Origin: a virus
Virus record (IMG/VR): IMGVR_UViG_3300028800_000047
Location: 1 to 37,720 of that record
Reading direction: 5' to 3' (one strand)
DNA length: 37,720 nucleotides
Part shown: in pieces, positions 1 to 37,720 of the stretch
Numbering within the stretch: position 1 is the first letter of the stretch
How the letters are laid out: every line of letters starts with the position of its first letter
Translations under genes and position numbers: made by a program
Notes under the pieces: generated by a model
The model's database searches: none
Seen by the model: only the letters and a program-made list of their open reading frames with translations
What the model was told of the DNA's origin: nothing

Positions 1-127
1 CTTGCATTAATTGGAGCCACCATTATACTTCTTTAGATAGGCTGAAAGTAGTTATATATCAGAAACTTTATAGTATATTTTTTATGCTTTATTCTTTCCA
101 AACTATTCCTTTTCCATCGCAAGCATG
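1..127. repeat. Left copy of 127-bp terminal overlap
   Basis: Bases 1-127 are identical to 37594-37720. A length of exactly 127 bases equals a common maximum assembly k-mer, so this most likely marks a closed circle of 37,593 bp rather than a packaged direct terminal repeat. It covers the 3' end of the 242-aa gene and the leader of the 316-aa gene. A perfect TATAAT reads on the minus strand at 27 to 22, which could be a -10 box for the 316-aa gene; no good -35 accompanies it. Confidence 0.95.
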
Positions 128-817
128 ACATTCAATTAATAATTTATCTAAACCACTCTCAGTCTTAACAATTTTTAATTCACTAATAGGTTTCCCATCA
201 CAAACAGGACATCTATGCGGTTTTTCATCCTGATTCTCAAATGCAACTCGACATTCTGATCGAATTTTTTCTATTTTTTCATTTTGTTTAGCTAATTGAG
301 TTAGAAATATACCTCTATCTTCATTTTGCTTATCTCCTAATTCCTCTATTCTTCCACAAGCAAAAACCAAATTAGAATGATTATATTTACCTGATGTTTG
401 TATTTTGTCTATCTTATCTCTAAGTATATTCTTAAACTCTTCACTAACTTTATTATGCATTATTTGCACTTCAAATGACTTATATAGCTTTTCAACTTTC
501 TCCTGAACCAATGCAATCAAATTATCAAATACCCCCATTCTCTTTTCAAACTGTTCTGCATAATAGTGCGACCATTTTTCATGTTTTTCTAATTTATGCA
601 GGAGATAATCATAGTTTTTGCGAAGTTGTTTCAATTCATCTGATTCCGATACATATTTGGGCGGGACATACAAGTTATAAGTCGTTCCTATATCTTTTTT
701 ATACCATCTTTCACACTTACAATCACATTCATGAAGTCTTATTTCTAATGCTATCAATCTATTATGACAAATACACGCGCAAGAGACATTATTGTTATCA
801 ACTGCAATTTGGGACAT
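89..817 (-). CDS. Coiled-coil protein with DnaJ-type zinc motif
   Basis: The 242-aa product has a Cys-rich N-terminus (CACICH near residue 13, CDCKC near 31). A long charged helical middle (about 55-190) is likely coiled coil. The C-terminus carries a CPVCDGKP...CHACDGKGIVW pair resembling the CxxCxGxG zinc motifs of DnaJ. It overlaps the upstream 69-aa gene by 20 bases and is the last of a chain of small genes between scaffold and the hendecad protein. The 94-aa protein beside the large terminase ends in the same kind of motif. Function unknown; a virion or assembly role is inferred from position only. The 3' end falls in the terminal overlap, so it is intact on the circle. Confidence 0.85.
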   Translation of the reverse strand: MSQIAVDNNNVSCACICHNRLIALEIRLHECDCKCERWYKKDIGTTYNLYVPPKYVSESDELKQLRKNYDYLLHKLEKHEKWSHYYAEQFEKRMGVFDNLIALVQEKVEKLYKSFEVQIMHNKVSEEFKNILRDKIDKIQTSGKYNHSNLVFACGRIEELGDKQNEDRGIFLTQLAKQNEKIEKIRSECRVAFENQDEKPHRCPVCDGKPISELKIVKTESGLDKLLIECHACDGKGIVWKE

Positions 818-1007
818 AAGTTCTGCCTAAAGTAATATTTTTTTGCATTCTGACATCGGGATTAGGTAATGTCCATATCTCACCTGAACTATCCAGAGTG
901 ATAACCCAATATAAATGTGATTCCATACCATAATCAATGAGAAAATGAGCAATCCCATTCCCTTTTTTACAGGTCATGGGAAGCGGGGGATTTAATTGCA
1001 GGATCAT
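798..1007 (-). CDS. Small conserved-looking late protein, 69 aa
   Basis: The product contains a compact stretch HFLIDYGMESHLYWV followed by GEIWTLPNPDVRMQKN. This is the style of small proteins found in many phages with no assigned function. The start ATG overlaps the stop of the upstream 40-aa gene (ATGA), so translation is probably coupled. The stop overlaps the start of the 242-aa gene by 20 bases. An internal Met at residue 11 is an alternative start. No membrane segment is visible. Confidence 0.75.
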   Translation of the reverse strand: MILQLNPPLPMTCKKGNGIAHFLIDYGMESHLYWVITLDSSGEIWTLPNPDVRMQKNITLGRTYVPNCS

Positions 1008-1126
1008 TTGCGCTTTTTGTCTTCTTTATGTTTTTTCTCATACATTTTATTATCTTCTTTACGATCTTTTTTCATGATCGTTTTTTCCATTTTCTTTAGG
1101 TCTTTCTTATCAACTGCTTTTTTCAT
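1004..1126 (-). CDS. Tiny lysine-rich protein, 40 aa
   Basis: This short reading frame begins MKKAVDKKDLKKMEK and consists almost entirely of Lys, Glu, Asp and Met. Its ATG overlaps the stop of the upstream gene by one base (TAATG), and its stop overlaps the next start as ATGA. The two overlaps and the fit into a chain of small genes are the evidence that it is translated. Such a basic peptide could bind nucleic acid, but no function is recognisable. Confidence 0.6.
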   Translation of the reverse strand: MKKAVDKKDLKKMEKTIMKKDRKEDNKMYEKKHKEDKKRK

Positions 1127-1395
1127 TAACGATGCTCCTTATGACGAGAATTTGATGATGATTTCTTAACATGCTCAGGTAATTTCTTGATATTAGGCGT
1201 TTCATGCGCCCATTCAATAGCTGTTCCTTTAGGTAATTCACCACGTTCTTCTTTGGCAAAGAATAACTTTTCCTGAGCCTTGGATTTATATGGCATTTCC
1301 TTCTCCTTTTTCCCCATCAAGTAAGCCGGTTCTCTCTGTTTTGACATCAAAGGAACATCCGAAGCTATCCCTGGTGTCTGAGACTTGATAGACAT
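1126..1395 (-). CDS. KSKAQ-motif small phage protein
   Basis: The C-terminal 56 residues begin MPYKSKAQEKLFFAKEERG and continue with EWAHETPNIKKLPEHV. This matches a widespread type of small phage protein (MPFKS.AQ..Y.FA...EIA..WA.ET...KLPE), usually uncharacterised. There are two plausible starts. The upstream ATG at 1395 has an AGGAA six bases before it and lies next to the previous stop. The internal ATG at 1296 has a stronger site, AAGGAGAAGGAA, directly before MPYKSK and agrees with the usual family N-terminus. Both forms may be made. The C-terminus is basic and Ser-rich. Confidence 0.8.
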   Translation of the reverse strand: MSIKSQTPGIASDVPLMSKQREPAYLMGKKEKEMPYKSKAQEKLFFAKEERGELPKGTAIEWAHETPNIKKLPEHVKKSSSNSRHKEHR

Positions 1396-1396
1396 A

Positions 1397-1543
1397 TTAG
1401 ATTCCTAATGTCTTAATGACAGAAATAGCCTTTTTCAGCTCTTCAAGAATAGGATTATTAGCAGCATTGGGATCAACTTCTTCTACCAAATCAATAATGG
1501 CATTCACTAAATTGATGATCGTATCGGGTTTGAAATTAGACAT
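1397..1543 (-). CDS. Small acidic helical protein, 48 aa
   Basis: The product begins MSNFKPDTIINLVNAIIDL and ends ELKKAISVIKTLGI. It looks like an amphipathic helical peptide with a short Pro/Asn-containing turn (DPNAANNP) in the middle. The ATG overlaps the stop of the upstream gene by one base, and the next gene starts immediately after the stop. No function is recognised. Its placement in a chain of coupled tiny late genes is the main support. Confidence 0.6.
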   Translation of the reverse strand: MSNFKPDTIINLVNAIIDLVEEVDPNAANNPILEELKKAISVIKTLGI

Positions 1544-1734
1544 TATCTATGTTCTCCATAACGTTTAAGGGTGGGATTGGCAGGATGGTCTATTTGCTTA
1601 TATCCTTTATTTTCCTGTGGCATCTTATCAGCCTTACCAAACTGTTTATTGCCGTCATGTAACCCACGTTTAGTATTAACTTCCTTTGCGCCATCTTCAT
1701 AGGCTACCTTGGATTGGTCACGTTCATTATCCAC
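1543..1734 (-). CDS. Small hydrophilic protein, GTG start
   Basis: The plausible product is 63 aa, beginning (G)VDNERDQSKVAYEDGAKEV and ending KRYGEHR. The frame stays open upstream to 1854, but that stretch overlaps the real 58-aa gene out of frame and has no ribosome binding site. A GTG at 1734 is preceded by GGAGAAA nine bases away and overlaps the upstream stop by a few bases, so it is preferred. The protein is rich in Asn, Gln, Lys and Gly and probably poorly folded alone. Function unknown. Confidence 0.6.
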   Translation of the reverse strand: MDNERDQSKVAYEDGAKEVNTKRGLHDGNKQFGKADKMPQENKGYKQIDHPANPTLKRYGEHR

Positions 1735-1903
1735 GTCCGTGTTTCTCCATACCAGACCAATCAATTCCTTTATCCCCATAAAAATTTTTACGGGTATTTT
1801 CGTAATTATTACGATAGGGTTCATCCCATATAGCTGACGGCTCACTTTGTCCACCCACTGCTTTGGTCATGTCTTCATAATCACAATCTTTAGGTTGAGC
1901 CAT
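1727..1903 (-). CDS. Small late protein, 58 aa
   Basis: The product starts MAQPKDCDYEDMTKAVGGQ and ends GIDWSGMEKHGRG. An open frame extends upstream to 1927, but the ATG at 1903 has a good GGGGAGATATAATC leader and sits two bases after the stop of the 51-aa gene. Aromatic residues (IWDEPYRNNY) suggest a folded or binding peptide. No family recognised. It overlaps the next gene by eight bases. Confidence 0.6.
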   Translation of the reverse strand: MAQPKDCDYEDMTKAVGGQSEPSAIWDEPYRNNYENTRKNFYGDKGIDWSGMEKHGRG

Positions 1904-1905
1904 GA

Positions 1906-2061
1906 TTATATCTCCCCAAAAATACATTTTTCTCTGGGTTCGGGAGGATTAAACTTCACTTCCTTTTGAACACATGCGCCCTTATTACAGACTTCATTAA
2001 TGCGCTCTTCTTGTTGCTTCTTTTCCAGTGCTGGCCGTCCATTATCACCTGGTATTGGCAT
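1906..2061 (-). CDS. Small two-cysteine protein, 51 aa
   Basis: This frame begins MPIPGDNGRPALEKKQQEE and has a canonical Shine-Dalgarno sequence (GGAGGTGATTT) just before the ATG, one of the best sites in the window. It carries CNKGAC in the middle and a third Cys near the C-terminus. The stop is two bases from the next start. Nothing in the sequence points to a specific function. Confidence 0.65.
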   Translation of the reverse strand: MPIPGDNGRPALEKKQQEERINEVCNKGACVQKEVKFNPPEPREKCIFGEI

Positions 2062-2081
2062 AAATCACCTCCATGTAAACA

Positions 2082-2222
2082 TTAATCATATTCTTTCTGT
2101 TGTGGCTTTTCTACTATGAACTTGACATAACTCCCATCATTCGTTCGCACATGATAGTGCATTCTCATCGCATGATCACAATCAGGGTCATAACAAGTAT
2201 TACTTTCGTTTCTGTCTTGCAT
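2082..2222 (-). CDS. Small Cys/His protein, 46 aa
   Basis: The product begins MQDRNESNTCYDPDCDHAM and continues RMHYHVRTNDGSY. The C-x4-C-x-H spacing and further His residues could bind metal, but there are too few ligands to call a zinc finger. It overlaps the C-terminal end of the scaffold-like gene by 23 bases. A GAGAG about 11 bases upstream is a weak ribosome binding site. Function unknown. Confidence 0.5.
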   Translation of the reverse strand: MQDRNESNTCYDPDCDHAMRMHYHVRTNDGSYVKFIVEKPQQKEYD

Positions 2223-3087
2223 AATTATTAATTCTCTCATCAATAGAGGGTTGATTAGATATCACTTTTGAAGGTAAGTCCCCCTTGGGTGGCTCTATTG
2301 GTTTAGGCGCTGAACTCGCACCCTTTCTTTCTTTTACCATGCGTTCATGTAACCTTCCCACCTCTGTCGCTTGAGCCAATGGATTACTTATCTGTGAGAT
2401 TCTAGCTAATTCTTGAGGATGTAGTTTTGAAGCTGCATAGACAAAGGCTGCCGGATTTTCTAAATCTCTAGCGGCTATCATCATCGTATCGGTAATCGGT
2501 TTACCCGCAACAACCTGTTGGAAATCCTGATATTTACTCATACCAGCCGTAAACTTTTCCTCAAATTGGGCTTGCTTCATTGATTCATGATGTTGCCATT
2601 GTCTTTGTTGTTCTTCTTGTTGAGCCTGTGTCATTTCATGACGTATTTCTTTTCTTAATTGAACACGCCAATCTTCATCAGTGACTTCCTCACTAGCAGG
2701 CTGACTTTGAGGTTGTGTTTGGTTTGTGTTTTGTTGCTCTGCATATTTACCCCGTGACAATCGTTCTCTGATTCGTTGGTTTAATTCTTCCTCAGTATAT
2801 AAACGAGGCTTTTCAACGGGATTACCATATTCGTCAATGGGCGAATTATTCTGTTTTTCAACTTTTTCCTTTGAATCTGTTACCTCTTTGGTATCAGTTT
2901 CAGAGGGTTCATTCTGCTGTTCCTGTGCATCTTGGAGTTGAGCGGTCGTCTCGTCCGAAGGAGTTACTTGCTCGGATTGCACAGGTTCAACAGGTCTTTC
3001 TACGACATCGACTTGAGGCTGAGGTTCAGAATTACCCTGTTCACTCATTGCCTTTACTAATACGTCATCTATATTTTTCGCTTCCAT
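2200..3087 (-). CDS. Scaffolding-like protein
   Basis: The 295-aa product is highly charged and Gln/Glu/Pro-rich (QPQPQVDVVERPVEP near the N-terminus, QAQQEEQQRQWQHHESM in the middle). It ends in a short basic tail, INNYARQKRK. Length, composition, basic C-terminus and position seven bases downstream of the portal gene all fit the P22 scaffolding protein (gp8, 303 aa), which drives procapsid assembly and leaves the shell. Sequence motifs for this family are weak, so the call rests on context and composition. Unusually, coat does not follow directly: several small genes, the hendecad protein and a plus-strand island intervene. Confidence 0.75.
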   Translation of the reverse strand: MEAKNIDDVLVKAMSEQGNSEPQPQVDVVERPVEPVQSEQVTPSDETTAQLQDAQEQQNEPSETDTKEVTDSKEKVEKQNNSPIDEYGNPVEKPRLYTEEELNQRIRERLSRGKYAEQQNTNQTQPQSQPASEEVTDEDWRVQLRKEIRHEMTQAQQEEQQRQWQHHESMKQAQFEEKFTAGMSKYQDFQQVVAGKPITDTMMIAARDLENPAAFVYAASKLHPQELARISQISNPLAQATEVGRLHERMVKERKGASSAPKPIEPPKGDLPSKVISNQPSIDERINNYARQKRK

Positions 3088-3094
3088 GCTTATC

Positions 3095-5218
3095 TCATCC
3101 TCTATCTGATCCTACATGTTTAGGATTATGGGTTAATAACTTAATCATATTTTGGGCATGACTTATTTGAAGGTCAGCTCCTACGCGTTCACTTTCAGCT
3201 TGATAACGAAGGATTGTTTCTTGAAGTTCAGCAGCAGCAATTTCCTTCTCAACTTCAAACTTTTCCCATTCCATTGTCATATCTTGCTGTGTTTCTAACG
3301 CCTTACGTTGAATCTCAGCTTGTTTTAGCTCAAGGTCTTTCATTTTTGCTTGGAAATCCAATTGTGCTTGTTGCTCTTTCTGTTGTAACGCCTGTTGTTG
3401 TAATTGGATCTTCATCATTTCAGGATTGGGTTGATCAGGTTTGGGCGGTAATGGTTTCCCTGTCTTGCCTGCCTCAATGATCTCTGGTGATACTAGCGTC
3501 CTCAATCGATTGCGTAATTCTAGGTTATTATCTAAAGGTAGATTCTCAACATAGAGATCAGCAATCATGGGGAATACGGTGCCTGATTTATCCGCATTCA
3601 ATACTAATTGCATGGATTGAAGGGCTTCTGTCTTCTGTCCCTCATAGCTCAATCCAGGTTTAAGGCGTATTTTAAATCGCCCATTGGTCATATCATTTTC
3701 CATCATCATGCCATAATCATCAGAGGGTTTATTGATCTCAACCTTTTGTTCGGCCGATTCGGGCATTGGAAGCACTAATGTGCGCTGAGTATCGTAAATA
3801 TAAGGGATCATTTCATTGATGATTTCTCCACCCGTAGCAATGGCAATATCCAATGAATTACGAGGAACTTGAGTGTTTTTATATCCCGCTCGCTTCCTAC
3901 CCTCAATCGCCTCACCTGATATTTCATTCCCCATATCACCCATTTGCGCGTTATACATCCCTGTACCTGTTTGAATGTCCATAAGGGTTCGATCATATTG
4001 TGCCATTAAAGATTGAGATAATTCCGGTGGCCGTAGTTGTTCAGGTTTAGCACCCGATGGAGTTTCGTCATAATACAATGCACCATTCACAACAGAGGGA
4101 TCACGCCATTGTTGTTGAGCATCAGGAGTTGCCGCACATTTACGAGGCATGATAAATTGATCCCATCGGGATATTTTCATCATATAAGCTGATTGAGTAG
4201 CGAGATAATTTAGATATTTCTGCGCGTCCTTTACATCTTTAAAGAAGGATCGCGTAATTTGTTGACCCTGTTTAGTATAATAACTCTTTTGATCAACAAA
4301 AATGATAGGCAGTTGTTTACTGACGAAATCAGTTTCTTCCAATATAAAATCCCCGGCTATTTGCCTATGCTTGATCTTATATCTAACTCGTTCACGTTTT
4401 TGAATGACGGTAACGGGTTCATCATTGAGAATGATATATTTCTTAGCACTAACAATTCTTTTCTCTAACTTTCTAAGTCTCTCTTCATCAACCACGGTAC
4501 GTTTCATGTCTGATAGTTGATAAATGTTAATTCGTTTACCTTCTCGCTCATAATCATCAACTGTCGTAATGGAATCATCATCAGCAAAAGCGACCGTACT
4601 ATCTTCTGTGATTGCCGTTGTCCCTATCTGACTTTCGATGTCTTTACCCCATCTATCCCTGAACCATTGGCGAGATACACGGGTTTTAAATCCTGCCGCC
4701 ATTCCATCTACTTTACATTTATGACGAGCTGATACATCCCAATAAGCATGGTTAGGATCGCTAAAATCGTAAATTAATATTTCTTGTTCGAATGAATCCT
4801 CATGTAAATAATCCGTTCCAACCCGATAAGCCCCATAGCCGCCCACGATAGAATGACCATAAACCGTTTGATAAACTGTTTTAGCATCTGAATTAAGGGA
4901 AATATTACGGACTAGTGAGGCTCTAACCTGGGCATCTTGAACAGGTACATCTTCATCAGGAAGAATCTGGAGATTAGGCGTATTTTGTATTTGATCACCC
5001 TGTAGATGATTCATCAATACACCCAATTTATTCATCATCAAGGGTATTTTATTATATCGCTCGAATAACTTAGACTCGTCTTCTCGCCACTGATCGCCCA
5101 TGACGAAATCGATCCATTCATAATAAAGAGAACGGTTAATCGTCCAGTATTTTTCCCACTTATCAACGCGATCACGTATTTTACGACAAAGTTCAGGGTC
5201 TTTCCTTGGCATTGGCAT
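3095..5218 (-). CDS. Portal protein, P22 gp1-like
   Basis: The product is 707 aa (P22 portal is 725). Recognisable portal stretches are YYEWIDFVMGDQW near residue 29, GVLMNHLQGDQIQNTP near 66, and GGYGAYRVGTDY near 132 followed by DFSDPNHAYWD. The last 120 residues are a long Gln/Glu-rich helix (KIQLQQQALQQKEQQAQLDF), matching the C-terminal barrel or crown region of P22-type portals. It forms the dodecameric DNA gate at one capsid vertex and is the docking site for terminase and tail factors. The start has GGAATAACAAG upstream. It sits between terminase and scaffold as in P22. Confidence 0.93.
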   Translation of the reverse strand: MPMPRKDPELCRKIRDRVDKWEKYWTINRSLYYEWIDFVMGDQWREDESKLFERYNKIPLMMNKLGVLMNHLQGDQIQNTPNLQILPDEDVPVQDAQVRASLVRNISLNSDAKTVYQTVYGHSIVGGYGAYRVGTDYLHEDSFEQEILIYDFSDPNHAYWDVSARHKCKVDGMAAGFKTRVSRQWFRDRWGKDIESQIGTTAITEDSTVAFADDDSITTVDDYEREGKRINIYQLSDMKRTVVDEERLRKLEKRIVSAKKYIILNDEPVTVIQKRERVRYKIKHRQIAGDFILEETDFVSKQLPIIFVDQKSYYTKQGQQITRSFFKDVKDAQKYLNYLATQSAYMMKISRWDQFIMPRKCAATPDAQQQWRDPSVVNGALYYDETPSGAKPEQLRPPELSQSLMAQYDRTLMDIQTGTGMYNAQMGDMGNEISGEAIEGRKRAGYKNTQVPRNSLDIAIATGGEIINEMIPYIYDTQRTLVLPMPESAEQKVEINKPSDDYGMMMENDMTNGRFKIRLKPGLSYEGQKTEALQSMQLVLNADKSGTVFPMIADLYVENLPLDNNLELRNRLRTLVSPEIIEAGKTGKPLPPKPDQPNPEMMKIQLQQQALQQKEQQAQLDFQAKMKDLELKQAEIQRKALETQQDMTMEWEKFEVEKEIAAAELQETILRYQAESERVGADLQISHAQNMIKLLTHNPKHVGSDRG

Positions 5219-5290
5219 CTTGTTATTCCATTAACAGTGCAATAATTATACTATTTTACGCTTTAATCTAGCATTTTAATAGACTTCTCT

Positions 5291-5575
5291 TTATTCCCAT
5301 AAAAATCCATCTCCACCACATGCTGGACATTTATTTCCTTGTCCCATATCACAAATAGGAGAAATATATACAGTCCCATATCCCTTACATCTTGAACATA
5401 TTTCTTTTGATTTTAATGGAATTTTCCACATAGTAAGCAAACAACCTAAATTTACCCCTATTACTTCTACTTGTTCGTTTAAATATTTTAATTCATCCCG
5501 CAAATTCATTACTTGTTTTTTAATGGATTCATAATCGCATTGAATTCCTTTTATCATTATCTCGTCACGTATCAT
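5291..5575 (-). CDS. Small DnaJ-type zinc protein
   Basis: The 94-aa product has a short helical N-terminal half (about 10-50) and a C-terminal CSRCKGYGTVYI...CPACGGDGFLWE pair. These two CxxCxGxG motifs resemble the DnaJ cysteine-rich repeat. The start ATG overlaps the stop of the large terminase gene (ATGA), so it is probably translated with it. The architecture, coiled region then zinc pair then terminal Trp-Glu or similar, parallels the 242-aa protein at 89-817. Role unknown; chaperone-like help in assembly is possible but not shown. Confidence 0.8.
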   Translation of the reverse strand: MIRDEIMIKGIQCDYESIKKQVMNLRDELKYLNEQVEVIGVNLGCLLTMWKIPLKSKEICSRCKGYGTVYISPICDMGQGNKCPACGGDGFLWE

Positions 5576-7893
5576 CGAAACATCTTCCTTTCAAATGGTG
5601 ACAGTTGTGGGACTTCAATTTGAGCTGATTGACTACCATAATATCCACCAAAGAACGTCAGCATTAATGCATCTGCACCATCAGGGGATGGCAATCCACG
5701 TGATCTCAGTTCATCTTTCGATTCAATCTGTATCTGTCCACTAGAGTTTTCTTTAAATCCTAGACAACATAATTCACCATGTAATTCGTCACTATCAGGT
5801 ATTTGTACGGGCATCTCACCATAGAACCAATCGCGCATATCTGACCATAATTCAGCCCTGAGATTCTTGAATCGTTCCTTATCATTAGCTGATCGAGCAA
5901 CATTAACGCCTTCTACACAATCAAAACCCATTTCTTGCAGCCTATCCACAACACCCGCACCGACGCCAATACAATCGATATACATTTTAGTTGGCTTTTC
6001 TTGCTGTATGATTCGTTTTAAACGACCAACAATCTCCATAGTATTATAATTGCTAAAACGTTCGAGATTAAAAGCATGACGACCTTTACGACGTATAATT
6101 GCGGTACGATCACGGTCACTAATAGCAACGTCAACCCCAATAACAAGAGCGCCATTTGGCTCAACATCAGCCTTCCTAGCTCTTTCAACATATTTACTAT
6201 TGATGAAAACATTATTGATTGGATTTTTAAACGCTTCGGTCGCAGAAAATGGATATTCGACACTAAAAAACTCCTTACCGGCATCATAATCTTTACTAAA
6301 TTCCCTTATTTTTATTCTTCTCCAAGCCAAATGCTCTTTCGTGAGTCCATTTGACTGGTATAAATACATATAATGCTGTTCTTCTTCTGTTAAACTCAAA
6401 TTCTCTGCATTATATGTGTATTCTTCTTGCCAATACCACGGCAAAAAAATGGCTTGATACTCGCTATCAGCATCCATGGCATTTAACCAACGGGAATGAA
6501 AGTAATTTCCAATCCCATTAGCTGTGCTTTCCAATAACACTTCCGTGCCTTTTTCATTACTGATAGCCTGCAATATCCCTTTCGAATGATCCTCAGCAAA
6601 TTGCCAGAATGCAACCTCCGAAGAGTGCATTAACTGGATTGTCTGAGAACGACCCACCGACTTATTGCCCGCCGTTCCTACAGCATATCCCGAATCGAAG
6701 TCCTTAAAATAGAGTTCTTTTGCATTCGCTGTGTCAGCCTTTGGTGCTAAACCCTGTTCTAAGTTCTCATAGAACCTGACAGCCATACTAAATAAATTCT
6801 TCGTGGCCTCCTTGTCGTGAGTCAATATAAACGCTTTCTTACCACGTGAAGTAATGACTTGATGAAAGAATCGAGCTTGAATATAGGTGGAATTATGAGA
6901 TACAAGACCTTCACAAATGAATGTTTTTGTACTTGTTTGAAGATCTATAACCTTTATTTTTCCTATGTATTTTATAGAAGTTACTTTAGCCCATGGTTTA
7001 ATACCGTCTTGCGCTGCTTTACCAGGTAACTCATGGCCAATATGCCATTCATCACTGGTAAATCTGGTTGGCCGACATCTTGAAAATAATTCCATAATAT
7101 AAGGAAGCCTATGGATGTCTAATCGATGAACAGGCTTATCTCCTAATTTACTAGAATCACCAAACTTTCTATAATCAATGACTTCTTTGTAAGGCATATT
7201 AATACGATGAAAATAAGCTTTCATCCTATCTAAAACTTTACCAGCTACCTGATGAACGCTTATTCTTTTAGCGCCTGTTAATCTTGCACTACCTTCACCA
7301 TCAATAATTCCAGCCATCCATCCATCTTCATAAGTTTCACATTCATAATCAGGAGGATTCATGGCTATTCTGACAGAATCACCAATAATAAATTGAGACA
7401 CTAGACGCCACTCTTGATTATCACCGCCTCTTTTTCTACATAGCATTCGATGGTCATCAGTAACTTCTAATCTTGCCCCATTATCAAATAGTACTTCGTA
7501 AGCATCTTTTATGAATTCTTTTTTATCTTCTACAATTGCAGTGCGAAACTTTCTTGATTGTTTTCTGCCTATTTCTGTAAAGCCAGGTGATTCTTCATCA
7601 CAAGCAACTAATTTATCACCAATTTCAACATCTTTTATTTTAATCCATCTATAATCTGAACTTAGTACCTTCATTTGTTCAGAAAAGCAACACCCTTGCT
7701 GCCTTCCTTTCAAAATGACAGCTCTAACTTTTCCCGTTGCAGTCCTTTGGTCTTCTAATCGTTGATGTAAATAGATTTGAGCGCGATTAAATTTGAACTT
7801 TTCGGGAGTTCCTGATTTAGTGCGTATTTGAAGAAAAGTAGGCGCAAACCTTTTAAAGTCGCGCAGTGTTTCTAATTGTTCGTTTGTGACCAT
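5572..7893 (-). CDS. terL: Large terminase subunit with in-frame intein
   Basis: The packaging motor ATPase and headful nuclease. The 773-aa precursor contains a 266-aa intein (residues 69-334); the joined exteins are 507 aa, close to P22 gp2 (499). After splicing the phosphate-binding loop reads GRQQGC/STYIQ. Further motifs are HSSEVAFW (about 423-430, Walker B region), ESTANG (455-460, ATPase coupling), and nuclease acids in GVDVA (Asp588), MYIDC (Asp640) and SPDGADAL (Asp738, Asp741). A 20-codon frame ends in TAATG at the start codon. The ATPase cannot be active until the intein is removed, because the insertion splits the ATP-binding loop. Confidence 0.95.
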   Translation of the reverse strand: MVTNEQLETLRDFKRFAPTFLQIRTKSGTPEKFKFNRAQIYLHQRLEDQRTATGKVRAVILKGRQQGCCFSEQMKVLSSDYRWIKIKDVEIGDKLVACDEESPGFTEIGRKQSRKFRTAIVEDKKEFIKDAYEVLFDNGARLEVTDDHRMLCRKRGGDNQEWRLVSQFIIGDSVRIAMNPPDYECETYEDGWMAGIIDGEGSARLTGAKRISVHQVAGKVLDRMKAYFHRINMPYKEVIDYRKFGDSSKLGDKPVHRLDIHRLPYIMELFSRCRPTRFTSDEWHIGHELPGKAAQDGIKPWAKVTSIKYIGKIKVIDLQTSTKTFICEGLVSHNSTYIQARFFHQVITSRGKKAFILTHDKEATKNLFSMAVRFYENLEQGLAPKADTANAKELYFKDFDSGYAVGTAGNKSVGRSQTIQLMHSSEVAFWQFAEDHSKGILQAISNEKGTEVLLESTANGIGNYFHSRWLNAMDADSEYQAIFLPWYWQEEYTYNAENLSLTEEEQHYMYLYQSNGLTKEHLAWRRIKIREFSKDYDAGKEFFSVEYPFSATEAFKNPINNVFINSKYVERARKADVEPNGALVIGVDVAISDRDRTAIIRRKGRHAFNLERFSNYNTMEIVGRLKRIIQQEKPTKMYIDCIGVGAGVVDRLQEMGFDCVEGVNVARSANDKERFKNLRAELWSDMRDWFYGEMPVQIPDSDELHGELCCLGFKENSSGQIQIESKDELRSRGLPSPDGADALMLTFFGGYYGSQSAQIEVPQLSPFERKMFR
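6892..7689 (-). mobile_element. Intein with LAGLIDADG motif inside terL
   Basis: A 266-residue insertion splits the Walker A loop of the terminase. It starts with Cys69 (CFSEQMKVLSS), has block B-like TDDH at 146-149, and ends in a block F/G-like VIDLQTSTKTFICEGLVSHN. The final His-Asn is followed by Ser335 as the +1 nucleophile. These are the residues needed for protein splicing. An internal WMAGIIDGEGS (about 192-202) is a single LAGLIDADG endonuclease motif, so it may still home. No second motif is obvious, so it is either a one-motif enzyme or partly decayed. Confidence 0.93.
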
Positions 7894-7985
7894 TAGGCTG
7901 CTAAAGGTAGCTCTTCGTCATCCATCATCATATCCATGACCCAAAATAAGGGCATCTCATCATGAAATGCCCATTGCTCTAATTA

Positions 7986-8237
7986 TTATTTACCACGATT
8001 TGCATTATAGTTGAAATCGTTTTCGGGAGGCATTTCAGGGCTTAATTGAACATTCCTGTGTGCGCCTTCCATTTTAGTAGCAGGATGAGGGGTGTTTGCC
8101 ATGTCGGCCATATTCCCATATCCCATTCCCTTATTCATATCCATGTTATTACGTGCTTCCCAGGATTTGGGCATTGCGACGTAATGTTCATTTTTAACAT
8201 TTTCTACTGCACCCGATTCACCGTCAAATTGATTCAT
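7986..8237 (-). CDS. Small hypothetical late protein, 83 aa
   Basis: The product begins MNQFDGESGAVENVKNEHY and is rich in Met, Asn and Gly (NNMDMNKGMGYGNMADM), which suggests low order. It has a strong AGGGAG ribosome binding site eight bases before the ATG. It lies between the beta-rich 217-aa virion protein and the large terminase, about 90 bases upstream of terL. The intervening 92 bases contain a stem (GGGCAT/ATGCCC, 7951-7973 region) but no convincing gene. No family recognised. Confidence 0.7.
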   Translation of the reverse strand: MNQFDGESGAVENVKNEHYVAMPKSWEARNNMDMNKGMGYGNMADMANTPHPATKMEGAHRNVQLSPEMPPENDFNYNANRGK

Positions 8238-8248
8238 TGTTTATCTCC

Positions 8249-8902
8249 CTATAATACGTAAACGTTACGATAAAATACTTTTAATGTACCTGTGCTGTCA
8301 CCCGTGGTGACTGCGCCTGTCTGGTTAGACAGATAAAGAGGTTGAGCTGTTGCAGCCGCTAATAATAGAGTGGTTGGTTGAGTCATCGTAATGATCTCAT
8401 TAGCGGTTACACCATTTAATGTTGCCGCAGCAATGGTCGTACTGGCCGCTGTCCCTGCACCGTGAACCGTATTCTCATACTGTAGTGCAATCACACCACC
8501 GGCAGCAAATTGGGTTGTGCCATATTTAATATTTAATAAGGCACTCGCTACCACATTCACAGTATTAGCTGCTGGAGCGGGTAATACTAATACTGGAGCT
8601 GCATACATTCCGAGTATTTGAGCATTAGAAAGCGGAATAGAAACAGATTGTAGTGTTGAACCTAATCCAACCAAGGAGGTAAAGTCAGCAGAAATGGTAA
8701 AGTATGCCCACCCATCTGATCCTTCAACCAATACGACATCACTCGTCAACCAAGTAAATGCGCCTTCATTAATTGCTACAATATTGGCTGCCTGAGCCGT
8801 GATATAACCTGGAGTTCCAATCGTACTAAGTGAATCGCTAGAAACCATACGGACGATACAGGGTACAATGCCCCAATCCCGTGTAAGAGCTGTAATAGCC
8901 AT
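8249..8902 (-). CDS. Beta-rich virion protein sharing a tail-fibre N-terminal module
   Basis: The 217-aa product starts MAITALTRDWGIVPCIVRM. Its first ~80 residues align with the start of the 514-aa fibre protein (21862-23406): RD.G..P.IVR, Q..NI..IN.GAF, SD.VLV are shared. The rest is Ala/Thr/Val-rich beta sequence ending TLKVFYRNVYVL. The composition suggests a surface structural or decoration protein. It lies between the two terminase genes, an unusual place for a fibre-like protein. An AAAAGGATTT ribosome binding site precedes the ATG; the 514-aa gene has nearly the same leader. Exact role unknown. Confidence 0.8.
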   Translation of the reverse strand: MAITALTRDWGIVPCIVRMVSSDSLSTIGTPGYITAQAANIVAINEGAFTWLTSDVVLVEGSDGWAYFTISADFTSLVGLGSTLQSVSIPLSNAQILGMYAAPVLVLPAPAANTVNVVASALLNIKYGTTQFAAGGVIALQYENTVHGAGTAASTTIAAATLNGVTANEIITMTQPTTLLLAAATAQPLYLSNQTGAVTTGDSTGTLKVFYRNVYVL

Positions 8903-8976
8903 ATAGATAAATCCTTTTATCTTGTGAGTGTATGATGTGGATATTATGCGGGATGGTTAGATTAAATGCAATCTAG

Positions 8977-9390
8977 CTAAAGTTTATCAATCACTGTTTG
9001 CAATAATGATTTAGCGTCATCACCGATATTATTTTCTTTACGTTCGCCATAATCCTTTGGATTTAATCTAACAGCATTAAACTTGTAGGTATCAATCTTA
9101 AGTTTATCTCTATTTATTTTTATTAGAGTATCTTCTTCATCTTCATTGCCGTTTGCAATACTTATTGTTTTATCTAATAATAAATGTGATTGAACCCTCT
9201 TAGCTTGCAGGTAGCGCCCTAAAAACTCTGGGTATTTTGCTATCCAATTTTGAATAGTCGCTTCACAGGGTAAATAATCATATAAATTAGATAAGCGTTC
9301 ATATCCCAGGGAATGAGAAGCAATTGCTCCACATACTTTATCTACCATTTCCTCACTATAAATTGTTGGTCTTCCACCTGGATGAGCCAT
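8977..9390 (-). CDS. terS: Small terminase subunit, Sf6 gp1-like
   Basis: The 137-aa product opens MAHPGGRPTIYSEEM, the GRP-T-Y-S/T start typical of this family. It carries an N-terminal helix-turn-helix with a TIQNWIAKYPEFLGRYLQAK stretch (about 50-69), and then KINRDKLKIDTYKFNAVRLNPKDYGERK (88-115 region), matching the KLR.DT.KW.A..LNPKKYGD signature of Sf6 gp1. It forms a ring that recognises the packaging site and hands DNA to the large subunit. It is the first gene of the late minus-strand block. Two genes separate it from terL, unlike in P22. Confidence 0.9.
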   Translation of the reverse strand: MAHPGGRPTIYSEEMVDKVCGAIASHSLGYERLSNLYDYLPCEATIQNWIAKYPEFLGRYLQAKRVQSHLLLDKTISIANGNEDEEDTLIKINRDKLKIDTYKFNAVRLNPKDYGERKENNIGDDAKSLLQTVIDKL

Positions 9391-9418
9391 TATTTTATCT
9401 CATTAATTAAGTGTACAC

Positions 9419-9447
9419 ATTTTAATCTATATAAAACTTAATGTAAA
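9419..9447 (-). promoter_or_regulatory. Putative sigma70 promoter for terminase block
   Basis: On the minus strand TTTACA is followed after 17 bases by TAAAAT, placing a start just upstream of the small terminase gene. It lies back to back with a plus-strand promoter about 35 bases away, making 9391-9543 a divergent control region. Consensus match only. Confidence 0.5.
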
Positions 9448-9480
9448 TAGGGCTAAACCATAATAACTTTGCTATAACCA

Positions 9481-9509
9481 TTGATTAAGTATGTAAATAG
9501 TAATACAAT
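9481..9509 (+). promoter_or_regulatory. Putative sigma70 promoter for early cluster
   Basis: TTGATT, a 17-base spacer and TACAAT read towards the 75-aa gene at 9544. The match and spacing are good, and the site lies in the only non-coding gap between the terminase block and the plus-strand cluster. An AGGAG ribosome binding site follows at about 9530. Confidence 0.5.
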
Positions 9510-9543
9510 ACACACACATTAACCCTTTAGGAGCAAATAAATA

Positions 9544-9771
9544 ATGTTTTCACCACCAAGAAATGAAATTACAAAAGAATTTGAAGAGCTACACAAAGAA
9601 AGGCGTTCTTTTTTAATAGCTAGATTATTTGCTATAGAAGAAAAAATTGATCTCAAAAAAGAAATAATAAAATCTGAAATAGATTTACTAAATAATGACA
9701 TCGATTCTTATAATCAAGATTTAGTCAACTATGGCGGTCAAAAGGGCTTTGGTTTAATTAATTTAAAATAA
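9544..9771 (+). CDS. Small coiled-coil early protein, 75 aa
   Basis: The product begins MFSPPRNEITKEFEELHKE. It is strongly helical, alternating Lys/Glu with Leu/Ile through about residue 60 (EKIDLKKEIIKSEIDLL), which suggests a coiled coil or helical hairpin. An AGGAG lies about ten bases before the ATG. It is the first gene of a four-gene plus-strand cluster. No family recognised; an inhibitor or adaptor of a host protein would fit position and size, but that is inference. Confidence 0.75.
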   Translation: MFSPPRNEITKEFEELHKERRSFLIARLFAIEEKIDLKKEIIKSEIDLLNNDIDSYNQDLVNYGGQKGFGLINLK

Positions 9772-9790
9772 AAATAATGAGGAAAATGAA

Positions 9791-10063
9791 ATGAAAAAAT
9801 GCAATAAAAATGAATTATACAATAGAAGCTGCACCCTAGGTTTTTCACGCACAATGGGATGTTTTTTGGACGAGGAAACTATTAATACAGCCCAGTCTAC
9901 CATAAAAGATAGTTCATATTTTTACGATTTTTATAGCCATAATTTTTGTTGTGACTGCGGCCACGAAACAAATAAAGAATTAATAAATATATTATTGGAT
10001 TGTGATGAAAGAAATCATCCATTAACAAAGTCCGAAGAAAAAACAAATATCGAGGGAATGTAA
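9791..10063 (+). CDS. Small cysteine-containing early protein, 90 aa
   Basis: The product begins MKKCNKNELYNRSCTLGFS and carries a second Cys/His cluster, NFCCDCGHE, near residue 55. Together these could form a small zinc site, although the spacing is not that of a known finger. A GAGGAAA precedes the ATG. It lies between the coiled-coil gene and the 71-aa gene, with short gaps, so the four genes are probably one transcript. No family recognised. Confidence 0.75.
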   Translation: MKKCNKNELYNRSCTLGFSRTMGCFLDEETINTAQSTIKDSSYFYDFYSHNFCCDCGHETNKELINILLDCDERNHPLTKSEEKTNIEGM

Positions 10064-10064
10064 A

Positions 10065-10280
10065 ATGCTCATCTCATCAAGCTATCCAGAAATATTTTTA
10101 ATCACCTATAAATCTCTTTCAGCCCCTATGCTTTATGCTGATTTTAATAAAGATTCCCAATTAATTTTAGACGAAATGAATGATTTAAATTTAATCAATA
10201 TTGCAGACGGAATTATTTATCCTATCCCTTTTAATAAATTACCACTTAATTTCAGAGAACAATTGGGAGATATCAAATAA
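10065..10280 (+). CDS. Hypothetical early protein, 71 aa
   Basis: The product begins MLISSSYPEIFLITYKSLS. The sequence looks like a small globular alpha/beta fold, with ADFNKDSQLILDEMNDLNLI in the middle and INIADGIIYPIPFNKLP towards the end. GAGGGAATG lies upstream of the start, and the stop overlaps the start of the next gene as TAATG. No motif identifies a function. Confidence 0.7.
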   Translation: MLISSSYPEIFLITYKSLSAPMLYADFNKDSQLILDEMNDLNLINIADGIIYPIPFNKLPLNFREQLGDIK

Positions 10281-10501
10281 TGACTCAATATAACAAACGC
10301 ATCTCGGTCTATATGACGTCTCGACAAAAAGAAATGCTAGATTGGGTGTGCAAGGAAACGGGCGAAAATCAAAGCCAACTGATTAACGCCCTAATAGGTA
10401 AAGAATATTATACATTAGATAAACACAAAGAAATCATGATGCGATTTCTCAATCCTTCTTCTTCTGATTCTTCAACACAAGATAAAGAATCATCAACATA
10501 A
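10280..10501 (+). CDS. Ribbon-helix-helix-like protein
   Basis: The 73-aa product has a short basic strand (NKRISVYMTSRQKEMLDWV) followed by a helix-turn-helix-like pair (ETGENQSQLINALIGKEYY). This is the pattern of the ribbon-helix-helix (CopG/Arc) fold, which binds DNA as a dimer. The Ser/Asp-rich C-terminal tail is likely disordered. It ends the small plus-strand cluster, and its last 53 bases overlap the 3' end of the holin gene on the other strand. It may autoregulate this cluster; the target is unknown. Confidence 0.7.
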   Translation: MTQYNKRISVYMTSRQKEMLDWVCKETGENQSQLINALIGKEYYTLDKHKEIMMRFLNPSSSDSSTQDKESST

Positions 10502-10664
10502 CTGCTTGTAATCCCGATGATGAGGCCATGATTTGTTTCAGGGCTTCATCAGCTATATGCCCATCATTTCCCATATAACCCAGCATTTGCAGGATTGATG
10601 ATAAGGTGGTGACAAATACTGCCTTGGTCATATGTCTTTCTAAGAAATCGATAAGCCATTGCAT
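10449..10664 (-). CDS. Probable holin
   Basis: The 71-aa product has two moderately hydrophobic segments, about residues 13-31 (TKAVFVTTLSSILQMLGYM) and 50-64 (GLQAVMLMILYLVL), and a charged tail KNQKKKD. Size, topology and position 11 bases downstream of the lysozyme gene fit a phage holin that permeabilises the inner membrane to release the endolysin. No named holin family is recognised. A clean AGGAG ribosome binding site precedes the start. It is convergent with, and overlaps, the ribbon-helix-helix gene. Confidence 0.65.
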   Translation of the reverse strand: MQWLIDFLERHMTKAVFVTTLSSILQMLGYMGNDGHIADEALKQIMASSSGLQAVMLMILYLVLKNQKKKD

Positions 10665-10675
10665 AAATTTATCTC

Positions 10676-11101
10676 CTAAATTGTGCCTGTCCTCACGATA
10701 TTAGCCAAACAAGTTGCACGCTCTCCAACTTGGTCAGCCCATTTTGATTGTAACATCTCCGATGCAGCGCGTTCATAATCGTGGGCATTGAGTGCTTCTA
10801 TCATCTGAGAAAATCCCAGAAATCCTTGAATGCCCAGGTTAAAACACATATCAATCATAGCAATCTGACGGGATTCATTAAGGTCACTAAAACAAGCGAG
10901 ATAATGAGAAAGCTTACTACTAAAGTATAAAATATCATCATCGAGTAACTGAAACGCTTCTGTAGTAGATATTCCTCGAGTAGACAAATTTCGACCAATA
11001 CCAACAGTGAGATGGCCAGTGCTATCAGTATAGGGAAATTGTTTGTAGGACTCATGGCTGGTCAATAGAGCTTTAAGACGCTGCTTCCCTTCTGGGGTCA
11101 T
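10676..11101 (-). CDS. Endolysin, GH24 T4-type lysozyme
   Basis: The 141-aa enzyme cleaves the glycan strands of peptidoglycan. The catalytic triad is clear: Glu17 in SHESYKQF, Asp26 in YTDSTGHLT and Thr32. The spacings Glu-8-Asp-5-Thr are identical to T4 lysozyme, and VGIGRNLS follows. No cell-wall-binding domain or signal peptide is present, typical of Gram-negative phages that depend on a holin. P22 gp19 (145 aa) is the closest well-known relative in size. An AAGGATATT leader precedes the ATG, and the holin gene follows. Confidence 0.93.
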   Translation of the reverse strand: MTPEGKQRLKALLTSHESYKQFPYTDSTGHLTVGIGRNLSTRGISTTEAFQLLDDDILYFSSKLSHYLACFSDLNESRQIAMIDMCFNLGIQGFLGFSQMIEALNAHDYERAASEMLQSKWADQVGERATCLANIVRTGTI

Positions 11102-11157
11102 AGTTAATATCCTTATTGCTTAACTTCACCATACCATAAATTGTTCCATATGGAACA

Positions 11158-11442
11158 TCAAATCAAATTCCCAATGAACTCCAGCACATCATCCTTTGAG
11201 CTAATAATGCTCACATATCCTCGCCAGTCATCAAAGAATTTAATCTCCATCTTGGTCAATTTCTGTGACGACAGGGGTTTATCCCCACATTTAATTTCAA
11301 ATAAATAATTCTTTCCCCTAAATCCCACGCAAATATCTGGACAACCTTTGCCCACCATGGAAAGAATTAATACTGAACATCCTAGATCCCTAAATGTCTT
11401 CACAATCTCTGTCTGGTTCTCGTCCACTCGCTTGTAAGTCAT
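11158..11442 (-). CDS. PD-(D/E)XK nuclease, VRR-NUC/resolvase type
   Basis: The 94-aa product (from the ATG at 11442, behind GGAGAAGG) carries GKGCPDICVGFRGKNYLFEI and KCGDKPLSSQK. This is the G-x-PD...G...L-E-x-K signature of small VRR-NUC or Holliday-junction nucleases. The Asp of PD and the Glu/Lys of FEIK are the expected metal-site residues. A GTG seven codons upstream (11463) is an alternative start but overlaps the RBS. It probably processes branched phage DNA before packaging. It overlaps the upstream 54-aa frame by 53 bases. Confidence 0.85.
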   Translation of the reverse strand: MTYKRVDENQTEIVKTFRDLGCSVLILSMVGKGCPDICVGFRGKNYLFEIKCGDKPLSSQKLTKMEIKFFDDWRGYVSIISSKDDVLEFIGNLI

Positions 11443-11554
11443 CCTTGACCTTCTCCTTGTCACCGTATAAGTCCATTATTTGATCCATATAGGCCGTCCT
11501 ATATTTCTTACTCTTAACGTTCCATTCATTTTCCTTGAATATCTGTCTTTTCAT
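11390..11554 (-). CDS. Small charged protein, 54 aa (tentative)
   Basis: The product begins MKRQIFKENEWNVKSKKYR and continues TAYMDQIMDLYGDKEKVKDD. It is a plausible small helical protein. The frame is open back to 11698, but that part overlaps a better-supported gene in another frame, so I place the start at 11554, seven bases after GGGGA. Its end overlaps the nuclease gene. No family recognised; the start is uncertain. Confidence 0.45.
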   Translation of the reverse strand: MKRQIFKENEWNVKSKKYRTAYMDQIMDLYGDKEKVKDDLQASGREPDRDCEDI

Positions 11555-11702
11555 CCGTGTCCCCATGGCAACAACAGAAAGGAGGGTTATAGCCGCAAAT
11601 TTGACACATGGGCGAACGTAAATTCGCCTTATGTCCTGGAGGCTTAACCCAAGATCGCTTAACCTTGAACTCCCACGTGGGTTTATAGGGGTTATCATTC
11701 AT
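11526..11702 (-). CDS. Small cysteine-rich zinc-type protein, 58 aa
   Basis: The product begins MNDNPYKPTWEFKVKRSWV and has a Cys cluster MCQICGYNPPFCCCHGD near residues 32-48, a likely metal site. Its ATG overlaps the stop of the upstream 80-aa gene (ATGA), whereas the competing longer frame on this stretch starts four bases later and reads as low-quality hydrophobic sequence. The overlap and the Cys pattern favour this frame. Function unknown; small zinc peptides of this kind occur next to resolvase genes in phage genomes. Confidence 0.6.
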   Translation of the reverse strand: MNDNPYKPTWEFKVKRSWVKPPGHKANLRSPMCQICGYNPPFCCCHGDTDEKTDIQGK

Positions 11703-11935
11703 CCTATAGAAAAATCATCAGGATTAAATTCTTCCAAGGGATCATCTTCTTCATCTTTTTTATCTAGGGGGCTTTTATAAAGAACAAAATCAGGAGATTT
11801 GTTATCTTTCTTTTTATCATTGGGTTTTAACACGAAGAAAAACTTGTCTTTGTATTTTCCGGAAAGAAAAGGTATTCCGTTCTGATCTTTTTCTTTCCAC
11901 ATCCCACTTAATTTTTCTAATTTCTTAGATTTCAT
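11699..11935 (-). CDS. Small acidic-tailed protein, 78 aa
   Basis: The product begins MKSKKLEKLSGMWKEKDQN and continues GIPFLSGKYKDKFFFVLKPN, then a Lys stretch and SPDFVLYKSP, ending in an acidic tail DEEDDPLEEFNPDDFSIG. The beta-strand pattern up to the SPDF motif resembles small DUF736-like proteins, though the match is weak. The ATG at 11935 has AGGATGATT before it, and an in-frame start two codons earlier is possible. The acidic tail could mimic nucleic acid or contact a DNA enzyme. Function unknown. Confidence 0.7.
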   Translation of the reverse strand: MKSKKLEKLSGMWKEKDQNGIPFLSGKYKDKFFFVLKPNDKKKDNKSPDFVLYKSPLDKKDEEDDPLEEFNPDDFSIG

Positions 11936-11954
11936 AATCATCCTTGTTTATTAA

Positions 11955-12143
11955 TTATTCCATTGAATCTTCTATGAGTTTAAAGCAATCAACTGCTTTC
12001 TGTAAATCGTTTTTATTTTGTTCAATAACATCCAGAATATATTCATTTAACCATTGTGGGTCATCTCCCCCATGAAAATGAGAGATTCGTCTAATGCTCT
12101 TTTCAATTGCTTCTTTTTTATCCTTCCATGAACGTGGGTACAC
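11955..12143 (-). CDS. Small helical protein, GTG start, 62 aa
   Basis: The product reads (V)YPRSWKDKKEAIEKSIRRI and then GGDDPQWLNEYILDVIEQN, two helices with a Gly/Asp turn. The only suitable start is a GTG with AGGAGAAACTC directly upstream. A copy of the GGGTAC element overlaps this start codon (12136-12141), so binding there could block its translation or the transcript. It is the first gene downstream of the GGGTAC array. No family recognised. Confidence 0.7.
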   Translation of the reverse strand: MYPRSWKDKKEAIEKSIRRISHFHGGDDPQWLNEYILDVIEQNKNDLQKAVDCFKLIEDSME

Positions 12144-12395
12144 GAGTTTCTCCTATGCGCACGAGCTTATCAGTACACATATAAATATATTATTATATAA
12201 ATTATATACTTATATATATTTTAGGGTGGGTACTAGCGAGTACCCACTTAGTACCCTAGTACCCTCTTTAAGAGGCAAAAGGGTACTAGAGGGTACTAGG
12301 TTAGTACCCACCCCAAACAATAATAAAAACAACGACTTATATGTATATATTCCCCCGAGGGTACTCTTATGTATTTACAGAGGGTACGTGGGTAC
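12136..12395. repeat. Array of GGGTAC/GTACCC elements (candidate origin or operator)
   Basis: GGGTAC reads on the plus strand at 12136, 12228, 12281, 12291, 12359, 12382 and 12390. GTACCC reads at 12240, 12251, 12259 and 12304. That is eleven copies in 260 bases, most with an extended form near RGGGTACTA. Several pair as inverted repeats, for example GGGTGGGTACTA (12225-12236) with its complement ending at 12312. No protein is encoded here. It separates the RepA-like ATPase gene from the 62-aa gene and abuts an AT-only tract. Candidate iteron-type origin or operator cluster. Confidence 0.75.
12176..12222. other. AT-rich tract beside GGGTAC array
   Basis: About 47 bases consist almost only of A and T (TATATT/TATAAT runs) between the 62-aa gene leader and the GGGTAC array. 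Such a tract next to iterons is the usual layout of a DNA-unwinding element at an origin. It also contains TATAAT on the minus strand (12206 to 12201), so it could instead be the promoter of the downstream small genes. Confidence 0.5.
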
Positions 12396-12403
12396 TGAAC
12401 AAA

Positions 12404-13405
12404 TTAGACTTCGTTTCGAATTAAGCCTTCCTTGATTCCTTTTCGTACAAGGCGGCTAATGTAAGAGCGAGTAAATCCTAGCTCTAAGGAAATTTCTTTA
12501 TGGCTCATGTTTAACTTGAGCATTTCAATGATTCTGTCCATGGTCGTAATTTCCATTGATTGATGGCTCCATCCAGTGGGTGCCAGGGTTACTTCAAATT
12601 GAAGGGCATCCTTGCCGCCAAATGTTCTGGCCTTTTGATAATCGATCTTGAATTTTTTATTAAGGACGGCCTCAGTTTCTAATTGGCTTTCAGATAAGTC
12701 TTGGAGGGAAATGGCGGTGTCAATACAATCAAGCATGCGTGATGTGCCACGATAACCTTTTTTATCTTTGCCCGCATGGTGAACAACGATAACCCCTATT
12801 CCCTTGCCTCTTAAAAAAATTAGCCAATCTTGTATAGGCTTCCACTCTTCTGAGCTGCTTTCATCAATGGTGGAAAGAACTGAAAGATTGTCTAAAAATA
12901 ATACTTCAATACCTAATTCATCAATTAATTTATTATAAAATTCTTGTCCTTTTGGATCGCAAATTTTAGGTAATTTAAAAGGATGAGCTTTGTCGGGGGT
13001 TAATAAATTCCAATTATCAGGATAATAAAGCTCACCTTGTTGCCTTACAATTTGAGTAAAACGATCATGCATTTGTGAATAGGCCATTTCACCATCCACA
13101 TATAAAATCTTTCTAGGCTTAGGTACGCTATATTTTAAAAATTGTCCTCCACTGGCAATAGCATAAGCTATATTCAGGGTGAACATGGTTTTACCTACCC
13201 CTGTCGCGGCATAAATAAAGGCAATTCCTTGAACTGGAAACCAGGGAAAGAGAATATTTTCTAAGGGTATGGGTTTTTCAACCATCATTTCAGTATAAGT
13301 TAAGGGTTTTATATGGGCTAATTCGGGATTTCTACCCATATCCTGAATATTATCCTCAGATAAATCATCGACAATGCCGGGTCTTCTGCTATCCTGTTTT
13401 TTCAT
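12404..13405 (-). CDS. RepA-like RecA-fold ATPase/helicase
   Basis: The 333-aa product has Walker A AATGVGKT (66-73), a VDGEM motif (103-107), Walker B VLFLDN (168-173) and VIVVHHAGK (about 205-213). This is the set found in RepA-type hexameric helicases of plasmids and phages (AAA_25). The last 45 residues form a helix-turn-helix (KLNMSHKEISLELGFTRSYI), so the protein may also bind a specific DNA site. It overlaps the primase gene by four bases (ATGA). The GGGTAC array begins just past its stop and is a natural candidate for its binding site. Confidence 0.9.
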   Translation of the reverse strand: MKKQDSRRPGIVDDLSEDNIQDMGRNPELAHIKPLTYTEMMVEKPIPLENILFPWFPVQGIAFIYAATGVGKTMFTLNIAYAIASGGQFLKYSVPKPRKILYVDGEMAYSQMHDRFTQIVRQQGELYYPDNWNLLTPDKAHPFKLPKICDPKGQEFYNKLIDELGIEVLFLDNLSVLSTIDESSSEEWKPIQDWLIFLRGKGIGVIVVHHAGKDKKGYRGTSRMLDCIDTAISLQDLSESQLETEAVLNKKFKIDYQKARTFGGKDALQFEVTLAPTGWSHQSMEITTMDRIIEMLKLNMSHKEISLELGFTRSYISRLVRKGIKEGLIRNEV

Positions 13406-14313
13406 TTTGAAACTCCTTTTAATAATTGATTCTCAACGGCCTCGATTCCAGAAACACAAAATAGGTCGTTGAAATCAGTTAGATTTTCTGAGTGGGGAAT
13501 AAGAGTAAAATCGGGGTAAATAACCGTTGCGTTAATTTCTTTGGCTGCATGAATAGCCGCAATTAATCCTATATTCTTACCTATTTTTTTTTCTGTGCGT
13601 CTATCGTCATCAGCACAAATTTGAATGGGAAAATGGGGATATTTTTTTCTTATCCATTTAGCTATATGAATTAAATTATTAGCCGTGAAACAAACAAAAA
13701 CAGGTTCACCTATTGCCTCATAAATAGAACATCCCGTAGCATAACCCTCGCAAAGCCTCAAGGTTCCGTTTATTTTCTCTCCTAGTGGGAGATAGCCACC
13801 CTTATAGCTTGACCCTTCTTCGTAAAGTTTAAAGCCATCAGGATGAATGGATTGAAGGGATTGAATCTCGCCAAAATGGTCGTAAATAGGAATGATTAAA
13901 TCCTCCCCATGTTGACGACAATAAATAGGTTTAATTCGTTTTTTAATTAAATAAGCATGAGACTCACAAGCCTCAATACTGTGATCCCATTTAGTTTTAC
14001 AACGGAGTTTGGCAATATCTTTTTTTGCTTCATTTTCTTTGCGGAGTTTTTCTTTTTGATGAAGATAGTTTTGTTTTTCTTGAACGGTTAAAGATTCAAA
14101 ATTTTTTGCAAACCATTTAACGTGAATATCCCTACGCCAACAACCAAAATAAGCACCAATTTGATTGTAAAAAATACTATAGAAACAGCAATTATGCTTA
14201 CATATTCCTTGGCTTTTAAATCGATTAATTTTGGTAGATGTAATATCTAAGTGTGGTGGGATAACATCATTAAATAACATTACATCCTGTAATTTATTTA
14301 TGAAATCATACAT
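13402..14313 (-). CDS. Toprim-domain DNA primase
   Basis: The 303-aa product has an N-terminal Cys/His cluster (CKHNCC at 38-43, Cys58) that may bind zinc, and a helical linker. A C-terminal toprim domain of the Toprim_3 kind follows: LCEGYATG (187-194, catalytic Glu189), CADDD (233-237) and LTDFNDLF (278-285). It probably makes primers for phage replication. Translation is coupled to the helicase gene downstream, and the two form a primase-helicase pair. Upstream, a 10-bp palindrome TAATGCATTA (14355-14364) lies in the likely promoter region. Confidence 0.87.
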   Translation of the reverse strand: MYDFINKLQDVMLFNDVIPPHLDITSTKINRFKSQGICKHNCCFYSIFYNQIGAYFGCWRRDIHVKWFAKNFESLTVQEKQNYLHQKEKLRKENEAKKDIAKLRCKTKWDHSIEACESHAYLIKKRIKPIYCRQHGEDLIIPIYDHFGEIQSLQSIHPDGFKLYEEGSSYKGGYLPLGEKINGTLRLCEGYATGCSIYEAIGEPVFVCFTANNLIHIAKWIRKKYPHFPIQICADDDRRTEKKIGKNIGLIAAIHAAKEINATVIYPDFTLIPHSENLTDFNDLFCVSGIEAVENQLLKGVSK

Positions 14314-14402
14314 TTTCTATCCTATGGGGATAAGAGAGTCTTGCATTAGATTAATAATGCATTACAATTATCCTATACTTTGTTAATGGATTAACGTTTT
14401 AG

Positions 14403-14422
14403 AGGGTGGCGCAACCCACCCT
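14403..14422 (-). terminator. Hairpin downstream of 64-aa gene
   Basis: AGGGTGG and CCACCCT form a 7-bp GC-rich stem with a six-base loop, 27 bases beyond the stop of the minus-strand 64-aa gene. No clean T-run follows on the minus strand, so it may be a weak terminator or an RNA stabiliser. Confidence 0.4.
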
Positions 14423-14448
14423 TTAGATATAAAATATCTTATCTCATC

Positions 14449-14643
14449 TTACTTCTCGCCTCTTAGCTCCGCAATGATTCGGTCATATTCTTTGTCACGC
14501 TCTTCTCTGGAATTAAATTGCCATTCGATCCATACTTTTTCCCAATTACACACAACGATTAGATAGCTATCATCTTCTATACAAGTATCAATCTGCGAAA
14601 TCCAATCAAAATTAATATAGCCATCATTAAATCTTATCCACAT
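14449..14643 (-). CDS. Small hypothetical protein, 64 aa
   Basis: The product begins MWIRFNDGYINFDWISQID and continues with alternating beta strands (SYLIVVCNWEKVWIEWQF), then a charged helix (REERDKEYDRIIAELRGEK). It looks like a small beta-sheet-plus-helix domain. AAGAGGTATTT lies directly before the ATG. It stands alone on the minus strand, divergent from the ribbon-helix-helix genes that start at 14730 and separated from the primase by 135 bases. No family recognised. Confidence 0.7.
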   Translation of the reverse strand: MWIRFNDGYINFDWISQIDTCIEDDSYLIVVCNWEKVWIEWQFNSREERDKEYDRIIAELRGEK

Positions 14644-14671
14644 AAATACCTCTTATTTTTCATATTTTCTA

Positions 14672-14700
14672 TTGAATGCCTCATATATCTCAGGTATCAT
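14672..14700 (+). promoter_or_regulatory. Putative promoter for first RHH regulator
   Basis: TTGAAT, a 17-base spacer and TATCAT read towards the regulator gene at 14730, which has AAGGA upstream of its start. This lies in the divergent gap between the 64-aa gene and the plus-strand early block. Confidence 0.5.
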
Positions 14701-14729
14701 ACTACTTATAATTAAAAAGGACAAATAAA

Positions 14730-14900
14730 ATGAGTGACTTCAAAATTCTCCCTGTCAGGTTTGAGCCTGAAACATACCGTTTATTAAGAAAAATGGCTTA
14801 CTTAAATGAAATGCCCATGTCAGAATTAATCAGAGATTTAGTTAAGAATAAAATAAATGAATATAAAAAGGTGTTGACAAATAGCGATGTCGCGATATAA
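14730..14900 (+). CDS. Ribbon-helix-helix DNA-binding protein, 56 aa
   Basis: The product reads MSDFKILPVRFEPETYRLL then KMAYLNEMPMSELIRDLV. This is a short strand (ILPVRF) followed by two helices, the Arc/CopG layout, and the total length matches Arc repressor (53 aa). Such proteins bind operators as paired dimers. A second promoter with a perfect TTGACA lies within its 3' end, so it may control the downstream operon. It heads the main early block. Confidence 0.8.
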   Translation: MSDFKILPVRFEPETYRLLRKMAYLNEMPMSELIRDLVKNKINEYKKVLTNSDVAI

Positions 14901-14901
14901 C
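14874..14901 (+). promoter_or_regulatory. Strong putative promoter with internal inverted repeat
   Basis: A consensus TTGACA and TATAAC are spaced 16 bases apart, overlapping the last codons of the first regulator gene. Between them lies GCGATGTCGC (14883-14892), a short inverted repeat positioned as an operator. It reads into the second regulator gene and the long early operon. Confidence 0.55.
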
Positions 14902-14955
14902 ATTAATTAAATCATAACAATATAAAACTATATAATATTATAAGGAATTATAAGG

Positions 14956-15114
14956 ATGGATGTAGATATAAAAAATCTCAGTAACATTAAGATAAATAAA
15001 GATTGTTATAAGTTTTTAAAGAAGTTAAGTGTGGATAAAGAAACAACAATACAGAAAGTGGTACAAGAAATATTGGAAGATTTATCTAGGAAGGAAACAA
15101 GTAAAAGTAAATAA
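14956..15114 (+). CDS. Second ribbon-helix-helix-like protein, 52 aa
   Basis: The product begins MDVDIKNLSNIKINKDCYK and continues FLKKLSVDKETTIQKVVQEI. A short strand precedes two helices, the same layout as the neighbouring 56-aa protein but with low identity to it. The ATG has AAGGAATTATAAGG before it. It lies directly downstream of the TTGACA promoter and is likely autoregulated. Alternatively it is an antitoxin-like protein, but no toxin partner is adjacent. Confidence 0.7.
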   Translation: MDVDIKNLSNIKINKDCYKFLKKLSVDKETTIQKVVQEILEDLSRKETSKSK

Positions 15115-15176
15115 ATGTTAGGAGAAGCTCCGACACTTCCCCCAACGTGCAATAAAAAACCTTTAGGAGATAATTT

Positions 15177-15599
15177 ATGCAGGCAAGAACTATACAACAA
15201 ATATGTAACGATTGGCAATATATAGACAGCACTAAGGATGGTGTGTCAATGAACGAAAGAAGTTTCATTGCATTTGTAAAAAGTTTAGTCAAGGAATATG
15301 GAGAATATAAAAATGGATGTATCTTTATCACGCTCGATGATCTCCCCTCCCATTTACAACAAGAATATCTTAAACAGTATTATTTCTTTGAGGGATATAT
15401 TGAAGAGTACCAATCAATATTTTCCCGTCCGTCGCAAGTTAAAGAAGCCATCGAAGAAGAAAGAGCCAATCTTAATTTTTGGTTAAAAGAATATGTTAGA
15501 GAGTTAGAGGAAGAATTCCAGACAGGTTTTATAGAGGCACATAATCTAGTTGTCCATCAGTACAAGGATAACGGTGAACGTTATCTAGCGAGGCGCTAA
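15177..15599 (+). CDS. Hypothetical early protein, 140 aa
   Basis: The product begins MQARTIQQICNDWQYIDST and has a helical, acidic C-terminal half (EEERANLNFWLKEYVREL). The middle contains the segment GCIFITLDDLPSHLQQEYL. No catalytic motif or membrane segment is visible. TTAGGAGATAATTT before the ATG is a strong ribosome binding site. It is the first larger gene of the operon that leads into the recombination module, and the next small gene starts within its stop. Confidence 0.75.
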   Translation: MQARTIQQICNDWQYIDSTKDGVSMNERSFIAFVKSLVKEYGEYKNGCIFITLDDLPSHLQQEYLKQYYFFEGYIEEYQSIFSRPSQVKEAIEEERANLNFWLKEYVRELEEEFQTGFIEAHNLVVHQYKDNGERYLARR

Positions 15600-15703
15600 T
15601 GATGGATAACATAGACGATGTGAAATGTGAATCATGCCAGGAATATGATGTAAACAAGGAAGACGGTGAAACTATTTGTGATTGTTGTATGGGAGATTAT
15701 TAA
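15599..15703 (+). CDS. Tiny zinc-ribbon protein, 34 aa
   Basis: The product begins MMDNIDDVKCESCQEYDVN and ends ETICDCCMGDY. The CESC and CDCC pairs are separated by about 15 residues, a minimal zinc-ribbon. The first ATG overlaps the stop of the previous gene by one base, and the recombinase gene starts two bases after its stop, so it is coupled at both ends. Function unknown. Confidence 0.65.
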   Translation: MMDNIDDVKCESCQEYDVNKEDGETICDCCMGDY

Positions 15704-15704
15704 T

Positions 15705-16586
15705 ATGGGTCTGCGAGCAAAAAAACCAGTTATACAGGAACCAAGAGTAAAAGCCCTTATCTATGCTGATAAGGGTGCAGGTAAAACACATTTTTGCTGT
15801 ACCTTTCCTGATACGTATTACATTGATACGGAAGGATTAGAGGATTACCCACAATATGTAAAGATGATTCACGACAACAAAGGTGATTTAGTTTACCTGA
15901 CAGAATTAGGTGAAATCATTAAAGAGGTACAGGAATTACTTAAGACTAAACATAATTACAAAACATTAGTGATAGATTCTATCTCTTTCCCCTATGCTTG
16001 GATGGCACAAATGGAAGCCGAACGTTTAGCACTAAAAGCCAAAGGTGAATCAGAAGGAACGGAATATGGTGCGAATCTTGCTAAGGTCAAAAGACTTATA
16101 TTCCAATTAGGTATTTTGTTAAGCCGCCTAGATATGAATATACTGTGTGTCTCCCATGAAAAAGTAAAATACGCTGATGGTAAAGAGTTGGGTAAAACAT
16201 TCGATATCAGTGACAAGATGGCTTATTCGCTCGGTGCAGTCTGGCATTTACGTCTACAGGGTAAATTTAGAAAGTTATTTGTAGAAAAGTCTCGCTATAC
16301 AGAAATGGAAACAAATACCTCACTAGATTTTGATAATGGTTATAACCTGATTAAGTCTTTATTTGGTGAAGAGATATTTAAGCGTGAATCTCAACAGGAA
16401 GAATTAGCGACACCTGAACAGATTAGACAATATAACCAACTCACCAAGATATTAAATATCTCTGATGAAGATAAACAGAAATGGTTACGTAATGCTAAAG
16501 CTCAGGAAGTAGAAGAAATGAGCAAGGATTATATACAACGTGCGATTGATTACTTAAATTCCCAAGTTAAGGGAGAGGCGGCATGA
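15705..16586 (+). CDS. Sak4-type RecA-like ATPase
   Basis: The 293-aa product (ATG at 15705, GGGAG upstream) has Walker A ADKGAGKTH (21-29), DTEG (41-44), Walker B TLVIDS (87-92) and a later ILCVSHEKVKY segment. It matches the AAA_24/Sak4 single-strand annealing recombinases common in phages, which are reduced RecA cores. It works with an SSB-like partner, and such a protein is encoded two genes downstream. The open frame extends to 15666, but that stretch overlaps the zinc-ribbon gene. The stop overlaps the next start as ATGA. Confidence 0.87.
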   Translation: MGLRAKKPVIQEPRVKALIYADKGAGKTHFCCTFPDTYYIDTEGLEDYPQYVKMIHDNKGDLVYLTELGEIIKEVQELLKTKHNYKTLVIDSISFPYAWMAQMEAERLALKAKGESEGTEYGANLAKVKRLIFQLGILLSRLDMNILCVSHEKVKYADGKELGKTFDISDKMAYSLGAVWHLRLQGKFRKLFVEKSRYTEMETNTSLDFDNGYNLIKSLFGEEIFKRESQQEELATPEQIRQYNQLTKILNISDEDKQKWLRNAKAQEVEEMSKDYIQRAIDYLNSQVKGEAA

Positions 16587-16873
16587 GTGATAAACCATTT
16601 AATGAATTAAATACTTTAGATATAGAGCTTAGAAAATGTTTTCCGGTAAAGGGATTTTGTAGCAATCATGTGCAAGTGACGATACAAAAGATATGTGGAT
16701 TTGAATTATTCAACACAAGACCATATCACAACTATGAAAGCTGGTCAGATGGCTATTGTATATTTCTTGGCGATGGAAGTGATAAAACTATATTCGTTCA
16801 AGCAGAAGATTTAGATGATGCCATTAAATTAATGAAAGAAAAATTGAAATCAATAAATGGAGAAGCTGCCTAA
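16583..16873 (+). CDS. Hypothetical protein between recombinase and SSB
   Basis: The 96-aa product begins MSDKPFNELNTLDIELRKC and includes YHNYESWSDGYCIFLGDGSD and a C-terminal helix (DLDDAIKLMKEKLKSI). It looks like a small alpha/beta fold. It overlaps the recombinase stop (ATGA), and its own stop overlaps the SSB start (TAATG), so all three are made together. A role in the recombination module is inferred from that coupling. No family recognised. Confidence 0.75.
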   Translation: MSDKPFNELNTLDIELRKCFPVKGFCSNHVQVTIQKICGFELFNTRPYHNYESWSDGYCIFLGDGSDKTIFVQAEDLDDAIKLMKEKLKSINGEAA

Positions 16874-17337
16874 TGTTTGCTTATAATGTTATGACCGAAG
16901 AACAATGTGAGAAAGAAAGATCATTCCCTCTGATGGAGCCTGGAGTTTATAACTTCCAGGTATTAGAAGTGGAGGCTAAACAATCTAGCAAGGGCAATCC
17001 CATGATACAGCTTAAACTCTGTGTATGGGATGATAATGGAAAAGAATTCCATATATTTGATTATTTAGTTGCGACACCTAAAATGATGTGGAAGACTCTG
17101 CACTTTTGTAAATCAGTGGGACTGGAGCAAAAGTATTTAGATGGACAGTTCAATGAAAATGATTGTCCTAACCAGTCGGGTAAAGTGTCTATCATTTTCC
17201 AGCAAGGGAAACAAAATCCTAATGGTGGGTATTATCCCGACAAGAATGGTGTAGAAGATTACATTTTTGAGGGTGAGAAAAAGAATGTAGCGACTATTAC
17301 TAAGAATGATTTTATTAATGACGATATTCCTTTTTGA
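16873..17337 (+). CDS. Single-stranded-DNA-binding-like protein
   Basis: The 154-aa product has beta-rich segments (GVYNFQVLEVEAKQSSKGN, MIQLKLCVWDDNGKEFHIFD), in the manner of DUF669/OB-fold phage proteins. It ends in the acidic peptide NDDIPF, which closely matches the SSB C-terminal tip (DDDIPF) used to recruit DNA-processing partners. It probably coats single-stranded DNA and loads the Sak4-type ATPase encoded upstream. Start and coupling are clear (TAATG). The OB-fold itself is inferred. Confidence 0.8.
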   Translation: MFAYNVMTEEQCEKERSFPLMEPGVYNFQVLEVEAKQSSKGNPMIQLKLCVWDDNGKEFHIFDYLVATPKMMWKTLHFCKSVGLEQKYLDGQFNENDCPNQSGKVSIIFQQGKQNPNGGYYPDKNGVEDYIFEGEKKNVATITKNDFINDDIPF

Positions 17338-17349
17338 AGAGGATAATTC

Positions 17350-17592
17350 ATGGAAGCAGATAATATAAACCATCCTCCGCATTATAATAGCTCTAAGGCT
17401 CAGTGTGGATGTGGTAGGACAATAGAATGTATCGATGTCACTCGTCATCTAAGTTTCAATATAGGAAACGCCATAAAATACTTATGGCGTTACGGATTAA
17501 AAGGCGATCCATTAGATCATTTACATGATTTAGAAAAAGCAATTTGGTATATAAAAGATGAATATAATAAAAGTGGAATAATAAAATCATGA
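17350..17592 (+). CDS. DUF3310 protein
   Basis: The 80-aa product carries NHPPHYNSSKAQ near the N-terminus, IECIDVTRHLSFNIGNAIKY in the middle and LHDLEKAIWYIKDE at the end. This is the PPHY...ID...GNAIKYLWR..K....DL.KA.WY pattern of DUF3310, a small domain of unknown mechanism common in phages. CGCG cysteines (residues 19-22 region) are extra. A GAAGAGGATAA leader precedes the ATG, and it overlaps the next gene by four bases. Confidence 0.85.
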   Translation: MEADNINHPPHYNSSKAQCGCGRTIECIDVTRHLSFNIGNAIKYLWRYGLKGDPLDHLHDLEKAIWYIKDEYNKSGIIKS

Positions 17593-17876
17593 CAAAGGAA
17601 GAAATAACAAAATCCCTAACCAAAGCGCTGCTAGGAACCTGTAGCGCTCAATGGGATGCAGAACTGGAAAATGTCAAAACCGTATTAAACTTAATAGAGA
17701 TAATTATTGCTGCGCATTTATCATCGTTGAGTTGTCAACTATTGTGGGCAATCACTCTATCTGATAAACCTAATTTAGAATCAGAAATGAGTGTCAGGAA
17801 AATAGTGAATGACATAATAGAATCATTAAATAAAAATGGCTTTCAAATGCAGTATATGAATGATATAAAGCATTAA
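17589..17876 (+). CDS. Hypothetical helical protein, 95 aa
   Basis: The product begins MTKEEITKSLTKALLGTCS. A hydrophobic helix NLIEIIIAAHLSSLSCQLLW lies in the middle; it is followed by more charged helix, so it is probably buried rather than a clear membrane anchor. It starts within the stop of the DUF3310 gene. It is the last gene before the 370-base gap that I interpret as a structured RNA. No family recognised. Confidence 0.7.
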   Translation: MTKEEITKSLTKALLGTCSAQWDAELENVKTVLNLIEIIIAAHLSSLSCQLLWAITLSDKPNLESEMSVRKIVNDIIESLNKNGFQMQYMNDIKH

Positions 17877-17881
17877 TTTTA

Positions 17882-18228
17882 TGGGCGACGATACTTACAA
17901 TTTGATAGAGTCGACATTCCGCGGAATGAGATAGGTGCGAATCCTAGTAGGGAAAATAGCCCACCAATTTATGGGGCATGAGTTTGTAGCACAATGAATA
18001 TAGGTCATCGTTTATATTCTTTATGCCCCGCCAGTTTTATGGAACAAGCAGCTTGGACAGTGACAAGCAACCAGACGTGTACTAGTGAGTATGGTAAAAT
18101 AGAGCCTTTAGGGGAAATAGATGGGCTAAGCCCTCCTACTATAGAAGATAATACGAGAGAATAGGCATAGAAACTCGTAACTCAGTCTTTAAAATACTAG
18201 TAATCCGTGCAATTCGGATCTTGTTCCA
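17882..18228 (+). ncRNA. Candidate structured RNA with three tRNA-like units
   Basis: The 370 bases 17877-18246 hold no good gene but fold in tandem. Unit 1 opens TGGGC (17882) and closes GCCCACCA; it has a D-arm-like ACTT/GAGT pair, the palindrome CATTCCGCGGAATG and a T-arm-like TAGG-TGCGAAT-CCTA. Unit 2 pairs GGGGCAT (17973-17979) with ATGCCCC (18023-18029), then GCCA, around a GAATATA/TATATTC stem. Unit 3 pairs TGGAACAAG (18040-18048) with CTTGTTCCA (18220-18228). Inside unit 3 are GCTTG/CAAGC, TACTAGT (18080)/ACTAGTA (18196-18202) and ATCCG-TGCAATT-CGGAT abutting the closing strand. No unit is a normal tRNA. A 56-codon frame (17994-18164) without an RBS is the alternative. Confidence 0.4.
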
Positions 18229-18246
18229 ATTTATTAAGGATAAAAA

Positions 18247-18453
18247 ATGAAATTAGAAGTAAGTGGTCTACCATTTTTATTATTCATCATATTTCTAGTA
18301 TTAAAACTCTGTAATGTTATTACATGGTCATGGTGGTGGGTATGCGCGCCATTATGGATTCCATTCGCTATGATTCTAGTAATGATACCTATAGTCATCA
18401 TTTATGTTTTATGGAAAAAGATAGTAAGGAGATACTCATGCGCTGCAAGTTAA
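18247..18453 (+). CDS. Small two-span membrane protein
   Basis: The 68-aa product has two hydrophobic spans, about residues 8-26 (LPFLLFIIFLVLKLCNVIT) and 37-56 (WIPFAMILVMIPIVIIYVLW). They are joined by WSWWWVCAPL, and a basic tail follows (KKIVRRY). The WSWWWV.APLWIP stretch is typical of small phage inner-membrane proteins often labelled transmembrane Fragile-X-F-like. Function unknown; superinfection or membrane effects are possible. AAGGA lies upstream. It is the first gene after the structured RNA candidate. Confidence 0.8.
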   Translation: MKLEVSGLPFLLFIIFLVLKLCNVITWSWWWVCAPLWIPFAMILVMIPIVIIYVLWKKIVRRYSCAAS

Positions 18454-18623
18454 TTAAAGAATATGCGGAATTAATACATAATGATCATAAATTAAGAACA
18501 TCACGTGATTTTTTATCATTAGGCAATACTTTATTTAGGTTGGTTTGGTTAATACAAGAAGGTGATAAAGAACAATTAAAAAATGAAATTGAATTATATA
18601 AAATAAAAATAAAGGAAGAATAA
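18438..18623 (+). CDS. Small helical protein, 61 aa
   Basis: The product begins MRCKLIKEYAELIHNDHKL and ends QLKNEIELYKIKIKEE, mostly helix. An open frame runs back to 18324, but that part overlaps the membrane protein gene. The ATG at 18438 has AAGGAGATACTC, a strong ribosome binding site, so this start is preferred. It overlaps the membrane gene by 16 bases and touches the next gene at TAATG. No family recognised. Confidence 0.7.
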   Translation: MRCKLIKEYAELIHNDHKLRTSRDFLSLGNTLFRLVWLIQEGDKEQLKNEIELYKIKIKEE

Positions 18624-18964
18624 TGCAATTAGAAGATGAAGTATGCTCGCGAGAATTATCTCTAAAATTACATGAATTAGGTGTTAAGCATAATGGATTA
18701 TTTTGGTGGGTAGATGTTTGCTTAGACACATCGAAAGTAAAATGGAAAGTAAAAGTTGGCGAAGAATATAAAGATGATCCACGGGAAAAACATCCAGCTT
18801 ATTCTGTTGGTGAATTAGGCATTTCGTTACCATCTATTTCAGAGATACATGAAGATTTTGTCTGTAAAATATATGAAATTGCTTGTAAACATGATGAGGC
18901 TAATGCCCGCGCCGAAATTATAATTTTTAGTATTGAAAATCAATTAATGGAAATACCAAAATGA
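18623..18964 (+). CDS. Conserved-type phage protein with AYSVGELG motif
   Basis: The 113-aa product contains ELSLKLHELGVKHNGLFWWV and, later, HPAYSVGELGISLPSISEI. A Ser/Lys-LHELG start followed by YPAYTVAELG-LP is a familiar pattern in small uncharacterised phage proteins. I know of no established function. The TAATG overlap with the preceding gene and an ATGA overlap with the next indicate a coupled operon. Confidence 0.75.
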   Translation: MQLEDEVCSRELSLKLHELGVKHNGLFWWVDVCLDTSKVKWKVKVGEEYKDDPREKHPAYSVGELGISLPSISEIHEDFVCKIYEIACKHDEANARAEIIIFSIENQLMEIPK

Positions 18965-19404
18965 AAAATAAAATATATAAAATATGTCTTGCAGGTATGA
19001 TATTTGTAATTATTACTGATATAACTACTATTTATAATAATGCCTTCGCTACATCAGATTATGTGATCACCAAAGCTTATAAAGACCAGGAAAATGCAAG
19101 ACCCAATATTCCATTCATCATTCGTTCAACACATTATATTTCTGTCACTAATCCTACAAATAAAGTATATGGCTTTAGATGTGTCTATACATTATGTGCA
19201 ACTGATAGGAATTGCGAAGAACGTGCGTTTACTAAAAATTTAGAACCTAACCAAAACTATCAGGAACGTTTTAACTTTGAACGCAAAGTTGCATATGGAC
19301 AACAAGGCCAGAAATCAGTATGGGCTATAACGAAAGTTGATGGCGATATAAAAATTCATTCTGATGAAAATCAGGCATTAAATACAATTTATGTGAGTAA
19401 TTAA
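18961..19404 (+). CDS. Exported protein with signal peptide
   Basis: The 147-aa product has a classical signal peptide: a basic start (MKNKIYK), a hydrophobic core (ICLAGMIFVIITDI) and a small-residue cleavage site NNAFA after residue 30. The mature part is beta-rich and has three close cysteines (FRCVYTLCATDRNCEE), suited to a disulphide in the periplasm. No lipobox and no second membrane segment are present. A periplasmic or secreted role, such as blocking entry of other phages, is plausible but unproven. No family recognised. Confidence 0.8.
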   Translation: MKNKIYKICLAGMIFVIITDITTIYNNAFATSDYVITKAYKDQENARPNIPFIIRSTHYISVTNPTNKVYGFRCVYTLCATDRNCEERAFTKNLEPNQNYQERFNFERKVAYGQQGQKSVWAITKVDGDIKIHSDENQALNTIYVSN

Positions 19405-19406
19405 TA

Positions 19407-19766
19407 ATGGTTGATAGAAAAATATTAAATAAAGACCAATATGAAGCTGATTTCTCCCAAATAAGAGAGGCAATTGTAAAAGATGCAACTTCTTATATAT
19501 GTAATTTAATACGCCATACAACAAAAATAAATGTAGAGAAATTAAGAGCCGACCCAGGTATCTTTATTTATTTTTTATTAGAAATAATGACGAATATTTC
19601 AGGAAATGTATTTCATAATGTTGCCAAGCGAACAGATAAAAATGAAACCACCATCCTATTATTAGAAAATATGCACGAAGATTATAAATCAGGATTAGAT
19701 ATGTGGTTTGGTTGTGTACTGGATGATTTAAAGAATGGAACCATAAAAAATGACAATATTGTCTAA
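19407..19766 (+). CDS. Hypothetical early protein, 119 aa
   Basis: The product begins MVDRKILNKDQYEADFSQI and is largely helical throughout (FIYFLLEIMTNISGNVFHNV in the middle, YKSGLDMWFGCVLDDLKNG near the end). It starts two bases after the exported protein gene. Its last 17 bases overlap the next gene. No catalytic motif or membrane segment is convincing. No family recognised. Confidence 0.7.
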   Translation: MVDRKILNKDQYEADFSQIREAIVKDATSYICNLIRHTTKINVEKLRADPGIFIYFLLEIMTNISGNVFHNVAKRTDKNETTILLLENMHEDYKSGLDMWFGCVLDDLKNGTIKNDNIV

Positions 19767-20130
19767 CATATGGCATTACATATTAGATGAAAATAATAAT
19801 ATTATTCCAACTAAGGATTATGAAGTAATAGGGAAATTTTATGAAGACAAAAGAAGAATAATAAGAAGAACATATATAAGAAATAAACGTATATCTACCG
19901 TCATGCTTTGCCTTGATCATGATTATGAATGGGAAATGAGTGAATTAATATCAGGAAGAAATCAATACGCCCCAAACCCTCATCCAATAGTATTTGAAAC
20001 TATGATATTTGCTGATGGTGTCTGGTCGGATATTTATGGTGATAGATATCGCACGTATAAAGAAGCGCTTGCTGGTCACAGAGAAGCCGTGAGAATGGTT
20101 ATTAAGGAATTTAGAGAGAATAAAGAATGA
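19750..20130 (+). CDS. Conserved-type phage protein with FETMIF motif
   Basis: The 126-aa product contains WHYILDENNNIIPTKDYEVI, then RISTVMLCLDHDYE, then HPIVFETMIFADGVW and YRTYKEALAGHREAVRMVI. The order LDE-N-IPT, STV-LGLDH, PIVFETM-F and Y-T--EAL-GH recurs in uncharacterised phage proteins. The His and Asp residues could be functional but no mechanism is known. It overlaps both neighbours by short stretches, consistent with a coupled operon. Confidence 0.78.
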   Translation: MTILSNIWHYILDENNNIIPTKDYEVIGKFYEDKRRIIRRTYIRNKRISTVMLCLDHDYEWEMSELISGRNQYAPNPHPIVFETMIFADGVWSDIYGDRYRTYKEALAGHREAVRMVIKEFRENKE

Positions 20131-20789
20131 TACTCTCAATCATAAATACAAGTAATTTAAAAAATATTGCTAACGAGCTTTTACTCCCAAATAACAAAAT
20201 GAAATTATTACCAGCAAAGGATTATGCAAAGTATAAATGGGAGGAGTTAAGGGCATTTTGTCATGAATATGCTCGTTATGGAGTTCCCACCTTAGAATTA
20301 GTTAATTATATTAAGGATATTATTGGGGATCGAAAAGCTATAGAGATAGGATCTGGTGCGGGCGATCTTGGTTATCACTTGGGAATTAAGATGACAGACT
20401 CTAAGCAACAGGAATTACCTCCTGTAAAACTTCATTATGAAAGCATGATGCAACCTGTTATTAAATATCCGCATGATGTAGAGAAAATAGAAGCCTTGGA
20501 TGCGGTTTATAAGTATAAACCCAGGGTAGTGGTGGCTAGCTGGATAACGCCCTATTCAAAACATGAAGTTTCTTATGGTAGTAATCCATTAGGGATTAAG
20601 GAAGATAAGATTTTATCTTTAGTCGAGACATTTATTATTGTAGGAAATTTAGATGTTCATTGGGATAAGCCAATAAGGACTTATGAGCATAAAACCGTTC
20701 ATGCACCTTGGATTATTTCTAGGGCTAAAAATCCAGAGAAAAATTGTATTTTTATATGGGATAAAAAGGAAAATTTAAATGACGATTAA
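20127..20789 (+). CDS. Methyltransferase-like protein
   Basis: The 220-aa product has a clear nucleotide-cofactor loop, AIEIGSGAGDLGYHLGI (71-87), matching motif I of SAM-dependent methyltransferases. VVVASWITPYSKHEV (about 134-148) stands where the catalytic strand would be. No DPPY or NPPY is present, so a DNA amino-methyltransferase is not supported; the substrate is unknown. The start overlaps the previous stop (ATGA). Modification of DNA or of a host component could protect the phage, which is inference. Confidence 0.65.
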   Translation: MILSIINTSNLKNIANELLLPNNKMKLLPAKDYAKYKWEELRAFCHEYARYGVPTLELVNYIKDIIGDRKAIEIGSGAGDLGYHLGIKMTDSKQQELPPVKLHYESMMQPVIKYPHDVEKIEALDAVYKYKPRVVVASWITPYSKHEVSYGSNPLGIKEDKILSLVETFIIVGNLDVHWDKPIRTYEHKTVHAPWIISRAKNPEKNCIFIWDKKENLNDD

Positions 20790-20836
20790 TTGCTTTGGTG
20801 ATTCTATTCTTGCGGATCAGGAACGGGTGCAGATAG

Positions 20837-21034
20837 ATGAATGACATTTGGTTTACATCGGATCACCACTTTGGTCATGTGAATATTCTTGAGTATGAGG
20901 CTGAAGCCCGTCCATTTGATAGTATTGAGGAAATGAATGAAATACTTATTCAGCATTGGAACTCAGTGGTCAAACTTAATGATACTGTCTTCCATCTTGG
21001 TGATTATGTGCAAGATGCAAAGAAAATATATTAA
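20837..21034 (+). pseudogene. Truncated metallophosphoesterase
   Basis: The 65-aa frame encodes only the N-terminal part of a calcineurin-like phosphoesterase: MNDIWFTSDHHFGHVNILEY (metal ligands Asp and His), then ARPFDSIEEMNEILIQHWN and NDTVFHLGDYV. The complete family needs GNHD and a later H-x-H, which are absent; the frame stops after DAKKIY. Typical members are about 160-190 aa. No continuation is seen in other frames downstream. Two copies of ATTATCGATA follow within 35 bases, which may mark a deletion scar. Probably inactive. Confidence 0.75.
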
Positions 21035-21041
21035 AAGATTA

Positions 21042-21067
21042 ATTATCGATAAGAGTGATTATCGATA
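21042..21067. repeat. Tandem palindromic decamer
   Basis: ATTATCGATA occurs at 21042-21051 and again at 21058-21067, 16 bases apart, each containing the palindrome TATCGATA. They lie just after the truncated phosphoesterase and before the 83-aa gene. They could be an operator pair for the downstream genes, or the remains of a deletion. Confidence 0.6.
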
Positions 21068-21140
21068 GTGCCAGTTTGGTAATAATTAGTAGGTTATTAA
21101 TAGATAAATAACGTTATATTACATAATACGGAATTATTAA

Positions 21141-21392
21141 ATGAATAAACTAAATGCTCCTCCCACTGTTAAAGTAAAAGATGAAGAAATAATTCTGGAT
21201 TACCCAGAATTCATAAAAAATGCCGCTAAAACTTGCTGCGAGTCTTTAAAAAAAGAAATTCCTGATTTATATATGGCTAAATATGATTCTTGTGGCTTTG
21301 AAGTTATGAGTGGTAATGAAGGAGCTAGCTTTCAGGAACGCATGGAAATGTGTATTTATATAGAGTTACTCAAAGCAGGATTTATTAAATGA
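21141..21392 (+). CDS. Hypothetical early protein, 83 aa
   Basis: The product begins MNKLNAPPTVKVKDEEIIL and continues DYPEFIKNAAKTCCESLKK. A Cys pair (CC) and SCGFEVMSGNE lie in the middle, and the C-terminus is helical (ERMEMCIYIELLKAGFIK). GGAATTATTAA before the ATG is a moderate ribosome binding site. The stop overlaps the start of the 47-aa gene (ATGA). No family recognised. Confidence 0.7.
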   Translation: MNKLNAPPTVKVKDEEIILDYPEFIKNAAKTCCESLKKEIPDLYMAKYDSCGFEVMSGNEGASFQERMEMCIYIELLKAGFIK

Positions 21393-21532
21393 ACTCAGCA
21401 CGTGAATGGATAAAACATAAAATTGAACTTCAAGAAATAAAATGCGAATTTAATGTAATATTGAAAACCTGTAAATACGGACAAGGCATGTACGCCCTAC
21501 AGGTTTCAATCTTGAAAGCAACTATTCATTGA
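21389..21532 (+). CDS. Small last early gene, 47 aa
   Basis: The product begins MNSAREWIKHKIELQEIKC and ends YALQVSILKATIH. Its ATG overlaps the stop of the 83-aa gene, so it is probably translated by coupling. It is the last plus-strand gene before the convergent hairpin at 21536. No family recognised. Confidence 0.55.
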   Translation: MNSAREWIKHKIELQEIKCEFNVILKTCKYGQGMYALQVSILKATIH

Positions 21533-21535
21533 AAA

Positions 21536-21580
21536 CCCCTGGCAGAAGTTATGTGGATAGGAAAGTAACATAACCAGGGG
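21536..21580 (-). terminator. Convergent terminator hairpin
   Basis: CCCCTGG (21536-21542) pairs with CCAGGGG (21574-21580), and TTATGT (21549-21554) pairs with ACATAA (21568-21573), with a six-base bulge on one side. On the minus strand the stem is followed by TTTTC, so it fits the end of the long late transcript. On the plus strand there is no T-run. Confidence 0.6.
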
Positions 21581-21622
21581 AATCAATTTAGCAGGCAAAC
21601 TACTCACATCAACTGTATATCT

Positions 21623-21862
21623 TTAGGAAGTCGGTTCATTATCATCTACTTCTTTTTCAGATTCAAGCTTTTCTGCTTCATCCAATTTATTTAACCAATA
21701 GATAACCTCTTGAATGGCTCCAGCACAGGCATTAGCATTATTATTGGCTTGAGTGGAGATAGACTCATTTTGGCCTTTCTGTTTTTGTAGATCTGTTAAT
21801 CTTGAGTGCAATGCGTCTCTATTCATAATCATCCTCAAATCGGTAAAATTAATATATTTCAT
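21623..21862 (-). CDS. Small protein at end of fibre cluster
   Basis: The frame is 79 aa. A start at 21826 (MNRDALHSRLTDLQKQKGQ) has GAGGATGATT before it and is more likely than the first ATG, which touches the stop of the fibre gene (TAATG). The sequence ANACAGAIQEVIYWLNKL is typical of small phage proteins whose helices carry a GAIQ..YWL motif. An acidic, likely disordered tail follows. It closes the late operon. Function unknown; assembly helper for the fibre is possible. Confidence 0.7.
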   Translation of the reverse strand: MKYINFTDLRMIMNRDALHSRLTDLQKQKGQNESISTQANNNANACAGAIQEVIYWLNKLDEAEKLESEKEVDDNEPTS

Positions 21863-23406
21863 TATCTACGTCTAGCATAAATAGTGCCAAACTTAATTAA
21901 TGATCCCGTACCATTTGCTTGCATCGTTAAATTAATAACAGTGGTAGATGAAATATTAAGTGTAACCATAGGCACACAAATAGCGGCAATAGAAGAGGTT
22001 GCTAGTGGAGTTAAAAAACTACAATACTCAAAAGCGGGTAAATTGGTCGTGCTGGCAGTATTTAAGCCACCCTGCAATTGGGTGACTGTCGTACCCGCAG
22101 CTCCAACATTACCCCATACATCCCAATCTCCCGCTGTCAGGGTCAATGCGGCTAAATTTGTTGGTGTGGCGGTAGTAATGGGTGTACTTGAAACATAAGT
22201 AACCGATGCCGTCTTAAGTTCACTAACATAGCCAGATGCATACCCTGTTCCTGATGTTTTACCCTGAATGGCTGCCCCACCATTTCCTTGTCCCTCTACG
22301 GCCAAGATTATATTAGTATCTGTCCCCACTGCGGCAATTACAGGAGTAGCCCCCGTTATTGCATTTTCAACCTCAACATAATTTACTGCCGATGGAACAG
22401 ATCCCACCCCAATTACAAAATTTCCATTTGAATCAAATATATTTCCACTGACTTTTGGATTGGTAAGAAGTACACCACTATTAGGATTAGCCGGATTAGT
22501 TAAAACGTATCGACCAAAATGCGTGCTATATATCAAAATATTAGGGGTAAAAGTATTAATTTGACCTGCTAGGAGAGTCCCTCCGTTTGGCGCACAAATA
22601 ATAGCAGTAGGAAGTAGATCGATTTTTATAGTCGGCGTCGTAGTCGTATTAGTATTTGCTGTTATAAATTGAACCTGCGTTCCGTCTATAGGTGGACTGT
22701 TAGTATATTGAGGACTAAAAGTAACGACATAAGCATTAACTACTCCACTATCAACCGCATAGGTATAAAATTCATGGCGTAATTGTTGATAATTGACATA
22801 AATAGATTGATCCGCATAGATGAAATCAGGATTTTGAACGGTATAGGTGTCTGATGTGGCATTATATTCAAACTGGTAATTAATATTAGGATTAAGCGCC
22901 CCAATTGGAACTGCCGCACCATCAGGTAACGTGATAGTTGTAATCGGTAAACCATCAACAGCAATCGTTGGTGTGGTGGTCGCATTACTATTTGCTACCT
23001 TAATCCAAAAACTCATCCCATCTACTAATGCCGTAAAGGGAGGGGTAAATGCAGCCACAATAGCATCAGCTATCCCTGTATCTAATGCAAATGTGAACGT
23101 ATTATCTTGGATATCTTGAGGGGTCACGACGGTAGAGCTAGTATAATCGATTAAAGTATTAAAATCGGGAGTTAGGGTCGCGAAAATAAATGAGCCGCCA
23201 GTATAATAGGGTGCTGAGGTATTATAATAAACCAATACCATATCACTGGCTGTAAACTGAAATGCCCCGCCATTAATAGAGGCAATATTAAACCGTTGGT
23301 CATAAAGATAATTAGTTGCCGTAATCGTCCCTAAATTATCCGTTGTGATGATCCTAACAATACTAGGATTAACACCGTAATCCCTGCTTATGCCAATAAT
23401 AGCCAT
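21862..23406 (-). CDS. Tail fibre-type protein with two internal repeats
   Basis: The 514-aa product begins MAIIGISRDYGVNPSIVRII; its first ~85 residues match the start of the 217-aa virion protein at 8249-8902. Two repeats of about 85 residues follow, each with a TTTPTI-[AK]-[VI]D core (for example SNATTTPTIAVDGLP and NTNTTTTPTIKIDLLP), typical of fibre shaft modules. The C-terminal domain has LTLTAGDWDVWGNV and ends KFGTIYARRR, as in many phage receptor-binding tips. It is probably a secondary fibre or decoration on the tail. The AAAAGGATTTT leader matches that of the 217-aa gene. Confidence 0.8.
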   Translation of the reverse strand: MAIIGISRDYGVNPSIVRIITTDNLGTITATNYLYDQRFNIASINGGAFQFTASDMVLVYYNTSAPYYTGGSFIFATLTPDFNTLIDYTSSTVVTPQDIQDNTFTFALDTGIADAIVAAFTPPFTALVDGMSFWIKVANSNATTTPTIAVDGLPITTITLPDGAAVPIGALNPNINYQFEYNATSDTYTVQNPDFIYADQSIYVNYQQLRHEFYTYAVDSGVVNAYVVTFSPQYTNSPPIDGTQVQFITANTNTTTTPTIKIDLLPTAIICAPNGGTLLAGQINTFTPNILIYSTHFGRYVLTNPANPNSGVLLTNPKVSGNIFDSNGNFVIGVGSVPSAVNYVEVENAITGATPVIAAVGTDTNIILAVEGQGNGGAAIQGKTSGTGYASGYVSELKTASVTYVSSTPITTATPTNLAALTLTAGDWDVWGNVGAAGTTVTQLQGGLNTASTTNLPAFEYCSFLTPLATSSIAAICVPMVTLNISSTTVINLTMQANGTGSLIKFGTIYARRR

Positions 23407-23418
23407 TTTAAAATCCTT

Positions 23419-24231
23419 TTATTTAATTTCCATTAATATGATCGTTGAAACAGCACGCGCGACAATAGGAGTGTTCGGATCACTTACCGTCCTATTTATA
23501 TAAGATTGATTGCCACCACTTGTCCATGCCTCGATGGTGTAAGTTAATGGAGAAGTAGTAGAAGGATTATCTTCCCATAACAAATTAATAGGAGCCATTG
23601 TCGTAGCTGACAAACATAATGATTGAGCGCCGCAAATGGTTCTTCCTCCGGCTGCGGTTCCTATCCCTATTGGGGTCGAACCCCTCACAATCTGTAAAAA
23701 TCCATTATCACTGAGATTAATACCGAAATTAATCGTAGCCATGATTAGAATTTTACTGGTGGTTTGACTAGGTGTAATTGTGGCCGTCACACCCGTGCTG
23801 ATAGGAGTAACCGAAGCAATGGAGGTTGTCGTCGTTAGTGATCCAAATACTATTTGAACGGGGATTCCTTGACCTGAATTGGCGGCAATCTGAGTAATCC
23901 CTACCCCACCATTAGCAATCGCAATGGTTCCCGTCGTAGTAATCACCCCACCTGATAATCCCGTTCCGGCCGTAATACTGGTAACTGTTCCAGCCGTTCC
24001 AGCCGATAACTGTACCCAGGTGGCTGAACCATCGTCCCAATATTCGTATTGTCTAAAAGTGACATTATAACCCAATGTTCCATCATCAGGAGTCAATGGA
24101 CGTGTCGATGTTGTCCATGAATAATTAGGTGGAGATTGAGAATTAAGACCACCTGTTAATCCCACCACCCTATTAGATGGATCACCGGCTATCCCATTCG
24201 CAAATTGACTAAATTTTATGGTTGAAACCAT
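23419..24231 (-). CDS. Tail fibre-type protein, 270 aa
   Basis: The N-terminus (MVSTIKFSQFANG, then LTPDDGTLGYNVTFRQYEYW) looks like an attachment domain. A GTVTSITAGTGLSGGVITTT stretch follows, a common phage fibre spacer. The C-terminal ~150 residues are a beta domain with GGNQSYINRT and end RAVSTIILMEIK, a frequent receptor-binding tip. It is one of three consecutive fibre-type genes, so it may assemble with the 514-aa and 114-aa products. Receptor not identifiable. Confidence 0.78.
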   Translation of the reverse strand: MVSTIKFSQFANGIAGDPSNRVVGLTGGLNSQSPPNYSWTTSTRPLTPDDGTLGYNVTFRQYEYWDDGSATWVQLSAGTAGTVTSITAGTGLSGGVITTTGTIAIANGGVGITQIAANSGQGIPVQIVFGSLTTTTSIASVTPISTGVTATITPSQTTSKILIMATINFGINLSDNGFLQIVRGSTPIGIGTAAGGRTICGAQSLCLSATTMAPINLLWEDNPSTTSPLTYTIEAWTSGGNQSYINRTVSDPNTPIVARAVSTIILMEIK

Positions 24232-24260
24232 TTTAGTTAATTCCTTTTAACTAATCAGCA

Positions 24261-24605
24261 TTACGTAATATCGATCACCTGTAGCAATGATATACCGACT
24301 TGTGGGGTCGTTGTACTAATAAAACTGAGCGTATCACCGCCTTTTACATAACGTTGAAATCCTACATCAATTCTTTCTTGATAAGTTGTCGATGCAACGG
24401 TATTTGAAGTGGGAACGGCCGCCGTTCCATTTAATCGAACCCATACATCTGCACTGGTACTGACAGACATGTGCGCCCTATATACCTGATTAGCTGTACC
24501 TGGAACTGTATACGTAATAGCTGTACTAGCAGCCAGTAATATATTTGCTGTCGTATCACTAAAAGGGAGTGTATCAGCAAAATTCTTTTGGTATTTGGTC
24601 GTCAT
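24261..24605 (-). CDS. Small beta-rich tail accessory protein
   Basis: The 114-aa product begins MTTKYQKNFADTLPFSDTT and consists of short beta strands (AITYTVPGTANQVYRAHMSV, SADVWVRLNGTAAVP), ending GISLLQVIDIT. The composition suggests a jelly-roll-like accessory or decoration domain. It sits between the large tailspike-like gene and the 270-aa fibre gene with short gaps, and TAGGAGTTTAATA precedes the start. No family recognised. Confidence 0.72.
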   Translation of the reverse strand: MTTKYQKNFADTLPFSDTTANILLAASTAITYTVPGTANQVYRAHMSVSTSADVWVRLNGTAAVPTSNTVASTTYQERIDVGFQRYVKGGDTLSFISTTTPQVGISLLQVIDIT

Positions 24606-24607
24606 TA

Positions 24608-26707
24608 TTAAACTCCTAATCTGGCATCAATGGTTGTTTGAAAACGAATATCTCCTGATGCTGCTGCATCTGAGGTAGTAACTCCTGATTGTCTTAATGC
24701 CATGGCGGTAGCTGGGACATATTGTGCGCTTTTTGTACCTACATTTAATTGTGTCCAGTTTGTGCTAGCCTGGATGATAGGTGATCCTACAACCGAACCA
24801 GACACATAAAGATCGACAATGACACGTGATAATGTAGAAGCCGTAGGAGAATAAAAATTAATAGTAGAAGGTTGCGCTCTCTTTATTGTCTTATACTGCA
24901 AATCAAATGCAGATGGATAAACAATAAAAGTGCTAGATCCACTGTCAAAAGTTGGAGGCTGCAATTTCAATATTTGTGAGGAAGCGGTTACAGCTCCAGG
25001 TAAGGAACCAATGGGATAACTACTCTCATAATAAAACTGACATCTTCTTAATGACTCATCAAAAGTGAGTGGACTGGTTTCAATGGCGAATTCATTAGGA
25101 ACCAATGAAACTTTATCAAATACGATATAGTCTGGCGTTCCAGTAGAAGTCATATTTCCTACCGTATAAAGTACAATACCTAGGGTCATTGTTGCAGCCG
25201 ATGAAGCAGGTAAAACAAATCCATTAAATGGAAATTCAGACCATTCACCTAATCCTACATTATTAACCAAGGTATAAGCTGGATCGTTTAAAGGAGTTAT
25301 GGCTGTCCATCCAGCAGAGAAAACGGGATCAGTCCCAGACCATGAGGCAATAGGCTCAGAGGATGAAATGGTAGACGGAAGCGTTGTCCTCCAAATTAAT
25401 CTCATTTTCAATTTAACGGTACTGGACGCATTCGTGAAAAATGTAACTTTAGCTAATGAAGATAGGATATTTAACCAATAAGGTGCAATTGTCGAAGGAT
25501 CAATATATTGGATAATCGCAATGTTATTCGTTGTGGCATTGGCTAATACTTTTAATCCCTTATTCTGAGCAACAGGAGCCTGTCCAATTTGAACAGAGTT
25601 ACCGGCTTGTTGGACTAATATAGTTTGATCAGGATAATAAGCCACTTGAGTCGCAGCAGCGGTTAAGGTAGTCGTTGTGAATTGCCAAGGATTTAAACCA
25701 AAATTCCATCCCGATAAAATATCGTCTTTAGGCTGTAAAATTATGGAATCACGATAGACATGGAATAGTTGATCTTCCTGTCTTTCAATCGTTTCCTGTT
25801 GGAACGGTAAAGCAATAGGTGTGTCTTCACCAATTACCTGAATGTTAGTGATATCTGTGACGCCTGTAGGAGGTAATAATATTTGCATTTGAACAAATGC
25901 ATTATCACTGATATCACTGTTCGTTGATAAAGGAAGAGTAATTGCCCCATCAATGACAGAATACCCATTCACATTTAATGGTTGAGTGGTAATAACCTCT
26001 GTGGCTCCCGTCGATGGAACATATTGCAACGTAATTTCACGTGCTACCCCATCATTTGATTGGGCTGTAATCGACATGGTAACAGCACCAGGTTGAGTGG
26101 GTGTCGATGCCCAAATCGATCCATTCATATTAAACTGTTGATACAAAATCGCTGATGACCAACCGCTTAAATTAAATTCCAAAGCATAAGGAGGGTTATT
26201 AATGATCCCTTGATTACCCGCAATGGTATTAATCTTGGTTATTGTCGCTGTTCCAGTCCCCATTAATTTTAAAAACCATCCTGGCGCAATATCATACGTT
26301 CCAGCAGCCGCAATTGTTAATGGATTGATAAAATCAACAAAGGCAAATTGAGGGTTAGTAACCTGATTATCAGCCGATAATACAATATCAGTTGGAGGCG
26401 GTGGTGTCCCCCCACTCCCGGGTATAAAGTTATTAATTTCATAAATTAACGGATCAGCCTGTGTATTCCCCTTTCTGATTTCAATTCGATAAACTTTAGT
26501 CGGATCAAAATAAAGATTATCCGGTAGGGTTCCATTCGGTAAGAATTGAATAGGATCACTCCAAAATGTTCCACCTGGAGTTTGATAAATAGGCTGAGGC
26601 AAATAAGGAAAGGTATTTTGTAGAAAAAAAGCAAAGTATCTATCGTCTAGTTGATTACCAACAAGATCGACAAAATACCATATTGGATTAGCTGCCCTTA
26701 CAAACAT
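24608..26707 (-). CDS. Tailspike or tail fibre protein with head-binding domain
   Basis: The 699-aa product has an N-terminal ~100 residues (NPIWYFVDLVGNQLDDRYFA, PQPIYQTPGGTFWSDPIQ, LPDNLYFDPTKVYRIEIRKG) with the layout of the P22 tailspike head-binding domain: an NP start, YVG-type strand, then -QPI-LN and Y-I-I. A proline linker follows. The remainder is beta-rich with two jelly-roll-like segments, and SLRRCQFYYESSYPIGS near residue 580 is typical of this family. It lies directly after the gp16-like gene, as gp9 does in P22. I see no evidence for a specific endoglycosidase; receptor unknown. Confidence 0.8.
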   Translation of the reverse strand: MFVRAANPIWYFVDLVGNQLDDRYFAFFLQNTFPYLPQPIYQTPGGTFWSDPIQFLPNGTLPDNLYFDPTKVYRIEIRKGNTQADPLIYEINNFIPGSGGTPPPPTDIVLSADNQVTNPQFAFVDFINPLTIAAAGTYDIAPGWFLKLMGTGTATITKINTIAGNQGIINNPPYALEFNLSGWSSAILYQQFNMNGSIWASTPTQPGAVTMSITAQSNDGVAREITLQYVPSTGATEVITTQPLNVNGYSVIDGAITLPLSTNSDISDNAFVQMQILLPPTGVTDITNIQVIGEDTPIALPFQQETIERQEDQLFHVYRDSIILQPKDDILSGWNFGLNPWQFTTTTLTAAATQVAYYPDQTILVQQAGNSVQIGQAPVAQNKGLKVLANATTNNIAIIQYIDPSTIAPYWLNILSSLAKVTFFTNASSTVKLKMRLIWRTTLPSTISSSEPIASWSGTDPVFSAGWTAITPLNDPAYTLVNNVGLGEWSEFPFNGFVLPASSAATMTLGIVLYTVGNMTSTGTPDYIVFDKVSLVPNEFAIETSPLTFDESLRRCQFYYESSYPIGSLPGAVTASSQILKLQPPTFDSGSSTFIVYPSAFDLQYKTIKRAQPSTINFYSPTASTLSRVIVDLYVSGSVVGSPIIQASTNWTQLNVGTKSAQYVPATAMALRQSGVTTSDAAASGDIRFQTTIDARLGV

Positions 26708-26790
26708 ATTTTAATAATCCTTTTATAAAAAAATGCTATATTTTTAACAAAATAAAGATATAATGGACAAAACAAATAAGAGTATAAGAT

Positions 26791-26859
26791 ATGTTCACGG
26801 TTATCGTTATTGTTCTTTTCTTCGCCATGTATATGGAATATGCAGATTCTCATTATTGA
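26791..26859 (+). CDS. Tiny plus-strand membrane peptide (tentative)
   Basis: A 22-codon frame begins MFTVIVIVLFFAMYMEYAD and lies on the plus strand inside the late block, between two minus-strand genes. It is one hydrophobic helix with a short polar end. A TATAAT (26759-26764) lies about 27 bases upstream of the ATG, with no strong -35. Its stop overlaps the 3' end of the 597-aa gene. It could be a small membrane effector, or chance. Confidence 0.25.
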   Translation: MFTVIVIVLFFAMYMEYADSHY

Positions 26860-28646
26860 TCCCTTCCAGCGGCCTGAGAGGATGCTTTTCCTAGTAAGTC
26901 TATTAATTTAGCAGTTTTTTTCTGCTTATTAGATATTTTCTCAATTTCTTTTAATGTATGTTCCCATTTTTTATCGGTGATAAAATTTATTGCAGCCTTA
27001 TCAGCGCGTCCACCTGTAAAAACATTTTTCATGAAATTTTCTAACATCTGGGCGCTACTTCGTTCTTTGCCCATGCTTGTTTTCTCAAGTGCCGCAGCCG
27101 TTTTGACTGTTGGAACATTCAATAAATCTTTAAATAACAACTTCATATCTTTTAATTTCTGTTGTGCTTCTGGAACTTTTCTTAAGGAATGTAATAATTT
27201 ATCAAACACTTCTTTATTTTCTATGGCTTTATAAAAATTAGAACCAGTCATTTCTTTTTTATTGAATGCCTTTTCTAGTTTTTTTCTAACAATTCCTCTT
27301 TCGGCTGTCGATCTGGCTTCTTTATACTCAGGGGAAATTTTATCCATTTTCTTTAGTAATTCTTTTCTTGTTTGATTCAATATCCTTGCTTCCTTTCTAG
27401 GAGCCTTATCTATTAAATCATCAAGAGCTTGTTTAACATGATCCCAATAATTAATTGTATTTTTAGGAACATTTTTTAAACTTTCTTTATAGGCGGGATT
27501 GCTATTTACAATGGATTCAGATTTTTTAATTATTTCATTGTCTTTAATAGAATCTAAAAAATTTTGTGGAATTTCTTTTTTGCCCGCTATTTTATATAAT
27601 GCATTCGTTTTCGGTTCTAATTCTTTTTTATTGTAAATAGTATCTAGTAAATTACTTATAGATTTCTCTTCGGACTCAACACGTTTTTTCCCCTTCTCAT
27701 AGAGTAAGCGCGACCCCTCTGATGTCTTACCCAATGATCCTTGTTTTGCGGCCAAAAATGGGCTTAATGATGCTTCTGCTGGGGTTAAATATTCTAACCC
27801 TAGTCTTTCGGCCGCCTCTAATCTTGGTTTGACTGTTGAGCTTTCAGCGCCTTCTAATAATTTATTTCCCATTTCTTTTTTTGTCGTATATCCTCTTGCA
27901 CCTAATGCGCCAGATACCAAACCCAATACATCTTGAGATGTCGAAGAAAGACCTGCTGACTTTCCAAGTTCGTGACCCAAAACCCCACCTAAAGCCGCAC
28001 TTCCTAGTTTCACACCAGTTCTAATTTTTTTAGATGGTGATTTCGCTAGTTCAGATAACAATGTAAATGGCGTTGTGACACCGCCTGCAATGGAGGCTGA
28101 TGTTAATGGTGAGTCCTTTGATTGAGATGCTGCATACCCTGCCTGTGGAATAGAATTTGCAAGCATTCTTTCTAATATTCCACCAGCTTTAGGAATAGAC
28201 TTAACAGCATTTCCTATAGACCCCAATCTAGCGGCAGGGAAGGCAATGGATGGTGCATATTGAGCTATTGATTGAATTAAATCATCTTCGGGGGACGGAT
28301 TTCCTGTTTGACCCAATAATCCCGCAACATCATATTCTGGCACTCTTGGAATGTCTTTTGCACCTATACCCATTTTTCTGGCTATGGTTTTGCCTTCAGG
28401 AAATAATTTTTCTGTAGAATTTGAAATATCTGAGGGTATATTAGCTATATTGGTGGCAGCTTTAGATAAGCCAACTAAAGGATCTCTTACCCCAAGTCTA
28501 TATGATTTTTGTAAAAAATTTTCATTGTTTTTTTCATTTAAGTTATTTTTAAATTTATTATTAATTACCTCACTAATTTCATCATCAGACATAGAGTCAG
28601 GGAAAGAGGCAATTTTACCATTTGGTAATTCTCGTTTTTTTGCCAT
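26853..28646 (-). CDS. Ejection protein, gp16-like
   Basis: The 597-aa product begins MAKKRELPNGKIASFPDSM, followed by SDDEISEVI; this LP-G-IA-FP--MSD-EI motif is widespread at the start of large phage ejection proteins. A hydrophobic Ala/Gly middle (about 125-260, GGVTTPFTLLSELAKSP, KLGSAALGGVLGHELG) may contact membrane, and the rest is a long Lys/Glu helical region. It is the last of three ejection-type genes, as gp16 follows gp7 and gp20 in P22. It is expected to be carried in the head and to enter the cell envelope with the DNA. Confidence 0.72.
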   Translation of the reverse strand: MAKKRELPNGKIASFPDSMSDDEISEVINNKFKNNLNEKNNENFLQKSYRLGVRDPLVGLSKAATNIANIPSDISNSTEKLFPEGKTIARKMGIGAKDIPRVPEYDVAGLLGQTGNPSPEDDLIQSIAQYAPSIAFPAARLGSIGNAVKSIPKAGGILERMLANSIPQAGYAASQSKDSPLTSASIAGGVTTPFTLLSELAKSPSKKIRTGVKLGSAALGGVLGHELGKSAGLSSTSQDVLGLVSGALGARGYTTKKEMGNKLLEGAESSTVKPRLEAAERLGLEYLTPAEASLSPFLAAKQGSLGKTSEGSRLLYEKGKKRVESEEKSISNLLDTIYNKKELEPKTNALYKIAGKKEIPQNFLDSIKDNEIIKKSESIVNSNPAYKESLKNVPKNTINYWDHVKQALDDLIDKAPRKEARILNQTRKELLKKMDKISPEYKEARSTAERGIVRKKLEKAFNKKEMTGSNFYKAIENKEVFDKLLHSLRKVPEAQQKLKDMKLLFKDLLNVPTVKTAAALEKTSMGKERSSAQMLENFMKNVFTGGRADKAAINFITDKKWEHTLKEIEKISNKQKKTAKLIDLLGKASSQAAGRDQ

Positions 28647-29368
28647 TACTCAAAATCCCCTGTTTCTTGGTTATAAACCAATTCTTTTTCACCCTCATCC
28701 GATGAAATGGCATTAGAATTTTTTAATACAGAAATAGATCTCTTTTTCCTTTCATTCAATTCATTTATTAAATTTTTTATTCTCTCTTTATAAGCCTTGT
28801 CTCTTTCAAGCGCCCCTCTTCTTACCATTTTATTTATTAATGCAATACTTTCATTTGTTTTTGGTAAACCTAACGCCCCTATCAATGTGTCAGCAATTGT
28901 TGCAGCCTTACCTTCATAAGAAACTGATTTTTCAGGATTCCACACTTGTCCAAACAATTGACTTGGCGCGCCAGATGCAGCCAATTCTTCTAATTGAGGA
29001 ATAACATTTTCTATATTTTGAACCATTTTTTGATTTTGAGTTACAAAGGCAGTTGTTGGGATTTCAAAATTATTTTTTGACTGTCCCTTCTTTTTTGCGG
29101 AAGCTTTCATGTTTTCTATTTGCGCTTTTAATAAGTCAAGTTTTAAAGGATTTACTTGTCTCCCTTGATTTATTTCGGATTGTAGCCTCTCTAATTCTAA
29201 AGGTAATTTTTGTTGTGATTGCTCATATAGTTGATTGTTTCTTTTTATTTCTTGTTCTTTTAACTGTCTTTCCATGGGAATATTTAGGAATTTATTCATT
29301 AAATCCATTCCTTGCCCAATTCCTTCAAAACCTGTTCCTGGTAATGGTATCCTGTCTAATAATCCCAT
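28646..29368 (-). CDS. Ejection protein, middle gene
   Basis: The 240-aa product begins MGLLDRIPLPGTGFEGIGQ and then forms long charged helices (QEIKRNNQLYEQSQQKLPLE, LKLDLLKAQIENMKASAKKK). A shorter Gly/Ala part around IADTLIGALGLPKT could contact membrane. Position and composition suit a P22 gp20 counterpart, though sequence motifs are not decisive. It overlaps the 597-aa gene by one base (TAATG) and directly follows the 212-aa gene. Confidence 0.65.
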   Translation of the reverse strand: MGLLDRIPLPGTGFEGIGQGMDLMNKFLNIPMERQLKEQEIKRNNQLYEQSQQKLPLELERLQSEINQGRQVNPLKLDLLKAQIENMKASAKKKGQSKNNFEIPTTAFVTQNQKMVQNIENVIPQLEELAASGAPSQLFGQVWNPEKSVSYEGKAATIADTLIGALGLPKTNESIALINKMVRRGALERDKAYKERIKNLINELNERKKRSISVLKNSNAISSDEGEKELVYNQETGDFE

Positions 29369-30007
29369 TTAATAAACCCCCGTCCCTGGAGAGCGCCCCA
29401 TACCGCCGCCCATACCACCACCATATAAGCCAGCACCAGCACCAATCAATTGACCTAACTGTTGACCAGGAGCCTGTTGCTTTCCATAAGCAAGTCCAGC
29501 TTGGTTATTGCCAAAGTTCATAGCATTTTGACCCATCTGAGCGCCCATATTGGCACCCACACCATACATATTCTGTCCAATACCAATGGAGGCAAGATAT
29601 TTCTGCATAAGATCATTCATATATCGTTGTCTATCTTGAGATACAATTGATCCTGCGGTACGTTGAGAGTTTTCGAGAGCGGCACTACTTCCCTGTAATC
29701 CCATCGAAGAGGCTTCGCTTCCACCATATTCTCGCATACGGTTCATCATGTCTTGAGCTTCGGGAGACATTTCATATCCCTTTGCCCATTCACCTTGGAG
29801 CTTGCCCGGATCAAAAAGCTGATCTCTCGCATTATTCAACCAAGGAATTTGACCTTTTCCAGCCTCCCAAAATGGTTGGCCGTATTGTTTAGATTCTTCA
29901 TAGGCTCGTTTCCATTCATCCATAGCCTTGTCATAACCCTTTTCAGGATTTAGAAAGCTATCAGCCATCTTGAATGGTGATTTGAAATAATCCCCTAACA
30001 TTCCCAT
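29369..30007 (-). CDS. Ejection protein, gp7-like
   Basis: The 212-aa product has an N-terminal MGMLGDYFKSPFKMADSFL. A Met/Gln-rich helical middle follows (MSPEAQDMMNRMREYGG, RQRYMNDLMQKYLASI), and the tail is Gly-rich (LIGAGAGLYGGGMGGGMGRS). Many podovirus internal virion proteins share the Gly-rich end. It is the first of three ejection-type genes below gp10-like and the 53-aa gene, matching gp7 in P22. AAAAAAGGAATTTTAAC precedes the ATG. Confidence 0.7.
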   Translation of the reverse strand: MGMLGDYFKSPFKMADSFLNPEKGYDKAMDEWKRAYEESKQYGQPFWEAGKGQIPWLNNARDQLFDPGKLQGEWAKGYEMSPEAQDMMNRMREYGGSEASSMGLQGSSAALENSQRTAGSIVSQDRQRYMNDLMQKYLASIGIGQNMYGVGANMGAQMGQNAMNFGNNQAGLAYGKQQAPGQQLGQLIGAGAGLYGGGMGGGMGRSPGTGVY

Positions 30008-30022
30008 GTTAAAATTCCTTTT

Positions 30023-30184
30023 TTAACATCCACACAGCGTGAGTCTGGCATCAATAGCAGCTAGATCAGCATCTAATTGTTCAAGTATAGCATTTAACTG
30101 ATCGGTTAAATTAGCCATCCATTTCTTCATTTCATCGTTCGCTTCGATATAATCTAGGGGAACGGAATCTATTCTAGGAAGCAC
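30023..30184 (-). CDS. Small coiled-coil protein in the tail-needle position
   Basis: The 53-aa product reads (V)LPRIDSVPLDYIEANDEMK then MANLTDQLNAILEQLDADL, ending RLTLCGC. The GTG at 30184 has AAGGAGGG nine bases before it; that ribosome binding site lies inside the final codons of the gp10-like gene, and the two overlap by 11 bases. The second half is a heptad-like helix. In P22 the tail needle gene (26) follows gene 10, so this may be a much reduced counterpart, although P22 gp26 is 233 aa. Confidence 0.65.
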   Translation of the reverse strand: MLPRIDSVPLDYIEANDEMKKWMANLTDQLNAILEQLDADLAAIDARLTLCGC

Positions 30185-31937
30185 CGCCGCTTGCCCTCCT
30201 TTTTGACATTAAACCCCCTAACACAACAACAGGTGCGGGACTAATACAGATTAATTTATAGACTCTTAATCGAGATGCGCCCAGCTGATACCATCTCATG
30301 CGCCAGAGATAAAATCCTAACTGGCTAAATTCCAATACATCAGCCGGAAGATATGAAATACCGCCATCATCCGAATAATAAAGTTCAATATGAGGTTTAT
30401 AGAAATTGTAATAAGTAATATCGCCCGGTGTGGGGAAATTACTATTTTCAGTGATCATATAAGCATTAAGATCACTTTCAGAGACAATATAAACAGGATT
30501 ACCGTCTGCATCGGGCTGTTCAGCAATAATAAATTGTATATTTTGGAAGGGAACATTGGCATTAATAAAGTCATCCAATCCCCACACAAAATCAATCTGT
30601 ACCCAATCGGTTATAAATTCCCCATCATCATCTTCTCGAATGATAGGCGTCACACGCTGATATAAGAATGGAAATTGATTATACGCATCAACCGCCTGGG
30701 GATTGGATTGCAAGGGGTTTCTCAGTTCATTGATGTAGAACTGGTCAGACATTTGATAAACTGTTTTATCACCCTGAACTGTCACTAGATGCATATTATT
30801 AAAATAAATATGTTTCTGAATGAGATTACGTGATCCATCTAATTCTGTCGCTCTATGCCACGTATCCGTATCGTAATTATATTCAATACTATTAGCCGGT
30901 TCACTGAAATTAACCAATCCAAGATTTTGGGATACACCTGCCGATAATCGATATAAAACCGTGTTATCAAGCTGGTAAAGAAATCCATTTGCATCAAACT
31001 CAACAAAAGGACTAAGTGCGCCCTCCGTATCATCAGGTTGGAATAATAAATCAATAGCCTTGGTGCTAATAGGACGAGGGTTATCGCCTTCACTTAATAA
31101 GACTTGAACCAATCCATCTTCATTTTGGCCTAACCAAGTTAATTTACTGAATCCATTAGCTAATGATAAGGCATCTAAAATGCCATACTGCCACTCATAA
31201 CTGGTACTACGTTTAAAGGGAAATTGAACACCTGTTCCACTGAATATAGAGGGAATATTTGCCCAAATACCTGTTTTATAGTCTGTGAATATGTAGAGAA
31301 TACTTTTAAACACAGTCATTTGACGGATAATACCGACTTCGGTGGCAAAAGTAGCGGTTCCATTACCAAAACAAGTAGCAGGATTAAAACTATTCCCACC
31401 CAAATTCAATACCGATAAGAAATATTGCGAACTGCCCTCTCCTGAGACCACTAATCTATTCCCAAAAAAGGCCAAAAATAAGGGCTTAATTCCATTCAAT
31501 GACGTATCGGTTACGACTGAAAAAACACCCGTATCTTCTCTATAAATATAAAGTTTCTGACCATCCGCAAAACAAGCAAATACAATGGTATTAACGATCA
31601 CATACGTAAAGAATAGCGGTGTCGTACTTGTAACTAATTGTCCACCCGTAATCTCAATCTGATTAAATAAACTATCAAATCTATATATCTTATTTCCATC
31701 GACCACATAAAAAAAATCAATGGTTTTAAATAATCCCCTGGGTTCATTGGCAAATATTAATTTATTAATATTCAGAAAATTAACATGCTTACGGCCTGGT
31801 AATGGGTACATGGCAACCCCATTCTTACCATTTTCACTTTTAGCTAAATACCAGTTAGATGTGTCTTCAGGATTAAACTGAACGAATTTTTGTTTATCGT
31901 ATTTACCTAGTATTTTAAATGGAACAGGTTCAGCCAT
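30174..31937 (-). CDS. Tail stabilisation protein, P22 gp10-like
   Basis: The 587-aa product begins MAEPVPFKILGKYDKQKFVQ and has FNPEDTSNWYLAKSENGKNG near the start. Repeating beta-propeller-like strands follow (RGLFKTIDFFYVVDGNKIYR, GTATFATEVGIIRQMTVFKS, SYEWQYGILDALSLANGFSK). This matches the packaged-DNA stabilisation family (P22 gp10, 472 aa), which seals the tail hub after packaging. It lies between the gp4-like gene, with an HNH gene inserted, and the needle-position gene. AAAGGGATTTTATAA precedes the start. Confidence 0.88.
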   Translation of the reverse strand: MAEPVPFKILGKYDKQKFVQFNPEDTSNWYLAKSENGKNGVAMYPLPGRKHVNFLNINKLIFANEPRGLFKTIDFFYVVDGNKIYRFDSLFNQIEITGGQLVTSTTPLFFTYVIVNTIVFACFADGQKLYIYREDTGVFSVVTDTSLNGIKPLFLAFFGNRLVVSGEGSSQYFLSVLNLGGNSFNPATCFGNGTATFATEVGIIRQMTVFKSILYIFTDYKTGIWANIPSIFSGTGVQFPFKRSTSYEWQYGILDALSLANGFSKLTWLGQNEDGLVQVLLSEGDNPRPISTKAIDLLFQPDDTEGALSPFVEFDANGFLYQLDNTVLYRLSAGVSQNLGLVNFSEPANSIEYNYDTDTWHRATELDGSRNLIQKHIYFNNMHLVTVQGDKTVYQMSDQFYINELRNPLQSNPQAVDAYNQFPFLYQRVTPIIREDDDGEFITDWVQIDFVWGLDDFINANVPFQNIQFIIAEQPDADGNPVYIVSESDLNAYMITENSNFPTPGDITYYNFYKPHIELYYSDDGGISYLPADVLEFSQLGFYLWRMRWYQLGASRLRVYKLICISPAPVVVLGGLMSKRRASGGAS

Positions 31938-31988
31938 TTATAAAATCCCTTTCAGATCAGTACATCCTTGTACATTAATTATATACGT

Positions 31989-32765
31989 TTATTCTTTCCA
32001 GCTTCTATTATGTAATATATTGAAAATAGTTCCCTCACTTACATCATATCTTGAAGCTAATTCTCTAGCATTATTATTGAATTCTTTCCTTATTTTATTA
32101 GCTAAATCCATTGTCATTACATTTCTATTGGTATTTCTTGCTTGATCAGAAGCAGTAGCCCATCTGCAATTTTCAGGATAATAACCTTTATTAAAATCAA
32201 TTCTATCAATAGTTAGATTATCATTATAACCATTCTGCAACGCCCATTCGATAAATACATTTCTATCTTTTTTCCACTCATCACAAACAGTAATTCCTCG
32301 CGCACCATAGTTATAATAATCTTGGTCTGTATTTTTATAGCATCTTCCAATCATATGTTTGTAGGTCTGACCTAAGCGTGGATATTGTTTATTATATCTA
32401 CTTGCTATAACACCTTTTCTCATGCAACCACAGTGTTTTCGATATATAAGTTTATTAGGATCAACTTCATATTCCTTATTACAAACTTTACAAATTACTA
32501 ATGCTCTTCTACTTCCATTTGAATAACCAAAATCTTTTAAAATTCTAAATCCATTTATAATTTCTGGTAAATCTTTTGCTGGCGGCTTACATGGTAAACA
32601 TCCGCAGCTTCCTATCTTTTTAATATGATATACACTTGTTTTGAATTCTTTATTGCAAGCCTTGCATACTACAAGAGCATATCTAATTTTATTCGCTGCT
32701 TGCCCTAAATCTTCTAACACTTTAAATCCATTAATTTCATTTGGTAAGGGTCTTGTTATTGGCAT
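31989..32765 (-). CDS. HNH homing endonuclease
   Basis: The 258-aa product (ATG at 32765 behind AAAGAGGTATAT; the open frame runs to 32840) has two related Cys-pair modules (VVCKACNKEF...CGCLP and VICKVCNKEY...CGCMR) near residues 33-115. An HNH/AP2-like domain follows: MIGRCYKNTDQDYYNYGARG, ITVCDEW and LTIDRIDFNKGYYPENCRWA. The C-terminal helix-turn-helix (RELASRYDVSEGTIFNIL) resembles target-binding modules. This is the usual form of a free-standing phage homing endonuclease. It is inserted between two tail genes that are adjacent in P22. Confidence 0.9.
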   Translation of the reverse strand: MPITRPLPNEINGFKVLEDLGQAANKIRYALVVCKACNKEFKTSVYHIKKIGSCGCLPCKPPAKDLPEIINGFRILKDFGYSNGSRRALVICKVCNKEYEVDPNKLIYRKHCGCMRKGVIASRYNKQYPRLGQTYKHMIGRCYKNTDQDYYNYGARGITVCDEWKKDRNVFIEWALQNGYNDNLTIDRIDFNKGYYPENCRWATASDQARNTNRNVMTMDLANKIRKEFNNNARELASRYDVSEGTIFNILHNRSWKE

Positions 32766-32829
32766 ATATACCTCTTTATTTTTTAAGAGAGATATAATAT
32801 CATATATTAATGGTTCATGTAAAGCTAAG

Positions 32830-33555
32830 TCAAACACCACTTCTCAATCTCCAACTGCCATTTAAGTAACTCTCATTCGCACTATCAATAACAAGATCCA
32901 TCGTCGAGACAGATTCCATTTCGTCTTTAGCTTCCATATACATAGCTTCCAATTTGGGAGTCCATGCCTCTGATCGTCCCTTGTAATAGGCTAATTCTCT
33001 AGCCAGTGCAAACTTAAGGAATCGATAATAATAAAGGGGCAATTCACCCATGTTTCCGGTTTCAGGAATATAGGGAAGTTCAAACTTACCATATACAAAT
33101 ACGTTATAGACTTGAGAGGCGGCCGGATAAAACTGCATCGTCGTTAAATTTAAGTCATTCGTCACAATAACAAATCGAGGTAAACCCAATTGAGGTTCAT
33201 ATTTATAGCTCCCAAAGAAGACACCTCTCGATTCATCAATTAAGGGATAATCTACACCATCTAATTCCAGCCATGCCCTCTCAAGATTAGAGAGCCTTCC
33301 CTCTGTCACATCGGGAGTTGGCGTGTAACTGGGATCACCAAAGGTTACAAATTGCTTATTAATAGGAAGAGTAAAATTTACTTTCTTAGCAATCGTCAAA
33401 AGAAGAGAGCTAGAACTATAGGATCTTAATAATTCATTTAAAAATCGGACACCCTTCTGCATGTCATTACCATGAAGTGGGACAGTCGGACTGCTAGCAC
33501 TGATTAACTGATAAGCATCCGTGACAAAATCTTTAACCGTTTGTGCGTATAACAT
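32830..33555 (-). CDS. Tail accessory factor, P22 gp4-like
   Basis: The 241-aa product begins MLYAQTVKDFVTDAYQLIS; the ATG at 33555 is behind AGAGGAAGCAAAAAG. GNDMQKGVRFLNELLRSYSS is the long helix typical of the gp4 family, which binds the portal base and starts the tail. P22 gp4 is 166 aa; the added length is mostly beta sequence (FVTFGDPSYTP, LPRFVIVTNDLNLTTMQF) before a C-terminal LKFALARELAYYKGR helix. It overlaps the small upstream gene by 23 bases. Confidence 0.82.
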   Translation of the reverse strand: MLYAQTVKDFVTDAYQLISASSPTVPLHGNDMQKGVRFLNELLRSYSSSSLLLTIAKKVNFTLPINKQFVTFGDPSYTPTPDVTEGRLSNLERAWLELDGVDYPLIDESRGVFFGSYKYEPQLGLPRFVIVTNDLNLTTMQFYPAASQVYNVFVYGKFELPYIPETGNMGELPLYYYRFLKFALARELAYYKGRSEAWTPKLEAMYMEAKDEMESVSTMDLVIDSANESYLNGSWRLRSGV

Positions 33556-33757
33556 CTTTTTGCTTCCTCTTACTAGAAGCATCCGGCTTTGATGAAAACC
33601 AAATTCCACTCGCCATCAAAGATTCAAATTCTTTGTAATCATTTGCTAACTTCTGTTCACCTTTTTCATTGTAAACAAAAGCCCTAAAATGCTGTTTATC
33701 AACCCACCGATCAAGATATTGGAATTGACCTTCTTGCTTGTCTTTTAATGCAACCAT
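33533..33757 (-). CDS. Small protein between coat and gp4
   Basis: The 74-aa product begins MVALKDKQEGQFQYLDRWV and continues FRAFVYNEKGEQKLANDYKE, then a basic Lys/Ser tail. It appears to be a small alpha/beta domain with a disordered end. It overlaps the gp4-like start by 23 bases and lies beyond a terminator-like hairpin after coat, so it needs read-through or its own promoter. No family recognised. Confidence 0.72.
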   Translation of the reverse strand: MVALKDKQEGQFQYLDRWVDKQHFRAFVYNEKGEQKLANDYKEFESLMASGIWFSSKPDASSKRKQKDVIRTNG

Positions 33758-33770
33758 TAATTAACTCCAC

Positions 33771-33806
33771 AAAAAAAGGCGATCACTAGGATGGATAGTG
33801 ACCGCC
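33771..33806 (-). terminator. Rho-independent terminator after coat gene
   Basis: On the minus strand GGCGGTCACTA pairs with TAGTGATCGCC (11 bp with one G-U) around a seven-base loop and is followed by TTTTTTT. This is a textbook intrinsic terminator eight bases beyond the coat stop. It would give coat much more mRNA than the tail genes downstream. Confidence 0.9.
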
Positions 33807-33813
33807 CAAATTG

Positions 33814-35076
33814 TTATGACATGACCCTAACAGCGAATTCACCGTTAATTTCAACACCTGCAATGATATCGATACGATCTAATTGAACGTAATTTCTGAT
33901 ATCAGCACCGAGTGAGTAAGTCATTGCCATCTTATAAAGATCACTATAAGACGTGACTGCTTCAACACCACCCTTCAATTCCTTGATTGGAGGTGCAGCA
34001 AATACAATGGATTGATTATGGAACGCTAATGACACGTTATGTGAAGAGGCTAAATATGCCTGCGCACCATTGGGAATAGCAGCAGAGATATTTTGACGAG
34101 CGCCAGAGATCACAATTGTCGGGTTAACCGAAACGTTGTAAGCCGTGTTTGTACCATCAGCAACAACCTGTGCAGTTACGACAAACTGAGCCGTTTGAGC
34201 CAAGGGTTGATAGGTCAATGGGTTTACCATGAACACACCAGCCGCAGCATCTAATGTAATGATGTCGCCCACATTAAATAGAACCTGACCCAATGTGCTG
34301 GCCAAACCTGATAAACGAATGGTATTTCCACCTGTAATCGGGCCATTTGCTACCGTACCCGCGGCCACATAACCACTTGGAGGAGTACCACCCGTTGCGC
34401 CCGGAGTACCCGCAATTTGTCGGACCAAGAAGTTAGTTTTGAAGAAATCAAAACCAGACAAGTGACCGATGAAACCATCTAACAATGCGCCTCTATTTAC
34501 TGTCATATTGAATACAGTGTAAAGATCATTGGTCAGGGTCGCAGAAACGGCAGGAGGGTTAGCCCAATAACGATTACCATCTTCTGGAATACCCAATTGC
34601 GTCATATAGGCATCTGTTTGAAGAACGGTATTAAAGTCAATGGGAGTACCGGGCGCACCATAGGCTTGCCAGGTTGCCGTCTGGAAATTGGTTTGTGCAA
34701 TGAACTGTTCGACCATGTTAGCCAAACGTTTAGCACGTGGATTTAACATCATATCCAAATAGGGTTGATCCCGCGCTCTGTCGAATGTTAGTTCAAAGCC
34801 TGAGAACTCAACCATGGTATGAAATTGAGTATCAATCGTAAGAGGACGAACAACCTGGACACGGGCTTCGGATGTTGCTGTTGCACCAAATCCACCTAAA
34901 TATCGTTCTTCTAAACGATAGTTAATGGTTTGACCCGTTGCATATTTAAGACCTTTGAAGTCACCCTCAAGGTTACGGTTGGCTACCTTGGCAAAATTAA
35001 GGTAGTTAATAAATCGAATGAATGTTTCATCAAGAATGTATTGCGTAGTTTGAAATGAATTTCCACTAAAAGACAT
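33814..35076 (-). CDS. Major capsid protein, P22 gp5-like
   Basis: The 420-aa product (P22 coat is 430) begins MSFSGNSFQTTQYILDETF and has the P22 coat pattern: ATGQTINYRLEERYLGGFGA, RVQVVRPLTIDTQFHTMVEF, GFELTFDRARDQPYLDMML and GRKFFKTNFLV-like LSGFDFFKTNFLVRQIAG. A Gly/Thr-rich inserted domain lies around residues 220-320. It builds the icosahedral shell with the scaffold-like protein. GGAGACACGGAT precedes the ATG, and an intrinsic terminator follows the stop. It is split from scaffold by about 5 kb on the circle, unlike P22. Confidence 0.93.
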   Translation of the reverse strand: MSFSGNSFQTTQYILDETFIRFINYLNFAKVANRNLEGDFKGLKYATGQTINYRLEERYLGGFGATATSEARVQVVRPLTIDTQFHTMVEFSGFELTFDRARDQPYLDMMLNPRAKRLANMVEQFIAQTNFQTATWQAYGAPGTPIDFNTVLQTDAYMTQLGIPEDGNRYWANPPAVSATLTNDLYTVFNMTVNRGALLDGFIGHLSGFDFFKTNFLVRQIAGTPGATGGTPPSGYVAAGTVANGPITGGNTIRLSGLASTLGQVLFNVGDIITLDAAAGVFMVNPLTYQPLAQTAQFVVTAQVVADGTNTAYNVSVNPTIVISGARQNISAAIPNGAQAYLASSHNVSLAFHNQSIVFAAPPIKELKGGVEAVTSYSDLYKMAMTYSLGADIRNYVQLDRIDIIAGVEINGEFAVRVMS

Positions 35077-35426
35077 ATCCGTGTCTCCAAAACAAATTAA
35101 TAGTTAGCCCTTATGGGCTGGTCATTTATTTGTCCAAGCGGGAGACAGAATACACGCTCTTTTTGACAGAAGTGGGGCTGTCTTTATTACGCACTTGTGT
35201 AAATTATGCTCTTAATATGAAATTAATTCAAGTGGGTTGGATTTTTAAAATGTCAAGGAAATCAGGGTGTCACCCAGAAATTATTGACATTTTACTTTAT
35301 TAAGTGGTCTTAGGTGGGTTTAAGTGCGCGAAAAGTGTCATTATTTGCTAGATTTTTTCTGGTAAATCACGCTTTTATTCCGTAAAATACAAAAATCATC
35401 AATAAACTATAGATTATCGGATAAGA
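35077..35426. promoter_or_regulatory. 350-base divergent control region upstream of coat
   Basis: No gene is visible. On the minus strand TTGAAT (35231 to 35226), a 17-base spacer and CATAAT (35208 to 35203) form a good promoter for coat. The coat leader contains an AGCCC-TTAT-GGGCT hairpin. GGGTG-T-CACCC (35265-35275) is a perfect inverted repeat, and TGTCA/TGACA recurs at several places nearby, suggesting binding sites. The opposite end should hold the promoter of the plus-strand genes at 35427, where I see no consensus match. Confidence 0.55.
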
Positions 35427-35780
35427 ATGCAGAAATTAACACTTCACTGTTGGGATAATATAAATAAAAGTGACAAAAAATATGTCACGGCAAAATTTAA
35501 TATAGGACAAAGAGTATATGTTTTTGACTGGTCAACTACTAAACCAATCATTTTAGAATCATATATTTTAGCCATTGGCGTCGAATCAATATTTCAATCT
35601 GATAACTTAATTTACCTTATTGATAGGCAACTCAAAGACGATGATTATAAAAAATACTACGAGAAAGATGTTTATTGCACTAGATCAGATGCGGCAAAAT
35701 CACTTATTAAATTAATGAAAAAACAAAGTATGATATTAAAAGACATGTTAAATCACCCCTATTATAAATATAACGAATGA
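35427..35780 (+). CDS. Hypothetical plus-strand protein, 117 aa
   Basis: The product begins MQKLTLHCWDNINKSDKKY and has FNIGQRVYVFDW, a beta motif, then a helical C-terminus (YCTRSDAAKSLIKLMKKQS). GGATAAGA precedes the ATG. It is first in a three-gene plus-strand island that lies inside the late minus-strand block, so it is probably expressed at a different time from coat. No family recognised. Confidence 0.75.
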   Translation: MQKLTLHCWDNINKSDKKYVTAKFNIGQRVYVFDWSTTKPIILESYILAIGVESIFQSDNLIYLIDRQLKDDDYKKYYEKDVYCTRSDAAKSLIKLMKKQSMILKDMLNHPYYKYNE

Positions 35781-35792
35781 GGAAAAATAATA

Positions 35793-35993
35793 ATGACCCC
35801 ACAAGAACATATAACCCTAACCAAATATGACTTGTACTATGAATCACGCATGACGAAAATGGAAACTATATCAGAAGAATTAAAAGATAATGTAAAAGAA
35901 ATAAAAACAGATTTACGCTGGATGTTGGGATTAATGCTAATGTTTAGCGGAATTATGTTAGGAATGATGGCTAAAGGTTTTCACTGGTATTAA
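35793..35993 (+). CDS. Small membrane protein, XhlA-like layout
   Basis: The 66-aa product has a charged amphipathic helix (MTKMETISEELKDNVKEIK) followed by one membrane span (WMLGLMLMFSGIMLGMMAKGF). This is the layout of XhlA/haemolysin-type phage proteins, which assist holins at the inner membrane. The match is structural rather than by firm motif. It lies far from the endolysin gene at 10676. GAGGAAAAATAAT precedes the start. Confidence 0.65.
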   Translation: MTPQEHITLTKYDLYYESRMTKMETISEELKDNVKEIKTDLRWMLGLMLMFSGIMLGMMAKGFHWY

Positions 35994-36004
35994 GGATGAA
36001 TAAT

Positions 36005-36250
36005 ATGAACAATCGCCCCAATCCCCCTAAAATGTCTCGCAAACAAGCTAAATTGTTATGGAATAATCTCACTCCAAAACAGAGACAAGAATTCAATGAG
36101 ATGTTTGCCAAACTTCAAAAAGGTGAACTTAAACTCGCTCATGTTGGGGTAGATGATAATGAAGAAATACAACGTATTATTTTAGATCCCAAAGATGCCC
36201 CGAGTGCGCCGAGTAAACCATTTGCTAGTCATTTTAATATTAAGGATTAA
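36005..36250 (+). CDS. Small helical plus-strand protein
   Basis: The product (81 aa from the ATG at 36005, which has AAGGA nine bases upstream; an in-frame ATG at 35996 lacks a usable site) begins MNNRPNPPKMSRKQAKLLW. It continues NNLTPKQRQEFNEMFAKLQK, a basic helical pair, and ends in a Pro/Ser-rich tail. It converges with the 51-aa minus-strand gene, overlapping by four bases. No family recognised; nucleic-acid or protein binding is possible. Confidence 0.7.
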   Translation: MNNRPNPPKMSRKQAKLLWNNLTPKQRQEFNEMFAKLQKGELKLAHVGVDDNEEIQRIILDPKDAPSAPSKPFASHFNIKD

Positions 36251-36402
36251 GCCAATATACTCAATATATCATCCGGCTGAGAATAACAAGATGGGTCTTT
36301 ATCAATAAAGGTAGTATAAATAAGAGCTGATGAACTGGTCAGCGTATAAAGACCTATACTGAGCATCATTATAATTAGAGAAACATCCATCCATTTTTTC
36401 AT
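36247..36402 (-). CDS. Tiny single-span membrane protein, 51 aa
   Basis: The product begins MKKWMDVSLIIMMLSIGLY and has one N-terminal hydrophobic span of about 20 residues, a polar Thr/Ser part and an acidic C-terminus (DDILSILA). Its ATG overlaps the stop of the 53-aa gene (ATGA). The N-in or N-out topology is unclear. It might act in lysis with the XhlA-like protein encoded on the opposite strand nearby, but this is inference. Confidence 0.6.
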   Translation of the reverse strand: MKKWMDVSLIIMMLSIGLYTLTSSSALIYTTFIDKDPSCYSQPDDILSILA

Positions 36403-36560
36403 GTAATTCGATTCCATATTTCATCAAGTTTAGCGAGTTGCATTTGTGTTAAATTACCAGCGCCTTTTTTACTAATTGAATCAATAAATATATGCTCCCA
36501 ATCATTCAACTTTGATTCTCTATTCAGACAATCTTCTATCATTTGCTCAACTTCTGTCAT
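36399..36560 (-). CDS. Small acidic helical protein, 53 aa
   Basis: The product begins MTEVEQMIEDCLNRESKLN and ends QMQLAKLDEIWNRIT; SKKGAGNLTQMQLAKLDEIW resembles a helix-loop-helix. Only weak ribosome binding (GGAA, distant) is seen before the start. It is coupled to the 51-aa membrane gene downstream. It lies just beyond the hairpin that follows the hendecad-repeat gene. No family recognised. Confidence 0.6.
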   Translation of the reverse strand: MTEVEQMIEDCLNRESKLNDWEHIFIDSISKKGAGNLTQMQLAKLDEIWNRIT

Positions 36561-36592
36561 CTTTAATTGATTCCAACTGTTTATTGAAATAT

Positions 36593-36631
36593 AAATTCAG
36601 GGCAGTCTAAAAAATATTCTGCCCTGAATTT
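36593..36631. terminator. Strong hairpin, probably bidirectional terminator
   Basis: AAATTCAGGGCAG (36593-36605) and CTGCCCTGAATTT (36619-36631) form a perfect 13-bp stem around a 13-base AT-rich loop. It lies six bases beyond the stop of the 316-aa gene. Both flanks are T-rich on the outgoing strand (ATTTTATTATT on plus), so it can serve transcripts from either side. Confidence 0.75.
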
Positions 36632-36636
36632 TATTA

Positions 36637-37587
36637 TTAAAGTGATACGGCTGCAACAGGTGGTGGAACTAAAGAAGCTCTTAAACGTAGAGCAATGAGT
36701 TCTTCATGTTCACGTTGTAATTGATCACGCACACGATTTTCATCTAGGCTACGGATGAGCAATTGAGTTTCAGTCGCTTTTTGAATAACCAGTTCTTTGT
36801 TTTCACAGCAACATTCTGCAATCTTTGCCAAAATATCAGATTTGTTATTAGCGGCTTGAAGTTCAAGATTTGCTTTATAATTAGCAGCCTGTAATTCAAT
36901 GGATGCTTTGTTATTAGCAGCTTGTAATACCACCTCTGATTTGTTATTAGCAGCTTGAAGTTCGAGAGAAGCCTTTACAAAAGCGACTTCCTTTTCAATT
37001 CCACAAAAACCCTGTGACATGCTCATTTGTAATGCGGCGGTGTTATTGGCAGCCTGTAGTAAACCATCACGGAAACCTTGGTTACTGTTTTGGATGATTG
37101 ACGCTGTATCACCACATGCTTTTAACAGGCCATCTTTAAAGCCTACGATTTGATTACTAATAATGCTGGCAGTATCTTGTGCATTTTGCAGTAAACCATC
37201 TTTAAAACCCGCAGTCTGACTGACCAAAATAGATGCTGTATTTTGTGAACCATTTAACAATACATCTTTGGTGCCATTTGATGTAGCAGAATAATTTCTG
37301 TCACCATTTGATTCGGTCTTATCAGCATTATACAGACCAAATCTTTCAATATGAGCTGAATTTGATAAGCCAAACTTTTCAATCTCATTTGAATTGTGTA
37401 GACCGAACTTTTCGACATCATTTTGAATGAATTGACCTGATGCATTAGTTGCTGTAACGCCTGCAATTCCATTTCGATCAATCGCATCACGATTTGAAAT
37501 AGACATCGATTCGGTTTGATTCATTTCAGCTAAGGCAAGTCTCTCAACTTGGTCTTGTGTTGCACAATGTTCTTTTCTCGTTTCCAT
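36637..37587 (-). CDS. Hendecad-repeat rod protein
   Basis: The 316-aa product is built from 11- and 22-residue repeats: three EKFGLxNSxxI units (59-91), four GFKDGLLxxxxDTASII units of 22 (105-192) and four LQAANNKxxxx units of 11 (210-253). Then comes AKIAECCCENKELVI (254-268), a charged helix and a proline tail (VPPPVAAVSL). An 11-residue period indicates a hendecad, nearly straight coiled coil. The ECCCE-KE end is familiar from uncharacterised phage proteins. It is encoded among virion genes, between the small late genes and coat. No function is established. Confidence 0.82.
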   Translation of the reverse strand: METRKEHCATQDQVERLALAEMNQTESMSISNRDAIDRNGIAGVTATNASGQFIQNDVEKFGLHNSNEIEKFGLSNSAHIERFGLYNADKTESNGDRNYSATSNGTKDVLLNGSQNTASILVSQTAGFKDGLLQNAQDTASIISNQIVGFKDGLLKACGDTASIIQNSNQGFRDGLLQAANNTAALQMSMSQGFCGIEKEVAFVKASLELQAANNKSEVVLQAANNKASIELQAANYKANLELQAANNKSDILAKIAECCCENKELVIQKATETQLLIRSLDENRVRDQLQREHEELIALRLRASLVPPPVAAVSL

Positions 37588-37593
37588 GAGTAA

Positions 37594-37720
37594 CTTGCAT
37601 TAATTGGAGCCACCATTATACTTCTTTAGATAGGCTGAAAGTAGTTATATATCAGAAACTTTATAGTATATTTTTTATGCTTTATTCTTTCCAAACTATT
37701 CCTTTTCCATCGCAAGCATG
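37594..37720. repeat. Right copy of 127-bp terminal overlap
   Basis: Identical to bases 1-127. It includes, at 37682-37720, a second copy of the last 13 codons of the 242-aa gene on the minus strand; this is the same gene end seen twice, not a second gene. Joining the two copies gives a 37,593-bp circle on which the small late genes run straight into the hendecad-repeat gene. Confidence 0.95.

Follow-up and report, generated by a model that had tools for sequence, protein, structure and literature searches.

What does a bacterial virus encode in a 370-nt gap within its early operon, downstream of genes for Sak4, SSB and a DUF3310 protein? The window, by which we mean the whole stretch of DNA analyzed, is a 37,720-base IMG/VR virus record with a P22-type portal protein that is only about 26% identical to those of named phages such as Vibrio phage VvAW1. 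A sequence-only reading of the window had proposed that the gap holds three adjacent RNA units, each closed by a stem running from TGG to CCA, and that these are either a phage-encoded tRNA mimic or a decayed tRNA array. The closing stems of units 1-3 are all present, with that of unit 1 formed by TGGGC (17882-17886) and GCCCA (17959-17963), and several structured RNAs are encoded in tandem in the gap (Table 1).

The folding energy of the whole gap is unremarkable (z = -1.4, with 10 of 100 shuffles equally good). ARAGORN finds nothing in the window region and an Rfam scan of that region gives no match at gathering score or at E ≤ 10. A coding frame at 17994-18164 was also considered and rejected, as it runs from unit 2 into unit 3 and the centers of family members are unrelated; a conserved 56-codon frame combined with stems that do not covary is excluded for units 1 and 3. 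Just downstream of the gap, 84 bases (18280-18363) inside a small transmembrane-protein gene match Campylobacter phage DA10 at 76%, which is the sole nucleotide match of the 13-21 kb region among annotated phages.

Table 1. Positions of the RNA units and their parts in the window
Feature	Position	Strand	Description
Unit 1	17883..17966	+	Member of a CCA-ended family, GGNC-GACGAUACU...GGGAAAAUA-GNCC-A-CCA
Linker ATTTAT, units 1/2	17967..17972	+	AU-rich; CCA-(N)TTTA linkers are recurrent beside units in relatives
Unit 2	17973..18033	+	61 nt; 7-bp stem, G and encoded CCA; class uncertain
Linker GTTTTA, units 2/3	18034..18039	+	Sequence
Unit 3	18040..18228	+	189 nt; tRNA-scaffolded RNA with hypervariable center; at least 101 members and covariation
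Unit 3 acceptor 5' strand TGGAACAAG	18040..18048	+	U-1 plus 8 bp; partner 18220-18228
Unit 3 D-arm	18051..18068	+	Stem GCTTG/CAAGC, loop GACAGTGA (18056-18063)
Unit 3 variable center	18069..18202	+	Replaces the anticodon arm; TACTAGT/ACTAGTA closing, proposed pseudoknot
Unit 3 T-arm	18203..18219	+	Stem ATCCG/CGGAT, loop TGCAATT (18208-18214)
Unit 3 acceptor 3' strand CTTGTTCCA	18220..18228	+	Conserved pairing with the 5' strand in relatives

Collection of relatives

A search with the portal protein gave 28 related contigs, mostly 50-76% identical. Comparison of the gap region by BLASTN with 20 records reached through relatives returned chance-level matches only; BLASTN is blind to the relatives because the stems change completely, and structure descriptors were therefore needed. 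The descriptor used, an acceptor and an abutting T-arm plus a D-arm, matches the window once, at unit 3, exposing a D-arm (GCTTG-GACAGTGA-CAAGC) that the earlier reading had overlooked. It gives 18 matches in 833 kb of phage loci compared with 7 in 2.5 Mb of Markov controls, and the units that it finds in relatives have identical loops on wholly different stems.

IMG/VR was scanned with a pattern containing the loops GACAGTGA and TGCAATT. The scores of the matches are bimodal, with at least 43 distinct good members (≥16/19) and 73 chance matches (≤12) among the matches listed. Scanning again with only the D-arm yielded 93 stretches, and among 84,980 cellular genomes there were 8 matches, four of them real. 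The unit-3 family comprises at least 101 distinct members at 97 loci, nearly all on uncultivated-virus contigs. The search patterns themselves account for part of the loop invariance; the stem covariation, the A preceding the T-stem and the closure of the acceptor are independent of them.

Annotated phages (50,697 records) contain no convincing match to the sequences tried: BLASTN gave nothing for the window region or for member arrays, and a short D-arm query and a linker query gave weak partial matches of the chance type only. At 20 related loci no Rfam 15 family reaches gathering score for the units, and when ARAGORN and Rfam are applied to 20 relatives true tRNAs alone score while unit-3 members do not. 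Both the unit 1 family and the unit 3 family are absent from Rfam 15. No account of either RNA turned up in a search of open-licence literature; one may exist elsewhere.

Structure of unit 3

Unit 3 has an acceptor of 8-9 bp, a D-arm of 5 bp whose loop is GACAGUGA and a T-arm, likewise of 5 bp, whose loop is UGCAAUU, the T-arm directly abutting the closing strand of the acceptor in the fashion of a tRNA. Covariation was analyzed in 63 members with different acceptors, with the center removed. Standard pairs make up 98.6% of the 1,134 pair cells, and the covariation score is 0.788, compared with 0.180 for shuffled and 0.074-0.113 for slid controls. The covariation across relatives for which the sequence-only reading had proposed a check is present: 17 of the 18 pairs are changed on both sides. 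In the acceptor 97.2% of 504 cells are paired, with double changes at all 8 pairs; the D-arm is 99.7% paired with double changes at all 5 pairs, and the T-arm is 99.7% paired with double changes at four of five, G53-C61 being invariant. Some members had been collected through stem filters, and for this reason an unbiased closure test was run, in which matches to the D-arm alone were joined to the first TGCAATT arm downstream and the acceptor was not consulted. In 65 of 70 cases no fewer than 7 of the 8 acceptor pairs formed, with 45 different acceptors represented, compared with 13.6% closure for swapped partners.

The T-loop U-G-C-R-A-U-U departs from the consensus of tRNA only at position 55. 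It shares U54 and A58, both invariant, as well as C56 and R57 with tRNA; the search pattern partly imposed TGCAATT but not the stem pairs. An A precedes the T-stem in 100 of the 101 members (18202 in the window). D-loops with A-G pair off with the T-loop UGCAAUU and D-loops with G-G (CACGGTGA, GATTGGCGA) with the T-loop UUCGANU, the latter in the same arrays and in few cases. This joint change may represent both sides of the 18-55 contact, as would be expected if the two loops touch. At the acceptor, the junction of U-1 with G1 and the C72-A end would suit tRNA-type processing. CCA is encoded at the tRNA position in only 13 of the 101 members (about 3 expected), and in the remainder it would therefore need to be added.

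Taken together, unit 3 keeps the acceptor-T coaxial helix and the predicted D-loop/T-loop elbow of a tRNA. The proposed tRNA mimicry is supported for unit 3, with its acceptor, D/T elbow and G53-C61, and fails for unit 1, which does not have a tRNA-like fold. The same division applies to the T-arm-like hairpins that had been described in both: that of unit 3 is conserved and abuts the acceptor, while that of unit 1 is shared only by one close relative, L188, and does not abut the closing stem. In the contigs L252 (+ 7283), L247 and L271 there are unit-3-like elements in which the T-loop itself is enlarged (e.g. TGACGACAGCCAAAGAATT), as if cargo were insertable there.

The hypervariable center

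The sequence between the D-arm and the T-arm is both hypervariable and exchangeable, and sits where the anticodon arm of a tRNA belongs. Its length is 40 to >150 nt in most members, and the 101 members fall into 91 center clusters. The acceptor TGGCAATCG bears thirteen different centers and the acceptor TGACAATCG ten; one center (L112, L115, L147, L152) is found on four different acceptors, and two types of center are conserved across several contigs. Inspection of 43 centers revealed no common anticodon stem flanking the insert.

Clear H-type pseudoknots occur in some centers (L089/L251, L159 and the L112 group), and 23% of members beat their shuffles at p ≤ 0.05 compared with the 5% expected. 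The pseudoknot proposed for unit 3 of the window has no support beyond chance and, as the excess over all cores is only modest, none is claimed for this member.

On contig L063 a reading frame for an HNH endonuclease lies inside a unit-3 center (approximately 16,130-15,690, minus strand). The layout is TGGCAATCG-C-GGCGTG-GACAGTGA, then ATG..., ending CATTACTAG before CGATTGCCA-CCA. This frame suggests that the unit-3 center is an insertion site for mobile genes.

Unit 1, unit 2 and other CCA-ended units

The closing stem of unit 1 pairs GGGC (17883-17886) with GCCC (17959-17962) and is followed by a discriminator-like A (17963) and CCA (17964-17966). Its 5' strand GGGCGACGATACT and 3' strand GGGAAAATAGCCCACCA match a second family of 28 members, defined by the conserved strands GACGATACT and GGGAAAATA. 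The third closing pair flips between C-G and G-C (window, L188, L288, L073), and UUAT lies upstream of 21 of the 28 members. The CCA is part of the unit-1 search pattern, so its frequency in this family is not independent evidence. Unit 1 lies directly or almost directly before unit 3 in the window, L087, L092, L132, L144, L221, L296 and L301, and L132 repeats the order of the window, namely unit 1, a GGGGCA unit and unit 3. Unit 1 is a member of a separate CCA-ended family and has no tRNA fold.

The stem of unit 2 pairs GGGGCAT (17973-17979) with ATGCCCC (18023-18029), followed by G and by CCA at 18031-18033. A homologue in L063 (16224-16168, minus strand) has the canonical T-loop TTCGAGT, and unit 2 alone may possibly be a reduced tRNA. 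Downstream of unit-3 members in L112 and L152 there are units of the form TGGCTYTCGATGYC...GATGTAGARAGCCACCA, in which the closing stem differs compensatorily between the two contigs; these are a possible third CCA-ended class.

The claim that the gap encodes structured RNA is upheld for unit 3 by covariation among 63 of at least 101 members, and for unit 1 by a family of 28 members with a closing pair that switches. A decayed tRNA array is not supported for either unit: compensatory changes keep the stems in about 100 members, and conservation of the loops is in a form other than the tRNA consensus; the stems are under purifying selection, and decay is therefore excluded. The units are neither tRNAs, tmRNA, coding nor decayed, with the class of unit 2 uncertain.

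Genomic context

In the arrays of relatives the units are separated by UUUA linkers and true tRNAs are sometimes included. On the same strand, ten unit-3 members have a true tRNA within 150 nt, where about 1.4 would be expected, and on the opposite strand none has. Members are found at varied genome positions (after SSB, beside the portal gene or inside tRNA clusters), and their neighbors are mostly early or accessory genes, among them SSB/DUF669, RecT, DUF3310 and Tad2-like anti-defence genes. The flanking proteins include no recurrent partner gene or downstream family; 3 of 150 are Tad2-like (Thoeris anti-defence), and a single one of the 150 is CsrA-like. An unrelated phage contig, L010, carries two tRNA-like elements (4210-4338 and 6590-6722) with normal D- and T-arms and a long insert in the anticodon arm.

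Two further features of the window lie outside the array. Positions 12215-12396, next to the genes for helicase and primase, hold a gap with a cluster of inverted and direct GGGTACTA/TAGTACCC repeats, iteron-like and with arms of up to 22 nt, a possible replication origin. At 5572-7893 (minus strand) a 773-aa protein resembles Hint/intein domains weakly, with scores that fall short of the Pfam cut-offs. Its alignment with L053 and L054 covers the full 774 aa, and with other relatives only about 453 aa. This conserved protein of the packaging region, possibly the large terminase, probably contains an intein.

Proposed function and rival explanations

The mechanism that we propose begins with the operon transcript, which would be cut at the AU-rich linkers. 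Host tRNA-maturation enzymes (RNase P, RNase Z or exonucleases, and the CCA-adding enzyme) would then trim the units, and the products would be stable, end-protected RNAs acting in trans, in effect a natural tRNA scaffold with the variable core as its working part. The core would most likely bind or decoy a host factor that itself changes fast, such as a defence nuclease or other RNA-binding protein, and such a target would account for the free change of cores on a constant scaffold. Display of variable RNA ligands, probably serving as decoys or inhibitors when host and phage are in conflict, is the simplest account of this combination. We lean slightly towards the general form of this reading, in which the units are tRNA-framed trans-acting RNAs, matured like tRNAs, whose core acts on a host target. 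The more specific form, a constant tRNA-mimic frame stabilized by host tRNA processing that displays swappable cores against defence proteins and is arrayed with a second CCA-ended family, is plausible, although our confidence in it falls somewhat below even. We infer the counter-defence role from the hypervariability of the cores and from weak neighborhood hints, the Tad2-like proteins being a count without a background rate.

The strongest rival, which we nevertheless regard as unlikely, is that the units act in cis as tRNA-like punctuation, cutting and stabilizing the polycistronic early mRNA, with cores that are neutral filler. Their location between operon genes, on the coding strand and with AU-rich linkers, is as this would predict, and filler would account for the absence of core conservation. 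Set against it, the cores are often elaborate, with the excess of pseudoknots described above, two types of center are kept across several contigs, and members are not confined to one genome position. Divergent or interrupted tRNA genes, with an intron-like insert in the anticodon loop or in decay, would fit the members that adjoin true tRNAs, the elements of L010, in which canonical loops accompany an anticodon-arm insert, and the HNH endonuclease gene within the L063 unit. This reading is distinctly improbable: no anticodon stem is shared around the inserts of the 43 centers inspected, the loops GACAGUGA and UGCAAUU are conserved but do not match the consensus for tRNA, neither ARAGORN nor the tRNA model of Rfam picks up the units although both detect neighboring tRNAs, and purifying selection on the stems excludes decay.

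A tRNA-like end joined to a large insert, with pseudoknots in some members, would also suit a tmRNA-like or aminoacylated tRNA mimic acting on EF-Tu, the ribosome or an aminoacyl-tRNA synthetase. We consider this improbable, as the acceptor varies at every pair, with G-U in only 1 of 63 members at the G3-U70 position, and there is no tag frame. The acceptor has no fixed identity pair and a charging role is therefore unlikely; its 8+5 bp helix with the T-arm resembles that of tRNA-Sec, unlike elongator tRNAs. Riboswitches are commonly built as three-way junctions in which the loops are conserved and the P1 stem varies freely, and the units could be cis-acting aptamers with loop-loop docking. 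That explanation seems very improbable given the tandem arrays with unit 1 and true tRNAs, the lack of a recurrent downstream gene family and, by inspection, of any recurring terminator or partner that sequesters the ribosome-binding site.

The trans-acting, tRNA-framed reading thus remains the one that we prefer, and the unit-3 family is probably a new kind of phage RNA whose function is predicted only. Virus contigs contain two structured RNA families that had gone unannotated, about 130 examples in all. Cores that block defence proteins, or other proteins of the host, would be ready-made RNA inhibitors with a clear route to their targets; if the units are processing elements, they would represent tRNA-style punctuation of bacterial-virus messages. 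Either reading accounts for gaps in the early operons of phages where tRNA finders detect nothing.

Comparison with known systems

The tmRNA layout noted in the sequence-only reading is an apt analogy, in that tmRNA (RF00023) also has a tRNA-like acceptor and T-arm domain and a large structured insert replacing the anticodon arm. The likeness ends there: ARAGORN and Rfam give no tmRNA match, unit 3 has neither a tag frame nor a conserved alanine identity pair, and it has a real 5-bp D-stem and a hypervariable insert. Riboswitch hallmarks, a recurrent downstream gene and an expression platform, were not found.

Unit 3 is also close to tRNA, especially bacterial tRNA-Sec, whose acceptor-T helix is 8+5 bp, in its acceptor, D- and T-arms and elbow, its A73-like end, the sometimes encoded CCA and the occurrence in gene arrays. 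Its T-arm is that of a tRNA (RF00005), with 5 bp, a 7-nt loop, G53-C61 and direct abutment on the acceptor. It differs from tRNA in having no anticodon stem-loop, the centers containing no stem shared among members, in T-loop G55 and D-loop A18, and in an acceptor of unconstrained sequence, and neither the tRNA covariance model nor ARAGORN scores it. The tRNA-like structures of plant RNA viruses (TYMV type) are likewise viral RNAs that imitate a tRNA end, but they form the 3' end of genomic RNA, whereas the units are internal genes of DNA phages, arranged in arrays and without synthetase identity elements. GOLLD and ROOL are structured noncoding phage RNAs that are sometimes found near tRNA genes; these are large with conserved bodies, while the units are 85-390 nt with a variable body. 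We know of no counterpart to a constant tRNA-like frame with an exchangeable core. We rate the combination of a constant tRNA-mimic frame, exchangeable cores and a companion CCA-ended family as a categorically new architecture, and on a more conservative view it could be a new variant among tRNA-like RNAs.
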